64,000 nt of DNA from Nodosilinea nodulosa PCC 7104 (GTDB taxonomy: Bacteria; Cyanobacteriota; Cyanobacteriia; Phormidesmidales; Phormidesmidaceae), in the NCBI RefSeq assembly GCF_000309385.1, contig NZ_JH976537.1, forward strand, positions 4,055,785-4,119,784, written 5' to 3'. Below, piece by piece: positions 1 to 64,000 of this stretch. The notes under the pieces are model-generated. The model saw only the letters and a program-made list of their open reading frames with translations, made no database searches and was not told the origin of the DNA. The translations under genes were made by a program, and so were the position numbers. Numbering within the stretch: position 1 is the stretch's first letter; every line of letters begins with the position of its first letter.

Positions 1-134
1 AGCACTTGGCGATAGGCGATGCCTTGTTCGTCCACTACAGCCTGGACTTCGGCTTCCGGTAGAACCTTGGCAAAGGGTAGACCGATACTGTTTTGGTATT
101 TCTCCTTGAGGACATCCGCACGATTCGGCATCAT
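1..134 (-). mobile_element. N-terminal fragment of IS4-like transposase, cut by window edge
   Basis: Reading leftwards from tandem ATG codons at 134/131, an open frame runs off the window. It starts MMPNRADVLKEKYQNSIGLP and continues with FAKVLPEAEVQAVVDEQGIAYRQVL. This resembles, from memory of the family, the N-terminus of IS4-type DDE transposases common in filamentous cyanobacteria (a short helix, then an 'I(A/S)YR..YTP' segment). Only about 44 codons are inside the window, so the catalytic DDE residues cannot be seen. The terminal inverted repeat should lie right of 134 but I could not define it. The element borders an AT-rich Fic gene. Confidence 0.55.
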
Positions 135-327
135 AGAGACATGGTTTTGGGTTTCGACGCTTCGATCTTTACAGATCAAGCGCTTGAAGCCTTTTCTGCT
201 CTCTTATGTCAGTGCCATTCAACTATTATTAGCTTAACCTTTATAGCTTTAGCTACCAAATGGTTAGTATATCCAGGAAATTCTAAACAAGTTTCCTGAT
301 CAGCTTATTGCAAATCTAAGATTGCGG

Positions 328-1476
328 CTATAAATCCTGAAAAACAGCCAAGTATGGTGCATAGGAAAATGCACGATTACGTTTTTGTCCAGTAATCTCT
401 TCCAATAAACCTATATCACTAAGATCCCTAATTAAAGTATTTGCATTTTGATAGGATAGATTTGTAATTGCTTCGGCATGTTCTACATTGAAAATAGGTC
501 TAAAGTAAAGACTCTCAAGCAGTGCGATCGCATTACCTGATCTCCGCCCCATCTCATTAAGTACCAATTGCCGGTGTTCTTCCTTTAAATTCACTATTTT
601 CCGAGCAGTAGCCGCCGCTTCTTGGGCAACCTCATAAACACCACGCAAAAAGAACTTCAGCCAGCCTTCCCAATTACCAATGTCTCTGACGGCCTGTAGG
701 CGATCATAGTACTCGGCACGGTTTTTCTTAAAATAGTAAGAGATATATAATAAAGGGCGTTGTAGTATGTTTTGCTCACACAATAAAAATGTAATTAATA
801 GCCGTCCTGTTCTTCCGTTGCCATCCAAAAAAGGGTGAATGGTTTCAAATTGAGCATGAGCCAATCCAACCTTAATTAGGGTAGGCATAGGCTGTGGACT
901 ATGCAAAAAATCTTCTAGATTATTTAGAGATTGGATCATTTCATGGGGCGGTGGTGGCACGTAGGTAGCTTCTGCCAAAGAACAACCAGCTGAACCAATC
1001 CAATTTTGACTACGACGAAATTCTCCTGGATTCCGTTCAGCACCTCTTACACCTTTCATTAATTCCTGGTGAATTTCTCGAATTAGCCGCAAGGATACAG
1101 GTAATTCTTTTAAGCGTTCAAGGCCATAGTTGATTGCAGAGATGTAGTTAACAACTTCAACTACATCTTGGGGATTATCAGGTTCTAAAGCCTGAGATTC
1201 AAACTCTAAGACGTCTATTAAGGATGCTTGCGTGCCCTCAATTTGGCTTGAAAGGACAGCTTCCTTCCGCACATACATAAACACAAATAAATCTGGATTT
1301 GGTAGAGCATCAGTTGCTCCATCTAAACGCCCTAAAGCACGATCTGCCTGGGATAACAGATTCCACATTTCCTGATCCATAATAACTTCAGGTGTAGGTG
1401 GCAATGGGCTTGGGATAAATGCTTTGTAGCCTTCTAACTGGTCTATGTATTGCCCTGCTCTAGAAGCGCTAACCAT
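328..1476 (-). CDS. Fic family protein (class II AMP transferase)
   Basis: 382 aa. Fic enzymes transfer AMP (sometimes another NMP) to hydroxyl side chains of target proteins. The core motif HPFLDGNGRTGR is present at about residues 210-222, matching HxFx(D/E)GNGRxxR with catalytic His. An SSQIEGT segment near residue 77 fits the inhibitory (S/T)xxxE(G/N) helix of class II Fic proteins, which sits N-terminal to the Fic core. The C-terminus (from about 300) looks like a winged-helix domain. The gene is visibly more AT-rich than the backbone and lies beside a transposase fragment, so horizontal acquisition is likely. No dedicated antitoxin gene is adjacent, which fits self-inhibition. The start ATG follows a weak leader. 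Confidence 0.9.
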   Translation of the reverse strand: MVSASRAGQYIDQLEGYKAFIPSPLPPTPEVIMDQEMWNLLSQADRALGRLDGATDALPNPDLFVFMYVRKEAVLSSQIEGTQASLIDVLEFESQALEPDNPQDVVEVVNYISAINYGLERLKELPVSLRLIREIHQELMKGVRGAERNPGEFRRSQNWIGSAGCSLAEATYVPPPPHEMIQSLNNLEDFLHSPQPMPTLIKVGLAHAQFETIHPFLDGNGRTGRLLITFLLCEQNILQRPLLYISYYFKKNRAEYYDRLQAVRDIGNWEGWLKFFLRGVYEVAQEAAATARKIVNLKEEHRQLVLNEMGRRSGNAIALLESLYFRPIFNVEHAEAITNLSYQNANTLIRDLSDIGLLEEITGQKRNRAFSYAPYLAVFQDL

Positions 1477-1700
1477 TATTATCGGTTCCGTTAATACTGA
1501 ATAGTCCTTAGCTCTATATTAATGGAAACAGTTTGTATTCGTTAATAAGCTGCTTCTTGGAAAGAACCTTACGCTGTAGGTAGCGTCGTGTGCAGCAGTC
1601 TGACGCTATACCAGTGCAGATGAACCAATGATTCTTTGCAAAAGTTTAAGGTCGTCTGCCTTGTGCACCTTCACAGTTATGACAATCTCATCCTAGGAAT

Positions 1701-1853
1701 CTAAAGTAACGAATAGTGTATGTCTTTTTCTAGACGTGAAATGCCTTTCCCAAGGGCAAACACACTGCAAAACAAGTAGGCCCCGGTGCAGACTCCACAG
1801 AGATGGTGCCGTGGTGACGGTTTTCTGCAATGCGAAGCACCGTAGCCAAGCTT
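1701..1853 (-). pseudogene. Orphan 3' end of a histidine kinase gene (remnant)
   Basis: On the minus strand this stretch encodes VLRIAENRHHGTISVESAPG followed by PTCFAVCLPLG and a short new tail to a TAG at 1701-1703. It closely matches the last ~35 residues of the histidine kinase at 2663-4081 (VRRIVENRHHGTIGLESAPG, HTCFAVCLPLG). No kinase body precedes it; homology stops where the SDR gene begins. It is therefore a degraded partial copy, and together with the intact 3' end it flanks the SDR gene as a diverged direct repeat. Confidence 0.75.
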
Positions 1854-1859
1854 CATCAA

Positions 1860-2552
1860 TTACCCTTCGACCGGTGGTGTTGGCAAAACTACAAGTTCGC
1901 CAATATCAACATGAGGCGGTTGCGAGAGCGCAAAGAGCACCATCCGAGCTACATCATCGGGGCGCAGAGCATCGGGCTTGGGGTCATCAAAGAACGGGGT
2001 ATCCACCATGCCCGGTTCAATTAGCGTGACACGAACCCCCGTACCGCGCATCTCCTCTCGCAGGTTGTAGCCGATCGCTGAAACCGCCCACTTCGAGACC
2101 GAATACATAGAACCACTCAGCGTTTTACGTCCTGCGATCGAGCCAGTGATGACGACATGTCCCTTGGTTTTCTTGAGTTCTGCCAGGCTGGCCCGCAGCG
2201 TGTAAGCCACGCCCAGAATATTGGTATTGACGATGCGCTGCCAAGACTCAACCGGAGCGCCCGAAAACCCACCCGGTTCACCGCCACAGCCAGCATTGGC
2301 AAACACTGCATCTAGACCGCCAAACGCTTCTACCGCCTTGGCGACCAACTTTTCTTGATCTGCATAGTCAGTGACATCACAAGCAAACGTCCGCACGTTA
2401 TCGGTGCCCAGTTCTTTCGCCAATTGATCCAGCTTTTCAGTAGAGCGGGCGGCTAAGACAAGGTTGAAATTTTGCGCTGCCGCCTGCCGGGCGGTGGCGG
2501 CACCGATGCCTGAGGATGCGCCGGTAATCAGTAGGGTTTTAGAATTCGACAC
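1860..2552 (-). CDS. SDR family NAD(P)-dependent oxidoreductase
   Basis: About 230 aa from a GTG start (SNSKTLLITG...). A Rossmann TGASSGIG motif binds the NAD(P) nucleotide, NAG follows strand beta-4, and the Ser (GSIAG) - Tyr/Lys (YSVSK) active site of classical short-chain dehydrogenases is present. The C-terminal part resembles YdfG-type serine/3-hydroxy acid dehydrogenases, but the substrate cannot be told. No ATG lies near the natural N-terminus; the GTG at 2552 places the nucleotide motif at the usual distance, while longer upstream starts would run into the kinase gene. It is sandwiched between the kinase gene and a partial copy of that gene's 3' end, so it probably arrived by recombination. 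Confidence 0.85.
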   Translation of the reverse strand: MSNSKTLLITGASSGIGAATARQAAAQNFNLVLAARSTEKLDQLAKELGTDNVRTFACDVTDYADQEKLVAKAVEAFGGLDAVFANAGCGGEPGGFSGAPVESWQRIVNTNILGVAYTLRASLAELKKTKGHVVITGSIAGRKTLSGSMYSVSKWAVSAIGYNLREEMRGTGVRVTLIEPGMVDTPFFDDPKPDALRPDDVARMVLFALSQPPHVDIGELVVLPTPPVEG

Positions 2553-2662
2553 GTTGAGTATTTGCCATAGGTCTTCACGGTCATCTTGCCATAGCAAATT
2601 GGGTAAGTGTGGGGCATTGCTAATCTCGCCGTAGGCAGCAAGCGCCCATATCGCCGTGGGAG

Positions 2663-4081
2663 CTAGGCCGATTCTGCGGCCCCCAGCGGCAAACACACCG
2701 CAAAGCAGGTGTGCCCCGGCGCAGACTCCAGACCAATGGTGCCGTGGTGGCGATTTTCGACAATGCGGCGCACTGTTTCCAGCCCCAGGCCCGACCCCTT
2801 GCCCACCCCCTTGGTGGTAAAAAACGGCTCATAAATGCGCGACTTAATCTCCGGCGGAATGCCCGGCCCGGTGTCGATGACTTCTACCCGCGCGTAGCCC
2901 TGAAACCGGCAGGTGCGCAGGGTGAGGGTGCCTTTTTCGCCCATGGCGTCGATCGCATTGTCGATCAGGTTCGTCCACACCTGGTTTAGCTCGCTGCCGT
3001 GGGCCATCAGCTGGGGCAGGGTGGTGTCGTAGTAGCGCTCGACCTTGATGCCCTGCTTGAGCTTGAAGGCAAACAGCCGCAGGGTGTCTTCCAGCCCGGC
3101 GTGCAGGTCAACCATCTGCTGGGCGCCCTGGTCCATATAGCTGTAAGACTTCATCGATTTGACCAGGCTGGCGATGCGCTCGGCCCCGTGCTGACCGCTC
3201 TGGATCATCGCCATTACCTCAAAGGAGAGGGCCAGCCAGCGAATGCCCATATCGTGCAGTTGGGTGGGGTTGTCGCGCCAGGGGGCCATCAGCCGCTCCA
3301 GCGTGGGGATGTCGATACCCGCCAGGGCCAGGGGTTCGGCCAGCTTCCAGGCTTCGGTAGCGCCGTAGTCTTCGAGCCAGTCGAGCAGCTCCTCTTCGCG
3401 ATCGCTCACCGTTCCCGCATTGGCCCCGCCCTTGAGAATGGTGTCGTAGCCCGCATCGCGCACCCGCTGCCACTCCGCCGATTCTGCTTCGGTGGCGTTG
3501 GTCTGGCCGTAGAGCATATTCATGTTCTCCAGCTCGCGAATGGCGGGCACCACCTCCTTGAAGGCGCGCACCAGGGCGGCGGCGGGGTTATTGAGCTCGT
3601 GGGCCAGCCCGGCGGAGAGGGTGCCCAGGGCGGCCATTTTCTCGCGCCCGCGCAAAAACGACTCCAGCCCCCGGATGCGCTTCTGCATGAGGCGAAACAC
3701 CGTGCGCTCAAACTCGCGGCACTCGTGCAGCAGGGTGAGAAAGTCGGCCCCGGCAATGCCGTGGATTTGGCAGTCGCCCATCGCTTGCAGGGTGACCGGG
3801 GCGGGCTCGTCGGTGAGCACCGGAATTTCGCCGATAAAGCCGGGGCCGTCGTGCTGGCCGATGGGCATCGCCAGCCCCTCGCTCTGGCGGGTAATGGCGA
3901 GGTGGCCCTCAACCATGACGTAGACGGTGGTGGTCAGGTCGCCTTCTTTGACCAGGTAGTCGCCCTTGGCCAGGGTGATGGAGTCGGCGCGATCGCACAC
4001 CCACTCCAGCCGCTCTCGGGGCAGGTGATTGAAGGGCTCAATGGCCTGCAAGTGCTCCAGACAGAGGTTTGACTTACTCAT
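2663..4081 (-). CDS. Sensor histidine kinase with N-terminal cyclic-nucleotide-binding domain
   Basis: 472 aa, soluble. Residues ~10-125 form a cNMP-binding/Crp-like beta-roll (FNHLPRERL, VKEGD, FIGEIPVLTDEPAPVTLQA). The dimerisation/phospho-acceptor helix carries LSAGLAHELNNPAAA near 155-170. The HATPase domain shows the N box (NLIDNAIDAM), G1 (VIDTGPGIP), F (YEPFFTTK) and G2 (GKGSGLGL). Its ATG overlaps the stop of the receiver-thioredoxin reductase gene by 4 bp (ATGA), so the two are translationally coupled and probably partners. The ligand of the cNMP domain is unknown; cAMP is possible because two adenylate cyclases lie in the same window. Confidence 0.92.
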   Translation of the reverse strand: MSKSNLCLEHLQAIEPFNHLPRERLEWVCDRADSITLAKGDYLVKEGDLTTTVYVMVEGHLAITRQSEGLAMPIGQHDGPGFIGEIPVLTDEPAPVTLQAMGDCQIHGIAGADFLTLLHECREFERTVFRLMQKRIRGLESFLRGREKMAALGTLSAGLAHELNNPAAALVRAFKEVVPAIRELENMNMLYGQTNATEAESAEWQRVRDAGYDTILKGGANAGTVSDREEELLDWLEDYGATEAWKLAEPLALAGIDIPTLERLMAPWRDNPTQLHDMGIRWLALSFEVMAMIQSGQHGAERIASLVKSMKSYSYMDQGAQQMVDLHAGLEDTLRLFAFKLKQGIKVERYYDTTLPQLMAHGSELNQVWTNLIDNAIDAMGEKGTLTLRTCRFQGYARVEVIDTGPGIPPEIKSRIYEPFFTTKGVGKGSGLGLETVRRIVENRHHGTIGLESAPGHTCFAVCLPLGAAESA

Positions 4082-5739
4082 CGCACATCCCCCAAATACT
4101 GGTGAACAAACTGCACGCAGATGGAGCCTTCGCCCACCCCCGAGGCCACTCGCTTGATCGACCCGTGGCGCACATCGCCGACGGCAAACACGCCGGGCAG
4201 GCTGGTCTCAAGCAAAAAGGGCGGCCGCTCCCGCGACCACACCTGCCGGGGCGGAATATCGGTGGTTTGCAAGTCGGGCCCGGTGAGAATATAGCCCCGC
4301 CCGTCGCGCTGAATCTGCCCATCTAGCCAGTCGGTTTGGGGCACCGCGCCGATGAAAATAAACAGCGACTGGGCCGGAACCGTTTCGGTGACTCCGGTTG
4401 CCGAGTTGTGCAGCACCAGCGCCTCCAGGCTGGTGCCCCCCTTGGCCTCAACCACGCTGGTGTGGGTCTGCACGTCAATATTGTCCGTCGCGGCGATCTG
4501 GTCGATCAGGTACTGCGACATGCTTTTGGTCAGCGACTCGCCCCGCACCAGCATCGTCACCGACTTGGCGTACTTCGAGAAGTACATCGCCGCCTGCCCC
4601 GCCGAGTTGGCTCCGCCGATCAGGTACACCGCTTCGCCTTCGCAGGCCAGCGCCTCGGTCTGGGCCGCGCCGTAGTAAACCCCCGCCCCGGTAAACTGTT
4701 CCAGGCCTGGGGTTTCCAGCCGCCGCCACGACACCCCCAGGGCCAAAATCAGCGCGTGGACGCTGATCTCGCTGCCGTCGCTGAGGGTAATTAGCCGGTA
4801 GTCGCTGTCGGTGCGCAGCGATCGCACCGACTGGGGCGTTAGAATCTCGACCCCAAACCGGCGGGCCTGGCTGACGGCGCGGCGGGCCAGGTCGCCCCCG
4901 CTCAGCCCCACCGGAAAGCCCAGGTAGTTTTCAATGCGGGAGCTGGTGCCCGCCTGTCCGCCGGGGGCCTCGCGCTCGATCAGCACCGTGCGCAAGCCTT
5001 CGGAGGCGCCGTAGACCGCCGCCGCCAGTCCGGCGGGGCCACCCCCTACGATCGCCAGGTCGTAGAAGGGCTTAGCCGCTGTGGTTTGCAGACCAATGCG
5101 GTTGGCCACCTCGGCGGTGCTGGGCTGGTGCAGGGGTTCGCCCTCGGGGAACAGCACCAGGGGCAGTTTCGCTTCGGCCACGCAGCCCGCCAGGGTGCGG
5201 GCCTCGTCGCTGCGCTCCACATCCAGCCAGCGGTAGGGAATCTGGTTGCGAGCCAAAAAGTCTTTGATCTCGTGGCTGTGGGGATTCCAGCGATCGCCCA
5301 CCACCCGAATTCCGGCAAAGGCGGGCCTAAAGTGAGCCTGCCAGTCGGCCAGCAGGTCGTCAATCACCGGGTACAGCTTCTCCTCGGGCGGGTCCCAGGG
5401 CTTGAGCAGGTAGTAGTCGAGCTGAACTTCGTTGATGGCGCGAATGGCCGCGTCGGTGTCGCTATAGGCGGTGAGCAGCGCCCGCTTGGCGTCGGGGGCC
5501 AGGGTTACGGCCTGCTCTAAAAATTCCACCCCGCTCATTTCGGGCATGCGCTGGTCAACCAGCAGCAGCGCCACGGGGTCGGCGCGCTGCACGACTTGCC
5601 TGAGCGATTCCAGGGCTTCGGCCCCGGAGCTGGCCCGCATGACGCGGTAGTGTTCGCCGTAGTGCCGCCGCAGATCGCGGGCAATGGTTTGCAGCACATC
5701 GGGGTCGTCATCGACGGTGAAGAGAATGGGTTTGGCCAT
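4078..5739 (-). CDS. Response regulator receiver fused to thioredoxin reductase-like flavoprotein
   Basis: 553 aa. Residues 1-125 are a REC domain with acidic pocket VDDD (10-12), phospho-acceptor Asp62 in LLLVDQRMPE and Lys in LLKPWDP. Residues ~140-215 look like a glutaredoxin/thioredoxin-fold linker (RVVGDRWNPHSHEIKDFLAR). From ~228 a thioredoxin reductase-type domain begins with the FAD motif IVGGGPAGLAAAVYG, then ENYLGFP, a NAD(P) motif YLIGGANSAGQAAMYF and a C-terminal FAD motif VFAVGDVRHGSIKRVASGVGEG. The usual redox CxxC is absent (GAAQ-type sequence at that place), so it is unlikely to reduce thioredoxin directly. It is the first gene of a pair with the overlapping kinase. Confidence 0.92.
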   Translation of the reverse strand: MAKPILFTVDDDPDVLQTIARDLRRHYGEHYRVMRASSGAEALESLRQVVQRADPVALLLVDQRMPEMSGVEFLEQAVTLAPDAKRALLTAYSDTDAAIRAINEVQLDYYLLKPWDPPEEKLYPVIDDLLADWQAHFRPAFAGIRVVGDRWNPHSHEIKDFLARNQIPYRWLDVERSDEARTLAGCVAEAKLPLVLFPEGEPLHQPSTAEVANRIGLQTTAAKPFYDLAIVGGGPAGLAAAVYGASEGLRTVLIEREAPGGQAGTSSRIENYLGFPVGLSGGDLARRAVSQARRFGVEILTPQSVRSLRTDSDYRLITLSDGSEISVHALILALGVSWRRLETPGLEQFTGAGVYYGAAQTEALACEGEAVYLIGGANSAGQAAMYFSKYAKSVTMLVRGESLTKSMSQYLIDQIAATDNIDVQTHTSVVEAKGGTSLEALVLHNSATGVTETVPAQSLFIFIGAVPQTDWLDGQIQRDGRGYILTGPDLQTTDIPPRQVWSRERPPFLLETSLPGVFAVGDVRHGSIKRVASGVGEGSICVQFVHQYLGDVR

Positions 5740-5921
5740 GGCAAAGACCTGAGGGGGCGATTCGGTCTAGAAATCTGGAACTCCGATCGCTGCCGCAGCG
5801 CCGTCGGGGCCACCGATGCCTGAGCAGAAACAGCGATTTGCTGCCTAGTTTAGCCAACTCTGCGCTGGGCCATCTGCCTGGAGCGCTACCTTGCCAGGAA
5901 CGGCCTTGCCGATGGGCAGCG

Positions 5922-6536
5922 CTAGCGGTCAACCGGATGCTGGCCGTAGTAGGGCAGCACGGCAGACCAGTCGGGGCGATCGCCCGCCCGCCAGCGCTGG
6001 TGGGCCAGCCCCAACACCTGCACCACCGTCTCCGCCAGATCCTCCCCCGCCGCCACCCGCTGGAGGGCCTCGGAGTAGCTGGCTAGCAGGGCTTCCCAGG
6101 CCTCTGGCGTCAGCACCTGGTCGGACTGAGTCGGCTCCAGGCCGTTCGCTGTGGGCTTGTAGATAGCGGTAAAAAGCTGCCCCCGCTGGGCCTGCATTTC
6201 CACGGCAATCCCCAGGTCAGAATCGGGGGCGATCGCCCGCTGGGCCACCGCCGCCAGGCTCGACACCCCAAACAGCGGTATTTCCAGCTGCTGAGCCAGG
6301 GTGCGCGCCGTCACCACGCCAATGCGGGTGCCCGTAAAGCCTCCCGGCCCCTGGGCCACCGCCAAAAATGAAAACTCCTGCCAGGGGTGGGGGGCAATAA
6401 ACTCGATCAAAATTTTGTGGAGGTGGATAGATAAATCGCGCCTCAGCGGCCAGGTTTGGTGGCGGATGTCGCCGTCAAAATTGCTGAGAGCCAGCCCCAG
6501 GGCGGGGCCGCAGGTGTGAATCGCTAGACCTAGCAT
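5922..6536 (-). CDS. tsaB: tRNA threonylcarbamoyladenosine biosynthesis protein TsaB
   Basis: 204 aa from the ATG giving MLGLAIHTCGPALGLALSN; a longer TTG start at 6557 is possible but adds a non-conserved tail. ASKHA-fold protein that with TsaD and TsaE transfers threonylcarbamoyl to A37 of ANN-decoding tRNAs. The family motif AQGPGGFTGTRIGVVTARTL is at about residues 65-85. The usual Asp after AI is replaced by His (AIHTC instead of AIDTS), within the variation seen in this non-catalytic scaffold. It is a single gene with a 180-bp gap to the upstream two-component pair. Confidence 0.88.
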   Translation of the reverse strand: MLGLAIHTCGPALGLALSNFDGDIRHQTWPLRRDLSIHLHKILIEFIAPHPWQEFSFLAVAQGPGGFTGTRIGVVTARTLAQQLEIPLFGVSSLAAVAQRAIAPDSDLGIAVEMQAQRGQLFTAIYKPTANGLEPTQSDQVLTPEAWEALLASYSEALQRVAAGEDLAETVVQVLGLAHQRWRAGDRPDWSAVLPYYGQHPVDR

Positions 6537-6557
6537 GGACTCAGAGTCGGTATCCAA

Positions 6558-6973
6558 AGGATTGCTGTCTAAGATTACATCGGCCTGAACGAACCCCCGT
6601 CAGCTGGTCCGTTGCAGGTCCTTACCCAAAATCAATCCCTAGAGCTAAACACGCGCTGTCGTTTCAACGCAAGCTGGAGCGCCAGCGGCTCAACCCGCAC
6701 CTGCGAGGAAAGACCTGCCCTGATTGAATATCGAGTTAACTTTCGGTAACTTTTATAAAGCCTTTTCTGCCTGCCAGCGAAATTTATTGACCACAGCCTT
6801 AATAATGAACTAGCGCTGGCTCGACTGCTTTGGGAAGGAACCGATGGGTCCAAAGCCCAGTCTGAAAGCTATCTGGTTTGCAATTGCTTTCCTTCGGCCA
6901 TTGCAGGGTGTTATGGGCCGTTGCATAGAAGCCCAAAGAAAAGCCCAAAATTGACGCTCACTACGATTTTCCC
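6558..6973. other. Intergenic region, nothing assignable
   Basis: About 400 bp between tsaB and a small putative secreted protein. The minus-strand frame at 6632-6853 has no recognisable domain and unnatural composition, so I do not call it. No tRNA cloverleaf or clear hairpin terminator was found. Confidence 0.4.
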
Positions 6974-7162
6974 ATGAGAAATCGCTGTCTCCCCACCCGC
7001 CTGATTTTGAGAAATGTTGGCTTAGCGCTAGCCCTGGTGGCTGGTGGCGTAATGCTGTCAGCCGAGATTCACGCTTCGGCTAACCAGCAGCAGCAAAAAA
7101 CCGAATCCCTGCGGCGAATGTTTGTCTACCAGATTTTAGTGGGCGCAGAGCAGCAGCATTAG
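6974..7162 (+). CDS. Small putative secreted protein
   Basis: 62 aa. The N-terminus has a basic start, a hydrophobic core (VGLALALVAGGVML) and a possible signal peptidase site at HASA-N, leaving a mature peptide of only ~27 aa rich in Gln (NQQQQKTESLRR). No strong Shine-Dalgarno precedes the ATG and I recognise no family. It could equally be a small single-span membrane protein or a chance frame. Confidence 0.35.
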   Translation: MRNRCLPTRLILRNVGLALALVAGGVMLSAEIHASANQQQQKTESLRRMFVYQILVGAEQQH

Positions 7163-7291
7163 TAGACTGCGGCATAAGGTTCTGGGCTGTGGCCGATCGC
7201 AAGGGGGCGGCGGGCGCAAGGGGGGCAGCGGGGCCAGAGAGCTGAACGGTAGCTCGATTTGCGTCCAGCAGGACTAGACGCCAAAAGGCAA

Positions 7292-7319
7292 AAGCATCTG
7301 CCCAACTGGGCAGATGCTT
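7292..7319 (-). terminator. Rho-independent terminator of bgtB
   Basis: Perfect 12-bp inverted repeat AAGCATCTGCCC with a 4-nt loop. On the minus strand it is followed by TTTTGCCTTTTGG. It lies about 50 bp beyond the bgtB stop codon. Confidence 0.8.
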
Positions 7320-7371
7320 GGGGTGCTGGCATGGTGGAGCTTGCCCGTCAGAGGTCAGGCAAGGAGGCGTT

Positions 7372-8925
7372 TTAGCTCTCTGAAACCCCTATCGCAGAAG
7401 GCACGGGAGTCTTTGGCGCCTTTTTGGGGCGGTTGATGGGGTCCATGTAGGCTTCCAGACGCTTGAAGGCAAAGGAGGCGAGGGATGTCATGATCAGATA
7501 TACGATCGCGACCGCCAGATACACCTCAAAGGCGCGGTAGGTGGTTGCCACCGTCAGCTGCCCCTGGCGGAACAGTTCCTCAAAGCCAATCACCGCCGCC
7601 AAACTGGTGTCTTTGATCAGCGTGATGAACTCGTTGCCCAGGGGCGGCAAAATGCGCCGAAAGGCCTGGGGAAAAATCACGTAGCGCATGGTCTCGACGG
7701 GGTTCATAGCCAGCGACTCGCCCGCTTCCCACTGGCCGCGATCGATGGATTGAATCCCGCCCCGCAGGATCTCAGCCAGGTAGGCGGCGACGTTGAGGCT
7801 AAGGGCCAGGATGGCGGCAAAAATGCGATTAAAGCTGAGATCAAAGCCCATGCTCTGGAACAGGGCGGGCAGACCAAAGTAGATCATGAACAGCTGCACC
7901 AGCATCGGCGTGCCGCGAAAGAAGTCGACGTAGATGCGGCAAAGCCAGCGCAGGGGCTTAATGGGGGAGATCATGGCGAAGGCCACCATCGCCCCGCCAA
8001 TCAGCCCAAAGAAGAACGAGGCCGCCGTCAGCAGAATGGTGATCCAGGCGCCGCGCATCAGGTTTTGGAACAGCCGCCCCCAGGCCAAGCCTTGGGCTGT
8101 GCCGGCCTCGGCCAGGGCCGGGGCCACCAGCGGTAGCTCCGGCGGCTCGGCCGAAAACCAGCGCCCGTAGATCTCGGCGTAGGTGCCGTTTTGCAGGATG
8201 GCGGCCAGGGCGTCATTCATGGCCGCCAGATCGTCGGAGTTTTTGGGGATGGCGATGCCGTAATACTCCTCGGTGACTAGCTCACCGACGATTTTTAGCC
8301 CCTGGAGATTGGCTTCTCGAATGGCGTAGAGGGTTACGGGCAGGTCGTTAATTACCGCATCTACCCGGCCGTTGAGCAACTCCTGTAGGGCCAGGGGGGA
8401 GTTGTCAAAGGTGCTGATAGTGGCCCCTTCCACCTCGGCGGCCTTTTTGGCCCCGGTGGTGCCAATGGCCACGGCAATGCGCTTACCCTTGAGGTCGTCT
8501 AGGGTTTTAATGGAGTCGTCGCTTTGCTTGACGGCGATCGCCAGGCCCGCTTTAAAGTAGGGCCGAGTAAAATCGATGGTTTGGGCTCGCTCAGCGGTAA
8601 TCGTCATACCGCTAATGGCAGCGCTGATGGTTTTCGATTGCAGTGCGGGAATCAGCCCGTCGAAGGGGAGGGCAACGAATTTAATCTCTCGCCCGGCAGC
8701 TTCTGCCATGGCCGTCATCAGCTCAATGTCAAAGCCGACCAGGTCGCCAGTGGACTCATCCTTCATTTCAAAGGGCGGGAAGGCGGGTTCGGTGCCCACC
8801 TCCCATACCGATGGCGTGTCTTGGGCCAGACTCACGAGCTGAGCGGTTCCCAACCCGAGCAGTAGCCCCAGGACCAGGGCCAGAAAGCGCTTAAACCAGC
8901 GGACGCGAAAGATACGAGCAACCAT
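7372..8925 (-). CDS. bgtB: Amino-acid ABC transporter, substrate-binding/permease fusion (BgtB-like)
   Basis: About 517 aa from the ATG at 8925; starts at 8994 and 9051 are also open. A signal anchor (FLALVLGLLLGLGTAQLV) precedes a periplasmic solute-binding domain of the GlnH type (WEVGTEPAFPPFEM, GFDIELMTAMAEAAG, DFTRPYFKAG). From ~300 a HisM/GlnP-type permease domain follows, with the EAA loop near EAGESLAMNPVETMRYVIFPQA. This fused architecture is that of BgtB of Synechocystis, which with the ATPase BgtA takes up basic amino acids and glutamine. It is divergent from the ATPase gene, so both halves of the importer sit together. Specificity is inferred from the family. Confidence 0.88.
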   Translation of the reverse strand: MVARIFRVRWFKRFLALVLGLLLGLGTAQLVSLAQDTPSVWEVGTEPAFPPFEMKDESTGDLVGFDIELMTAMAEAAGREIKFVALPFDGLIPALQSKTISAAISGMTITAERAQTIDFTRPYFKAGLAIAVKQSDDSIKTLDDLKGKRIAVAIGTTGAKKAAEVEGATISTFDNSPLALQELLNGRVDAVINDLPVTLYAIREANLQGLKIVGELVTEEYYGIAIPKNSDDLAAMNDALAAILQNGTYAEIYGRWFSAEPPELPLVAPALAEAGTAQGLAWGRLFQNLMRGAWITILLTAASFFFGLIGGAMVAFAMISPIKPLRWLCRIYVDFFRGTPMLVQLFMIYFGLPALFQSMGFDLSFNRIFAAILALSLNVAAYLAEILRGGIQSIDRGQWEAGESLAMNPVETMRYVIFPQAFRRILPPLGNEFITLIKDTSLAAVIGFEELFRQGQLTVATTYRAFEVYLAVAIVYLIMTSLASFAFKRLEAYMDPINRPKKAPKTPVPSAIGVSES

Positions 8926-9105
8926 GGGCCAGCGGTAGTATTGGGGCAAATAACGGCCCTCCGCTGCCGGTGCGGAGGTATGATGCTGCACCATAGACAA
9001 TTCTGTATGGGGAAAAATGTTTCGCACGATACAGATCCCCCAGGGTGCCAATGATTTTCTGGAGGTTACATTCCGCTCCGCCCACCTACCCTCCGTTCAC
9101 CACCC

Positions 9106-9876
9106 ATGACCACTACTCTGCCTGCGATCGCCACCCCCGTTATTGCCTGCGACAATCTTCACAAGAGTTTTGGCCCCATTGAGGTCCTAAAGGGCGTGAG
9201 CACCTCGTTTAGCAAGGGGGATGTGGTGTCGATTATTGGCCCGTCGGGCTGCGGCAAGAGCACCTTTCTGCGCTGCCTTAACCGATTGGAGGCCATCAAC
9301 AAGGGGCACCTAGAGGTGATGGGGCAAAATGTGTCGGCGGCTAAGCTGCCCCGGCAGGCGCTGTACCACCTGCGCAGCCAGGTCAGCATGGTTTTTCAGC
9401 ACTTCAACCTTTTTCCCCACCTGACGGTGATCGAAAATTTGATGCTGGCCCCCCGCCGGGTGCTGAAGTTTCCGGCGGGCGACTGCCACGATCTGGCCAG
9501 CCACTATCTCGCCAAGGTGGGTCTGGCCGAGCGGGCCGATGCCTATCCAGAGCAGCTCTCGGGGGGGCAAAAACAGCGGGTGGCGATCGCCCGCAGCCTC
9601 TGCATGAAGCCCGTTGCCATCCTGTTCGACGAACCCACCAGCGCCCTCGACCCGGAGCTGGTGGGCGAGGTGCTGGGGGTGATGCGGCAGCTGGCCGAAG
9701 AGGGCATGACCATGGTAGTGGTCACCCACGAAATGCAGTTTGCCCGCGAGGTGTCTAACCGGGTGCTGTTTTTCAACGATGGCGTGATCGAAGAGGAAGG
9801 CGTGCCCAATGAGGTGTTTAGCAATCCCAGCAGCGATCGCCTGAAGGCCTTTTTGAGCCGCCTCAGCCAGCATTAG
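9106..9876 (+). CDS. bgtA: Amino-acid ABC transporter ATP-binding protein (BgtA-like)
   Basis: 256 aa. Walker [10 protein letters not shown] near 45, Q-loop in [12 protein letters not shown], signature [15 protein letters not shown], Walker [14 protein letters not shown] and switch His in [10 protein letters not shown], all typical of GlnQ/HisP-type polar amino-acid importers. An N-terminal stretch rich in Thr/Ala precedes the first strand (CDNLHKSFG). It is transcribed divergently from the binding-protein/permease fusion across a ~180-bp interval that must contain both promoters. Confidence 0.92.
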
Positions 9877-9998
9877 GCCGCGCTTGGGGGGGAGGCTTTG
9901 GAATATTTGTTTAAAACTTTTGCTCGCTTCGCATTGATCTAGGCGCGGCTTAGCGCTAAGATTAGAATCTTTGGAATTTGTTCGGAGAGTAAACGTTT

Positions 9999-10607
9999 AT
10001 GGCGCGATATAGAGGCGCTCGCCTGCGGGTCGTACGCCGTTTGGGCGAGCTTCCGGGCCTGTCCCGCAAGTCCCCCCGCAAGGCCTATCCCCCCGGTCAG
10101 CACGGCCAGGACCGCAAGAAAAAGTCTGAATACGCGGTGCGGCTAGAGGAAAAGCAAAAGCTGCGCTTTAACTACGGCCTGACCGAAAAGCAGCTGCTGC
10201 GCTACGTGAAGAAGGCGCGGCGGGCCGGTGGTTCCACCGGACTGGTGATTCTTCAGCTGCTCGAAATGCGGCTCGACAACACCGTGTTTCGGCTCGGGTT
10301 TGGGCCGACCATTCCCTCCGCCCGGCAGGTTGTCAACCACGGTCACATCTGTGTCAATGGCCGCGTGGTATCTATCCCTAGCTACCAGTGCCGACCCGGC
10401 GATGTGATTACCGTACGCGATCGCGAGGCCTCCAAAAAGCTGGTTGAAGCCAACCTGGAGTTCCCTGGCCTGGCCAACGTGCCCAACCACTTGGAGCTGG
10501 ACAAAGCCAAGCTCACCGCCAAGGTCAACGGCATTATCGAGCGCGAATGGGTTGCCCTAAACGTGAACGAACTGCTGGTGGTTGAGTACTACTCCCGTAA
10601 GGCTTAA
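9999..10607 (+). CDS. rpsD: 30S ribosomal protein S4
   Basis: 202 aa, full length. Begins [20 protein letters not shown], with the S4 RNA-binding domain around residues 90-155 ([26 protein letters not shown]) and the typical C-terminal REWV...[11 protein letters not shown]. It binds 16S rRNA early in 30S assembly. Here it is a lone gene, as is common in cyanobacteria. The zinc-finger cysteines of C+ S4 proteins are absent (C- type). A CGGAGAG ribosome binding site lies 7-8 nt before the ATG. Confidence 0.98.
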
Positions 10608-10876
10608 GGCTGCAAGCCCTTACCAGATCTGGTTTTGCTGGCCGATGAGGCTTTTCGCTTACCGCCCATAACGCATTACTCTAGATACATTATTTTTTGG
10701 TCTCCGGCCCGTCAGCCGGGGGCCAATTATTTTTTGGACTGGTTTTTAAGCCGATCCGCCCGTCCGAAGGGGACTAGAGCCTCGGTGCAGTATGGCCAAA
10801 AACCCGGTTTCTTCAGCGCTGCTCTAAGGGCAGAACTGTCAATTTGGCCAGGCAACCGGGTTTCTGTATTGGCGGG

Positions 10877-11404
10877 CTAGGCAGAGGCGCTGACGGCGGC
10901 GGGGGCTGGGGTAGCCTCGGTGCTGCTGGAGCGGTGCACCACCAAAACCGAGCACTTGGCATGGTGCATGACGTAGTTGCTAACGCTGCCCAGCAGCAGT
11001 TCGCCAATGCCCCGCCGGCCGTGACTGCCCACCATGATCAAATCGGCCTGCCACGATTGGGCCGTATCGCAGATGGTTGCTGCGGGCTCGCCCGTGACCT
11101 GGGTAAACTCAGCCTTGACGCCGACCGCGCGGGCTTGCTCTAGCTCCTGCTGGAGTTGGGCAATGCCCTGGGCCTCAAAAGCTTCCCATCGCTCCTGGTA
11201 GAGTCGCCAGGTGGACTCCTCCAGGATCGGATAGTAGGCCTGGTACGACCGAATCGGAATGCCGGGGCTGCCGTCTTCGTAGGCCGATAGAACGTGGCAC
11301 AGCATCAAGCTCGCGTCGGTGGCGCTGGCTAAATCCAGCGCTTTTTGAAACACGTCGTGCCGATGGGTTGAGTTGTCGAGAGCAACCAAAATTTTTCTAA
11401 ACAT
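10877..11404 (-). CDS. Universal stress protein (UspA family)
   Basis: 175 aa, single Usp domain. The N-terminal strand KILVALDNSTH and the nucleotide-binding signature MVGSHGRRGIGELLLGSVSN followed by V and the VLVVH strand match ATP-binding Usp proteins (G-2x-G-9x-G-S/T). The C-terminal tail is low-complexity (SSSTEATPAPAAVSASA). Cytosolic; role in stress survival is inferred from the family. Upstream of it and downstream of rpsD (10608-10876) I see no gene. Confidence 0.9.
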   Translation of the reverse strand: MFRKILVALDNSTHRHDVFQKALDLASATDASLMLCHVLSAYEDGSPGIPIRSYQAYYPILEESTWRLYQERWEAFEAQGIAQLQQELEQARAVGVKAEFTQVTGEPAATICDTAQSWQADLIMVGSHGRRGIGELLLGSVSNYVMHHAKCSVLVVHRSSSTEATPAPAAVSASA

Positions 11405-11558
11405 AGCGGTAAATCTCCTGAGATTCAGGCCCGCGTTTTAGGCTCTCTTATCGGTCGGTGCTAGGGGCAGTGGGGAGCCAGGCCCGCGGCGTTCGGCTAC
11501 ATCTCTATTATTATAAAAAGCCTGATGCTCTGGTTTCCCTGGCTGTAACAATGCCTAA

Positions 11559-12974
11559 CTAATCGCCACGGTCATCGCCACAGTAGAGGTAGGTTTTCAT
11601 GGGGCCGCGCCCTTTGATGTTGAGGCTACCTCTAGATTCAAAGTGGTAGAGATGGTTAAGGCAGGTGTAGGTCGCTTCACTGACCTGAATGCGATCGATT
11701 GACCCTTGAGACTCCAGCCGACTGGCAATATTGACCGCATCGCCCCACAGGTCATAGCTAAATTTTTTGGTGCCAATCACCCCAGCTACCACCGGCCCGG
11801 TATTGATGCCAATGCGCAGACAAAAAGGCCGACCGTCCTGCCGCTGAAAGGTTTTGGCCACTTGCAGCATCTCTAGGGCCATGGTCATTACCCGGCTGGC
11901 GTGGTCGGCTTGGGGAAGGGGAAGACCGCCAACAACCATGTAGGCATCGCCGATGGTTTTGATTTTTTCGAGCCCCAGGCGATCGGCGATGGCGTCGAAG
12001 GCGGAAAAAATATTGTCGAGGAGGCACACCAGCTGAGTGGGCGCCAAATCGACCGCTAACCCCGTGAAGTCAACAATGTCGGCAAACAAAATGGTGGCTT
12101 CGTCAAACCGAGAGGCGATCGCCTCCCCGGTTTCCTGCTTGAGCTGCTCTGCAATGCTGACCGGCAGCACGTTGTGTAGCAGGCGTTCGGAGCGGGCATT
12201 GGCCTCTAGTAGCGCCTGCTCGGCCTGACGGCGCTCCTGAATTTCGTGGGAAACCCTTCCAAACATTTGCCGAAAGGCCTTGGCCACATCCCCCAGCTCG
12301 TCGTTTCGGTCGAGGGAAAGGCTTTGAAAATGGGGATCGTCATCGCGGCTGACGGCCTCCCCCGCCGCCAGCAGATCGCTGCGCAGGTGCATCAGCGGAT
12401 TGATCAACAGCCGCTCTAGCACCAGAATGGTGACCAGGGTGACAAACAGCGAAATGATCACCACCAGCCCAGCGATGGAGAGGGCGTAGCGCACCATCGC
12501 TGGGCCGATGCCGGTGGCGTCGTGGCGCACCGCCAGCAGGTACTGTCCCTGAAACTGGCTGCTGGGCCAGGCGACGTCGTAGCGCGATCGATCTGAGTTC
12601 AGCTGCCGCCGCACCTCTGAGACTCCCAGATAGCTGAGATCTAGCTCTGGGGATTCGCCAAACTGGCGCAGCATTGTGCCATCCCGCCGGTACAGCGCCG
12701 CCCCCCGCACAATCGAGTCGGGCTTGAGCTCAGCCTGGAGCCGAGCCAGCACCTCGCTGAGGTCTCGATTGACCATCGAGATGGCTTTAACCGCAAACAG
12801 CAGCTCGCCTGAAACCTGTTCTAGGGCGCGCAGCTGGGCCTGTCGCCGCCGCAGGTAGGAGGGGACAAAGATAATGCCTTCAATGACCAGCAGACTCAGA
12901 AATACCCAGGCCACAATCTGCCTCGACAAGCGCGATCGCAGCAGCCCTACCGACGATTGCAGCAGCCCAGCCAT
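11559..12974 (-). CDS. Membrane adenylate cyclase with HAMP domain (class IIIa)
   Basis: About 471 aa from ATG 12974 (MAGLLQSSVGLLRSRLSRQI); longer starts would overlap the znuA remnant. A first membrane segment (WVFLSLLVIEGIIFVPSYL), a ~125-aa extracytoplasmic sensor, a second segment (YALSIAGLVVIISLFVTLVTILV), HAMP, a short coiled coil and a class III cyclase domain follow. Metal Asp in FADIVDF and IGDAYM, purine-specifying Lys in EKIKTIGD and Asp in YDLWGDAVN, and transition-state Arg in NIASRLES are all present, so cAMP synthesis is expected. The signal sensed is unknown. Confidence 0.88.
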   Translation of the reverse strand: MAGLLQSSVGLLRSRLSRQIVAWVFLSLLVIEGIIFVPSYLRRRQAQLRALEQVSGELLFAVKAISMVNRDLSEVLARLQAELKPDSIVRGAALYRRDGTMLRQFGESPELDLSYLGVSEVRRQLNSDRSRYDVAWPSSQFQGQYLLAVRHDATGIGPAMVRYALSIAGLVVIISLFVTLVTILVLERLLINPLMHLRSDLLAAGEAVSRDDDPHFQSLSLDRNDELGDVAKAFRQMFGRVSHEIQERRQAEQALLEANARSERLLHNVLPVSIAEQLKQETGEAIASRFDEATILFADIVDFTGLAVDLAPTQLVCLLDNIFSAFDAIADRLGLEKIKTIGDAYMVVGGLPLPQADHASRVMTMALEMLQVAKTFQRQDGRPFCLRIGINTGPVVAGVIGTKKFSYDLWGDAVNIASRLESQGSIDRIQVSEATYTCLNHLYHFESRGSLNIKGRGPMKTYLYCGDDRGD

Positions 12975-13158
12975 GGCGATTTCCCAACCCGCAACGTTTT
13001 CACTCCCGCTCCCCCCGCTCAGGTCAATATCAGGCCAAAGGGCAACGGTGATATCAGCACGCACCGGTTTAAGCATGCCCATTCTGGGGCCTGGGATTGT
13101 GTCCTTCGGCGGCGGGGCGGGGGCTAACGGTGTGGGGTAGATGGCAGACCTGCTTGGC

Positions 13159-13830
13159 CTAAAGCGGTGCACCAGCGCGATCGCAGCGTCCACTCAGGGC
13201 CTCCACCATGGTGCAGGTGTTGGCCACCAGCATAGCCTGCACGGTTTCAGTTTCGCTACCAGGGCCGCCGGGGCCTTCCACCCGCAGCGGCTGCTTGGCC
13301 ACCGCCACCCCCGCCTCCTTGGCCGCCGCCTCAATCAGTTCAGGGTTAGTCGTATCTTCAGCAAAACCGGCTGGCACCTGAGCGGCCTTGACCTGCTCAA
13401 CCAGGGCGGTTAGATCGCCGGGGGTGGGCCTTGCGTCGGTGCTAAGCCCGCTGAGGGCACCCTTGACCTCAAAACCATAGGCCTTAGCGAAGTAGCCAAA
13501 GGCCTCGTGGGTCGTCACCAGCTTGCGCTGACTGGCGAGCACTGTGGCCACCTGCGCCCTAATCCAGCTGTCGATCTGGCCAAACTGGGCGACTAGGCGA
13601 TCGGCATTTTCGCTGTAGCGGTCGGCTTGGCCGGGGTTGATTTGGGCCAGGCGATCGGCAATGACTGTTGCGATCGCGGCATCGTTGGCGGCACTGTGCC
13701 ATATGTGGGGGGCGGGCACCTGGTCTGCCTCGGCTGCCTGCCCGCAGCCATGGTCCGGCTCGGCTTCAGCTTCGTGAGCATGGTTATGGTCATGGTCATG
13801 GCTGGGTGCGTCCGTCAGGGGCGTCGGCAC
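13159..13830 (-). pseudogene. znuA: Truncated zinc ABC transporter substrate-binding protein (ZnuA)
   Basis: About 220 residues that match the C-terminal two thirds of ZnuA: the histidine-rich loop (SHDHDHNHAHEAEAE), APHIWH with a metal His, KLVTTHEAFGYFAKAYG with another, then FAEDTTNPELIEAAAKEAG. Intact ZnuA is ~300-330 aa; the signal peptide, lipoprotein cysteine and first metal-binding His are missing. The frame stays open a little upstream without a start codon (…SGVYEAAVPTP), then meets the start of a divergent znuC remnant, so DNA between them has been deleted. A GTG at 13830 is only a nominal start. Confidence 0.75.
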
Positions 13831-13886
13831 CGCCGCTTCGTAGACGCCACTCGCACGGCTCCACTGCTTATCATTCCACGGGCGCC

Positions 13887-14247
13887 GTGCTAGAGGTTCA
13901 AAACCTCTCTGTCAACTATCGGGGCGTTGCCGCTAGAGCGGGTGGATATGCTGCACCTGTGCGATCGCCCCATTGGTCAACTGTCAGGCGGGCAGCAGCA
14001 GCGCGTATTTCTAGCCCGTGCCCTGGCCCAGGGTGCCGATCTGCTGCTCTTAGACGAGCCTTTCACCGGCATCGACAAAAAGACCGAATCTCTGATGCTA
14101 GGTATTTTTGCCGAACTCCAGGCCGAGGGCAAGACTCTGATGGTATGCAGCCACAAGTGGGGTAATGCCCTACACCGCTACGATCGCCTGCTGCTGCTCA
14201 ACCGCCGCCTGCTTACCGACCTCCACCGCCGTCACGACCTTCGATAA
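13887..14247 (+). pseudogene. znuC: Zinc ABC transporter ATPase (ZnuC), internally deleted and frameshifted
   Basis: From the GTG at 13887 the first codons read VLEVQNLSVNYRGVAA, the N-terminal strand of ZnuC-type ATPases. About 20 bases later the sequence continues, in another frame, with LPLERVDMLHL, IGQLSGGQQQRVFLARALAQ, Walker B LLLLDEPFTGID and the switch His region (MVCSHKWGNAL). The Walker A and Q-loop section, roughly 100-120 codons, is gone. The protein cannot hydrolyse ATP. No znuB permease follows; the next genes belong to an AT-rich island. Confidence 0.75.
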
Positions 14248-14370
14248 TATTCATTGAGCTTACGACCAAGAACTACAACTGAGCTACACCAGCAGCGCCT
14301 ACGCCGATTTCTTTTATTAAATGGAGCAGCAAAGAGGGTGAGATTAGTTTGTGTTCACAGCAGCTCTGGA

Positions 14371-14856
14371 CTAATTATCAAGAAAAACTTGGTCGAAGAT
14401 TGATCGTTTAACCCTAAAGTTTATTTCTAAAAAACGGGTGTAAAGCGCATCTAGACTGTCAACTCTTATCTTCTCATCCTTTTTCATTCTATTGATGGCG
14501 GCTAGTGTGCCTCTAATGGTTAAACCAATCCGCATAGCTTCTTTCCTAGCCGCAAGGTCATCGAGAAGAACGTAGTCTGCGTTTAGTTCAATCCCAAGGG
14601 CGATTGCGTCAGATTCTCCTTTCCCTAAACGCTGATTTAGGCTCTCTGCAAGATTGACAAGGTTAACCGTACGAATTTGTAGAGCATCAGACTTAACATA
14701 AGCTTGGATAGTCTGGCTAACAGAGTCTGATTTAGCTGAAATTTCATCTGCGACGGATTGGGGAATGTAAGAACTTTCAGGATAACTCAGGAATTGATCG
14801 AGATATCCGAGTTTCGTCAGAAATATTAGCGGTGATGAATTAATGATAATCTGCAT
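14371..14856 (-). CDS. PIN-domain toxin-like nuclease (DUF3368)
   Basis: 161 aa. Starts MQIIINSSPLIFLTKLGYLD, where family members carry an acidic/NTSPL motif, and has GKGESDAIALGIELNADYVLLDDLAARKEA with acidic residues (E, D, DD) forming the PIN metal site. DUF3368 proteins are PIN-fold RNases paired with UPF0175 antitoxins. The Asp usually seen in strand 1 (D/NTSP) is Asn here. It starts 4 bp after the antitoxin stop codon. Low-GC composition like the rest of the island. Confidence 0.82.
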   Translation of the reverse strand: MQIIINSSPLIFLTKLGYLDQFLSYPESSYIPQSVADEISAKSDSVSQTIQAYVKSDALQIRTVNLVNLAESLNQRLGKGESDAIALGIELNADYVLLDDLAARKEAMRIGLTIRGTLAAINRMKKDEKIRVDSLDALYTRFLEINFRVKRSIFDQVFLDN

Positions 14857-14860
14857 TCAT

Positions 14861-15097
14861 TCACCAGCTTTTTTCTAGTTCAACATCTTCTTCAGAAAGA
14901 TAAGAAAACTCAATTCCCATGAGGTCTAGAATCTTGAGGAACTCAGAAGGTTCTAATTGCATGATCTCTGAGGCTTTTTTGAGACTGATGACTCTAGCCA
15001 GCAGAGCACCAATCAAAAAGAGAAAGTTCTCTTTTTGGTCGAGGGTCTGGAAAAGCTGGACTTCTGAAGCAATATTTTGAGTAATTTCTTGGTTCAT
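14861..15097 (-). CDS. UPF0175-family antitoxin
   Basis: 78 aa. Helical N-terminus followed by the UPF0175 core (ARVISLKKASEIMQLEPSEF, LKILDLMGIEFSYLSEEDVE), a small DNA-binding/antitoxin family almost always next to a DUF3368 PIN protein. It precedes the toxin gene, the normal order, and probably autoregulates the pair. The first ~30 residues (EVQLFQTLDQKENFLFLIG) are less typical. Confidence 0.8.
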   Translation of the reverse strand: MNQEITQNIASEVQLFQTLDQKENFLFLIGALLARVISLKKASEIMQLEPSEFLKILDLMGIEFSYLSEEDVELEKSW

Positions 15098-15238
15098 AGC
15101 CTTAATTTCTCTGAGAAAGACAGCCTACAATCTTCGTTCTGCTTCGTTTTCATATCTTGGTGTGAGAACTTGGCAGAAAACGAATTGAAGAAATTATCTA
15201 CACCAAGAGTTGAAGTGATTTCTTGTCTCAAGCTCAGG

Positions 15239-16051
15239 TTAATTATCATCTATTAGTTTCTTGATCTCCATAATTACCTCGGAATCCATTTTTTCGAAAT
15301 CACCCAAAAGCTCTTTCGCATAGCTTTGAAACCAGGGCAAGAGAGTGGATTTTCTTACCTTTTTCAGCAATGCTGACACTGAGGAGAGTTTTGGTTTTTC
15401 AGGGAAATTCTCAAATAGTTGTCTCAAATTATTAAACTCATTCCACTCAAAAAAAACTGTCCCTTTCGCCATATAGTCCTGGAATTTCCCGCCTGATGCT
15501 CTGACTTCTAATAAATCTCGCTCTGCAGGTCTCTCTTTGCCCAGCCATTTACCAGCTAGATACCCATAAACTCTAGAATCAATTCGATCACTATAAGTAT
15601 CTGCCAGCAATGCATAAGGTATGGCTTCTTCGTAGCGTTGTTCTCTTTGAAGAACCAAGCGAAGTTTGTCGTACACTATGGCACGCTGTTTCTCAATATG
15701 ACTTTGAATCATGCCAACGTTATCGCGGCGTAATGGTTTGCCCCAGCAAGGGGAGTACAGATCTAAAAGCTTAATAAGTTTCTCAATAGCTTCTTGTCCT
15801 CTACCTGCTTGCTGCAAATACAGAGGTAATTTAACGAAGGTATCAACCGTGTACTGAGTTTCACCTTCAGAAATTGCAATATTGGCAGCTTCAAGCATTT
15901 TAATAGCGCTATGCATATTTCCTTGTGACTTTAGCCGAGTAGCTTCTTTCAGCAAGGCATTAGCTCTAGGATTCTGAACAAATCCAGGAGTTGATTCATC
16001 AACTATAGACAATGAATTAATATCAGCCAAAATTCCATCTAGATTCTTCAT
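15239..16051 (-). CDS. Unknown TPR-like helical repeat protein coupled to HEPN gene
   Basis: 270 aa, not recognised by name. Several helix pairs look like tetratricopeptide repeats: LLKEATRLKSQGNMHSAIKM, then LYLQQAGRGQEAIEKLIKLL, then LRLVLQREQRYEEAIPYALL. No signal peptide or membrane span. The ATG overlaps the stop of the HEPN gene (ATGA) and has its own AAGGAG ribosome binding site 7 nt upstream, so the two are cotranslated. It could be a scaffold, sensor or antidote for the HEPN protein; that role is inference from arrangement only. AT-rich codon use unlike the photosystem genes beside it. Confidence 0.7.
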   Translation of the reverse strand: MKNLDGILADINSLSIVDESTPGFVQNPRANALLKEATRLKSQGNMHSAIKMLEAANIAISEGETQYTVDTFVKLPLYLQQAGRGQEAIEKLIKLLDLYSPCWGKPLRRDNVGMIQSHIEKQRAIVYDKLRLVLQREQRYEEAIPYALLADTYSDRIDSRVYGYLAGKWLGKERPAERDLLEVRASGGKFQDYMAKGTVFFEWNEFNNLRQLFENFPEKPKLSSVSALLKKVRKSTLLPWFQSYAKELLGDFEKMDSEVIMEIKKLIDDN

Positions 16052-16599
16052 GCGTCACTCCTTAAAGCTCTCAATTCTTCAATAAGATGTTCGATTGTTT
16101 GATGAAAGGTCATTAAATGTTTGGGCGACAACCGAAGTCTGCGGCTTCCCACTAATGCAGATTCAATTTTCAGCTGTTTGACAGCTTTTTCAACCTTTTT
16201 GAGGAACACAGTATCAATCAATCCACCATAGCTATGCACAAATGCATTTCGCAAGATATAGATTTGCATAAAAGTTCCCCAATCAGATATTGCCCCGAAA
16301 TCTATTCTTCCCGTGCGAGATAAATATAGTTGTAGCCTAGTTAGTCCATTACCTTTTAGATCTTCGACTTTAAATGAGTTCTTTTTTTCTTCATTAGCCG
16401 CAAGATCATAGAGAAAGACCTCAACAAGAGAACAGAGTCCTACAACAATCAAAGCAGCCCTATTGCTAACTCTTAAAGAAAAATGGGTGTGATTTCTAAA
16501 GCTTCCTATTCCTATATTTGCTAAAGAGTTAGTGAGTTCTTCTTGTAAACCTTGGATTTCAGCTTTATAAGCGTTTAACTCATGCCAGAAAATATCCAT
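16048..16599 (-). CDS. HEPN-domain protein (putative RNase), first gene of a coupled pair
   Basis: 183 aa from ATG 16599, which has AAGGAA about 10 nt upstream; a TTG at 16617 in the same frame is less likely. All-helical with a RNAFVH segment near residue 120 that fits the HEPN RNase motif R(N)x3-4H (often RNxxxH). The central RVSNRAALIVVGLCSLVEVF helix and the YILRNAFVH helix resemble MAE_28990/RiboL-PSP-type HEPN domains from cyanobacteria. HEPN proteins of this size act as RNase toxins in toxin-antitoxin and phage-defence systems. Family placement is from motif only. Confidence 0.65.
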   Translation of the reverse strand: MDIFWHELNAYKAEIQGLQEELTNSLANIGIGSFRNHTHFSLRVSNRAALIVVGLCSLVEVFLYDLAANEEKKNSFKVEDLKGNGLTRLQLYLSRTGRIDFGAISDWGTFMQIYILRNAFVHSYGGLIDTVFLKKVEKAVKQLKIESALVGSRRLRLSPKHLMTFHQTIEHLIEELRALRSDA

Positions 16600-16650
16600 T
16601 TCGCATAATTCCTTCAAACTAACTCTTAGTAATTAATCATCCTTAAACAA

Positions 16651-16679
16651 AGAGCCCTGAAGCGTTGCTCCAGGGCTCT
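16651..16679 (-). terminator. Rho-independent terminator of psaAB
   Basis: 9-bp inverted repeat AGAGCCCTG / CAGGGCTCT with an 11-nt loop, followed on the minus strand by TTTGTTTAAGG. It lies just beyond the psaB stop and also separates the photosystem operon from the HEPN gene. On the plus strand it is followed by TAAAAATTT only. Confidence 0.75.
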
Positions 16680-16702
16680 AAAAATTTCCTAACTAGCTCA
16701 AT

Positions 16703-18904
16703 CTAGCCAAAGCGGCTTGACGTTGAGGCTATCAGGAAGGCCGCGTAGGTGAGGATGTAACCCACCGTAAAGTGAGCCAGACCTACCACTCGACCTTGAA
16801 CGATCGACATCGCAACGGGCTTGTCCTTCCAGCGAACCAGGTTCGCCAGGGGAGTGCGCTCGTGGGCCCAGACAAGAGTTTCGATCAGCTCTTGCCAGTA
16901 GCCCCGCCAGGAGATCAGGAACATGAAGCCCGTCGCCCAGACCAGGTGCCCAAACAGGAACATCCAGGACCAGACCGCCAGGTTATTCATCCCGTAAGGG
17001 TTGTAGCCGTTGATCAGCTGAGAGCTGTTGAGCCACAGGTAGTCGCGCAGCCAGCCCATCAGGTAGTTAGACGACTCATTGAACTGAGCTACGTTGCCCG
17101 ACCAGATGCTGAGATGCTTCCAGTGCCAGTAGAAGGTCACCCAACCAATGGTGTTGAGCATCCAGAACATGGCCAGGTAGAAGGAATCCCAGGCAGAGAT
17201 GTCGCAGGTGCCGCCACGGCCAGGGCCGTCGCAGGGGAAGCTGTAGCCGAAGTCTTTTTTGTCGGGCATCAGCTTCGAGCCGCGCGCATCCAGCGCACCC
17301 TTGACCAGGATCAGGGTGGTGGTGTGCAGACCCAGGGCGATCGCGTGGTGAACCAGGAAGTCGCCAGGGCCAATGGTCAGAAACAGCGAGTTGGCGTTGC
17401 TGTTGATGGCCTCAAACCAGCCGGGTAGCCAGACGGCATTGGCGGTTTGGGCCACGCTGTCGGGGTTCGACAGCAGGGTGTCGAACCCGTAGAGCATTTT
17501 GCCGGAGGCCGCCTGCACCCACTGGGCAAAGACAGGCTCTACCAGAATCTGCTTCTCGGGGGTGCCAAAGGCAACCACCACATCGTTGTGCACGTACAGA
17601 CCCAGGGTGTGGAAACCCAAGAACAGCGACACCCAGCTCAGGTGCGAGATAATCGCTTCTTTGTGCTGCAGGACGCGATCGAGAACGTTGTTCTTGTTCG
17701 CAACGGGGTCGTAGTCGCGAATCAGGAAGATCGCGCCGTGGGCAAAGGCCCCCACCATAATGAAACCAGCGATGTACTGGTGGTGGGTGTACAGGGCCGC
17801 CATGGTGGTGTAGTCCTTCGCCATGAAGGCGTAGGGGGGCAGCGCGTACATATGCTGCGCCACCAGGGAGGTGACCACACCCAACGAAGCCAGGGCCAAC
17901 GCCAGCTGGAAATGGAGGGAGTTGTTCAAGGTGTCGTAGAGACCCTTGTGACCTTCACCCAAACCGCCTGCGGGGGGCTTGTGGGCATTCAAGATTTCCT
18001 TGATGCTGTGGCCGATACCGAAGTTGGTGCGGTACATGTGCCCGGCGATGATAAAGATCACCGCGATCGCCAGGTGGTGATGGGCCATATCCGTCAGCCA
18101 GAGCGACTCTGTCTGAGGGTGGAAGCCACCCAGGAAGGTCAGAATCGCAGAACCAGACCCAGTCGCCGTACCAAAGATATGGCTAGAGGTATCGGGGTTC
18201 TGGGCGTAGGCCCCCCAGTTGCCGGTGAAGAAAGGCATCAGACCTTCGGGGTGGGGCTTCATCGAGAGGAAGTTATCCCAACCCACATGGACACCCCGAG
18301 ATTCGGGAATCGCCACGTGCACCAGGTGCCCGGTCCAGGCCAGCGAGCTGACGCCAAACAGACCAGCCAGGTGGTGGTTGAGGCGAGACTCGGCATTTTT
18401 GAACCAGGACAGGCTGGGGCGGAACTTGGGCTGAAGATGCAGCCAGCCTGCGAACAGGAAGATGGCCGACAGAATCAGCAGAAAGACCGCACCGGAGTAC
18501 AGGTCGCTGTTGGTGCGCATGCCGATGGTGTACCACCAGTGGTACACCCCAGAAAACGCCACGTTAACCGGAGTCGAAGACCCGGCCTGGGAGAAAGCAT
18601 CTACCGCAGGCTGGCCAAAGTGAGGATCCCAAATCGCGTGGGCGATGGGTTTGACGTTGAGCGGATCTTTAATCCACTGCTCGAAGTTGCCTTGCCAGGC
18701 GACGTGGAACAGGTTGCCCGAAGTCCACAGAAAAATGATTGCCAGGTGGCCAAAGTGGGAGGCAAAAATCTTTTGGTAAAGATTCTCCTCCGTCATGCCG
18801 TCGTGGCTTTCAAAGTCGTGGGCGGTGGCAATCCCGTACCAAAGCCGACGTGTAGTCGGATCGGCCGCCAGGTCCTGGCTAAATTTAGGGAATTTAGTTG
18901 CCAT
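16703..18904 (-). CDS. psaB: Photosystem I P700 apoprotein A2 (PsaB)
   Basis: 733 aa, full length. Eleven membrane helices bind the PSI core antenna chlorophylls, half of the P700 pair and part of the electron transfer chain. The F-X cluster loop [18 protein letters not shown] with its two Cys is at ~550-570. Begins [20 protein letters not shown] and ends ...[13 protein letters not shown]. It is the second gene of psaA-psaB in the thylakoid-protein operon, 109 bp after psaA, with a large palindrome in the gap. Confidence 0.99.
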
Positions 18905-18954
18905 GAATCAAAACGGATTCTAGTACGACATTTGAGTCATGAGTGCGGTTGGTA

Positions 18955-18990
18955 GGTTGCAGAGACGCGATTAATCGCGTCTCTGCAACC
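18955..18990. repeat. Perfect 36-bp palindrome between psaA and psaB
   Basis: GGTTGCAGAGACGCGATT immediately followed by its exact reverse complement. In the psaAB mRNA it would form a loop-less 18-bp hairpin, sited ~20 bp after the psaA stop and ~50 bp before the psaB start. The core AGAGACGCGAT/ATCGCGTCTCT is, from memory, a widespread dispersed palindromic repeat in filamentous cyanobacteria. Confidence 0.9.
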
Positions 18991-19013
18991 CAGGAGATTC
19001 CATGACGAGAAAC

Positions 19014-21278
19014 CTAGCCCACCGCGATAATTCGAGCCAGGAAGAAGGCCCAGGTAGTGGCAATACCCCCGAGGAGGTAGTGGGCCACACCCACAGCCCG
19101 GCCCTGAGTGATGCTCAGCGCGCGGGGTTGAATGGCAGGGGCCACCTTCAGCTTGCTGTGAGCCCAGACGATGGACTCAATCAGCTCCTGCCAGTAGCCG
19201 CGGCCGCTGAACAAGAACATCAGGCTGAACGCCCAAACGAAGTGGGCACCCAGGAACAGCAGACCGTAGGCCGACAGCGCCGAACCATAGGATCCGATCA
19301 CCTGAGACGCTTGCGCCCACAGGAAGTCGCGCAACCAGCCGTTGATGGTGATGGCGCTGGCTGCAAAGTTGCCGCCGGTGATGTGAGACACCGTGCCATC
19401 GGGGCTCACCGTACCCCAAATGTCGGACTGCATCTTCCAGCTGAAGTGGAAGATCACGATCGATAGGGAGTTGTACATCCAGAACAGGCCCAGGAACACG
19501 TGGTCCCAACCGGAAACCTGACAGGTGCCGCCCCGACCAGGCCCGTCGCAGGGGAACCGGAAGCCTAGTTCGCCTTTGTCGGGTACCAGCCGAGAGCTGC
19601 GGGCGTACAGCACACCCTTGAGCAGAATGAGCGCGGTCACGTGGATGGTGAAGGCGTGGATGTGGTGCACCATGAAGTCGGCGGTGCCGAGGGCCATGGG
19701 CATCATTGCAACCTTACCGGCCACAGCTACAACATCGCCACCAAATACGGGGCTGACGCTGGCCAAGGCATTGGGAGCCGTAGCCCCAGCTGCCGCTGCA
19801 TGGAACCCTTGCACCCATTGGGCAAAGATCGGCTGCAGCTGAATGGCGGAGTCAGAGAACATGTCCTGGGGACGGCCCAGGGCCCGCATGGTGTCGTTGT
19901 GGATGTACAGACCAAAGCTGTGGAAGCCGAGGAAAATACACACCCAGTTGAGGTGGGAAATGATGGCGTCGCGGGACCGCAGCATGCGATCGAGGGCGTT
20001 GTCCATATTCACCGCCGGGTCGTAGTCACGCACCATAAAGATGGAGGCGTGGGCACCGGCACCCACGATTAAGAAGCCGCCAATCCACATGTGGTGGGTA
20101 AACAGCGACAGCTGGGTGGGGTAATCCGTCGCGATGTACGGATAGGGAGGCATGGCATACATGTGCTGCGCCACGATGATGGTGATGGAACCCAGGATGG
20201 CCAGGTTAACCGCCAGCTGGGCATGCCAGGAGGTGGTCAGGTTCTCGTACAGGCCATCGTGGCCCTTGCCACCAAACAGCAGCGGGTCGCCCTTGTGGCC
20301 TTCCAGAATCTCCTTCATGCTGTGGCCGATGCCCCAGTTGGTGCGGTACATATGGCCCGCAACGATAAAGAGCACGGCGAGCGCCAGGTGGTGGTGAGCC
20401 GTATCCGACAGCCAGAGGCCGCCGGTCACGGGGTTCAGACCGCCCTTGAAGGTGAGGAAGTCGGCGTACACACCCCAATTAAGGGTGAAGAAAGGCTTCA
20501 GGCCCTCAGCAAAGCTGGGGTACAGGTCAGCCATCAGACTCTTATTCAGGATGAACTCGTGGGGCAGAGGAATATTCTGCGGAGCCACGCCAGCATCCAG
20601 CATTTTGTTAATGGGCAGCGCCACGTGGATTTGGTGACCGGCCCAGCTGAGGCAGCCCAAACCGAGCAAGCCAGCCAGGTGGTGGTTCATCATCGATTCC
20701 ACGTTCTGGAACCACTCCAGTTTGGGAGCGGCCTTGTGGTAATGGAACCAGCCTGCAAACAGCATCAGGCCAGCCATCACCAGCGCACCAATGGCGGTGA
20801 CGTAGAGCTGGAAGCCATTGGTGATGCCAGCGGCGCGCCACATCTGGAACAGGCCAGAGGTAATTTGAATACCCTGGAAACCGCCACCTACATCGGCGTT
20901 CAGGATCTCTTGACCGAAGATCGGCCAGACCACCTGAGCACTGGGCTTGATGCCCGTAGGGTTGGTCATCCAGGCTTCAAAGTTTGAAAACTTAGCGCCA
21001 TGGAAATACATGCCGCTAAGCCAGATAAAGACGACGGCTAAGTGACCGAAGTGAGCGCTAAAGATTTTGCGCGAAATGTCTTCTAAATCACTGGTATGAC
21101 TATCAAAATCGTGAGCGTCGGCGTGAAGGTTCCAAATCCAGGTGGTGGTTTTGGGTCCCTTCGCCAAAGTCCGATCAAAGTGACCCGGCTTGCCCCACTT
21201 CTCAAAAGAAGTAGGTACTGGATCCTTATCTACGATGACCTTGGCTTTCGCCTCCCGCTCGCGCGGGGTAGTTGTCAT
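19014..21278 (-). CDS. psaA: Photosystem I P700 apoprotein A1 (PsaA)
   Basis: 754 aa from the ATG giving [20 protein letters not shown], chosen because AGGAGAG lies 7 nt upstream; an in-frame ATG 14 codons earlier would bury that site. Eleven-helix PSI core subunit, partner of PsaB, carrying the F-X loop [18 protein letters not shown]. The C-terminus ...[12 protein letters not shown] is typical. First gene of the operon. Confidence 0.99.
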
Positions 21279-21399
21279 GGAGACTCTCCTCTCTCTAGAC
21301 AAAAGCAAATCGAGAATCATTCACCTTGGCTAGAACTGTACCCGAGTGCGCGATCGCCCACAGGCACAACTGATACTTAGGCGGTGATTGCTCTTGAGC

Positions 21400-21405
21400 A
21401 TTATA
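21400..21405 (-). promoter_or_regulatory. Likely -10 box of psaA promoter
   Basis: A perfect TATAAT on the minus strand (ATTATA on the plus strand) would start transcription near 21393, giving a ~115-nt leader. There is no good -35 hexamer at 17 bp (CAAAAA), common for regulated cyanobacterial photosystem promoters. A further upstream promoter is possible. Confidence 0.45.
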
Positions 21406-21453
21406 GTCTCGTGATTTGACGCTTTTTGACCGGGGTTAACAATAATTCAACCT

Positions 21454-21590
21454 CCGGAAGCCCTTGATCTGTAGGGCTTCTGGAAATACTCCGATCGCAA
21501 AATTGATCTTTAAATCAGCCTTCTATTAATAAAACTCAATAAAAAACGGGGCCTTGATCGTCAATTTGGCGATCAAGGCCTATTTTTGTT
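21454..21590 (+). ncRNA. Candidate structured small RNA or leader ending in terminator hairpin
   Basis: Two hairpins lie in non-coding DNA upstream of psaA. The first is CCGGAAGCCC (21454-21463) with GGGCTTCTGG (21474-21483), one G-U pair. The second is a perfect 11-bp stem GGCCTTGATCG (21550-21560) / CGATCAAGGCC (21570-21580) followed by TATTTTTG on the plus strand. No coding gene reads into this terminator from the left, so a short plus-strand RNA is plausible. The second hairpin also has TTTTTT after it on the minus strand, so it could instead act as an attenuator of a distal psaA transcript. The 5' end is unknown. Confidence 0.4.
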
Positions 21591-22047
21591 AATTCATGTT
21601 AATTATTGCGGCTCAATGCTTGATCTTTGGCGGGTTGTGAAGAGGCAGGATTTCCGAAATGCGGAGCTTTGACGGTGTAGCTGATGGGGTGACCACTCAG
21701 GAGGCATTGATGATGACCGCAATTATTTACGTGGCTGGCGGTAGTGCAGCGCATCCGCTCAAGGGTTGCCCCGCCAGCTGCGAAGGGCGAGGCTCGGGAC
21801 GCTAATGTCTCCCCAGACCCTTGTTTTGCTGGCGACTGCCCCAGAGCCTTTGGCTAGCATTTAGCTCTATATATTTAATGGTGAGGCGTGGGCATCGCGA
21901 AGGTGGGCAGTCGGCCCAAGGCTTTAATACAGCCTTTCCCTACTGGGCTGGAGCGTTTAACCCTCCGCCTTTCAGCGCGCTGGCTGGGAAGGTTAACGTT
22001 AAGGATTGTGATGGCGCTGGCTGTAATCTTCTGTAACAACCTGTCCT
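21591..22047. other. Intergenic region between psaA leader and Nudix gene
   Basis: No convincing gene. It begins with a 10-bp-spaced direct repeat TGTTAATT (21587-21594 and 21597-21604), a possible regulator site for psaA. A 31-codon frame at 21710-21805 has a good AGGAGG five nt before tandem ATGs but no family resemblance. Confidence 0.4.
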
Positions 22048-22491
22048 ATGACGACCAAACCTGAAGTGGCGATCGCGATTCTTTACCAGGGCGATCGCTT
22101 CCTGCTTCAGCTCCGCGATGATATTCCCACCATCGCCTGGCCTGGCCACTGGGCCTTTTTTGGCGGCCACCTGGAGCCGGGGGAAGATCCTGATACCGCC
22201 GTGTACCGAGAGCTGCTAGAGGAAATTGGCTATGCCGCTCCTCGGCTCACGCTCTTTGAGCGCCTGGAAGATGACGCCGTGGTGCGTCACGTGTACCACG
22301 GGCCGTTAGTTGTGCCCGTCGAAAGCTTAGTTCTGAGCGAGGGCCTGGATCTGGGACTGTGGAGCACTGCCGACATCCACCGGGGCGATCGCTTCTCTAC
22401 TCGCGCCAATGAAAGCCGACCGCTTGGGCCACCTCACCAGCAAATTTTGCTCTCTTTTCTAGGGCACCGTAGGATAGAACAGGCTATATAA
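22048..22491 (+). CDS. Nudix hydrolase
   Basis: 147 aa. The Nudix box is complete: GGHLEPGEDPDTAVYRELLE then EIG, matching Gx5Ex7REUxEExGU, near residues 37-60. Hydrolyses a nucleoside diphosphate linked to another group; the compact size and WPGHWAFFGGHLEPGE opening resemble MutT-like or ADP-ribose-type members, but the substrate is not predictable. The YgjP-like peptidase gene follows after ~40 bp in the same direction and may be cotranscribed. Confidence 0.9.
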   Translation: MTTKPEVAIAILYQGDRFLLQLRDDIPTIAWPGHWAFFGGHLEPGEDPDTAVYRELLEEIGYAAPRLTLFERLEDDAVVRHVYHGPLVVPVESLVLSEGLDLGLWSTADIHRGDRFSTRANESRPLGPPHQQILLSFLGHRRIEQAI

Positions 22492-22529
22492 GTAGCGCCC
22501 TGTTCCTGAGTGCTGTGTTCCTGCCGCCC

Positions 22530-23288
22530 ATGGCTGAATCGTCTGAACAGCTAGAGCTTTTTTCTGCCCCCTCGGCAGAGCTGCCCGACTACCGCATTCG
22601 AGAGAGCGCTCGCGCTCGCCACGTCTCCATTAAAGTGCACCTAAATGGTCAGGTAGAGGTGGTTGTGCCCAACGGCTTCGACCACAGCCAGGTGCCCGAG
22701 CTGCTGCATCGGCGGCGCGACTGGCTGTGGCGATCGCAGCTGCGGCTAGCCCACCAAACCGCCGGGCTTACCGATGCCCACTTTGACGAAAAACCCGAGC
22801 AGATTGAGGTGCGATCGCGTCATCAGACCTGGCAAGTTAGCTACCAACCCGCCAGCACGCGCACCCTGGCCATGACCCAGAGTGCCCCCCAAACCCTGCT
22901 GCTGCGCGGCCCCGTTGACGACAGCGCCGCCTGCGCCGATCTGCTGCGCCAGTGGCTGAGCCGCAAGGCCCGGGCTGAGTTTGCTCCCTGGCTGCGGGAG
23001 CTGAGTTTTGTTGTTAACCTGCCCTTTAGCCGCATTTCTATCCGGGGCCAAAAGACCCGCTGGGCCAGCTGCTCCAGCAACAAAAACATCAGCCTCAACT
23101 ATAAGCTGCTGTTTTTGCCCCCCGAGCTAGTGCACTATGTCTTTGTCCACGAGCTGTGCCATACCGTGCATATGAACCATTCTGCGGCCTTTTGGAAGCT
23201 GGTAGAAGAAAAGCAGCCAGGGCATCGGCGGTTTCGAGACGAGATCCGCGATGGTTGGCAATACGTACCCCGTTGGGTTGAAGATTGA
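22530..23288 (+). CDS. YgjP-like zinc metallopeptidase domain protein (DUF45/M48-like)
   Basis: About 252 aa from ATG 22530 (MAESSEQLELF); a GTG five codons earlier is possible. C-terminal metallopeptidase core: RGQKTRWASCSSNKNISLNY, LVHYVFVHELCHTVHMNHS with the HExxH-like HELCH zinc motif, then ...FWKLVEEKQPG. These are hallmarks of the YgjP/UPF0758-unrelated DUF45 family. N-terminal ~60 aa with YRIRESARARHVSIKVHLNG is also typical. No signal peptide, so cytosolic. Physiological substrate unknown. Confidence 0.88.
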   Translation: MAESSEQLELFSAPSAELPDYRIRESARARHVSIKVHLNGQVEVVVPNGFDHSQVPELLHRRRDWLWRSQLRLAHQTAGLTDAHFDEKPEQIEVRSRHQTWQVSYQPASTRTLAMTQSAPQTLLLRGPVDDSAACADLLRQWLSRKARAEFAPWLRELSFVVNLPFSRISIRGQKTRWASCSSNKNISLNYKLLFLPPELVHYVFVHELCHTVHMNHSAAFWKLVEEKQPGHRRFRDEIRDGWQYVPRWVED

Positions 23289-23370
23289 GAATCTTCTAGG
23301 ACAGTAAGCTGCCTTAAGTAAAAGAGGTTCTAGGCTGGCAGAGGTGGTGGGAGAGAACCCAGATTAGCTG

Positions 23371-23440
23371 CTGGGGCCATTTTGCTGGCCCCAGACCCCC
23401 GTCAACCAGGGGCGTTCCGCCGCCCTGGACCCGACGGAAA
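23371..23440. repeat. GC-rich double-hairpin element
   Basis: CTGGGGCC-attttgct-GGCCCCAG (23371-23394) is followed by a second imperfect hairpin CCAGGGGCG...CGCCCTGG around 23408-23432. No gene overlaps. The look (GGCCCCAGACCCCCGT...CAGGGGCGTT) resembles short structured intergenic repeats of cyanobacterial genomes; copy number elsewhere is unknown. The 23289-23697 gap otherwise holds only the tandem octamer array. Confidence 0.5.
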
Positions 23441-23583
23441 GGAGCAGCCGATCATCGGTTTAAACCTGTGTTCTGCAAATGGACCTGTGGGCAACACAAC
23501 CCCTCAGGTCCCGAACGGTGTTCTAGGCTATGGACGCACACCCAAGCAAACGTTCAATGACTTACCTCAAAACTCAAAACTAA

Positions 23584-24771
<1,188 letters not shown>

Positions 24772-24817
24772 TGGCGCTTAAACGCGACGCCTTGCCTAGA
24801 TTCAAAAAGATGTCTCT

Positions 24818-25483
24818 CTACCACGGGAGTACCTCTCCATTGGCATGCCAGAAGGTGCCGGAGTTCTCTAGCGTTAGCTCGTCAATGCGGGCCAGCAGCC
24901 CTCTGACCGATTCTTCTGGGGTAATGCCGCTGGTGGTAAATCCGGTCATGCGCGTCTGCACCAGGCCGGGATGCAGAATCGCTACGGCGATGCCCCTGGG
25001 CTTGAGGTCGTGGGCCAGGGATTTGCTCGCCATGGATAAGGCTACCTTTGACATGCGGTAGCCATAGGAGCCACCAGAAGTATTGTCAGCTATAGACCCC
25101 ATGCGGCTGGTCATCAAGGCGACTTTTGAGCCATTGGTTAGATTTGGCAACAGCGCTGCCGTTAGCCGCAGGGGGCCGAGGGCATTGACCTCAAACTGCC
25201 GCCGAATGCTTTCAAAATCCAGGTCGTTGAGCGTAATGCGCTCGACAATGCCAGCGTTATTGATTAGTACGTCTAGCTGAATGCCATCCAGCTGCTGGGC
25301 CAGGACAGCGACGGAGGCGTCATCGGTGATGTCAATACCCGCTTCTACGCGCACCCCCAATGCTGTCAGAGCATCGGAAGGTTGGCGGCATACGGCGATC
25401 GCAGTATCGCCCCGCTGCTGAAGCTGCCGACAATACTCATAGCCAATACCGCGATTGGCGCCGGTAATCAGGTAGGTAGCCAT
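24818..25483 (-). CDS. SDR family oxidoreductase
   Basis: 221 aa from the ATG giving MATYLITGANRGIGYEYCRQ. Rossmann TGANRGIG, NNAG and the catalytic Ser/Tyr/Lys set (MTSRMGS, YGYRMSKVALS) are present. The short length and the R-x-G-x-I-x-D spacing are like the carbonyl-reductase/CsgA-type SDRs (sniffer/C-factor-like). Substrate unknown. It converges with the tocopherol cyclase gene, ~45 bp between stops. Confidence 0.88.
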   Translation of the reverse strand: MATYLITGANRGIGYEYCRQLQQRGDTAIAVCRQPSDALTALGVRVEAGIDITDDASVAVLAQQLDGIQLDVLINNAGIVERITLNDLDFESIRRQFEVNALGPLRLTAALLPNLTNGSKVALMTSRMGSIADNTSGGSYGYRMSKVALSMASKSLAHDLKPRGIAVAILHPGLVQTRMTGFTTSGITPEESVRGLLARIDELTLENSGTFWHANGEVLPW

Positions 25484-25595
25484 AGGATGAATTTGAGGTT
25501 GCGTCTTCCTCATCCTGGCTTAAAGCACCCGCTGGCTGAAAGCATCCCTCGGTTGAACAGCGGGAGCGCAGGGCCTACTGTTTAACCGAGGGGGG

Positions 25596-25654
25596 GATAG
25601 CCGTAGCCAGTCTGGTTAAGACAATTTCCCTCAAAACGTTCAAACGCTCGAACG
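25596..25654 (+). repeat. Interspersed repeat, copy A
   Basis: GATAGCCGTAGCCAGTCTGG then TTAAGACA is repeated almost exactly, inverted, at 31852-31878. In both copies it is followed after a short spacer by a near-palindrome CGTTCAAACG(C/T)T(C/T)GAACG. It lies between the SDR and GMC oxidoreductase genes. Confidence 0.7.
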
Positions 25655-25729
25655 CCTCTGGATGTCTTGACCTAAGTGACTATGGCCGTATCTTTATTCC
25701 CCAGCATGCCCTAATCCGTTGCTAACCCC

Positions 25730-27400
25730 CTAGCTTAAGGCCAGTACCTCAGCGGCTAGCTCTTGCTTAATCAGGTCGCCCAGGCGCAGTGACAGCGCCA
25801 CAATGGTCAAGGTTGGGTTGGAGTAGCCCCCGGTGGGGAAAACAGAGCTGCCCGCAACGTACAGGTTCGACAGTCCGTGCACGCGGCAGTTGGCGTCGAC
25901 AACGCCCTGCTTGGGGTCGTCGTGCATGCGCGTAGTGCCCATCAGGTGGTGGCTGCCTGAGGGACGCCCCAGCAGCGGCCAGCCGTTCTCGCGCGGCATT
26001 TCATATTCTCCAATGCCGGCCCGGTGAAGCTCATTGGCCATAATTTCCTGGCCACGGGCAATCCGCTCGGCATCCTCTTTGCTCCATCGCCAGTGAACCT
26101 CAAGTTTTGGGCACCCAAAGACATCTTTGTCGCGGCTGAGGGCAACGCGATTAGATGGATCGGGGGACTGCTCAATTTGATGGATAATTTCAAAGGTTCT
26201 AAACCGCTTCTCGTTCTGGTCGAGGTTTGACCACCCCCCTTGGGAGAAGCCGGTTAGCCAGGGTTGATTCTTGGTTTTGACTAGGTAGGCGGTTTGGGCA
26301 ATGTGGTCAGTTCCCATTAAAATCCTGAGCAAGTTTTGAGGCAGTTCGTCGGGCCATTCACGGAGCGATCGCGACTGAACCAGATATTGCAGCGACGAAA
26401 TCGCCGTCATTTTGCGCTTGCTGGGCCGGGGAAAGAAGCAGGCACTCATATTGAGCAGATGCTCTCGCTCCATGACTTCCTTGGATAGTTTCAGATGCCC
26501 CATCACCGGCACGCCGTTCACATGCCGCAGATCGTAAAGAGCCGTCTGATTGAAAAGCTTGGGGTTGTAGGGTTTGAAATGACCTCCCATAACGAAGGGG
26601 TGATCGTTGAAGTAGCGACCGACTACGTCATGGGAATTGCCCAAACCGGCGGGCTGCTGACGATTGGACAAGAGCATCAGGCGGGCGTTTTCAAAGCCAC
26701 CGCAGGCGAGCACAAACACCCGGGCCGATACCCAAAACTGTTTACCATTCAAACAGGCCACTCGAATGCGGGTGACTGCCGTGCCCGACTCATTGGCCTC
26801 AAGCTCGACAACCGTGGCCTGGGAGTAGAGGGTAACGTTGGCAGACCTGGCAAGCTCGTCCCGGTAGTCTTCAAAAAAAGGCTTACTTGGCCCGAACTGA
26901 AACATTGATGTCTGGACAAGGGTTTCATCTAGAGGCAGCCTGCGGGCGCCACTGTCTTCCCAGGTGTTGACATCATAGTCAAAAGGGCCTGATTGGCAGA
27001 CAGCCTGAGCCCGGTGATAGTAGGGAAGTAGCTGCTCGTAGTCAATTGGCCAACCGCTGTTGGGCAACCAATCGCGCTTTTCAAAGTCAACCTCATGAAA
27101 GGGAACGTATCGGACCCCAACCCTGCCTTTTTCAACCCTGACCGACCAGGCGTTAGAGTTGCCCCCGACCTGCCGCCGACAGACATCCCCGGGGGGATTG
27201 ATAGGCTCGCCGACCGTCGTTCCCATCGCCAGTGACTGCACCTGGGCATCAGGGTCTATGCCGCCGCTTTCGAGCAGGCAAACATCGGCCTTTTGGCCAA
27301 TGAATTCCCGAGCCAGACTCATGCCAGCAGGACCTGAGCCAACGATACAAATATCTTTTTCGATTAAATTACTCTCAATTTCTCGAGCATCTAAAAACAT
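25730..27400 (-). CDS. GMC family FAD-dependent oxidoreductase
   Basis: 556 aa from ATG 27400 (MFLDAREIESN), which has AAAGGGAA 6-7 nt upstream; the longer frame to 27469 lacks this. FAD motif CIVGSGPAGMSLAREF near residue 18, GGNSNAWSVR, GGFENARLMLLSN and the GMC C-terminal signature SHHLMGTTRMHDDPKQGVVD with ANCRVHG and TGGYSNPTLTIVAL. GMC enzymes oxidise alcohols, sugars or sterols; the close relatives in cyanobacteria are uncharacterised. No signal peptide or linked cytochrome/gamma subunit gene is seen, so it may donate electrons to oxygen or a soluble acceptor. Confidence 0.9.
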   Translation of the reverse strand: MFLDAREIESNLIEKDICIVGSGPAGMSLAREFIGQKADVCLLESGGIDPDAQVQSLAMGTTVGEPINPPGDVCRRQVGGNSNAWSVRVEKGRVGVRYVPFHEVDFEKRDWLPNSGWPIDYEQLLPYYHRAQAVCQSGPFDYDVNTWEDSGARRLPLDETLVQTSMFQFGPSKPFFEDYRDELARSANVTLYSQATVVELEANESGTAVTRIRVACLNGKQFWVSARVFVLACGGFENARLMLLSNRQQPAGLGNSHDVVGRYFNDHPFVMGGHFKPYNPKLFNQTALYDLRHVNGVPVMGHLKLSKEVMEREHLLNMSACFFPRPSKRKMTAISSLQYLVQSRSLREWPDELPQNLLRILMGTDHIAQTAYLVKTKNQPWLTGFSQGGWSNLDQNEKRFRTFEIIHQIEQSPDPSNRVALSRDKDVFGCPKLEVHWRWSKEDAERIARGQEIMANELHRAGIGEYEMPRENGWPLLGRPSGSHHLMGTTRMHDDPKQGVVDANCRVHGLSNLYVAGSSVFPTGGYSNPTLTIVALSLRLGDLIKQELAAEVLALS

Positions 27401-27854
27401 GTTAGTTCCCTTTGCACAATGCTTTTGGCGGAAAGAAGCAGGCAAAAGCTGCGGGCTTGATGCTTGCATCTTTCCGCCATGATTTGTATTAGTGAATTAG
27501 TTTTCGACAACGATAAAAAATCGACAAATGTGTCTACGAAACTAGGTAGATTACTCGCTTTGGCCGAGTTCCGAAAGCCAAAATGTTAGTAACACATCTC
27601 TATAGAAGTACATCTATATACTTTTATTCAGGAGATATCGATTCGTTATGGGCTGGCAACACGTTAAATTTATAATCTAGATTCGATCTTCTATGACTGT
27701 ATGAAGCGGCACCAGGATGAACTTCGAACGCTTATAATCCCCGTTGCCGGGTGGGTGAACAAGATCCTGATGCGGCATAAAGCACCAGGGGAACCGCTGT
27801 ACAGGGTTCCCCTGGTGCCCAGGGAATGAAGCTATAAAGCTATCTGACGGAGAC
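27401..27854. other. Intergenic region
   Basis: No gene found. AT-rich near 27480-27680, presumably the GMC gene promoter, and a strong hairpin at 27782-27818 (separate entry). Confidence 0.4.
27782..27818 (-). terminator. Hairpin downstream of membrane-anchored hypothetical gene
   Basis: Perfect 14-bp stem GCACCAGGGGAACC / GGTTCCCCTGGTGC with a 9-nt loop, about 37 bp past the stop codon of the gene at 27855-28424. On the minus strand it is followed by TTTATGCC, a short T tract, so a terminator or a 3'-end stabiliser. Confidence 0.6.
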
Positions 27855-28424
27855 TTAGTTAGAGCTAGGGGCGGTCCCGGCTGAGTTAGAGTTGGGAGCG
27901 ATATCGGTTGGGGCTTGATTGGCAGCGGCATCTGGCTGAGCGGATGGTGTCGGGGCTGGGCTAGACGGTTGCTCAGGGGTAGAAGGTACTTCCACGTTGA
28001 TGTCGGGCGGTTGCACAGAACTCGGCACTGGCACTGCTTCCCGAGTGCGCTCAATGGTTCGCTCAATAACCGTGGTTTTGTTGTTGCTGGCGGGTTCTGG
28101 GCTAGTGGTCTCAGGGGTGGGAGCAACTGCGCCAGGCGTGTCTGCATCACTGTAGACGTAGATAAGACCACCCACTACTGCCGCTACCGCCGCTAGGATC
28201 AGACCAAGGATGAGGCCGATAGACAACCCGTTGTCCGCCCGCAGCCTGGCGTTTTCCTCATATATTCTGGCTTCGGCAGCCCGACGCCGCTCATACTCTA
28301 GCTGCTCGGCTGACTTGCCTCTGACATAGCCATCGCGATAGGCAATTTCATCCTTGGTTACGGGTCGAGCGCTGATCGATGATTCAAAGTCTCGATCGCG
28401 GCGGTCGGTATTTCGAGTAGACAT
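27855..28424 (-). CDS. Hypothetical single-pass membrane protein with Pro/Ser-rich tail
   Basis: About 189 aa from ATG 28424, preceded by GGGAGA. A cytoplasmic basic/charged head (RRDRDFESSISARPVTKDEI, YEENARLRADN) leads to one membrane segment (LSIGLILGLILAAVAAVVGGLIYVY) and a long low-complexity extracytoplasmic tail of Pro, Thr, Ser, Ala and Gln. YRDGYVRGKSAEQLEYERRR resembles short conserved heads of other cyanobacterial membrane proteins of unknown function. No enzymatic motif. Confidence 0.75.
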   Translation of the reverse strand: MSTRNTDRRDRDFESSISARPVTKDEIAYRDGYVRGKSAEQLEYERRRAAEARIYEENARLRADNGLSIGLILGLILAAVAAVVGGLIYVYSDADTPGAVAPTPETTSPEPASNNKTTVIERTIERTREAVPVPSSVQPPDINVEVPSTPEQPSSPAPTPSAQPDAAANQAPTDIAPNSNSAGTAPSSN

Positions 28425-28655
28425 ATTCACTGTTCTCCCATACGTGGGTGCTTGAAAAAAGCAGCACCTTAAATTGCCTTAAGGGCGATCTGGCCGGAAG
28501 CTTTGCTCTTCTGCAAATGCCGTTTAGACTGCGCCCAATTTAGCAATGGGAGTAAGAAAATCTTCTCTACCCTGGTGGAGAGCTAAGGGGATGAGATGGT
28601 TGGGTTTGTCAGCCTATCTTGGGGAGGAGAAGGCTTGTTTACAAAAGGTTTGACT

Positions 28656-30140
28656 CTAGCGATCGCCCTCTTGGCCACTTTGGGTAACGTTGTAAAGCTG
28701 ATAGCGCTCTTCGATCAGGCGATCGACATCGGCAGCCGCCAGACGCTTAACATAGTTGAGCTTGATTTCTTCGAGAAAGTCTATTACCAGGGTTTCAAGC
28801 TCTTCAATATCTTCGTTTTCTTTGATCTGAAGCCTGAAGGTTTCCCCTAGTTTTTGAATTAGCTTTTCGGTGAGCTTGCCGCCAGACTCATTCTCTAGGG
28901 AACCCTTGAGCGCCCCGTAGAGGTTGGCCGACAGTTGAGCTACGACCCTCTGGGCCACTTGGTCGGGCAGATCGCCAATGCCGGGCAGCTGCCTGAATCC
29001 CTGGTAGCCGGGGGCGCGATCAAACGCTTGGGTAATGGTGTGCTTGAGCAGTGCATCGATCTCGGGTTTGACCTGGGGCAGCACGTTATAGACGGCCAAG
29101 GCCCCCAGGCGTTTAGAGAGCACCTCCAATTCGTCAACACCGCCGACTTCGATGTAGCGGCGCGCTTTGGGTTCGAGCAAAGCCTCGGCTACGCTGCCAT
29201 CTCGAATGAGCGATTGCGCCTGGTCGATAATGCGTAACACCACGATTTCGGTAATTTCAACCGCTACGTGGCTGATCACAAAACGGCTAACTCGGCTTTG
29301 GATCGGGGCCAGATCGAGCAAATTTGACTGGTTAATGCGAATGGTGACGGGAATGATGCGAGCTAGGGCAAGCCAGGGCAAGCGGAGACCGCTAAACGGA
29401 ATGATCAATAGAACGTCGTACCAGCGCCAGAGAATGGCGTCGTGCCAGGCGAAGTTTTTGTAGCGGCGATCGAGGTAAATGCTGCGGGCCAGCAGCTCGA
29501 GGCCAAACAGCAGGTTAAACCAGATATCAATCCGCCAAAATAAATCTACAAAGCCGCCGTGAACCGCAATCCGCCGAAAGAAGTTGGTCTCAATCAGAGG
29601 CTGAATTTCATCCTTAAAGAACCTCATCTCTGAGGAGAACCCAGCTTCGCTCAAATGCTCAGCACTCCAAAATTCGGTAAATGCAGTGGTGGACGATTCA
29701 ACGCCCATGCGATCGCGCATTTCGTTCTTAATCTGCTCAAGATTGCCGGATCGATTGGCGATTTGAAACGGGTTTTCGGCAATCATCGCGGCACTTTGCT
29801 GCTGTAAATCGTCCAAAATAGACTGCGCCTGAACAGAAGTAAGCCCGGTTTGGGCCACCTGTTCTTCAAGCTTTTCTACGGTACCGAGATAGTTGGTGGT
29901 GAACCGGTGGGGCTCAATGCCCTTAAAGGTTTCGCCATACCAGGTCGTCACCCTGGGCAAAAAACGCAAATACTGATCTCGCAGGGGAATATAACTCAGG
30001 TCGCCGATTACCAACACCAGGTTAAGCAGTGCCGTCGCTGCCATCAGGCGCTCAAACCAGAGCGATTTGCGACTGCGAGCATCGTACTTAGAAAATTCGC
30101 GACGGTTTTTTGATTTGCGGGGGCGAGATAGGGCAGCCAT
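28656..30140 (-). CDS. Conserved hypothetical membrane protein
   Basis: About 494 aa from ATG 30140 (MAALSRPRKSKNRREFS). An N-terminal membrane segment (LMAATALLNLVLVIGDLSYI), an extracytoplasmic helical region, a second hydrophobic cluster near 225-300 (IDIWFNLLFGLELLARSIYL, VLLIIPFSGLRLPWLAL) and a long C-terminal helical cytosolic part follow. The layout hints at an ion-channel-like core but no selectivity motif is visible. Divergent from the alpha/beta hydrolase gene. Not recognised beyond being a cyanobacterial conserved protein. Confidence 0.78.
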   Translation of the reverse strand: MAALSRPRKSKNRREFSKYDARSRKSLWFERLMAATALLNLVLVIGDLSYIPLRDQYLRFLPRVTTWYGETFKGIEPHRFTTNYLGTVEKLEEQVAQTGLTSVQAQSILDDLQQQSAAMIAENPFQIANRSGNLEQIKNEMRDRMGVESSTTAFTEFWSAEHLSEAGFSSEMRFFKDEIQPLIETNFFRRIAVHGGFVDLFWRIDIWFNLLFGLELLARSIYLDRRYKNFAWHDAILWRWYDVLLIIPFSGLRLPWLALARIIPVTIRINQSNLLDLAPIQSRVSRFVISHVAVEITEIVVLRIIDQAQSLIRDGSVAEALLEPKARRYIEVGGVDELEVLSKRLGALAVYNVLPQVKPEIDALLKHTITQAFDRAPGYQGFRQLPGIGDLPDQVAQRVVAQLSANLYGALKGSLENESGGKLTEKLIQKLGETFRLQIKENEDIEELETLVIDFLEEIKLNYVKRLAAADVDRLIEERYQLYNVTQSGQEGDR

Positions 30141-30274
30141 AGGAGCGGGCTTAAGAGCATTCCTCTGCAACAATGCCTGGTATTCGACGTTTTGTCATCC
30201 TCAAAAGGCTGGTTGTGCCAATATTCGCTACCATCATATTTAATATTTGTTTACATATCGCTTGCAAAACCGCT

Positions 30275-31168
30275 ATGCCCGCCGCTGTTTCTACTTCCGA
30301 CAGTTCCCTGCATACCTACTGGCCCTGGCGCGATCACGCCATTCACTACGTGGTTGCCGGAGAAGCCCAGAAAGACCGTCCACCGCTGCTGCTGGTACAT
30401 GGCTTTGGCGCTTCCACCGACCACTGGCGCAAAAATATTCAGGAGTTGCAGGCCGATTTTCAGGTATGGGCGATTGATCTGCTGGGGTTTGGGCGATCGG
30501 CCAAGCCTGACTGGCAGTACAGCGGCGATCTATGGCAGGCCCAGCTCCACGACTTTATCGCCGAGGTGATCGGTCGCCCGGTGGTACTGGCGGGCAATTC
30601 GTTAGGAGGATATGCGTCGCTGTGCGCGGCGGCAAACCACCCTGAATTGGCCGCTGGGCTGGTGCTGCTCAACAGCGCCGGGCCATTTTCTACCCCTACT
30701 CAGACTCCGCCTGCTCCCCCCAATCCGATCGCAAAGGCGATCCAAGCGCTGATGCTGCAACCGCTGCCGAGCTGGCTGCTGTTCCAGTATATGCGTCAGC
30801 CCGCCACCATTCGCCGCACCCTCCAGCAGGTGTACCTGGATAAATCGGCCATTACCGATCAGCTAGTCGAAGACATTCGCCGCCCCTCTGGGGACCCCGG
30901 TGCCGCAAGGGTATTTGCCTCGGTGTTCAAATCGCGCCAGGGTGAAAGGGTTGATGAGCTACTGCAAAAGCTTGCCTGCCCATTGCTGATGCTCTGGGGC
31001 GAAGGCGACCCCTGGATGAACTGCCGCGAAAAGGGGGCTCAGTTCCGCCAGTATTACCCCACCTTGACCGAGCACTATCTCCAAGCGGGCCACTGCCCCC
31101 ACGATGAGGTGCCCGAGCAGGTGAACAGCCTACTGCGCGACTGGGTGCTGACAAAATTGATCCAATAA
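30275..31168 (+). CDS. Alpha/beta fold hydrolase
   Basis: About 297 aa from ATG 30275; an ATG at 30173 in frame adds 34 aa but leaves only 32 bp to the divergent gene. LLLVHGFGASTDHWRKN (oxyanion HG), nucleophile Ser in VLAGNSLGGYAS, Asp in LLMLWGEGDPWMN and His in LQAGHCPHDEVPEQVN make a complete catalytic triad of the epoxide-hydrolase/haloperoxidase-like subgroup. The substrate cannot be inferred; many cyanobacterial members are described only as thylakoid-associated or chlorophyll-dephytylase-like hydrolases. Confidence 0.88.
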   Translation: MPAAVSTSDSSLHTYWPWRDHAIHYVVAGEAQKDRPPLLLVHGFGASTDHWRKNIQELQADFQVWAIDLLGFGRSAKPDWQYSGDLWQAQLHDFIAEVIGRPVVLAGNSLGGYASLCAAANHPELAAGLVLLNSAGPFSTPTQTPPAPPNPIAKAIQALMLQPLPSWLLFQYMRQPATIRRTLQQVYLDKSAITDQLVEDIRRPSGDPGAARVFASVFKSRQGERVDELLQKLACPLLMLWGEGDPWMNCREKGAQFRQYYPTLTEHYLQAGHCPHDEVPEQVNSLLRDWVLTKLIQ

Positions 31169-31286
31169 GCCGAGCGGGTTATGGATGCCGTCTTAATTTG
31201 ATCCCCTACTGAATCGGTCGATGGGAGCATTGAGGCTCGCAGCCCCATACTTCTGGCTTCAGCTTCAAACCTTTGCTGTAAATTGC

Positions 31287-31751
31287 TCAACCCAGAGAAT
31301 CTCGGTAGTCGTTGAGCAATGCTAGCACCTGGGTTAACTTCCGCTGGTTTTCCGCAGATGAGTCGGCCAGATAGCTCAGGAGTGCAAGATCTCGTTCAAT
31401 TTCGATTGCAGCTCGGCGAGACGCCTGTTCTTTTTCCTCAGCCCTTCGTTGCTCTTCCTCAAGTCTTCGTTGCTCTTCCTCAAGTCTTCGTTGCTCTTCC
31501 TCAAGTCTTCGTTGTGCTTCTTCAGCCAGGCGGTCTGCTTCTCGGTTTCGACCGTCCCACTCAATGCAGAAATTAATAACCGCAGCCAGGAGGGCCGCCA
31601 CAGTGAGTCGGTTGCTCCAGATTCTGGGGTTGGCGATGAGGCCGAGGAAGGTGAAGTCTTGCTCATTGTAAAACCGCAGAAAGGCAATGCTAATGAGAAG
31701 TAGCGTAACGGTGGTAGCCGGAATTAGCGAAAGAAAGTTGAGCCACGCCAT
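31287..31751 (-). CDS. Hypothetical membrane protein with tandem-repeat coiled coil
   Basis: About 154 aa. Two hydrophobic segments (FLSLIPATTVTLLLISIAFL and TVAALLAAVINFCIEW) are followed by a coiled coil built from near-identical heptads RRLEEEQ encoded by a 21-bp tandem repeat (AAGTCTTCGTTGCTCTTCCTC-like on the plus strand, 31450-31520). The C-terminal ~45 aa is helical (LALLSYLADSSAENQRKLTQ). No known family. Repeat number may vary between strains. Confidence 0.65.
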   Translation of the reverse strand: MAWLNFLSLIPATTVTLLLISIAFLRFYNEQDFTFLGLIANPRIWSNRLTVAALLAAVINFCIEWDGRNREADRLAEEAQRRLEEEQRRLEEEQRRLEEEQRRAEEKEQASRRAAIEIERDLALLSYLADSSAENQRKLTQVLALLNDYRDSLG

Positions 31752-31808
31752 CATTCGCGAGTACTTTTATAGCCATATTCACGTCAGTTAGGACACCCAA
31801 AAACCCTA

Positions 31809-31878
31809 TGAACGTTCAAACGTTTGAACGCTCAAACGTTCACAGAAGTCATGTCTTAACCAGACTGGCCACAGCTAT
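31809..31878 (-). repeat. Interspersed repeat, copy B
   Basis: Inverted relative to copy A at 25596-25654. On the minus strand it reads ATAGCTGTGGCCAGTCTGGT then TAAGACA, followed by nested palindromes including the perfect 18-mer CGTTCAAACGTTTGAACG. The two copies face each other across ~6.2 kb. Confidence 0.7.
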
Positions 31879-32007
31879 AGCTTAGCGGATCGTAGCAGTG
31901 GGCGGCCTCACTACCCAGAATGCCCTGGTGAGAACGTTTTTCATCAGGGCATTCCATCGCTGGCAACGTTAGGGCTTACAAGGCATAGGCGGCTCTAGAG
32001 CGATTAC

Positions 32008-32541
32008 CTAGGGGACCTCGACTACCACGGTAGATTCAATTTTCTGGCCATCGTGGGTCAAGGCTTCGTGTCCGTTGGCGTTGAGACCCACGGTTAACTC
32101 GCTTTGTCCGCTGGGCAATTGAGGCAAGTGCAGCCAGGGGCCATAGATGCGCGATGTTTTTTCGCCGTTGACGTAGAGATGGGCATGACCTTCGCCAGGA
32201 AGATTGGCCTGGTTGACATGTTCTGGGGCAAAGCGAAAGTTGGTAGTCTGCACCTCCAGGTTCCATCCCTGCACTGGGTCGGGATACACCATCAGCATGA
32301 CAGTTGGCACAGGCTGACCCGCCGGAATTTCGAGGATGCCGTGGTGGTGGCCCTCTTCCATGTCGTGACCATCGCCCATATCACTACTGGTGCCCATGTC
32401 GTGGCTAGGAGTATGACCGTGGTCTGAGTCAGCCCGAGCGACGAGATGGCCACTGCCCAAGACCAGGGTCAGGGCCATTGTGAACAGCCCCAGGGTCGAT
32501 TTGAGCATCAGGGCCGAGATGGTAGACAATTTCATCGACAT
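32008..32541 (-). CDS. Secreted His/Met-rich protein of unknown function
   Basis: 177 aa. A signal peptide (LGLFTMALTLVLGSGHLVARA) is followed by a histidine/methionine/acid-rich stretch (DSDHGHTPSHDMGTSSDMGD, then GHDMEEGHHHG) and a ~110-aa beta-rich domain (PVPTVMLMVYPDPVQGWNLE, VNGEKTSRIYGPWLHLPQLP). The first part looks like a copper/zinc-binding segment. It lies third in the direction petJ - TPR gene - this gene, close to the copper-responsive regulator pair, so a role in periplasmic copper handling is an inference. No named family recognised with confidence. Confidence 0.75.
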   Translation of the reverse strand: MSMKLSTISALMLKSTLGLFTMALTLVLGSGHLVARADSDHGHTPSHDMGTSSDMGDGHDMEEGHHHGILEIPAGQPVPTVMLMVYPDPVQGWNLEVQTTNFRFAPEHVNQANLPGEGHAHLYVNGEKTSRIYGPWLHLPQLPSGQSELTVGLNANGHEALTHDGQKIESTVVVEVP

Positions 32542-32590
32542 AGCTATAACTTGGTGGACTTTAAAGCGAATCAGCTCAGGTTGGATAGCC

Positions 32591-33367
32591 CTATCCCAGC
32601 GATATGCTTGGGGTTTGCCACTCGTTGAGCAGAGTGAGAATGTAGTGGTGCAGATAGAGTTGCCCCTGGGCCTTGGCGCAGTCTGAAGCCTGGCGCAAAT
32701 CGGCTAAGCTGCCGGTGCGATCGCCCAATGCCTGCCTCAGCACCCCCCGCTTTAGATAGGTGCGGGCGTGGTCGGGCTCTAGATTCAGCACTTGGTTGAG
32801 GTCGGCCAGGGCATCGCTGACTCGGCCCAGCTGGTGGCAGGCACAGCCACGGTTAAACAGTGCCCGTGTATCTTTGCTGTTGAGAGCCAAAGCTCGATCA
32901 AAGTCGCGCAGGGCCGCCTCTGGCTTGGCCGCCAAAAGTTTAGCCAGGCCGCGATCGTCGTAGATATCAGCTAAGGGCAGCGGATTGGCGGTTAGGGCTA
33001 CCGCCTGATCAAAATCGGCGATCGCATCCGAAAAGTTATGCAGGGCGATCTGGACTAATCCCCGATTGTAGTAGGCCCGATAGTCGTGGGGATGAGCCGC
33101 CAAAACCTCCGTATTGTCGGCGATCGCATCGGCAAAATAGCCGCTGCGGTAGAAGGCCAGCCCTCGGTTAAGGCGGTAGTCAGCAGTTTCGGCCTGGTGC
33201 TCGATCGCCTGGGTACAGGTGGCGATCGCATCCCCGTAGCGTTCCTGCTGAATCTCTAGGAAACAGCGATCGCCAGCCGCGATCGTCGCGTCAGCTTGCG
33301 CCATGCTGGGCCAGCCCACGCTCAATAGCAGGCCCAAACAAAGGGCAACCCATTGATAAATGCCCAT
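32591..33367 (-). CDS. Secreted TPR-repeat protein
   Basis: About 258 aa from ATG 33367, preceded by GAGGTCACTCCT. Signal peptide (GIYQWVALCLGLLLSVGWPSMAQA) then a small Cys-containing start (GDRCFLEIQQERYGDAIATC) and five or six tetratricopeptide repeats (e.g. YRLNRGLAFYRSGYFADAIA; YYNRGLVQIALHNFSDAIADF; TRALFNRGCACHQLGRVSDA). TPR proteins of the lumen or periplasm scaffold assembly of electron-transfer complexes. It follows petJ by 74 bp in the same direction. Confidence 0.88.
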   Translation of the reverse strand: MGIYQWVALCLGLLLSVGWPSMAQADATIAAGDRCFLEIQQERYGDAIATCTQAIEHQAETADYRLNRGLAFYRSGYFADAIADNTEVLAAHPHDYRAYYNRGLVQIALHNFSDAIADFDQAVALTANPLPLADIYDDRGLAKLLAAKPEAALRDFDRALALNSKDTRALFNRGCACHQLGRVSDALADLNQVLNLEPDHARTYLKRGVLRQALGDRTGSLADLRQASDCAKAQGQLYLHHYILTLLNEWQTPSISLG

Positions 33368-33440
33368 AGGAGTGACCTCATTTGACGACAAAACCCCCTA
33401 GCTTGACGGCAGGGGGCGTAGGGAACTGGAGCGACGAAAT

Positions 33441-33773
33441 CTACCACCCTTGCTCAGCCTGGCTCAGCACGTAGGCCGCCACATCGGCAATGTCTCCATC
33501 GCTGAGTCGTCCTTTAAAGGCCGGCATCGCATTTTTGCCGTTGGTCACCTGGCCGACAATCGCCTCGATCGAGGCCATGTCATACTTTTCTAAATCGGCC
33601 TGCTTCAGAGTCTTAGCCCCGTTGACTACGTTGCCGCCGCCAATGTGGCAAGCCGCGCAGTTGTTGCCAAAAATTTGACCGCCGTGGCCTAGGTCAGCGG
33701 CCTGGGCCGCCGGAGCCATCCACAGGGTGAGGGCTACCAGCGCAGCTACCAATGTTAAAGCGAGTCTTCTCAT
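33441..33773 (-). CDS. petJ: Cytochrome c6 (soluble cytochrome c553)
   Basis: 110 aa. A signal peptide ending AAQA-A and a mature protein of ~85 aa with the haem motif CAACH (Cys39/Cys42/His43) and axial Met in [12 protein letters not shown]. It carries electrons in the lumen from the b6f complex to PSI (and to oxidases), replacing plastocyanin when copper is scarce. It is divergent from a BlaI/PetR-like repressor, as expected for the copper switch. Confidence 0.97.
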
Positions 33774-33837
33774 AATCGTTCACAGCTCAAAATCCTCTCT
33801 TGAAGGATTGTCTTGGCAACTCCCATTTGAATCAAAA

Positions 33838-33848
33838 GACAGCTGGTC
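33838..33848. promoter_or_regulatory. GACN5GTC candidate PetR operator
   Basis: GACAGCTGGTC in the 183-bp petJ-petR intergenic region. BlaI-type repressors bind short dyads, and GACN5GTC is, as I recall, the motif proposed for PetR of Synechocystis. It is ~65 bp upstream of the petJ start and ~110 bp upstream of the repressor start. Confidence 0.5.
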
Positions 33849-33956
33849 AACTATTGCAAACTGTAAACTCAGTCTCTGGGCAGCCCCGTGCCCCATCCCC
33901 TAAACTAAACCCTATCAACGCCTGGCCGCCTCACCCCCTCACCTGCGCTTCCCCAA

Positions 33957-34403
33957 ATGTCCCCCCTCCCTCGCCATCGCCCCCACCAGCTCTCCCTCGG
34001 TCCTCTGGAAGCTGAAATTCTGGCCATTATTTGGGCCAAGGGAGGGGCAACGGTCAAAGATATTCACGACCACATTCTGGCCGACCCCGATCGCGACCTG
34101 GCCCAGGCTTCGGTGACGACAGTACTACAGCGACTGGCCAAGAAAGGCTGGCTGCGGCGCGAAGTAATTCAGCCAGAAAAGCCCGGAAAACTGCGGCGGG
34201 TCTACCAGTGGCAGCCCACGGTTTCCCAACAGGAGGCTAAACTGCTGACTGCCCACCAGCAGCTACAGAGCTTTTTGGCGATCGGCAGCCCCGACATTGT
34301 GGCCGCCTTTGCCGATAGCTTAGATACCGCTGAGCTGGATCAGCTCGATGCGATCGCCAGCCGCCTGCGCGCCCTGCGCAGTACCAAACGGGAGGATGTG
34401 TAA
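33957..34403 (+). CDS. petR: BlaI/MecI/CopY-type transcriptional regulator (PetR-like)
   Basis: 148 aa. Winged-helix domain of the BlaI family (LGPLEAEILAIIWAKGGATV, then KDIHDHI, VTTVLQRLAKKGWLRRE) plus a dimerisation/cleavage helix (AKLLTAHQQLQSFL). In Synechocystis the homologous PetR represses petJ and activates petE, and is removed by the protease PetP when copper is present. The next gene overlaps by one base (TAATG) and encodes that protease type, and petJ is divergent, so the same circuit is inferred here. Confidence 0.88.
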   Translation: MSPLPRHRPHQLSLGPLEAEILAIIWAKGGATVKDIHDHILADPDRDLAQASVTTVLQRLAKKGWLRREVIQPEKPGKLRRVYQWQPTVSQQEAKLLTAHQQLQSFLAIGSPDIVAAFADSLDTAELDQLDAIASRLRALRSTKREDV

Positions 34404-35308
34404 TGCACAGCAGCCTGATTGTGCTCACAATTCTGTTCGCCGTGGCATGGCGGTGGCAGTGGCGATGTCCCCAAGGGCGATCGACTCCTATGTCCTGGCA
34501 GGCCCGCTGGGAGTCTGCTCTCAGCACCTTTTGCCTGCCGCCCCTGCTGCTGCTGCTGACCGCCGGGGCCGTGCTTTTCATGGGCCACCACGGCACCATG
34601 ATGGGCTGGTCGGTTAGCCCCACGGGGTGCTGGGCCAGCCTGGGATGCCTGACCTTTTTCATGGGAGTACTGGTCTATTCCCTGGGGCAGGCGGCGGCTA
34701 CCGGGCTGCGGCTGCGGCAATACCCTACCATTACCCTGGCGCAGGGCAGGCAGGCGCGATGTTTGCCCATTGACCTGCCTTGCGCGGCCCAGGTCGGATT
34801 ATGGCGATCGTCGCTACTCGTGAGCCAGGGCTGGCTAGAGCAGCTCACCGCCAGTGAACAGCAGGCTATGCTTGCCCACGAGCAGGCCCATGCCGACTGT
34901 CACGATCCCTTCTGGTTTTTCTGGCTAGGCACGGTGCGACGCTTCGCCATCTGGCTGCCTGGCACCCATATGCTGTGGGAAGAGCTGCTGCTGCTGCGCG
35001 AAATCCGGGCCGACCGACGGGCGGCCCAAACCAGCGATCCGCTGCTGCTGGCGGAACTGTTGGTGAAGGTGTCTCAGCAGATGGCCCTGGCTATGCAGTC
35101 TGCCAACCTCAGCGCCGATTTTACGCCCTCCACAGGCTTCTATGAACCCCTGTTGCTCAGCCGCCTGGAACAGCGGGTCAATGCTCTAATCGAACCCGTC
35201 AGTACATTTGAAGCCCCAGCTTCACCCCTGGGGCGTCTGGTTCTGGGGCGTCTGGCCTGGGTGGCAGCGGCTACGCTGCCGTTAGCTACCATCTGGTTGC
35301 ACACCTGA
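34403..35308 (+). CDS. petP: M56-family membrane metalloprotease (PetP/BlaR1-like)
   Basis: 301 aa. Hydrophobic N-terminal segments (STFCLPPLLLLLTAGAVLFM, LGCLTFFMGVLVYSL) and the zinc motif HEQAH near 158 in AMLAHEQAHADCHDPFWFF, with a downstream Glu-containing helix EIRADRRA as third ligand. It lacks the penicillin-sensor domain of BlaR1, like PetP. Expected to degrade the upstream-encoded PetR upon copper sensing; how copper is perceived is not visible. TAATG coupling with petR. Confidence 0.88.
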   Translation: MHSSLIVLTILFAVAWRWQWRCPQGRSTPMSWQARWESALSTFCLPPLLLLLTAGAVLFMGHHGTMMGWSVSPTGCWASLGCLTFFMGVLVYSLGQAAATGLRLRQYPTITLAQGRQARCLPIDLPCAAQVGLWRSSLLVSQGWLEQLTASEQQAMLAHEQAHADCHDPFWFFWLGTVRRFAIWLPGTHMLWEELLLLREIRADRRAAQTSDPLLLAELLVKVSQQMALAMQSANLSADFTPSTGFYEPLLLSRLEQRVNALIEPVSTFEAPASPLGRLVLGRLAWVAAATLPLATIWLHT

Positions 35309-35316
35309 GCGTTTCC

Positions 35317-35949
35317 CTAGGGACTCAGCTGGGCTTGCAGGGCGGGCAGATCGGCCTTGAGAAAGACAGCCATACGGCCCAGATAGGCATTGCCAGCGCG
35401 ATCGTAGGCGATCTCTTGCCAGTAGGCAAATTGTTCGCCCTCGCGGACTTCACCTCGCAGCACCAGGTTGGGGTTATCTGTCGGAGTCGTTCTGGCCCCC
35501 CGCGGCGGATAGCGCATCAGCACCTCGGCCTGGCGGTAGTCGTTGAAGAGTGCTTGCCCATAGATAGCCCGCAGTGACTCATCGAGGCGGTCTGGGGTAA
35601 TTGGGTTGGCGTAATCGACCAGGCTAAACCGCTCGGTGCGAATCTGAAGCCGATTTTGGGCCGGTGCGGCCTCACCAACGGCAAAAACCGACGCCTGAAA
35701 GGTAAACCGCTGACCAGGGGCGGCCAGGCGATTGATCGTCAGGCGCTCGTTGGGAGCCGGTTTGAGGGTGGGGTTATTGCGAATCCACGACTCGGCTAGG
35801 GTGACAGTCTGCCCCGGAATCGCGCAGGCGGGGAGAGCAGCAAAAATAAAGGTGGCGCAGGTCAGCGCTCCACCCATAAGGGCGAGGCCTATAGACTCGC
35901 TTTTTGGGGCCAACGTGCCCCCCAAACTACGGTTAAACCATGCCATCAT
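35317..35949 (-). CDS. Hypothetical secreted protein
   Basis: 210 aa. A signal peptide (LALMGGALTCATFIFAALPA-CAIP) precedes a ~165-aa globular domain (VTLAESWIRNNPTLKPAPNE, LRAIYGQALFNDYRQAEVLM, YWQEIAYDRAGNAYLGRMAV) with no recognised motif. Similar lengths and the WxxxNP start occur in uncharacterised cyanobacterial secreted proteins. Tail-to-tail with the protease gene (8 bp between stops). Confidence 0.78.
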   Translation of the reverse strand: MMAWFNRSLGGTLAPKSESIGLALMGGALTCATFIFAALPACAIPGQTVTLAESWIRNNPTLKPAPNERLTINRLAAPGQRFTFQASVFAVGEAAPAQNRLQIRTERFSLVDYANPITPDRLDESLRAIYGQALFNDYRQAEVLMRYPPRGARTTPTDNPNLVLRGEVREGEQFAYWQEIAYDRAGNAYLGRMAVFLKADLPALQAQLSP

Positions 35950-36116
35950 TTACCCTGCCTCTCCAGGAACCCGTGCCCGATGATAACAACTCTGGGTTAG
36001 AACGAACCATCTCGATCGCCTCTCCCCCCAAGATTCCTTGGGAGCAGATGTCTCGCCAGTCGCGGATGGAGATGGCTGGCGTAGTCTGACTATCCGTAAT
36101 CTAACTATCCGTAAAC

Positions 36117-36154
36117 AAAATGCCCCGATGGAAACATTCCCATCGGGGCATTTT
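36117..36154 (-). terminator. Rho-independent terminator of moeB
   Basis: Perfect 14-bp stem AAAATGCCCCGATG / CATCGGGGCATTTT with a 10-nt loop. On the minus strand it is followed by GTTTACGG. Just upstream is a duplicated CTATCCGTAA. Confidence 0.8.
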
Positions 36155-36169
36155 GCCAGCTTGCTCGGT

Positions 36170-37342
36170 CTAGTACTCGGGCACCGAAGGATCGACTTCC
36201 TGGCTCCAGGCGGTAATGCCGCCCTTGACGTTGGTGCCCTCAATGCCGTGCTGCTTGAGCAGGCCGAGGGCTTTAGCCGATCGCCCGCCCATCTTGCAGT
36301 GCGCAATCAGGCGATGACCGTTGAGCAAGCTCTTAACCTTATCGACCCCGTCGCCGTTTTCGATGTCGGGCAGGGGCACCAGCACTGAGCCGGGAATGCG
36401 GGCAATTTCGTACTCGTTGGGATTGCGCACATCGAGCAGCAGCACGTCGTCAGCGCCGCTGTCGAGCACCTGCTTGAGTTCGGTCACCGTCATTTCGGCA
36501 AGATTGGCCTGCTCTTTTTCAGCTTCCATACGCGCCTGGGGTATACCGCAAAATTCTTCGTAGTCGATCAGCTTGTCAATGACGGGCCGCACCGGATTTG
36601 GGCGCAGTTTTAGTTCTCTAAATGTCATCTCAAGGGCATTGTAGAGGAGCAGGCGACCGCTGAGGGTGCTGCCCGTGCCCAAGATTACCTTGATGGTTTC
36701 ATTGGCCTGAATGACGCCAATGATGCCGGGGAGGACGCCCAGCACCCCCCCCTCCGCGCAGGAGGGCACCAGCCCTGGCGGCGGTGGTTCGGGGTACAAA
36801 TCGCGGTAGTTGGGGCCATCCTGGTAGTTGAACACCGTAGCCTGGCCCTCAAAGCGGAAAATAGAGCCGTAGACGTTGGGCTTGTTCAGCAGTACGCAGG
36901 CATCGTTGACCAGATAGCGGGTGGGGAAATTATCGGTGCCGTCAACCACCACGTCGTAGGGTTCGAAGATACCTAGGGCGTTCTCGGCGCTGAGACGGGT
37001 TTCGTAGAGATCGACCTGGCAGTGGGGGTTAATTTCGAGAATTCTGCTTTTGGCCGACTCAATTTTGGGCTTGCCCACCCACGACTCGCTGTGGATTACC
37101 TGGCGGTGCAGGTTTGACTGGTCGACTGTGTCAAAGTCAACGATGCCAATGCGGCCAATGCCAGCGGCGGCCAGGTACAGCAGCAGCGGTGAACCCAAAC
37201 CGCCCGTGCCCACGCAGAGCACGCTGGCGGCCTTGAGCTTTTTCTGCCCGTCGAGGCCCACTTCGGGCAGGATAATGTGGCGGGAGTAGCGTTCGTACTC
37301 CTCCTTAGTGAGCTGAATATCGTCTAGATTAGGATTGAGCAT
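36170..37342 (-). CDS. moeB: Molybdopterin-synthase adenylyltransferase/sulfurtransferase MoeB (ThiF-rhodanese)
   Basis: 390 aa from ATG 37342 (MLNPNLDDIQLTKEEYERYS). E1-like ATP-binding core GTGGLGSPLLLYLAAAGIG and the R-finger region, catalytic Cys in SCAEGGVLGVLPG, then a rhodanese domain with active-site Cys in LIAHCKMGGRSAK at ~350. It adenylates the C-terminus of a ubiquitin-like sulfur carrier (MoaD and probably ThiS) and passes sulfur from the rhodanese. The zinc CYRC motif of E. coli MoeB is replaced by NYRD, which is what cyanobacterial members show. A JAMM protease gene is immediately upstream (76 bp), a typical partner. Confidence 0.93.
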   Translation of the reverse strand: MLNPNLDDIQLTKEEYERYSRHIILPEVGLDGQKKLKAASVLCVGTGGLGSPLLLYLAAAGIGRIGIVDFDTVDQSNLHRQVIHSESWVGKPKIESAKSRILEINPHCQVDLYETRLSAENALGIFEPYDVVVDGTDNFPTRYLVNDACVLLNKPNVYGSIFRFEGQATVFNYQDGPNYRDLYPEPPPPGLVPSCAEGGVLGVLPGIIGVIQANETIKVILGTGSTLSGRLLLYNALEMTFRELKLRPNPVRPVIDKLIDYEEFCGIPQARMEAEKEQANLAEMTVTELKQVLDSGADDVLLLDVRNPNEYEIARIPGSVLVPLPDIENGDGVDKVKSLLNGHRLIAHCKMGGRSAKALGLLKQHGIEGTNVKGGITAWSQEVDPSVPEY

Positions 37343-37418
37343 GGTCTCCAGATCGGCAATGTGATGGGTGGCAACGGAAACGGTACGGGGCAATACCGAA
37401 ATCACACATCATCCCAGC

Positions 37419-37958
37419 TTAGGCCAAGAATGGGGCTTTGTTGGCAGATGCTCCAAGCATCTTCACAGGCTCGGGCTGGAACTGGTTTTGGTCATTGAGT
37501 CGCCAGCTTTTGAAATCGACGACCTGGCCCTGCACCACTGACACAATCCCGTAGGAGTAGACGGGCCAGGCCAGGGCGCGATCGCACTCTGAGGGCACCG
37601 CCGGGTGGTCAGGGTGGGAGTGGTAAACGCCGATGATCTCGAGTCCCTGCCCTCGGGCCGATCGCTGCACTGCCAGCAGATCAGCCGGGTCGATCCAGTA
37701 GCGATCGCGATCGCTGTGGCGGTTTTCTGCGGCGGCCTCTGCAGCGGCCTGGGCATCGGTATAGCCCAGCAGCGAGGGCTCCCAGGCATTTTCTAGGGCG
37801 ACCACCTCAATCACTGTGCGGCAGTCGGGTTCAGCCGCCGCGATCGCCCCCTGCCCCCGCCGACCTACCAGCAGCCCGCAGCATTCTTTTGGGTAGCTGT
37901 TGATCGCCGCCCGGGCGATCGCGCGGTAGCGGTCAGGGGCGAGGTAGAGGCCGGTCAT
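37419..37958 (-). CDS. JAMM/MPN+ metalloprotease (M67-like)
   Basis: About 179 aa from ATG 37958 (MTGLYLAPDRYRAIARAA). JAMM zinc site: Glu in YPKECCGLLVG and GVYHSHPDHPAVPSECDRAL (HSH then x7-8 Ser...Asp). Such proteins cleave the C-terminal extension of ubiquitin-like sulfur carriers, exposing the Gly-Gly end that MoeB activates. Adjacency to moeB supports this. Confidence 0.88.
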   Translation of the reverse strand: MTGLYLAPDRYRAIARAAINSYPKECCGLLVGRRGQGAIAAAEPDCRTVIEVVALENAWEPSLLGYTDAQAAAEAAAENRHSDRDRYWIDPADLLAVQRSARGQGLEIIGVYHSHPDHPAVPSECDRALAWPVYSYGIVSVVQGQVVDFKSWRLNDQNQFQPEPVKMLGASANKAPFLA

Positions 37959-38010
37959 GGCAGCAGAGGGCAAGGGCTAGGGGAATCGCGGCGGTAACAG
38001 AATGCGTGCC

Positions 38011-39804
38011 TCAGGGAGTGGTGCTGGAGGGCGCGGCGGCAGGCTGTACTTCACTGCCGCTGCTCGGCGGGCTTCCAGCGGCCGGGATATCCTCACTGAC
38101 AGGACTATCCAAATTGCTGACCGCTCGCTGCAGGCGGGCTAGGGCACGGTTGTAATCGAGCACCGCCGTCACCTGGTTGCCCTGGGCTTCGGTCAGATCG
38201 CGAATGGCATTGATGACTTCCAGCTGGGTGCCAACCCCGGCGTTAAATCGTAGGTTGGCCAAATCCAGAGCTTCCTGGGCCTGGTTGACGGCCACCGAGG
38301 CGGTGTCTATGTTCGACTGATTGGACACCAGGGTGTAGTACGCCTCTTCAACCGCAATGCGAATATCGTTGCGGGCGCTCTCGAAATCTGATTCGTCCGT
38401 TTGAATATCGAAGTCGCTCTGACGCGCTCTGGCCGCTGCCCCACCGCCGTCAAACAGCCGCCAGCTGAGCTGAGCCCCAACTGAGAAGCCATCGTTTATG
38501 CCCCTGTTGAAGCTCGATGAGGAGTTCAGTGAACCCTGGGCCTGGTATTGCCCAAACAGGCCCAAGTCCGGACGCACCGAGGCTAAGTTAATTTGGCGCT
38601 GGGATTCGTCAAACTCTCGCTGAACTAAAAACTGCTCTAGCTCAGCTCGGTTTTGGTAAGCCAGAACAATGCTCTCTTCCAGGGAGAGCGGCCAGGCTCC
38701 GGCGATATCGACCGCCAGCGTCGTCAGATCAATAGAAGGCTGTATATTCAGCCGCCGCGCTAGCTGCCGCTGGGAGATCTGCCGCTGGCTGACCGCCTGG
38801 GTCAAGGTCTGCCGGGCATTGGCCACCTGCACCTCGGCTTGCAAAACATCAAAACGAGTGCCGACACCCACCTCTTCCCGCAGCTGGGTGTCGCGCAGGT
38901 TGCGCTCGGCGGCATCTAAAAACGCCTGGTTGATCCGAATTTGTTCGATCGCCTCCTGCACGGCATAGTAGTCGGTGGTGGTATTCAGCCGCAGGTCTTC
39001 ACGGGTTTGCTCCACCTGTAACTCCGACAGACGCACCTGCCGTTCTGCCGCCCGAATTCGGGCTGAGCGCTCCCCCGACAGCCCCAGATCGTAGTCGGTG
39101 CGAATGCCCCCTGAGAGGGTCGTGTCAACTGAGTTGCCGCCCGTCCCAAAAGAAGATTGGTTGCTAGTACTGGATTCAACGCTGCCGCTGAGGTCAACTG
39201 TGGGGTACAGCAAAGCCTGCTCTGCGCGCAATCCGGCCCGGCTGCGATCGAGCTGAAGCAAGGCTGAGCGCAAATCTTCGCTGTTCCGGTAAGCCACGTC
39301 AAGAGCCGTTTCCAGGGAAATGGGCTGGGTGCCTAAGATCTCGACCTCGTCCGGGCTAGTTGGCAACAGCAGGGGGTTAGCGGCCGGGCTCAGGTAGTCG
39401 GGCGGAGTATCAAACCCCTCGCTGGTAGGGCGATCGGACTGGGGAATGACGGGACTGGATAGCTGATCGGCGGGTGCCATGTTCTCCCCCCCAGCGGGTG
39501 CCGTGCTATTGCTCGGGGCATCGTTACCCTCGCTCGACAGCGGCATAGCCTCTTCGCCCGGCTCTAGAGCTGGGGTGTTGGCCTGGGCCGTGAGGGTATT
39601 TTCACTCTCGGCAGGGGGCACAATCGTCAACTTTGGCAGCAAATCAGAGTTTTCTGGGGCAACTGTCCCGGCCTCGGCCTGGGGGTTCAAATCCTGAATA
39701 CTAGGGGCGGGGGCGGCCAGCCCCGCAGTGGACCAACCGGATAGGGTAATGCCTAAGCTTAGGGGTATCAGGCGGCGGCTGTAGGAGTAAAGCATAGACA
39801 CCAT
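38011..39804 (-). CDS. TolC-family outer-membrane efflux protein
   Basis: 597 aa. Signal peptide (LIPLSLGITLSGWSTAGLAA), a ~115-aa low-complexity linker rich in Pro/Ser/Ala, then a full duplicated OEP region of ~420 aa with coiled helices (SLETALDVAYRNSEDLRSAL ... SLEESIVLAYQNRAELEQFL) and the typical FNAGVGTQLEVINAIRDL/RLQRAVSNL ends. TolC trimers form an outer-membrane exit duct for RND/ABC exporters and, in cyanobacteria, for S-layer or exopolysaccharide. No inner-membrane partner gene is adjacent, so the substrate is not known. Confidence 0.9.
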   Translation of the reverse strand: MVSMLYSYSRRLIPLSLGITLSGWSTAGLAAPAPSIQDLNPQAEAGTVAPENSDLLPKLTIVPPAESENTLTAQANTPALEPGEEAMPLSSEGNDAPSNSTAPAGGENMAPADQLSSPVIPQSDRPTSEGFDTPPDYLSPAANPLLLPTSPDEVEILGTQPISLETALDVAYRNSEDLRSALLQLDRSRAGLRAEQALLYPTVDLSGSVESSTSNQSSFGTGGNSVDTTLSGGIRTDYDLGLSGERSARIRAAERQVRLSELQVEQTREDLRLNTTTDYYAVQEAIEQIRINQAFLDAAERNLRDTQLREEVGVGTRFDVLQAEVQVANARQTLTQAVSQRQISQRQLARRLNIQPSIDLTTLAVDIAGAWPLSLEESIVLAYQNRAELEQFLVQREFDESQRQINLASVRPDLGLFGQYQAQGSLNSSSSFNRGINDGFSVGAQLSWRLFDGGGAAARARQSDFDIQTDESDFESARNDIRIAVEEAYYTLVSNQSNIDTASVAVNQAQEALDLANLRFNAGVGTQLEVINAIRDLTEAQGNQVTAVLDYNRALARLQRAVSNLDSPVSEDIPAAGSPPSSGSEVQPAAAPSSTTP

Positions 39805-40009
39805 GGGCTATCAATAGCGAAAACGAGTCACCAGCGGGGAAAAAGAAATTCCTGCCTCAGCTTTTTAGCATATCGGCATCAGCGATTAGTTTAGCCAGCC
39901 CTGGCAGAATCCAACCTGCTAACCAGAACTAGAGCGCTCCCGCCGAGCCGCAGTACTGCGGGCAAAATTTTCCCGCCCATAGCTTAGCAAACTAAACGGT
40001 TTAGTACAA

Positions 40010-41467
40010 TCACGACGGTGCCCAGTAGCCGGCGGCGGGCTGCAGGTTGGCAAACTGATGGCCTGGCAGATCGCCGCAGCAGGCTTTTACGAGGGCGTCG
40101 GTGTCATCTATAGGCAAGATTGGGCAGCTGAGACGCTGGCTCACCGTTGCTACGCTCATATCGTCTAGAAACAGCGTGTCCTGGGGATCGCCAGAGTCGC
40201 TGGGCTTGAGCATAACCGTGGGTAGCAGCAGGGCATCCCCCAGCGCTGGCGGCCTGGGCCCGCTCTCGTTTGGAGCCGATGCCTGAGCACTCCCTAAACC
40301 GCCCAGCCCCAGCAGTAGATCGTGGCCCGTGAGCAACCCGGTTACAGTCATGTCGCGACCCCAGTAGTCGCTGGCCAAGGCGGCCAGGTGTACCGTTAAA
40401 CCCGGCACCTGGTTGAGGCGATCGACAATGGGCCGAAAGGCGTGCTCTACGGCATTGCCAACTACCCAGGTCAGGGTGCGGGGTGGGCTGACAGTTGCGG
40501 GCAGGTAAGCCTCAGCCGACTGCTCAAACGCCTTGAGAAACTGACGAATGGACCCTACCCCATTGCCCAGCTGAGGATAGTCTTCGTAGTGACTTTCAGC
40601 GGGTACCTCCTGCCGGGCAATCAGAAACCACTCGTCGGCCAGCCAGACGAAATTTGTGCCGAACTGCTGCCGACAATCGTGCTGAAACGCCTGCACCTGG
40701 GCAATGACCTGCTGGGCCAGGGCCTGGGTAACAGGCATAAGTTCGTCATCCTCAGGGCGAAACCGCGTGAGGCCTACAGGCACCACCGCCGCCGAGGCCA
40801 CCGCCGGGGTATCGCCGCTGTGGAATCGGGCCAGATCCCGCAGGGTGGTCTCCAGGTGGCGGCCATCGTTAATGCCGGGGCAGACCACCACCTGGGTGTG
40901 AATTTGCAGGCGCTGGGCTTGAAACCAGGCGAGTTGGTCAAGAATTTGCCCTGCCCTGGAATTTTTGAGCAGGCGCGATCGCACCGTCGCCTCCGTCGCA
41001 TGCACCGACACGTATAGAGGCGACAGCCGCAGTTGGGCAATGCGCTCCCATTCCTGGGGCAGCAGGTTGGTCAGCGTCAGGTAGCTGCCGTAGAGAAAGC
41101 TCAGCCGGTAGTCATCGTCTTTGAGGTAAAGCGTGCCCCGTTTGCCGGGGGGCTGCTGGTCAATAAAGCAAAAGGGGCAGGCATTGTTGCACTGCATCAG
41201 CCCATCAAACAGGGCGGTTTCAAACTCCAGCCCCAGGTCCTCATCAATATCTTTCTCGATGTCAATGCGATGGGTTTTGCCGCCGGTATCCAGCACCTCG
41301 AGGGTTAAATCCTCATCGGCGCAGAGAAAGCGATAGTCAATTAAATCGCGCGGCCTTTGCCCATTGATGCTAACCAGGGCGTCACCGGGTTCAAAGCCAA
41401 TTTCTTCAGCAATAGAGCCCGGCAGCACGCGGGTAATACAGGCGGGGCGAATTGCCAACGTAGCCAT
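40010..41467 (-). CDS. Radical SAM/DUF512 FeS protein (cyanobacterial TIGR03279-type)
   Basis: 485 aa. An N-terminal PDZ-like segment (IEEIGFEPGDALVSINGQRP) precedes a radical SAM-type cluster motif CNNACPFC and the DUF512 core (GTLYLKDDDYRLSFLYGSYL, TQVVVCPGINDG, LLLPTVMLKPSD). Described in databases as a putative FeS-containing cyanobacterial-specific oxidoreductase; function unknown. The gene directly before the uppP gene with 42 bp between them, same strand. Confidence 0.9.
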   Translation of the reverse strand: MATLAIRPACITRVLPGSIAEEIGFEPGDALVSINGQRPRDLIDYRFLCADEDLTLEVLDTGGKTHRIDIEKDIDEDLGLEFETALFDGLMQCNNACPFCFIDQQPPGKRGTLYLKDDDYRLSFLYGSYLTLTNLLPQEWERIAQLRLSPLYVSVHATEATVRSRLLKNSRAGQILDQLAWFQAQRLQIHTQVVVCPGINDGRHLETTLRDLARFHSGDTPAVASAAVVPVGLTRFRPEDDELMPVTQALAQQVIAQVQAFQHDCRQQFGTNFVWLADEWFLIARQEVPAESHYEDYPQLGNGVGSIRQFLKAFEQSAEAYLPATVSPPRTLTWVVGNAVEHAFRPIVDRLNQVPGLTVHLAALASDYWGRDMTVTGLLTGHDLLLGLGGLGSAQASAPNESGPRPPALGDALLLPTVMLKPSDSGDPQDTLFLDDMSVATVSQRLSCPILPIDDTDALVKACCGDLPGHQFANLQPAAGYWAPS

Positions 41468-41508
41468 AGCTAACCAGGCCTTAGGGGCGCAAAATGTGCT
41501 TCCCTATC

Positions 41509-42423
41509 TTAGATGTTTTGCATTTTCCCAGTGGCCAAAGCCAGCAAAATTGCCGCCCCAAAGGCCAACCTATACCACACAAACACCCAGGTGCTGTGCT
41601 GCTTTAGAAACCGCAGTAGCCAAAAAATTGCCAGATAAGACGACACCAGCGCCGCCGCTAGCCCAGCCATCAGCGATACCAGATTGACAGCACCCATACT
41701 GCCGTCAAAAAATCCCTTTAGCTCGACCAAACCCGCTAGGGTAATGGCAGGTACTCCTAGCAAAAAAGAGAACCGGGCAGCAGTGGCGCGCTCTAGCCCC
41801 ATAAATAGACCTGTCGTAAGGGTCGACCCCGATCGCGAAACCCCCGGAATTAGCGCCAGGGTCTGGCCCAATCCCATCAGAACTCCATCTTTAAGGCTCA
41901 GGCTCTCGTAGGTGCGCTTTCGGGTACCGACCAGCTCGGCAATGGCCAACAGCAACGCCATCCCGATGGAGACGATTGCAATCGTTTCGCTGCTGCGGAG
42001 AGGCGAATTGTCAAAGTCGGGAATAAACACTTTGATGAGCAGCCCCCCAACCAAAATAGGCAGCGTACCCAACAGAATGCCCATGCCCATGCGAAAGTCT
42101 GAAGAGCCGTAGTTGGCGGTCATGGCGGCTCTAATGGTGCCCATGGTGACCTGGCGCAGATCGTCCCAAAAATACCAGATGATGGCCGCAATGCTGCCCA
42201 GCTGGATCACCGCCGTAAAAGCCACTCCGGGGTCGCCCCAGCCCAGGGCCACCGGCACCATCTTGACATGGGCTGTGCTGCTGATCGGCAAAAATTCGGT
42301 CAGCCCCTGCACGATGCCGATCACAATAGCTTGGAACAGATTCATCTGCTCTATGGAAGCGGTAGGCGGGGGATTGCCCACTTGAGCCAACGTTGTCGCT
42401 AGATCGGGGATCAGACTATTCAT
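41509..42423 (-). CDS. uppP: Undecaprenyl-diphosphate phosphatase
   Basis: 304 aa, about eight membrane helices. The BacA/UppP motifs EFLPISSTAH (residues ~43-52) and ALIPGVSRSGSTLTTGLFMG are present. It dephosphorylates undecaprenyl diphosphate so that the lipid carrier can recycle for peptidoglycan and exopolysaccharide export. The N-terminal 25 aa before MNLFQAIVIGIVQG are an extension; ATG at 42423 or the internal Met is possible. DUF512 gene follows. Confidence 0.93.
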   Translation of the reverse strand: MNSLIPDLATTLAQVGNPPPTASIEQMNLFQAIVIGIVQGLTEFLPISSTAHVKMVPVALGWGDPGVAFTAVIQLGSIAAIIWYFWDDLRQVTMGTIRAAMTANYGSSDFRMGMGILLGTLPILVGGLLIKVFIPDFDNSPLRSSETIAIVSIGMALLLAIAELVGTRKRTYESLSLKDGVLMGLGQTLALIPGVSRSGSTLTTGLFMGLERATAARFSFLLGVPAITLAGLVELKGFFDGSMGAVNLVSLMAGLAAALVSSYLAIFWLLRFLKQHSTWVFVWYRLAFGAAILLALATGKMQNI

Positions 42424-42872
42424 AGGGTTTAACCATAGGGATTAAAACGTAACTCTACAGACCTGGCGTAGACCCAAAACCGCACGAGTTTGCCCCAGAC
42501 CCTAAGACCACCCACAACGGGCTCGCCAGATCTCAAGTACCAAGACCTGAAGTATCTGAGCAAAGGGTCGGCTCAATCGCTTTACCTCCTCCCTGGGAGG
42601 GCTGCCTGAATATCTTAAAGTAAGTACACTAAATTTCAGTAAAGCAGTTGCAGGGCTTCCCCTGGGCCTCCCTCCGCATTCTAGGAGGGGCAACTGGGAT
42701 GGTGCTGGGTAAGCTACTGCCTTTTTGCAGGCTTAATCCACGGCTGGGGAAATTATAAATTTTGTAAATCTAAAGAGAATCTTCATTGCCGGGCAATTGC
42801 CCCCTGGCTCAGTCAATGCCCCCCTGGGGCATGTTATGTTAACAATAGTTAATCCCAATCCTCAGAATTCCC
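42424..42872. other. Intergenic region
   Basis: Contains short GC-rich hairpins such as CCTCCctGGGAGG (~42586) and TGCCCCcctGGGGCA (~42818) and an AT-rich stretch near 42750-42780. No gene or RNA family recognised. Confidence 0.4.
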
Positions 42873-43589
42873 TTGAGTCTTTCCTACAGTTCTGCTTCAG
42901 TTAAGGAGATATTGCCGTGGCTGACTCCGGTGAGCGATTGGCTCGCGCGGTCTAGTCTTCAAATCCAGGTGTTTGGGGCTGCGCTGGGCCTGGTCATTTT
43001 GCCGGTGTTTGTGCAGGCACCCCTGGTGCGCTACTTTCCCTGGGTTAGCCTGGGCATGACGCTGCTCTGGCTAGGGTTGGGTGTCTGGTTGATGAGGCGG
43101 CCCGCCTGGCAGCTTTGGGGCGATCTGATCGTTGGCTTTGGTTGGATTTGGCTGACTGGCTCGCTGTACTGGGGCTGGTTTCGGTGGGAGCCTGTGGTCC
43201 ATCTGCCGATTGAGGCCTTGGGGCTGCCTATTGCTTTGGTTTGCCTGATGGGCGGATGGGGTAGAGTGGGCAGCTACTTCTTTCTGGGATCTCTTCTGGG
43301 TACAGCGGTTACCGATCTCTATATCAACTGGATGCATTTGTTTCCCACCTGGCGGCAGCTGATGGCGATCAGTCCGGACACGGCACCTTTGGTATTGCGG
43401 GCTGCCAGCGCTACGCTGCAAACGGACGTGGCTGCCTGCCGAGCCATAGTTTTGGTCCTATTTCTGCTGGTGGCGACCGCGATCGCGGTGACCACCTCCC
43501 GCCAGCTGGCCTGGTGGGCTTTTGGCGGAGCTGTGTTTAGCACGCTAATCGTCGACGGTCTCTTCTTTTTGACGGCGGCTCTGGCCTAG
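42873..43589 (+). CDS. DUF3120 membrane protein
   Basis: About 238 aa, six or so hydrophobic segments (AALGLVILPVFVQAPLVRYF, SLGMTLLWLGLGVWLMRRPA, RAIVLVLFLLVATAIAV, FSTLIVDGLFFLTAALA). The VFVQAPLVRYFPW segment is characteristic of DUF3120, a family restricted to cyanobacteria and plastid lineages, function unknown. The start is uncertain: TTG at 42873 is the frame opening, but AAGGAGA lies inside the frame at ~42903 and an in-frame TTG follows it, so the real start may be internal. Confidence 0.82.
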   Translation: MSLSYSSASVKEILPWLTPVSDWLARSSLQIQVFGAALGLVILPVFVQAPLVRYFPWVSLGMTLLWLGLGVWLMRRPAWQLWGDLIVGFGWIWLTGSLYWGWFRWEPVVHLPIEALGLPIALVCLMGGWGRVGSYFFLGSLLGTAVTDLYINWMHLFPTWRQLMAISPDTAPLVLRAASATLQTDVAACRAIVLVLFLLVATAIAVTTSRQLAWWAFGGAVFSTLIVDGLFFLTAALA

Positions 43590-43726
43590 TCTGCGTTACG
43601 CGGTAGGCATCTCTGGCATAATGGGGGCAGTTCAGGGATGATCTTGGGGTTCTCTGCCGCTGCTGCTGTCTGATGTTCGAGCGATTTTGTTGAATCGCTC
43701 TGGTCTATGCCTTTAGCCTTACCGTC

Positions 43727-44761
43727 GTGACTCTTTCCTCTGGCCCCTACCTTGCGCTCAAAACTGGCTCTGGCGATCGCCAGCTGTCTTTGGTAGGCGG
43801 CAACTACTGGACCGTAGGCCGCGGCGATGACAACAATTTTGTCCTGCCCGATCGGTGGATTTCTCGCAATCACGCCATGCTTCAGGGCACCGATAACGAC
43901 AGGTTTTATCTGATCGATCTGGGCAGCCGCAACGGCACTTTTGTCAACGGACGGCGGGTGAGCGTACCCGTTATTTTGCACGATGGCGATCTGCTGACCT
44001 TTGGCCAAACCGAGCTGCGATTTTTCTCGCCAGTGGACCTTTCTCCAGCCGCCGATGCCGCCATCAGCAATGCCCGCCGCCGGGAGGCTACGGCTACGGC
44101 TATGCTCCACCTGCGCCAGCTGATTTCGGTCGTGGTGGTGGACATTCGCGATTTCACGGTCATGACCCGTCAGACCGACGAAAAAATCCATTCTGAGGCG
44201 ATTGGCACCTGGTTTCGTCGTGCCGGAGAAATCATTGGCCAGTACGGTAGCTGGATCGACAAGTACATTGGCGATGCGGTAATGGCGGTTTGGATCCACG
44301 GCCCCGAGGGAGCTGACGATGCCAGTATTGTGCAAATTCTGCGGGCCGTCAGTACCCTGTCTGCTATGACGGGGCAGCTTCACCAGCAGTTCCCGCTCCC
44401 TTTTCCGCTCCGGATTGGGGCCGGCATCAACACTGGCTACGCCATGGTGGGCAACACCGGCAGCAGCGATCGCCCCGACTACACAGCCCTGGGCGACACC
44501 GTGAATGCGGCCTTTCGCCTTGAGTCATCCACCAAGCACCTGGGACTTGACATTGCCATGGGTGAAACCACCTACAAGTACCTGCAAAATATTGCTGCCC
44601 CCAAGGCCGGTGCCCTAAAAGTCGGATCGGGCGATCTGGCTGAGGGCGGCGATCGCTACTTCAAGCGCTTCACCGTAGAGATGAAGGGCTACGAAGGCCC
44701 GATCACTACCCGAGCGGGCACCTTTACCGACCTGGACCGATTCCTGGCCGAGGCGCTGTAG
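43727..44761 (+). CDS. FHA-domain adenylate cyclase (class IIIb type)
   Basis: 344 aa from a GTG start. Residues ~1-95 form an FHA phosphopeptide-binding domain (WTVGRGDDNNFVLPDRWISR then NHA, IDLGSRNGTFVNGRRV). A class III cyclase domain follows: VVVVDIRDFTVMT and DKYIGDAVMAVW with metal Asp residues and the base-specifying Lys, then YTALGDTVNAAFRLES where the second specificity residue is Thr rather than Asp. The Thr form is the mark of class IIIb, bicarbonate-responsive adenylate cyclases. Soluble; probably regulated by a phosphoprotein through FHA. Head of a cluster with purL but separated by ~150 bp. Confidence 0.9.
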   Translation: MTLSSGPYLALKTGSGDRQLSLVGGNYWTVGRGDDNNFVLPDRWISRNHAMLQGTDNDRFYLIDLGSRNGTFVNGRRVSVPVILHDGDLLTFGQTELRFFSPVDLSPAADAAISNARRREATATAMLHLRQLISVVVVDIRDFTVMTRQTDEKIHSEAIGTWFRRAGEIIGQYGSWIDKYIGDAVMAVWIHGPEGADDASIVQILRAVSTLSAMTGQLHQQFPLPFPLRIGAGINTGYAMVGNTGSSDRPDYTALGDTVNAAFRLESSTKHLGLDIAMGETTYKYLQNIAAPKAGALKVGSGDLAEGGDRYFKRFTVEMKGYEGPITTRAGTFTDLDRFLAEAL

Positions 44762-44909
44762 TCGGGCGGATAGGGCTTAACTACAGGGCGACTCGCCTCG
44801 TCCGGGCTGTGGGGGCGATCGGCCTGAGGTTTAGCACGGCTGCCGCGTTTTCGCCGCGTCGATGGGCGACTTAGGGCTAAGATCGGTAGGCAACGTTTCA
44901 AACGCGAGT

Positions 44910-47306
44910 ATGACGGCCTTTTCTACTGCCCCCTTTAGCCCCACAGAGATTGCCTCCGAGGGCATCAAGCCCGACGAATACGATGACATCGTGCGGCGGC
45001 TGGGCCGCCATCCCAACCGAGCCGAACTGGGGATGTTTGGGGTCATGTGGTCTGAGCACTGCTGCTATAAAAACTCGCGGCCCCTGCTCAAGCAGTTTCC
45101 CGTCGAGGGAGCACGGGTGCTGGTGGGGCCGGGGGAAAACGCTGGCGTAATCGATGCAGGTGATGGCCTGCGGGTGGCGTTTAAAATTGAGTCCCACAAT
45201 CACCCCTCGGCGGTAGAGCCATTCCAGGGGGCGGCCACTGGTGTCGGGGGCATTCTGCGCGATATTTTCACCATGGGTGCGCGCCCGATCGCGGTGCTCA
45301 ACTCCCTCAGGTTTGGCGATCTAGCCGACAGCCGCACCCGCCGCCTGTGCCAGGGGGTGGTGTCGGGAATTGCCCACTACGGCAACTGCTTCGGAGTGCC
45401 CACCGTGGGGGGCGAAGTTTATTTTGACGCCGCCTACAACGGCAACCCCCTGGTGAATGCGATGGCGATCGGGATTATGGAAACCCCCGATATTGTCAAA
45501 TCTGGGGCGGCGGGCCTGGGTAACCCGATGGTCTATGTGGGTTCAACTACGGGCCGCGATGGCATGGGCGGAGCCAGCTTTGCCAGTGCCGAACTCACCG
45601 ATGAATCGGAAGCCGATCGCCCGGCGGTACAGGTGGGAGATCCTTTTCTGGAAAAATCGCTGGTAGAGGCATGTCTCGAAGCTTTTAAGACGGGCGCGAT
45701 CGTAGCGGCTCAAGACATGGGCGCGGCGGGGCTTACCTGCTCTACCGCCGAAATGGCCGCCAAGGGCGGGGTCGGCATCGAGCTAGATTTAGACCTGATT
45801 CCGGTGCGCGAGACGGGCATGGTGCCCTACGAATACCTGCTGTCAGAATCCCAGGAGCGGATGCTGTTTGTGGTTGTCGCCGGGCGAGAAGCTGAGGTCA
45901 TCGAGATCTTCGAGCGCTGGGGCCTCCACGCGGTGGTGGCCGGCAGCGTCATTGAGGATCCCATTGTGCGGATTCTGTTTAAAGGGGAAATCGCGGCTGA
46001 AATTCCGGCCCTGGCCCTGGCGGAAAATACGCCTATTTATCACCGAGAATTGCTCTCCGAGCTGCCTGACTACGCCCAAAAAGCCTGGGCCTGGAGCGAA
46101 AACAGCCTGCCAGCCTGCTCCGCTTCGGGTATCGCTCTGGCTAACGCTGGGCAAGTCTCGTGGACTGAGATTTTGCACAGACTCCTCAGCCAGCCCACGA
46201 TCGCCTCTAAACAGTGGATTTACCACCAGTACGACCACCAGGTACAAAACAACACCGTGCAGTACCCCGGCCAGGGCGATGCCGCCGTCATTCGCCTGCG
46301 TCCGCTGGAGACTGTACCGGGATATCAGCCAGGCAAAGTTACCCGTGGGCTGGCCGCAACCGTCGATTGCAACGCCCGCTACGTGTATCTCAGCCCCTAC
46401 GAGGGGGCTAAGGCCGCCGTGGCCGAAGCCGCCCGCAACCTTAGCTGCGTCGGGGCGCTGCCCCTGGCGGTCACCGACAACCTCAACTTTGGCAGCCCTG
46501 AGAAGCCCATCGGCTACTGGCAGCTAGCCGAAGCCTGCCGGGGCTTAGCCGACGCCTGCCGGGAGTTTGAAACCCCTGTGACCGGCGGCAATGTGTCTCT
46601 CTATAACGAAACCGTCGATAGTCAGGGAATCCCCCAGCCTATTTACCCTACCCCGGTAGTTGGCATGGTGGGGCTGATCGATGACCTGGCGTATACCTGC
46701 GGCCAGGGCTGGCAGCACGATGGGGACTTAATCTATCTGTTAGGTGTCTCTCTCGAGCAAACGGCGGTTGCTGCGGTGGGCGGAAACCCTCTGGTGACCC
46801 TGGGAGGGTCAGAGTACCTGGCCGCCATTCACGGCGCCGCTACCGGCCACCCCCCGGCTATTGATATGGCCCTGGAGAAGCAGGTGCAGGCGGCCTGCCG
46901 CCACGGCATTGCCCAGGGCTGGGTGCGCTCGGCCCACGACTGCGCCGAGGGTGGACTGGCGGTCGCTTTGGCTGAATCCTGCATCAGCGGGCGGCGCGGG
47001 GCCAAGATTCAGCTTTCCGCTGGGGCTGACCAGTCGGGCCAGCGGTGGGATCGGCTGCTGTTTGGCGAGGGCGGCGCCAGAATTGTCGTTTCGGTTGGCC
47101 GCGACGACCAAGCGGTGTGGGAAGCCTACCTGCGCGATCGCCTGGTCGATGCCTGGCAGCCGCTTGGCACCGTGCAGGGCGACGCCTTAACTCTGACTAC
47201 CCAGGATGGCCAATCCCTGATTGCCGACCGGGTCGACGCCCTATCTCAAACCTGGCACACCGCCATTGAGCAACGGCTAGCTGGCAACGTCGCTGTCCTG
47301 GCGTAG
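44910..47306 (+). CDS. purL: Phosphoribosylformylglycinamidine synthase subunit PurL
   Basis: About 798 aa from ATG 44910 ([20 protein letters not shown]). Small-type Pur[61 protein letters not shown] and the repeated ATP-binding lobe in the second half (GGNVSLYNE). It amidates FGAR to FGAM in purine synthesis together with PurQ and PurS, which are not in this window. purF follows on the same strand after ~350 bp. Confidence 0.97.
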
Positions 47307-47398
47307 CGATCGCGGCGATCGCTTCCGTCACCGCTGGCACCCAAGGGACGGTTCAGCTGCAGGGCAATGCTGCGCCCATCGCCCATCCCGATTCAGGG

Positions 47399-47464
47399 CT
47401 GTAGCCTTCTGTTCCCGGCGCGCGGGCCTCGCGTCTTGTCTACCCCCGGACGGGAAGGCTACAG
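47399..47464. repeat. 66-bp inverted repeat between purL and purF
   Basis: Ends CTGTAGCCTTC / GAAGGCTACAG are exact inverted repeats, with further pairing inside (TGTTCCCGG.../CCGGACGGGAA). It would fold to a long imperfect hairpin downstream of purL. No T run follows, so more like a dispersed repeat or processed 3' end than a terminator. The 47307-47655 gap otherwise seems non-coding. Confidence 0.6.
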
Positions 47465-47655
47465 GTGTTATGATCGGTCACATGTTAAGGAACTATTAAA
47501 TAGGCCAGGGAAGTTCGGTAGTTTCTAATACCACCCTGAAATCCTTCACCCTATGATGAAGCTGGGCTCGCATTGAAGGCAAAATGCGGCAGCCAAATGT
47601 GTTGAGACGTTCTGCTCCTTTGCCATCGCGTTCCTAAAGCCACCCCGCACCACCA

Positions 47656-49173
47656 ATGACGTTCCCCTCTGAATCTTTCCTCGACGAGTTCTACCAGTCC
47701 TGCGAAGATACCGCTTTGGACCGCCCCGATAAGCCTGAAGAAGCCTGCGGCATCTTCGGCCTCTACGCCCCTGACGAAGAAGTGGCTCGACTGGCCTACT
47801 TTGGCCTGTTTGCCCTACAGCACCGAGGCCAGGAGTCGGCGGGCATTGCTACGTTTGATGCCTCGGGTAGCCACTGCTATAAGCACATGGGGCTAGTCTC
47901 TCAGGTCTTTGACGATCAGATTTTGCAGGAGCTGTCGGGGCACATTGCGGTGGGGCACAACCGTTACTCCACCACTGGCTCTAGCCATGTCTGCAACGCT
48001 CAGCCCGCTGTGGTGCCCACTCGTCTGGGCGACCTCGCCCTGGCCCACAACGGCAACCTGGTCAACGCCGCCGACCTGCGCGAAGAACTCCTCGATCGCA
48101 ACCATGACCTGATCACTACCACCGACTCTGAGATGATTGCCTTTGCCCTGGCTGAGGCCGTCAACGACGGGGCCGACTGGGTCAAGGCGGCAGAGAAAGC
48201 CTTCAACCGCTGCTATGGGGCCTTTAGTCTAGTGATTGGCACCCCCAGCGGCATTCTGGGTGCCCGTGACCAGCAGGGCATTCGGCCCCTGGTGCTAGGC
48301 GTACTGGGCTGCGAAATTCCTGAGGTGGGGCAGCCCGCCCACTATGTGCTGGCCTCAGAGACCTGTGCCCTCGATATCATTGGCGCGACCTACGTGCGCG
48401 ACATTGAACCGGGCGAGCTGGTGTGGATCACCCCTGAGGGGATTAGCTCGCACAAGTGGGCTGAGGCGACGCAGCGCAAGCTCTGCGTCTTCGAGATGAT
48501 TTACTTCTCGCGCCCCGACAGCATTGTCAACGGCGAGAGTCTCTACAGCTATCGGCGGCGCCTGGGTCACCAGCTGGCAAAAGAGGCCCCCGCCGATGTG
48601 GATTTGATTATGGCGGTCCCCGACTCAGGGGTGCCAGCCGCCATCGGCTTTTCGCAGCAGTCCAAGATTCCCTACGCCGAGGGTCTGATCAAAAATCGCT
48701 ACGTAGGGCGCACGTTTATTCAGCCTACCCAGTCGATGCGGGAAGTGGGCATTCGCATGAAGCTCAACCCCCTCAGAGACGTGCTGGAGGGCAAGCGAAT
48801 TGTGATTGTGGATGACTCAATTGTGCGAGGCACCACCAGCCGCAAGATTGTGCAGGCCCTGCGGGATGCTGGGGCGATTGAGGTCCACATGCGGATCTCG
48901 TCACCGCCAGTTACTCACCCCTGCTTTTACGGCATCGACACCGACAACCAAGATCAGCTCATTGCCGCCACTAAGTCTTTAGAGGAGATTGCAAAGCAAA
49001 TCAACGTCGATTCGCTGGCCTATCTGAGCTGGGAAGGCATGTTAGAAACCACCTACCAAGATCCCACCAGCTTTTGCTCCGCCTGCTTTACAGGCCGCTA
49101 CCCGGTGGAAATTCCTGAGCCCTTTAAACGAGCCAAGCTCAAGTTTGAGCTAAAAGAGCCGGTGGCCACCTGA
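47656..49173 (+). CDS. purF: Amidophosphoribosyltransferase
   Basis: 505 aa. Propeptide then Cys nucleophile of the glutaminase domain in EACGIFGLYAPDEE, HRGQESAGIATF and GHNRYSTTGSS; the phosphoribosyl domain has RIVIVDDSIVRGTTSRKIVQ (PRPP loop). Cys motifs matching the [4Fe-4S] B. subtilis class are seen at CSACFTGRYPVEIP (C-terminal) and Cys in HPCFYGIDT. First committed step of purine synthesis. Confidence 0.98.
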   Translation: MTFPSESFLDEFYQSCEDTALDRPDKPEEACGIFGLYAPDEEVARLAYFGLFALQHRGQESAGIATFDASGSHCYKHMGLVSQVFDDQILQELSGHIAVGHNRYSTTGSSHVCNAQPAVVPTRLGDLALAHNGNLVNAADLREELLDRNHDLITTTDSEMIAFALAEAVNDGADWVKAAEKAFNRCYGAFSLVIGTPSGILGARDQQGIRPLVLGVLGCEIPEVGQPAHYVLASETCALDIIGATYVRDIEPGELVWITPEGISSHKWAEATQRKLCVFEMIYFSRPDSIVNGESLYSYRRRLGHQLAKEAPADVDLIMAVPDSGVPAAIGFSQQSKIPYAEGLIKNRYVGRTFIQPTQSMREVGIRMKLNPLRDVLEGKRIVIVDDSIVRGTTSRKIVQALRDAGAIEVHMRISSPPVTHPCFYGIDTDNQDQLIAATKSLEEIAKQINVDSLAYLSWEGMLETTYQDPTSFCSACFTGRYPVEIPEPFKRAKLKFELKEPVAT

Positions 49174-49258
49174 CGTTGATTAATAGGCTTGCTTAGAATA
49201 CTATCCGCTTAACGGACTGGGGCTGATGTCAAACCCAGCTAAAGGGAGCGGATAAACG

Positions 49259-49834
49259 ATGACTAAGGGCAGAATGGAGGCCTTTAGCGACGGGGTGCTC
49301 GCCATTATCATTACGATTATGGTGCTAGAGCTAAAAGTACCCCACGGGGCGGATTTGGGGGCGCTGCGCCCGCTGATTCCAGTGATTTTGAGCTACGTGC
49401 TCAGCTTTGTCTATATCGGGATTTATTGGAATAACCACCACCATTTGCTCCAGGCGGTGCGCCGGGTTAACGGCAGCGTGCTGTGGGCAAATCTAAACCT
49501 GCTGTTTTGGCTGTCTCTGGTTCCCTTTGTGACCGGGTGGATGGGGGAGAACAGCTTTTCGGCGCTGCCTGTGGCGCTCTACGGCGCCGTGCTGCTGCTG
49601 TCGGGGGTGGCCTATTTTGTGCTCACCCAGGCGCTAATTGCCTGCGAAGGGCGACAGTCAGCGCTGGCGATCGCCCTGGGGCGCGACTGGAAGGGCAAGG
49701 TGTCGGTGGTAATCTATGCGATCGCCATTCCCCTGGCGTTTCTAAAAACCTGGCTGGCTCTGCTGCTCTATATTTTGGTGGCGGTGATGTGGATGATACC
49801 TGACCGCCGCATCGAAAAAACGCTGATGTCTTAG
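49259..49834 (+). CDS. TMEM175-family potassium channel-like protein (DUF1211)
   Basis: 191 aa, six hydrophobic segments. The conserved opening MTKGRMEAFSDGVLAIIITI then MVLELKVP, the signature FSDG of TMEM175/DUF1211, plus HH pair in WNNHHHLL. Bacterial members form K+-permeable tetramers without a classic selectivity filter. 86 bp after purF on the same strand with a AGCGGA-like site upstream. Confidence 0.9.
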   Translation: MTKGRMEAFSDGVLAIIITIMVLELKVPHGADLGALRPLIPVILSYVLSFVYIGIYWNNHHHLLQAVRRVNGSVLWANLNLLFWLSLVPFVTGWMGENSFSALPVALYGAVLLLSGVAYFVLTQALIACEGRQSALAIALGRDWKGKVSVVIYAIAIPLAFLKTWLALLLYILVAVMWMIPDRRIEKTLMS

Positions 49835-49926
49835 GGTTTTAGGCTTTTGGGCGCACCGGGCGCACCGGGCGCAATCGATGCACGCTGGCCGCGTTCCGCA
49901 AGGCGGATGCTGCTGGGGAAGCGCTG

Positions 49927-51162
49927 CTAAAGCTCCTCTGATTGGTGCGCCAAAAAGGCGCGAACGGCGGCATCGGTCGATAGTTTAATGGCCTGGCTAT
50001 AGCAGGCTTTAGCGCTGTCGAACTGCTGCAACTGCGCCAGCAGATGTCCCCGCAGTGCCCAGTAGGGCTGGTAGGTTTTAAGCGGGCTGGCAGGCAAATC
50101 ATCGAGGGCCTGCAATCCCCGCTGCGGATTGTGGGCCTCGGCGATCGCGGCGGCCCGCCCTACCCAGGCCCCCAGGGTGGGCGAGATCTGCACCAGGCCG
50201 CTGTAGATTTGCACCAGGGCTGCCCAGTCGGTGGTGCCGCCCTTGGCCCGCTGGGCATGTACCGACTGAATCGCGGCTTCGAGCTGAAATCGGCCCCACT
50301 GCTTCAGTTTGGAGGCCTGGTTCAGGGTTGCTTCCGCCTCCTGGACCATGGGCATGGACCAAAGGGCTGTGTCCTGCTGCGCAAGGGGAATGTAGGCTCC
50401 CTCAGGGCTGCGCCGGGCGGCGTGCCTCGCCTCGCAGTAGAGCATCAGGGCTAAGAGTCCGCGCGCCTCGGCGGCCTGGGGCAGAAGCTGTACACACAGC
50501 CGCGCTAGCCAGAGGGCTTCATCGGTGAGTTCGGCAGGGGGTGAGTCGGCGCCGCTAATGCTTTCCCATCCCCGGTTGTAGGCTGCGTAGATGGCTTCCA
50601 GCACGGCTTCTAGTCGCTCGGGCAGGTGGGCGATCGCAGGCAGTTCAAAGGGAATGCCCGCATCGCGAATTTTGGCCTTCGCCCGCACTAGGCGCTGGCC
50701 CATGGTGGCTGGAGCAACTAAAAAGGCCGAAGCAATGTCTGTCGCTGTGAAGCCCAGCACGGTTTGGAGCATGAGCGGCGTGCGAATGCCCGGATCAATA
50801 GTCGGATGGGCGCAGAGAAACAGCAGCTTGAGCCGCTCGTCGGGGAAGGGGGTTTCCATGGCTGGGGCAGCCTGAAGGTCTTGGGCAACTTGTTCGGCAA
50901 TTTGCTCTAGGGCCGGGATGGTGGCGGCCTTCACCCTGGCGTGGCGATTGGTATCAATTAGGCGACGCCGGGCCGCCACCAGCAGCCAGGCCTCGGGGTT
51001 GGCGGGCAGGCCTTGGCTGGGCCAGGTCTTGAGGGCCGCCAGGAAGGCATCGCCGAGGGCATCTTCGGCGGCGGACACATCGCGCGATCGCACCGCCAGA
51101 TAGGCGACCAGCCGTCCGTAGGAGTTGCGGGCCGCCAGTTCTGCGGCTCGGCGGGCATCCAT
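49927..51162 (-). CDS. ECF sigma factor with C-terminal TPR-like extension (ECF42-type)
   Basis: 411 aa. Sigma-2 region (YGRLVAYLAVRSRDVSAAED, DAFLAALKTWPSQG), sigma-4 region (LMLQTVLGFTATDIASAFLV) and a ~200-aa C-terminal domain of the DUF6596/TPR type (AIYAAYNRGWESI, LARLCVQLLPQAAEARGLLA). ECF42 sigma factors have this long extension and are cotranscribed with DGPF/YCII proteins. The partner gene is directly upstream with only 3 bp between; both point left. Confidence 0.88.
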   Translation of the reverse strand: MDARRAAELAARNSYGRLVAYLAVRSRDVSAAEDALGDAFLAALKTWPSQGLPANPEAWLLVAARRRLIDTNRHARVKAATIPALEQIAEQVAQDLQAAPAMETPFPDERLKLLFLCAHPTIDPGIRTPLMLQTVLGFTATDIASAFLVAPATMGQRLVRAKAKIRDAGIPFELPAIAHLPERLEAVLEAIYAAYNRGWESISGADSPPAELTDEALWLARLCVQLLPQAAEARGLLALMLYCEARHAARRSPEGAYIPLAQQDTALWSMPMVQEAEATLNQASKLKQWGRFQLEAAIQSVHAQRAKGGTTDWAALVQIYSGLVQISPTLGAWVGRAAAIAEAHNPQRGLQALDDLPASPLKTYQPYWALRGHLLAQLQQFDSAKACYSQAIKLSTDAAVRAFLAHQSEEL

Positions 51163-51165
51163 GGC

Positions 51166-51525
51166 CTAGCCTGCGTCCATCGGCAGCAGGGGCCTAACCT
51201 CCACCCGGCCAGTGGTTGCAGCCGGGCAGCGGGCGGCCCAGTCTAGGGCCACATCTAAATTCGGTACATCCACAATGAACATTCCCCCCAGCTGCTCCTT
51301 AGTGTCGGCGTAGGGACCGTCCTGCACCTTGCGGTGGCCAGCTTCTAGCCACAGGGTGGTGCTGGTATGGGGGGGATGCAGGGCCGTGCCGCCGGAGGCT
51401 ACCCCGGCTTCGGCCAGCGCTTGGGAATAGGCCTGGTAGGCTCCCCAGTAGGCTTCCTGGTGGGTGGCGTCGCTGCGCTTGGCAAACTCCTGCTCAGGCT
51501 CGTAAACCATAATGGCGTATTGCAT
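51166..51525 (-). CDS. YCII/DGPF-domain protein, ECF partner
   Basis: 119 aa. MQYAIMVYEPEQEFAKRSDA, a HxxxxxYxQAL helix and VQDGPYADTKEQLGGMFIVD: DGPF-type motif here DGPYADTKE. YciI-like dimeric fold. These proteins always precede ECF42 sigma factors and probably sense or regulate; details unknown. First gene of the pair. Confidence 0.88.
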   Translation of the reverse strand: MQYAIMVYEPEQEFAKRSDATHQEAYWGAYQAYSQALAEAGVASGGTALHPPHTSTTLWLEAGHRKVQDGPYADTKEQLGGMFIVDVPNLDVALDWAARCPAATTGRVEVRPLLPMDAG

Positions 51526-51690
51526 GGAATTCCTTTGAATTAGAACAGTCTAGAAGCATCACTAAATCTGTGCTTCTAAGACTATGACGGGGCGGCCAGG
51601 GCCATTTCGACAGGCAGAGACAAAATAATTGCCACACTTCTGAAATTCAACCCAGTTTGTTCCACTAGATTCGCTTAGATTCGCTAAAGG

Positions 51691-52911
51691 CTAATGCTTG
51701 GAATTTAGCCCCAGGCGATGTTTGAGCACTCGCCAGCGGTGGGCGTGGGTGGGCAGCCGCAGCCAGTAGGCCCAGTGGCGCGAAAACGCCCCCAGCCGCC
51801 CGGTAATACACAGCCCAAACCCGCACACCACGGCTTCCCCCTGCCCCAGCGTGAGCATGTCGCCGAGGTGATTGTAAACAAAGGGCTTAAGCGGACGGTT
51901 GGCGATCAGGGCAAGCAGGTTGTGGGCCACAGCGGGGCCAGCTTGGTAGGCGGCTTGGGCCGTAGTTGGGGCGCGGTCTCGGCCAGGGGCAGGCATGGCG
52001 GCCATATCTCCCAGCACAAAGACATTGCTGTGTTCGGCCAGCTGTAGGGTAGGGCGTACCGGGCACTGGCCATACAGGGTTGGTGGGGGCGCACCGCTCC
52101 CCAGCCAGGAGCGGGGAACTGTGCCCACCGTCCAGAGCATTAAGTCGGCCTGGCAGCGGCGGCTTTTGCCCTGGTAGTCAAAGGTCATTCCACCGGCATC
52201 CACCCCTTCGACGGCGGCGTTGAGGTAGATCTCAACGCCGCGTTTGGCTAAGGCCCGCATGGCCGCCTGCTGCAGCCGTTCGGGGTACGATCGCAAAATT
52301 TCTCCCCGGCGATCGACCACGGTGACCTGGCCTCGCTCCCCCAGGCGATCGCTCAGTTTGCAGGCTAGCTCGACGCCGCTGGGGCCAGCCCCGGCGATGA
52401 CCACCTGCACCTGCGGCTGCCGCTGGAGGTCGGCTAACCGCCGCTCAATCTGCTCGGCATCGGCCAGGGTGGTAAACGGCAGGGTATGGGCCTGGCTGCC
52501 AGCGATCGCGGGAGGGCGCATTTGGCTGCCCAGGGCCACGACCAGGTAGTCGTAGGTGAGGGGTTCGCCGTGGCGCAGGGTCACGGTGCGCTGGCTCAGG
52601 TCAATGTTTTCTACCCAGTCCTGGCGGAGGTCAATGGCGGTGTGCCTGAGCAAATCTCTGTAGGCAGGGGCGATTTCCCAGGGGGCCAGCTCGTGGGTGA
52701 GCAGCTCGTAGAGCATGGGGGTAAAGTTGAAGCGATCGCGCGGCTCCACCAGGGTAATATGCACCTGCTCCGATTTACCCAGGCGCTGGTGCAGCGACAG
52801 GGCGCAGTACAGCCCGCCAAATCCGCCCCCCAAAATGCAGATCCGCGCCGCCCTGCCCCTGGGGGGGGCAGTATGTCCAGCAGCAGTGGATATCGATCGC
52901 TTGGACGGCAT
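51691..52911 (-). CDS. Type II NADH dehydrogenase (NDH-2)
   Basis: 406 aa. FAD motif RICILGGGFGGLYCALSLHQ, NAD(P)H motif VQVVIAGAGPSGVELACKLS, then VFVLGDMAAMP and a C-terminal amphipathic helix typical of membrane-attached NDH-2. Oxidises NADH and reduces quinone without pumping protons; in cyanobacteria it may act as redox sensor. RDRFNFTPMLYELLTHELAP is the diagnostic active-site stretch. The ~22-residue Pro/Ala-rich N-terminus could be leader or non-coding if a later start were used, but no alternative Met is near. Confidence 0.92.
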   Translation of the reverse strand: MPSKRSISTAAGHTAPPRGRAARICILGGGFGGLYCALSLHQRLGKSEQVHITLVEPRDRFNFTPMLYELLTHELAPWEIAPAYRDLLRHTAIDLRQDWVENIDLSQRTVTLRHGEPLTYDYLVVALGSQMRPPAIAGSQAHTLPFTTLADAEQIERRLADLQRQPQVQVVIAGAGPSGVELACKLSDRLGERGQVTVVDRRGEILRSYPERLQQAAMRALAKRGVEIYLNAAVEGVDAGGMTFDYQGKSRRCQADLMLWTVGTVPRSWLGSGAPPPTLYGQCPVRPTLQLAEHSNVFVLGDMAAMPAPGRDRAPTTAQAAYQAGPAVAHNLLALIANRPLKPFVYNHLGDMLTLGQGEAVVCGFGLCITGRLGAFSRHWAYWLRLPTHAHRWRVLKHRLGLNSKH

Positions 52912-52962
52912 AGAAAAAGAATGCGGGGGGCTGTGCCAAGGGTGCCCAGCTTACTGCACAAT

Positions 52963-53001
52963 AGCGCTAGCCAACAGCGCTAGCCAGCAGCGCTAGCCAA
53001 C
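52963..53001. repeat. Three 13-bp tandem repeats
   Basis: AGCGCTAGCCAAC, AGCGCTAGCCAGC, AGCGCTAGCCAAC, then AAGCGCT. The unit contains the palindromes AGCGCT and GCTAGC. Upstream of both NDH-2 (minus) and the phosphopantetheinyl transferase (plus). Confidence 0.8.
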
Positions 53002-53136
53002 AAGCGCTGTCAATCCTTCGCGATCGCCCTTTTCCGAACCTGAGCCAGGTCAGGAGCCACCGCTATCCCCAGCCCTTCTACCATCGACCTCTGGCTAATC
53101 TCCACCGAGAGCGTTGATACCACGGCCCTAACCCTC

Positions 53137-53814
53137 ATGGCAAGCGCCCTATCGGCTGCCGAACAGGCCCAGCTTCAGCGCCTTCGCTTGGCCGCCGCCC
53201 AGCGGCAATTTGTCTTGAGCCGGGGCTGTCTGCGCTACCTGCTCAGCCGCTACACCAGTTTTCCTCCGGCTTCCCTGAGCTTTGTCTACGGGCCTCGCGG
53301 CAAGCCAGCCCTAGGCCCAGACCAGCCAGATCAGGGGCTAGCCTTCAACCTCTCCCACAGTGGCCCATGGCTGCTGATTGGGGTGAGCGTGGCGCCGGAG
53401 ATTAGGGAAATTGGGGTCGATATCGAAGTGCTGCGCGCCGTAAAGCATTTGCCCGGCCTCTGCCGACGCTACCTGACTCCAACCGAGGCCGAAACGGTGT
53501 TGGCCCAGGGGACGCCCCAGGCCGACCATCAATTTTTGCGCTACTGGACGGGCAAAGAAGCCTGCCTAAAAGCCCTAGGACTGGGCATTGCCAACTCAAT
53601 GCAGACAATGGAACTAACGCTCAAATCCGATGGGCCTGCCTCGGACCCGGCCCCTATTGCTGTGGCGACCGATTCCCTGCAGCGCCCAGGGCAGCTTTAC
53701 CAGTGGCAGCCCAACGGGAACTGTTTGGCGGCGATCGCAGTGCAATCTACCCCCCCCTGGGCAGCCCTAACTTTTCGCCTGAAGCAAACTACCCCCGTGG
53801 CGCTCGCCCCCTAA
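53137..53814 (+). CDS. 4'-phosphopantetheinyl transferase (Sfp/HetI-like)
   Basis: 225 aa from the first ATG. Substrate/Mg motif GVDIE (Asp/Glu ligands) near residue 88, FNLSHSG, and the WTGKEACLKALGLGI motif with the Glu-Lys pair that binds pantetheine. Activates carrier proteins by transferring phosphopantetheine from CoA. In frame upstream of the ATG lie 32 sense codons after a TGA at 53041, encoding IDLWLISTESVDTTALTL, which matches the conserved first strand of this family, yet there is no ATG/GTG/TTG there. Either a rare start codon such as ATC (53083) is used, or the present protein is N-terminally shortened. Confidence 0.9.
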   Translation: MASALSAAEQAQLQRLRLAAAQRQFVLSRGCLRYLLSRYTSFPPASLSFVYGPRGKPALGPDQPDQGLAFNLSHSGPWLLIGVSVAPEIREIGVDIEVLRAVKHLPGLCRRYLTPTEAETVLAQGTPQADHQFLRYWTGKEACLKALGLGIANSMQTMELTLKSDGPASDPAPIAVATDSLQRPGQLYQWQPNGNCLAAIAVQSTPPWAALTFRLKQTTPVALAP

Positions 53815-53970
53815 CACGCTGGGCTCATGCTCTTTCTGCATGGTAGATCACCCATCTCTCCCTCCCCTAGTACTGCTGGACGGACCTCCAGCCACCTTCA
53901 ACTCCCCTGGCTCCCTAGCCCCACTGCTCCCTTGCGATCGGCATAGTTCAGAAACCTATGCCGCAGTCTA

Positions 53971-54747
53971 CTAAGCGTCTCCCAGATCGGCGATGCCCAG
54001 CGGCGAAAGGGTGTCGTCCTGATTCCAGGAAATATCCGGCATGGCCACAGAGGCCTCCCGCAGGGAAACCTCCCAGTGCTTGCGCATTTTAATTAGGTAG
54101 GGGTCCCCCGCATGGAACTGCGCCCGGTGCCGTACCTCAAAACTGTTTGCCTGATACATCGCCATGTGGATCGGCGGCCCCACCGACAGGTTCGATCGCA
54201 TCGTCGAGTCGATCGAGAGCAGGGCGCACTTAGCCACCGCGTCTAAGGGCACATCGAAGCCCAGGGTTCTATCTAGGATAGGTTTACCGTATTTGGTTTC
54301 GCCGATCTGTAAAAACGGCGTCTCGCGCGTGGCCTGAATGCAGTTGCCCTGGCTGTAAACCAAAAAGAGCTCTGGGGCTTCTCCCTGAACCTGGCCGCCC
54401 AGTAAAAAGCTGCATTGAAAATCAATTTTGTCTTTTTCAAGCCAGGGGCGGTCAGCTTCCTGCAGGGCGCGAATTTGATCGCCCAAATAGCGCGCCACAT
54501 CGTAAAGGGTGGGCAGGCTGTGCAGGTTAAACTCGCGATCGCGCTTGATATCCTGGGTCAGCTTGTGCACCACTGCCTGGGTGATCGACAGATTGCCAGA
54601 GGTACAGAGCAAAATGACGCGATCGCCCGGCTTAGAAAAATCAAACAGCTTGCGGTAGGACGAAATGTAGTCAACCCCAGCGCTGGTTCTAGAGTCAGCC
54701 GCCAAGACCAACCCCTCCTTTACCAAAATGCCTAAGCAGTACGTCAT
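53971..54747 (-). CDS. Anbu-type ancestral proteasome beta-subunit protease
   Basis: 258 aa. Starts MTYCLGILVKEGLVLAADSR TSAG: catalytic Thr2 exposed after Met removal, Asp17 and a Lys in YRKLFDF, as in Anbu proteases. Forms ring or lock-washer oligomers. Anbu genes normally sit with an alpha-E protein, a transglutaminase-like protease and an ATP-grasp enzyme; none are here, so this copy is an orphan. Downstream hairpin CGGCATAG/CTATGCCG at 53939-53963 separates it from the transferase. Confidence 0.9.
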   Translation of the reverse strand: MTYCLGILVKEGLVLAADSRTSAGVDYISSYRKLFDFSKPGDRVILLCTSGNLSITQAVVHKLTQDIKRDREFNLHSLPTLYDVARYLGDQIRALQEADRPWLEKDKIDFQCSFLLGGQVQGEAPELFLVYSQGNCIQATRETPFLQIGETKYGKPILDRTLGFDVPLDAVAKCALLSIDSTMRSNLSVGPPIHMAMYQANSFEVRHRAQFHAGDPYLIKMRKHWEVSLREASVAMPDISWNQDDTLSPLGIADLGDA

Positions 54748-54921
54748 GAGTTTGATAGAGATGTGCGATCGCTCTTGCGATCGGGGTGAGAGGCTGCTGC
54801 CCTACAAAAAAGCGCCGGTCAGCCCAGCGCCCTAAGACTACACCTAAATCCTACAGAAACCCCATAGACTGGCCCACCGAGTTCAACCGACCCAGCAGCG
54901 GCCAGACAATATGGCAGCGGG

Positions 54922-55032
54922 CTACGAACCCGTTTGCTTACTGGAGGTCTGGATGTACAGAATCAGTAGAAAAACCGTCGGCACCAGAACAAAGAGAATG
55001 CTGGCTACAAAACCAAGTTTATTAACTTCCAT
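54922..55032 (-). CDS. psbM: Photosystem II protein M
   Basis: 36 aa, too short for most gene finders: [20 protein letters not shown] then [16 protein letters not shown]. One thylakoid helix at the PSII dimer interface. The N-terminal MEVN and FVLVPT...YIQT are diagnostic. TAGAGG ribosome binding site 6 nt upstream of ATG at 55032. A monocistronic gene upstream of anbu on the same strand but ~175 bp from it. Confidence 0.96.
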
Positions 55033-55272
55033 CTTGCCTCTACTCTCAACCCAACAACGTCGCCTCAGAACTTCCACCCTAGCGGCTCCGTAGCTCACCG
55101 TACCTCACAGAGGCAGGTGACCCAGCAGCCTAAAAAGAATAAAAACTCCGATGAACTTAAGGATATCACTCTACCCGATGGGAATGCCTGCTGGGACGTG
55201 GAGCGTGCGGCCGACGCTAATCAACTGGCCCTGCACCAATTTTGACCCGCTATGGCGATCGCTATATTTGGA

Positions 55273-55596
55273 TTATTTGGCGACCGACTTAGCTTTGCGG
55301 CTGGGCTTAGTGACCACGGAAACCGGCCCGTGCACTGTCGTTTGACAGGCCAAACGACAGCTCGAAGGCCACTTTTTCAGCTTGCGGTCCTCCACCTGAG
55401 TCCGGGGAGAAAGGTTTTCTTCCCCCGACACCACATCCACCACGCAGGTGCCGCACTGGCCATAGCCGCCGCAGTTCATCAGCTTGCCGCTAAAGGTGTA
55501 GATATCGATCCGGTTTTCTAATGCTTTGAAACGCAGGTTGGCACCATCGGCAACGATAATCTCTCTGTCTTCGTTAACAAACTTAACATTGGCCAT
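55273..55596 (-). CDS. 2Fe-2S ferredoxin
   Basis: 107 aa. Plant-type [2Fe-2S] motif [15 protein letters not shown] plus the distal Cys in [15 protein letters not shown], i.e. Cx5Cx2C...C. A longer spacing and the basic C-terminal tail ([11 protein letters not shown]) separate it from PetF-type electron-transfer ferredoxins; homologs divergent from psbB are usual in cyanobacteria. Electron partner unknown. Divergent from psbB. Confidence 0.88.
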
Positions 55597-55952
55597 TGGG
55601 GCAATCTCCTTTCCGTGCTGCGTCGTTAATGGCTTTCAGAATCAAGCCTTTGGCCGCTGGGTCTATTCCCCTGCCCAGGGTAACTCTGGGGATTTTCCTG
55701 AGCTGCTGCTGGACCCTGTTGCGGGGAAAAATCAGAATAGTTACACTTCTTCAAGTAATGTCATTGTTACATTCCATCTGTACCAAATGATTCACCATCC
55801 AACCACGGTTGAGCCCGTTGGGGCAACGCTGGGACAATGGGTTCAATTGGGGCGGTTCTGGGAGCCTGATTCTGATAGGCTAATCAGTATCTGGCATGTT
55901 TAAGACAATTCCACAAAACAACACTGTTTTACCTAGAGGAGGAGCGTAGTCA
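55597..55952. other. Divergent ferredoxin-psbB promoter region
   Basis: No gene. Two GTTACA(C/T)T octamers at 55740-55747 and 55766-55773 resemble half sites of the HLR1 element bound by RpaB at photosystem promoters, but the partner half sites are poor. Confidence 0.35.
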
Positions 55953-57485
55953 ATGGGACTACCCTGGTACCGGGTACACACGGTCGTCATTAACGATCCC
56001 GGGCGACTGATCGCTGTACACCTTATGCATACGGCTCTAGTAGCTGGCTGGGCCGGCTCGATGGCCCTTTTTGAACTCTCTACCTTCGACCCCAGTGACC
56101 CTGTACTCAACCCCATGTGGCGGCAGGGCATGTTTGTATTGCCCTTCATGGCTCGCCTGGGTGTAACTGAGTCCTGGGGTGGCTGGAGTGTGACGGGCGC
56201 TTCTGCTGTCAACCCTGGCTTTTGGTCCTTTGAGGGTGTAGCCGCTGCGCACATCGTTTTGTCAGGGCTGCTGTTTTTGGCGGCCTGCTGGCACTGGGTC
56301 TATTGGGATCTAGACCTGTTTCGCGATCCTCGCACGGGTGAGCCAGCCCTGGATCTGCCCAAGATGTTTGGCATTCACTTGTTTCTATCGGGTCTGCTCT
56401 GCTTTGGTTTCGGGGCCTTCCACCTAACTGGCCTCTGGGGGCCTGGGATGTGGGTCTCTGACCCCTACGGCCTGACGGGACATGTGCAGGGAGTTGCTCC
56501 CGAATGGGGTGCCGCAGGCTTCAACCCCTTCAATCCTGGCGGGATTGTGGCTCACCACATCGCTGCCGGTATCGTTGGTATTATTGCTGGCCTGTTTCAC
56601 CTGACGGTGCGCCCGCCCCAGCGGCTTTACAAAGCTCTGCGCATGGGCAACATCGAGACCGTGCTCTCCAGCAGCATTGCGGCGGTCTTCTTTGCGGCCT
56701 TTGTGGTCGCTGGCACCATGTGGTACGGCAGTGCCGCTACCCCCATCGAGCTGTTTGGCCCCACCCGCTACCAGTGGGATGGCGACTACTTTAAGCAGGA
56801 AATTCAGCGCCGGGTTCAGGCCGATGTCAATGCTGGGTACTCCCTGGCTGAGGCCTACGCCGGTATTCCTGAGAAGCTGGCTTTCTACGACTATGTCGGC
56901 AACAGCCCTGCGAAGGGCGGTCTGTTCCGAGTTGGGCCTATGGTTCAGGGCGATGGCATTGCAGAGGGCTGGCTCGGCCATCCTGTCTTTAAAGACAAGG
57001 AAGGTCGTGAACTGACTGTGCGTCGTCTGCCTAACTTCTTTGAGACCTTCCCTGTGGTGCTGGTCGACAAAGATGGCGTCGTTCGCGCTGATATTCCGTT
57101 CCGTCGGGCTGAATCTAAGTACAGCTTTGAGCAGACTGGCGTGACGGCAACGTTCTACGGCGGCGATTTGGCTGGCCAAACCATCACCGAGCCATCTCTA
57201 GTGAAGCGCTACGCTCGTAAGGCCCAGTTGGGTGAGCCCTTCGAGTTCGATCGCGAAACCCTGGGCTCGGACGGCGTATTCCGCACTAGCACGCGCGGCT
57301 GGTTTACCTACGGCCACGCTGTGTTTGCGCTGCTCTTCTTCTTTGGCCATATCTGGCATGGTTCTCGTACTCTGTTCCGAGATGTGTTTGCCGGTATCGA
57401 TCCAGACCTATCTGCTGAGCAGGTGGAGTGGGGCTTCTTCCAGAAGGTGGGCGATACGTCTACCCGTAAAGAGGAAACCGTTTAG
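55953..57485 (+). CDS. psbB: Photosystem II CP47 chlorophyll-binding protein
   Basis: 510 aa. [20 protein letters not shown] start; six membrane helices with many His ligands for antenna chlorophyll; the large lumenal loop E; C-terminus ...[22 protein letters not shown] lies 7-8 nt upstream. Core antenna protein of PSII. psbT follows after a 115-bp gap with a hairpin. Confidence 0.99.
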
Positions 57486-57498
57486 TTGCTCCTGAGTT

Positions 57499-57544
57499 AA
57501 GCTGCCCGACGGATGAAGAACCATACTCAGCCGCCGGGCAGCTT
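57499..57544 (+). other. Hairpin in psbB-psbT intergenic region
   Basis: 10-bp stem AAGCTGCCCG / CGGGCAGCTT, 26-nt loop, only 13 nt after the psbB stop. Without a T run it is more likely a 3' processing/stabilising structure or weak attenuator that would set the ratio of psbB and psbT messages. Confidence 0.6.
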
Positions 57545-57599
57545 TCCCGTAATCCTTGTAAACTAAAGACAATCTGGTTGAGTAGGAGCCTTTTTAACC

Positions 57600-57698
57600 A
57601 TGGAAGCTGTCGCTTACATCTTCATTTTTGCCTGCATCATTGGCACGCTCTTCTTTGCGATCGCCTTTCGCGAGCCTCCCCGTATTCCCAAGGACTAG
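57600..57698 (+). CDS. psbT: Photosystem II protein T
   Basis: 32 aa: MEAVAYIFIFACIIGTLFFA then IAFREPPRIPKD. One thylakoid helix at the PSII dimer interface. The family core AYxF(I/V)FAxIxGxxFFAIxFREPPRI is complete. Co-directional with psbB, as usual; GTAGGAG precedes at a distance of ~12 nt. Confidence 0.96.
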   Translation: MEAVAYIFIFACIIGTLFFAIAFREPPRIPKD

Positions 57699-57800
57699 TT
57701 CCTTTGAAGGATGTCAAAGCCGTGATGACTTTGTGATTACCATAATTGGGTAAGTCTTTCGAGTTATTGCGATTGTTTTCTCACAATTTAATTACTATAG

Positions 57801-57842
57801 AGGCAAGTCTTCTCTGCATCGGAGAGGCTTGCCTTTATTTTT
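57801..57842 (+). terminator. Rho-independent terminator of psbB-psbT
   Basis: AGGCAAGTCTTCTC/GAGAGGCTTGCCT stem with one or two mismatches, loop TGCATCG, then TTTATTTTT. About 100 bp after psbT. Confidence 0.85.
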
Positions 57843-57905
57843 CTCCAAGCTGCCCGTGCCATTGAGGGCAGCTTGGTCAACCGTCCTCCCATTGGGAGTG
57901 TGTCT

Positions 57906-58430
57906 ATGCATTGCCCGTTCTGTCAGCATCTGAACAACCGAGTGTTAGAGTCGCGATCCGCGGAGGGGGGGCGAAGCATTCGCAGGCGGCGAGAATGTCT
58001 GCGCTGTGAACGGCGGTTTACCACCTACGAACGCATCGAGTATGTGCCCGTCACCGTCATCAAGCGCAGCGAAGACCGAGAACTGTTTGAGCGCTCCAAG
58101 GTGCTGCGGGGCATTGTACGGGCCTGTGAAAAAACGCCAGTGTCGTCGCTAGCCATGGAGGCGATTGTTGACGACATTGAGGCTGAACTTCAGCAGCGCG
58201 CTACCCGAGAGGTGACCAGTGCTGAAATTGGCGAAATGGTGTTGGCTAAGCTCCAGGCAATGAACGAGGTCGCTTTTGTGCGGTTTGCGTCGGTCTATCG
58301 GCAGTTCCAGGGAATTCGCGATTTTGCCGAAACCCTCAGCCAGCTGAGGGACAAGCGATGCGATCGCCCCCCCGGTGAACCCGAAAATAGCCAGTCATCA
58401 GCCTATGTGATTTCTGCCCCATCCCTGTAA
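57906..58430 (+). CDS. nrdR: Transcriptional repressor NrdR
   Basis: 174 aa from ATG giving [20 protein letters not shown]; upstream in-frame starts give a nonconserved tail. Zinc ribbon CPFC...[22 protein letters not shown], then an ATP-cone domain ([20 protein letters not shown]). Represses ribonucleotide reductase genes in response to (d)ATP. Located between psbT and rps1, a conserved cyanobacterial neighbourhood. Confidence 0.95.
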
Positions 58431-58506
58431 GGCAACAACCACAGGGAGTTCGCCGTGGACTTAACCAATCCTGACGGTGAGCTATCAACAACACCTCCTC
58501 TTCCGC

Positions 58507-58512
58507 TATAAT
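58507..58512 (+). promoter_or_regulatory. -10 box of rps1
   Basis: Perfect TATAAT; start would be near 58519, giving a ~134-nt leader for the S1 gene. No good -35 box. Confidence 0.4.
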
Positions 58513-58652
58513 TTTAATCCTGTGGGTTTATCGGGCTGTCTACGCCGGCACGCTGCTGCGTGGAGGTCGGGCTGTCACATATCTGAGTTGATTGTTTTGT
58601 ACGTCTACACGGAAACCGCAGTACTACGGAGAAATAATAGGACAACACTAGC

Positions 58653-59633
58653 ATGCTCAATCAGGACGTAAAGGACGCTGACATCGGGTTTACACACGAA
58701 GACTTTGCCGCGCTACTAGACCAGTACGACTATCACTTCAACCCAGGCGATACCGTCTCTGGCACCGTGTTTAGTCTTGAGCCCAGGGGTGCCCTGATTG
58801 ATATTGGTGCTAAAACCGCCGCCTATCTGCCCATTCAGGAGATGTCAATCAATCGGGTTGACCATCCCGAAGAGGTGCTGCGCTCTAACGAAACCCGCGA
58901 GTTCTTTATTCTTACCGACGAAAACGAGGATGGTCAGCTGACCCTTTCCATTCGCCGGATTGAGTACATGCGCGCCTGGGAGCGGGTCCGTCAGCTTCAG
59001 CAGGAGGATGCCACGGTGCGGTCCGGGGTGTTTGCTACCAACCGAGGTGGTGCGCTGGTGCGCATCGAGGGGCTGCGGGGCTTCATTCCCGGTTCCCATA
59101 TCAGCACCCGCAAGCCTAAGGAAGACCTGGTGGGTGAAGATCTGCCCCTCAAGTTTCTAGAGGTTGATGAAGAGCGCAATCGTCTCGTACTCAGTCATCG
59201 CCGTGCCCTGGTTGAGCGCAAGATGAATGGACTCCAGGTGGGCGAGGTTGTGCTGGGAGCGGTGCGTGGCCTCAAGCCCTACGGTGCCTTTATCGATATT
59301 GGCGGTGTCAGCGGTCTGCTGCACATCTCTGAGATCTCCCACGACCACATCGACACGCCTCACAGCGTGCTCAATGTCAACGACGAGATCAAGGTCATGA
59401 TCATCGATCTAGATGCCGAACGGGGCCGGATTTCGCTTTCCACCAAGCAGCTTGAGCCCGAACCTGGCGATATGGTGAAAAACCCTGACCTGGTTTACGA
59501 TAAAGCCGAAGAAATGGCGGCCAAGTATCGGGAAGCCATGCGTCGTCAAGCCGCCGAGCAGGCTGGCGAAGTTCTGGATGAACCTGAAGAGGCCTACGTG
59601 GAGGAAGAGGAAGTGGCGGTTGCCGTCGACTAG
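58653..59633 (+). CDS. rps1: 30S ribosomal protein S1
   Basis: 326 aa, three S1 (OB-fold) RNA-binding domains: about residues 30-98 (GDTVSGTVFSLEPRGALIDI), 115-185 and 195-265 (GEVVLGAVRGLKPYGAFIDI), then an acidic tail. Shorter than the six-domain E. coli S1, as usual in cyanobacteria and chloroplasts. Binds mRNA on the 30S subunit for initiation. Confidence 0.97.
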   Translation: MLNQDVKDADIGFTHEDFAALLDQYDYHFNPGDTVSGTVFSLEPRGALIDIGAKTAAYLPIQEMSINRVDHPEEVLRSNETREFFILTDENEDGQLTLSIRRIEYMRAWERVRQLQQEDATVRSGVFATNRGGALVRIEGLRGFIPGSHISTRKPKEDLVGEDLPLKFLEVDEERNRLVLSHRRALVERKMNGLQVGEVVLGAVRGLKPYGAFIDIGGVSGLLHISEISHDHIDTPHSVLNVNDEIKVMIIDLDAERGRISLSTKQLEPEPGDMVKNPDLVYDKAEEMAAKYREAMRRQAAEQAGEVLDEPEEAYVEEEEVAVAVD

Positions 59634-59641
59634 GCGGTGGC

Positions 59642-60004
59642 CTAGTCTAATGCCTCACTGAATGCTTCCAGCGCCCGCTCGACGATACTGTCGGGCGGGC
59701 GCCATCTGTATTGGCCCAGGTCAATGCGGCCCCGGTGGTCAAACTCAATCCCCTCGTCTTCGAGCAGGACGCGCTGAATATAGTCGGTGCCGTTGCGCCG
59801 GGGGGATTCAGAGACTTCACCTTTGGCGTTGATCACGCGCTGCCAGGGCACGTCAGCCATAGTCATATCAACGCGGTAGAGGGCATATCCGACCAGGCGG
59901 GGCTTCCCTATCAGCCCGGCTAATTCTGCCACCTGGCCGTAGGTGGCAACCTTGCCCCTCGGAATTTGGCGCACTACGGCGTAAATGCGTTCATAGGTGA
60001 GCAT
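59642..60004 (-). CDS. Alkyltransferase-like protein (ATL, MGMT DNA-binding fold)
   Basis: 120 aa. MGMT C-terminal helix-turn-helix (YGQVAELAGLIGKPRLVGYA) and the active-site region reads VPWQRVINAKGEVS: the PCHR(V) cysteine is Trp, and so it cannot remove alkyl groups. ATLs bind O6-alkylguanine and flag it for nucleotide excision repair. The extra ~20-aa C-terminus (PDSIVERALEAFSEALD) is unusual. 3 bp before the glgX stop, so it lies downstream of glgX in the same operon. Confidence 0.92.
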   Translation of the reverse strand: MLTYERIYAVVRQIPRGKVATYGQVAELAGLIGKPRLVGYALYRVDMTMADVPWQRVINAKGEVSESPRRNGTDYIQRVLLEDEGIEFDHRGRIDLGQYRWRPPDSIVERALEAFSEALD

Positions 60005-60007
60005 CGG

Positions 60008-62167
60008 TCAAGTCCCGATCCCCTTGGCACGAGGGCTGCGCAGCACTACCAGCGAAAAATCGGCGACGGCGATCGCGCTACCCGGCTTATAGGTTTGGCT
60101 GTCTTTGCTAAAGCCATTCGGCTCGCTGGTGTTTAGCACCGTCGACCAGCGCTCTTTTTCAATCTCCGTAGGAATCTGAAACTCCTGGGGATCGGCCTGG
60201 GCGTTGAAAAACAGCAAAAAGCTGTCGCCTACCAGCCGCTCCCCAGCGGCTTGAACGGCCATCAGTTCTTCGCCGTTGAGGTAGACTGCGATCGCTTTAG
60301 CCGAGCCATCATGCCACTGATCGGGGCCAATCTCGCTGCCGTCGGGGTTATACCAGCCAATATCGTGCACCCCAGACCCATGGATGGCCCGCCCCTGAAA
60401 CCAGTGACGGCGGGCGAAGGCAGGGTGGTCTTGGCGGAGCTGGATCAGCTGGCGAACGAAGGACAACTGATCCAGCTCCGCCGAGTCTAGCTTCCAGTCA
60501 AACCACGACAGCTTGCTATCCTGGCAGTAGGTATTGTTGTTGCCCTGCTGGGTGCGGCTAATCTCATCGCCACCCAGAATCATGGGCACCCCCTGGGACA
60601 AAAATAGCGTGGCCAGCAGGTTGCGCTGCTGTCGGTGACGCAGGGCCAAAATCTCTGGGTCGTCGGTGTCGCCCTCGGCCCCACAGTTCCAGGAGCGGTT
60701 GTAGCTCTCCCCGTCGCGGTTATTCTCGTGGTTGGCCAGGTTGTGCTTTTCGTTGTAGCTGACCAAATCCCTCAGGGTAAAGCCGTCGTGGCAGGTGATG
60801 AAGTTAATGCTGGCGTGGGGCCGTTTGCCGTTGGCCTGGTACAGGTCAGAGCTGCCGGTAATGCGAAAGGCAAACTCCCCTAGGCGGCAGTCGTGGTCGC
60901 GCCAGAAGTCGCGCATAGAATCGCGGTATTTGCCGTTCCACTCGGACCACAACAGGGGAAAGTTTCCCACCTGATAACCCCCTTCACCCAGATCCCAGGG
61001 CTCAGCAATGAGCTTAATGGTGGATAGAACCGGATCTTGGTGAATGATGTCGAAAAAGGCGGCCAGGCTGTCGACCTCGTAGAGCTCGCGCGCCAGGGCC
61101 GAAGCCAAGTCAAAGCGAAAGCCATCCACATGCATTTCCTGCACCCAGTAGCGCAGGCTATCCATAATTAGCTTCAGCACTTGGGGATGGCGCACATTGA
61201 GCGAGTTGCCGCAGCCGGTGAAGTCCATGTAGTATCGGGGAGCATCCTCGACCAAGCGGTAGTAGGCGGCATTGTCGATGCCCCGCAGGCTCAGCGTCGG
61301 CCCAAGGTGGCTGCCCTCTCCAGTGTGGTTGTAAACCACATCTAAAATCACCTCAATGCCTTCCCGGTGCAGGGCCTTGACCATTTGCTTAAATTCGTTC
61401 ACCTGACCACCGGCCTGCCCCGTGCTGCTGTATCCCCCGTAGGGAGCGAAGTAGTTCAGCGAGTCGTAGCCCCAGTAGTTGCGCAGCCCCGTGTTGGCTA
61501 AATGCCCTGGATATGCATGGAAGTGATGCACAGGCAACAGTTCCACAGCGGTAATGCCCAACTGGGTCAGGTGGTTAATTACGGCCTCGTGGGCCAGACC
61601 GGCATAGGTACCGCGCAGAGCCTCAGGCACCTCGGGATGGAGCTGGGTTAGCCCCTTAACGTGGGTTTCATAGATGACGGTGCGATGCCAGGGGATGTCC
61701 AGGGGGCGATCGCCCTCCCAGTCGAAGTTAGAATCGACCACCACCGCCTTGGGCATAAAGGCGGAACTATCCACCTTAGAGAAGGATAGATCTAGATTTT
61801 CTAGATCATCGGTGGCCTCTATGTCGTAGCTGAAAATGGCCGGATCAAACTGCACATCGCCATCTAGAGCGCGGGCGTAGGGATCGATGAGCAGCTTGTG
61901 GGGATTAAAGCGGTGCCCGGCTTTGGGGTTGTGGGGACCAGAGACCCGAAAGCCGTAGCGCTGGCCCGGCCCTACCTCGGTTAAATAGCCGTGCCAAACG
62001 TAGTTGTCGACCTCGGTCAGGGAGATACGAGTTTCCCGATCGCCAGCATCAAATAGGCAGAGTTCAACAGCCGTTGCATTCTCCGAAAACAAGGCGAAGT
62101 TGGTGCCCGTGCCATCCCAGGTGGCGCCGAGGGGATGGGGACGACCCGGCCAGACTTGCATTCCCAT
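60008..62167 (-). CDS. glgX: Glycogen debranching enzyme GlgX (isoamylase type)
   Basis: 719 aa. N-terminal CBM48 (HPLGATWDGTGTNFALFSEN), GH13 catalytic core with VDGFRFDLASAL (nucleophile Asp), IAEPWDLGEGGYQVG (acid Glu), FITCHDGFTLRDLVSYNEKH (transition-state Asp), NHTGEGSHLGP. Cleaves alpha-1,6 branches of glycogen/limit dextrin. ATG 62167 has AGGAAG upstream; an ATG two codons later is also possible. Confidence 0.97.
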   Translation of the reverse strand: MGMQVWPGRPHPLGATWDGTGTNFALFSENATAVELCLFDAGDRETRISLTEVDNYVWHGYLTEVGPGQRYGFRVSGPHNPKAGHRFNPHKLLIDPYARALDGDVQFDPAIFSYDIEATDDLENLDLSFSKVDSSAFMPKAVVVDSNFDWEGDRPLDIPWHRTVIYETHVKGLTQLHPEVPEALRGTYAGLAHEAVINHLTQLGITAVELLPVHHFHAYPGHLANTGLRNYWGYDSLNYFAPYGGYSSTGQAGGQVNEFKQMVKALHREGIEVILDVVYNHTGEGSHLGPTLSLRGIDNAAYYRLVEDAPRYYMDFTGCGNSLNVRHPQVLKLIMDSLRYWVQEMHVDGFRFDLASALARELYEVDSLAAFFDIIHQDPVLSTIKLIAEPWDLGEGGYQVGNFPLLWSEWNGKYRDSMRDFWRDHDCRLGEFAFRITGSSDLYQANGKRPHASINFITCHDGFTLRDLVSYNEKHNLANHENNRDGESYNRSWNCGAEGDTDDPEILALRHRQQRNLLATLFLSQGVPMILGGDEISRTQQGNNNTYCQDSKLSWFDWKLDSAELDQLSFVRQLIQLRQDHPAFARRHWFQGRAIHGSGVHDIGWYNPDGSEIGPDQWHDGSAKAIAVYLNGEELMAVQAAGERLVGDSFLLFFNAQADPQEFQIPTEIEKERWSTVLNTSEPNGFSKDSQTYKPGSAIAVADFSLVVLRSPRAKGIGT

Positions 62168-62401
62168 GGTGAGCGCGGCTTCCTAATAACTCCAGACAGA
62201 GGTGTAAGACTGAGTCGACTGTGTCTTCCCTAGGTTACCAGGCCTCAGTGACCAGCGTAGCAGCAGGTTTAGGTGCCCTAGCCTTATAAAACTTTTATAG
62301 TCTTGCAGTAGTATTGCCCTCATATATAGGTTGTCGATCTGATTCTGTATCGATTAATACTAATTGGCTTTATAAACTCGACAAGGTAGGAGTGGTTAGC
62401 A

Positions 62402-63169
62402 ATGCCTATTACAAAACGCTGTTTGGCCGAGTTTTTCGGCACGTTGTGGCTGGTGCTGGGCGGCTGCGGCAGCGCCGTTCTGGCAGGTAAATTTCTCGAT
62501 GGCAGCGGTGCCTTCAACTTGGGCATTGGTTTTTTGGGCGTCGCTTTAGCCTTTGGTCTGACCGTGCTGACAATGGCCTACGCTATTGGCCATATCTCAG
62601 GCTGTCACCTCAACCCAGCGGTGTCTTTTGGCCTGTGGGCCGCCGGTCGGTTTCCCAGTGGGGAACTGCTGCCCTACATCGCGGCCCAGGTGCTGGGCGG
62701 TATTGTGGGGGCAGGTATTGTCTACCTAATTGCCTCGGGGCAACCTGGGTTTGCCATCGACCCCTCTGTCGGCAACCCCCTCGCTACCAATGGCTTTGGC
62801 GCTCATTCTCCGGGTGGCTTTAGCCTGCTGGCCTGCTTCGTTTGCGAAATCGTAATGACTTTCTTTTTTCTGATGATTATCCTGGGCTCTACCGACTTTC
62901 GTGCTCCCGTTGGCCTGGCTCCGGTGGCGATTGGTCTATCCCTGACGCTGATTCACCTGATCAGCATTCCGGTCACTAATACCTCTGTCAACCCGGCTCG
63001 CAGCACTGGCCCGGCCCTGTTTGTGGGCCTTCCGCTGATTGGTCAACTGTGGCTGTTTTGGGTGGCTCCCATTCTGGGCGCTCTGCTGGCTGGCTGGGTT
63101 TATGCCACTTTCTTTGCCGATGCTAGCGAAAAGACCGCCCGCACTGATCAGCCAAACACGGTGGCCTAG
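62402..63169 (+). CDS. aqpZ: Aquaporin Z
   Basis: 255 aa, six helices plus two NPA half-helices: [12 protein letters not shown] and [14 protein letters not shown]. His after the HLNPA block and Arg following the second NPA form the water-selective ar/R filter. [18 protein letters not shown] start. Cell membrane or thylakoid water channel. Its last codons are part of the 186-bp tandem duplication. Confidence 0.96.
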
Positions 63170-63512
63170 CCTCATTCCTTGGGGCTGATCCACCGATCCT
63201 ACTGCGGCGGTTTGGGAAAGGAAATTTGAAGCTTGAGACGCTAACGTTAGCCGGGGGATGTCCTCTCCCGGTTTTTTGAATTTTGAGATTTGAATGCTTA
63301 CCGAAGTTGATGACCACAGCTTCCACGCACTGATCAGCCAAACACGGTGGCCTAGCCTCATTCCTTGGGGCTGATCCACCGATCCTACTGCGGCGGTTTG
63401 GGAAAGGAAATTTGAAGCTTGAGACGCTAACGTTAGCCGGGGGATGTCCTCTCCCGGTTTTTTGAATTTTGAGATTTGAATGCTTACCGAAGTTGATGAC
63501 CACAGCTTCCAC
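63141..63512. repeat. Perfect 186-bp tandem duplication
   Basis: 63141-63326 and 63327-63512 are identical base for base. Each unit holds the last 10 codons of aqpZ, an intergenic terminator and the last ten codons of the convergent zinc-ribbon gene (CGSCGHQLR stop). Because 186 = 3 x 62 an artificial minus-strand frame runs through both. Confidence 0.98.
63250..63278 (+). terminator. aqpZ terminator (duplicated at 63436-63464)
   Basis: CCGGGGGATG/TCTCCCGG hairpin followed by TTTTTTG, preceded by palindrome CTAACGTTAG. The duplication gives a second copy in the same orientation. Confidence 0.75.
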
Positions 63513-64000
63513 AAAAGCGATCGCTGGGGTCTACGGCGGTGCCGCACTGGGGGCAGAATTTTTTGGCATTAGAGACATTGGTGTTGTCCATACTAAGGGT
63601 CATCTCGCCCATCCGCATAGTCATGGGGCTGGCTGACATCTCCATATTGCCCATTTTCATCGGGCCCATAGGAGCCATGGGGGCCATGGTCCCCATGGCA
63701 GAGCCAACCTCAGTGGGCTGGAGGGGAACGGCCCGTTCATCTGGCCACTGGGCGGCGTTATCAGACAGAATCTGGGTGCCCTGCACCTGCCAAATAAACG
63801 CCCCTTGAGCCGTGACGCAGCGAATCAGCACGCCGTCGCCCACCTGTACTGCCCGGGGCACTTCAGTCCATACACCCGTGAGAATCTGGGTGCCCGACTG
63901 CTGTTGCTGCCCGGGACCACTGCTAGCAAGGGTAATGACAGTGTTAGGGGCGGGGTTATCAAGATATATCTTTTGGTGGGGGCCAAGATTGTACTGATAG
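63484..64000 (-). CDS. Zinc-ribbon protein with Met-rich linker (5' end outside window)
   Basis: The frame stays open from its stop at 63484 to the window end, so the start is missing; a GTG at 63861 is internal. Visible order: YQYNLGPHQKIYLDNPAPNT, then ITLASSGPGQQQQSGTQILT, a small beta domain (VWTEVPRAVQVGDGVLIRCV, GAFIWQVQGTQIL), a Met-rich segment (AMGTMAPMAPMGPMKMGNME), and a C-terminal zinc ribbon FCPQCGTAVDPSDRFCGSCGH. Zinc-ribbon ends of this type mark many membrane-tethered or scaffold proteins. Role unknown. Confidence 0.75.
   Translation of the reverse strand, partial: YQYNLGPHQKIYLDNPAPNTVITLASSGPGQQQQSGTQILTGVWTEVPRAVQVGDGVLIRCVTAQGAFIWQVQGTQILSDNAAQWPDERAVPLQPTEVGSAMGTMAPMAPMGPMKMGNMEMSASPMTMRMGEMTLSMDNTNVSNAKKFCPQCGTAVDPSDRFCGSCGHQLR

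Follow-up and report, generated by a model that had tools for sequence, protein, structure and literature searches.

The petJ-petRP locus

The window analyzed here, a 64,000-nucleotide stretch of the genome of Nodosilinea nodulosa PCC 7104 (G000; 6.89 Mb, two contigs) corresponding to G000:C1:4055785-4119784, carries petJ, the gene for the cytochrome c6 precursor, in divergent orientation to petR, which encodes a BlaI/CopY-family regulator. petR overlaps by one base (TAATG) petP, the gene for a BlaR1-like M56 membrane protease, and the gap between petJ and petR holds the dyad GACAGCTGGTC (Table 1). Both the gene arrangement and the dyad had been described in an earlier reading of the letters alone (the sequence-only reading), and both were confirmed. 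The petJ product passes the NCBIfam equivalog model for cytochrome c6 PetJ (NF045930; 154 bits, cut-off 135), the petR product scores 84.5 bits against PF03965 (cut-off 22.6) and is the sole match to this family at E ≤ 0.001 across the genome, and translation of petP reveals HEQAH at residues 159-163. In a profile search, PetP scored 27.1 bits against PF05569, below the 31-bit cut-off.

Table 1. Features of the petJ-petRP locus, in window coordinates
Feature	Position	Strand	Basis
Secreted His-rich protein; Ig/FnIII-like beta domain, GHxHLY core conserved; possible third petJ-operon gene, gap of ~50 bp	32008-32541	-	
TPR protein; possible second petJ-operon gene, gap of ~50 bp (longest ORF)	32591-33391	-	Pfam TPR models
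petJ, precursor of cytochrome c6 (110 aa) with haem motif CAACH	33441-33773	-	NF045930 and translation
Predicted -10 of petJ, GACAAT, 17 bp from the -35	33807-33812	-	Inferred, NANNNT count
Predicted -35 of petJ, TTGATT, following the dyad after two bases	33830-33835	-	Inferred, TTGA count
Dyad GACAGCTGGTC, putative PetR operator of petJ, centre at about -43	33838-33848		16/16 gaps
Second dyad-like block beside the operator, TTGCAAACTGTAA (plus strand), TTRCA-N3-YGYAA	33854-33866		Conserved in the genus
petR, BlaI/CopY-family regulator, 148 aa	33957-34403	+	PF03965 and tree
petP, 301-aa BlaR1-like M56 membrane protease lacking a sensor domain	34403-35308	+	HEQAH, model, alignments

The assignment of the two proteins as PetR-type and PetP-type, also proposed from the letters, gained support from phylogeny and structure prediction. 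A tree of 45 proteins places the window's regulator among 41 PetR-type proteins, apart from four other BlaI proteins, with support of 100/100; these 41 had been collected for their relatedness to the window's protein, and Synechocystis PetR is not among the 45. The regulator thus does not group with other BlaI proteins, the outcome that the sequence-only reading had named as refuting. After three of the four non-PetR BlaI genes comes a gene for a longer M56 protein. The AlphaFold model of PetP (mean pLDDT 89.6) has BlaR1 entries as its top structural matches, the closest being 8exs_A (Z 12.4, rmsd 5.1, 222 residues). Foldseek searches with this model and with that of the His-rich protein gave no PDB match at E ≤ 0.001.

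The locus is an ordinary member of the known PetR-PetP system and carries a real petJ control site. As in Synechocystis sp. PCC 6803 (slr0240-slr0241), a BlaI-type regulator lies beside a BlaR1-like protease and petJ and petE are both present in the genome; the window's locus differs in that petJ is physically linked and its operator has been derived by comparison, that no dyad is present at petE, and that there are additional candidate targets: the genes for the TPR and His-rich proteins of the locus and, among relatives, one for a PepSY protein. In Synechocystis, slr0601 is said to be a further target of PetR. Another, slr0602, is reported in the available part of PMC7896320. With BlaI-BlaR1 and MecI-MecR1 the system shares a winged-helix regulator that is removed by an M56 membrane protease, whereas PetP lacks a penicillin-binding sensor domain, ending at residue 301, just past a predicted helix at 276-299, and the published PetRP system responds to copper and activates. 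CopY belongs to the same Pfam family; in contrast to it, the window's PetR scores 33.8 bits on the CopY/TcrY model TIGR02698 (cut-off 121.95), and the published PetR is removed by proteolysis.

A conserved site upstream of petJ

Bare GACN5GTC is weak evidence and was rejected as such, because it occurs at 569 sites in the genome, eight of them in the window. Its rarity relative to a reversed control (3394 sites) was also considered as restriction avoidance; this reading was rejected, as GACNkGTC is about as low at other spacings in the 105 kb of G000 examined, so that N5 is nothing special. On the petJ strand, the dyad and its flanks read TTGACCAGCTGTCTTTTGA (33832-33850). The extended form TTGAC-N5-GTC-N-TTTGA occurs at this dyad and at one other place in the genome; its reversed control has no match there. 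Across 57 genomes, 62 strict sites compare with 20 of the reversed control, which means that about one third of strict matches may be due to chance.

Among 57 relatives, 16 divergent petJ-petR gaps were found, and the core is present in all 16, with the exact extended form in 13. The block shared by the aligned gaps is TTGAC-N5-GTC-[TG]-TTTGA, from which G021, G031 and G041 each differ by one base. These gaps are not independent, since 12 of the 16 come from Nodosilinea alone and four (G031, G039, G041, G050) from other genera. Named PetR loci with a divergent petJ contain the core in 13 of 17 cases, several of the 80 named loci being from genomes already in the 16-gap set; all four misses are Moorena, in which the core is lacking in 4/4. 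A class sample added 12 further divergent pairs, in 10 of which the dyad and petJ are no more than 300 bp apart; of the two exceptions, G079 has a dyad one base off and G082 one about 690 bp from petJ, near petR.

Outside the genus, the extended operator was found upstream of petJ in 42 of 60 PetR-positive genomes and in none of six PetR-negative genomes, two of which (G033 and G046) show weak PF03965 matches, while shuffled petJ upstream regions would give 0.025 extended operators per 68. The 60 are a subset of the 75 class genomes with both PetR and petJ; the G066 upstream region and G136 are not part of it, and no dyad was found in the petJ upstream region of G136, where the start codon is unsure. 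Eighteen of the 60 have no extended petJ site. G102, whose site (TATTGAC) fails the strict pattern, was counted as lacking, and the petJ gene of G030 has two tandem dyads that are not of the extended form. The dyad was also present at petJ copies unlinked to petR, which ties it to petJ itself. Sequence comparison thus identifies the dyad as a conserved and widespread site of petJ, to which PetR presumably binds.

The second block, TTRCA-N3-YGYAA, offers a different account, in which PetR works through this block or the dyad belongs to another regulator. The block resembles the cop box of CopY. It is present in 9 of 12 Nodosilinea petJ upstream regions, with about zero in shuffled sequences, and this conservation favors such an account within the genus; it occurs, however, in just 1 of 42 dyad-bearing petJ upstream regions of other genera, and the presence of the extended petJ site in 42 of 60 PetR-positive genomes but in none of the six PetR-negative ones argues for PetR as the protein that uses the dyad. 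We therefore consider the alternative unlikely.

A literature text search for GACN5GTC as a published PetR motif gave unrelated papers only; Garcia-Canas et al. 2021, reportedly on PetR-PetP of Synechocystis sp. PCC 6803, lay outside it. The second strict site of G000 (C1:5981078-5981096) is located 66 nt before an ORF for a 104-aa His/Met-rich protein with GLTT repeats (C1:5980697-5981011, L203). It is no more than a lead, since about 0.35 strict matches are expected per genome (20 in 57, reversed control). Several other strict sites examined lie inside genes or beside unrelated genes.

Position of the dyad at the petJ promoter

Eleven of 12 Nodosilinea gaps have 62-66 bp between the end of the dyad and the petJ start; in G002, where the start codon is uncertain, the distance is 80 bp. 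Outside the genus, 38 of 40 petJ dyads taken without selection are followed by TTGA after two bases; the count of 52/54 obtained for the petJ sites chosen by the extended pattern is partly by construction. NANNNT is found 24-26 bases past the dyad in 51 of these 54 sites, where the median over all offsets is 17%, and a stricter -10 form in 43/54, against 6%. Taking the single best -10 hexamer within 45 bases instead places the dyad at -42.5/-43.5 in just 17 of the 54 sites, and the petJ promoter calls therefore stay predictions. The offsets of the predicted -35 and -10 elements would put the centre of the dyad near -43. Class II activators sit close to -43. From the conserved spacing we infer that the dyad lies just upstream of the predicted petJ promoter elements, where an activator site would be.

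Were PetR instead to repress petJ here, with another factor activating the gene, it would act as other members of its family do: BlaI and MecI are repressors. CopY is a repressor as well, according to the available part of PMC10141476. A repressor would be at odds, however, with a dyad located upstream of the predicted -35 and -10 and not over them, and the PetR described in the accessible part of PMC7896320 activates petJ. Repression of petJ thus appears improbable, and activation from the dyad remains the preferred reading.

Possible control of petRP by the dyad

The sequence-only reading had proposed that a single dyad may control both petJ and petRP, which would make PetR autoregulatory. 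Conservation of the site upholds the petJ half of this proposal. With regard to petRP, the petJ-petR gap holds no other GACN5GTC, and G017 and the second petRP copy of G004, neither of which adjoins petJ, retain a dyad at about 97 bp before petR. In addition, of 63 named loci lacking a divergent petJ at up to 600 bp, 15 have a dyad in the 300 bp upstream of petR, frequently between -66 and -105, where about 1.6 loci would be expected at the genome rate of G000; the G082 dyad, near petR and far from petJ, points the same way. Within the genus, however, petR lies anywhere between 78 and 282 bp from the dyad whereas the distance to petJ is nearly fixed, and G008 and G010, which keep petRP without petJ, have no dyad within the 11 kb read. 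Because of this variable spacing, control of petRP by the dyad is unproven in Nodosilinea, and shared control at this locus seems rather doubtful. The excess of 15 over the ~1.6 expected makes autoregulation by PetR, or control of another divergent target, likely in some lineages; petRP control is thus possible, most of all outside Nodosilinea.

GACN5GTC within 160 bp upstream of petR, with petJ not adjacent, which may reflect autoregulation of petRP, was noted at the named PetR loci L246, L248, L265, L269, L279, L298, L303 and L308.

The petE arm

The locus had been read as a complete switch. This is an overstatement, since petE (G000:C1:4144139-4144438) lies ~53 kb downstream of petP and has no recognizable site. 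The search for the same motif upstream of petE, suggested at the time, has now been run: within 300 bp upstream of the window's petE there is no GACN5GTC, there are two one-mismatch sites, and the best PWM score has a P of 0.11 against background. A hidden petE operator was sought by exact, one-mismatch and PWM searches of 25 Nodosilinea petE upstream regions, which gave a single exact match (G021), not common to its sisters, and PWM P values of at least 0.077 (lowest in G016, 0.077, and G000, 0.11), values somewhat too large because some random background pieces came from operator-bearing loci. The petE arm is therefore missing, degenerate or indirect in this genome.

Outside the genus, 76 petE upstream regions were analyzed (G103, in which no start was found, was left out). 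GACN5GTC lies within 175 bp of petE in 22 of 72 PetR-positive genomes, against about two expected by shuffling, and in none of four PetR-negative genomes. Among the 41 genomes with an operator at petJ that were scored for both genes, the petE operator is also present in 16 and absent in 25. The petE dyads occupy other positions than those of petJ. TTGA follows by two bases in 0 of 21, and a -10 element at 24-26 bases past the dyad is found in 4/18 (loose NANNNT) or 1/18 (stricter form); the sites of G027 and G077 are outside the position test. In 11 of 20 petE sites the stricter -10 lies 21-23 bases past the dyad, and others are located over the spacer or after the -10. The dyad thus appears more constant at petJ than at petE, where it is shifted to positions that could block polymerase. 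Because petE dyads overlap the -35, the spacer or the start, the sign of control would be set by position; that is, activation or repression by PetR probably follows from where the dyad lies.

Since petE is a published repressed target and is mostly without the dyad, PetR may bind petE through sites that the motif misses. In Chlamydomonas, according to the available part of PMC7896320, the plastocyanin gene is constitutive and CRR1 activates only the c6 gene when copper is short. The missing petE site would give a similar logic here, although CRR1 is an unrelated, plant-specific regulator.

Further candidate targets

Two genes downstream of petJ on the same strand may be transcribed with it (Table 1). 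Relatives of the TPR protein are found on PetR loci of Oculatella, Okeania, Trichodesmium and Hydrocoleum. The His-rich protein has no informative match in Pfam, NCBIfam or PDB sequences; its model shows a confident beta-sandwich after a His-rich linker, and because structure comparison returned common Ig/FnIII-like folds only (Z up to 9.0), no function can be given to it. Matches to the protein occur in 29 genomes, in one of them as a short fragment. In 17 of the 29 its gene is no more than 3 kb from petJ, and in a further three (G018, G032, G040) it sits near petR in the absence of petJ, giving 20/29 linked to petJ or petR.

In relatives, a gene for a PepSY-TM protein (PF03929) with a His-rich loop has the operator upstream in all nine copies found in Nodosilinea (eight strict; G018 with one mismatch). 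These include L206:3635-5077 and its relatives at L204, L207, L208, L210, L211 and L214. A tenth copy lies in G052, a genome of another family, and is outside this count; two stops interrupt the copy in G019, a genome with neither petJ nor PetRP. The window's genome has no PepSY relative at 1e-30, and a literature search found no paper that treats petJ and PepSY together in cyanobacteria. On the basis of gene order and operator matches, the petJ-TPR-His-rich row and, in relatives, the PepSY gene are further candidate targets of PetR.

Linkage and distribution

Physical linkage of petJ to petRP had been put forward as novel and is already in print. According to the available part of PMC7896320, PetRP was discovered through its neighborhood with petE or petJ, and the accessible part of PMC9252766 displays petJ as a moderately conserved petRP neighbor (VCS 0.20, GeCoViz). 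To the neighborhoods shown in that part, our analysis adds the operator, its spacing and the neighboring genes. Among the listed gene places, divergent petJ-petR pairs occur in at least 16 of the 75 class genomes having both PetR and petJ, and petJ is divergent within 600 bp in 17 of 80 named PetR loci. Of 26 Nodosilinea genomes, the window's included, 13 have PetRP and petJ, seven PetRP only, one petJ only and five neither; contig edges affect two of the seven and the single petJ-only genome, and two of the five are less than 87% complete. Across 126 class genomes, PF03965, a count that also takes in other BlaI proteins, is matched in 69/91 with both petE and petJ and in 11/35 with one of them. 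G008, G010, G017 and the second G004 copy have a locus without petJ, TPR and His-rich genes, in which a hydrolase gene abuts petR.

Several remnants and duplications were also observed. Phormidium tenue FACHB-1052 (G004; L130, L129) carries petRP twice; petJ and the TPR and His-rich genes accompany one copy and are missing from the other. In the window's genome, G000:C1:280275-280535 (L162) encodes a fragment of a second PetP, matching at 57% over residues 207-300 and with one stop, a remnant of a lost copy. G011 (L124, ~4900-5000) retains an orphan petJ promoter, with operator and -10 intact and petJ gone.

PetP and copper

In a set of 119 distinct PetP proteins of 240-380 aa, M60, G61, H159, E160 and H163 are among the invariant columns, and H2 (97%), M66 (97%) and H300 (99%) are nearly so; the start codon was chosen nearest the expected place, which may favor His2. 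An alignment of 55 rows, comprising the window's protein and 54 of the 69 available rows, has H2, M60 and H300 invariant. In the PetP model, helices span residues 2-18, 32-60, 73-104 and 276-299, and the protease is located between the last two of them. This topology would place H2, M60/M66 and H300 on one membrane face and HEXXH on the other, and the model therefore suggests H2, M60, M66 and H300 as a testable candidate copper site opposite the protease face. M60, M66 and H300 are all missing from three M56 proteins that pair with other BlaI regulators; one of the three has His aligned at 2 and 66, in a weak N-terminal alignment.

A model for PetR action

We favor, with a probability of roughly three in four, a PetR-PetP copper system whose target petJ is linked to it in one locus, with the dyad as the petJ activation site. 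In Synechocystis, according to the available part of PMC7896320, PetR activates petJ and represses petE, and copper leads to PetP-dependent loss of PetR; the copper steps and the sign of control proposed here follow that work by analogy. When copper is short, PetR would be stable and would bind TTGAC-N5-GTC-N-TTTGA just upstream of the petJ -35, activating petJ and perhaps also the downstream TPR and His-rich genes. In the presence of copper, PetP would degrade PetR and petJ would be switched off.

The data also lead us to put forward, tentatively, a wider model in which PetR may be a position-coded dual regulator. Bound at about -43, it would activate petJ, the PepSY gene and the His-rich genes; bound three or more bases nearer or over the start, it would repress petE. 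Many cyanobacteria, Nodosilinea included, would lack the petE arm and possess a c6-only switch, and PetP would sense copper through His2, Met60, Met66 and His300 on its lumenal or periplasmic face. How PetR activates one gene yet represses another, and how copper acts on PetP, are named as open questions in the available part of PMC7896320. With an operator of fixed promoter geometry, four residues of PetP and extra candidate members of the copper response, both questions become directly testable.
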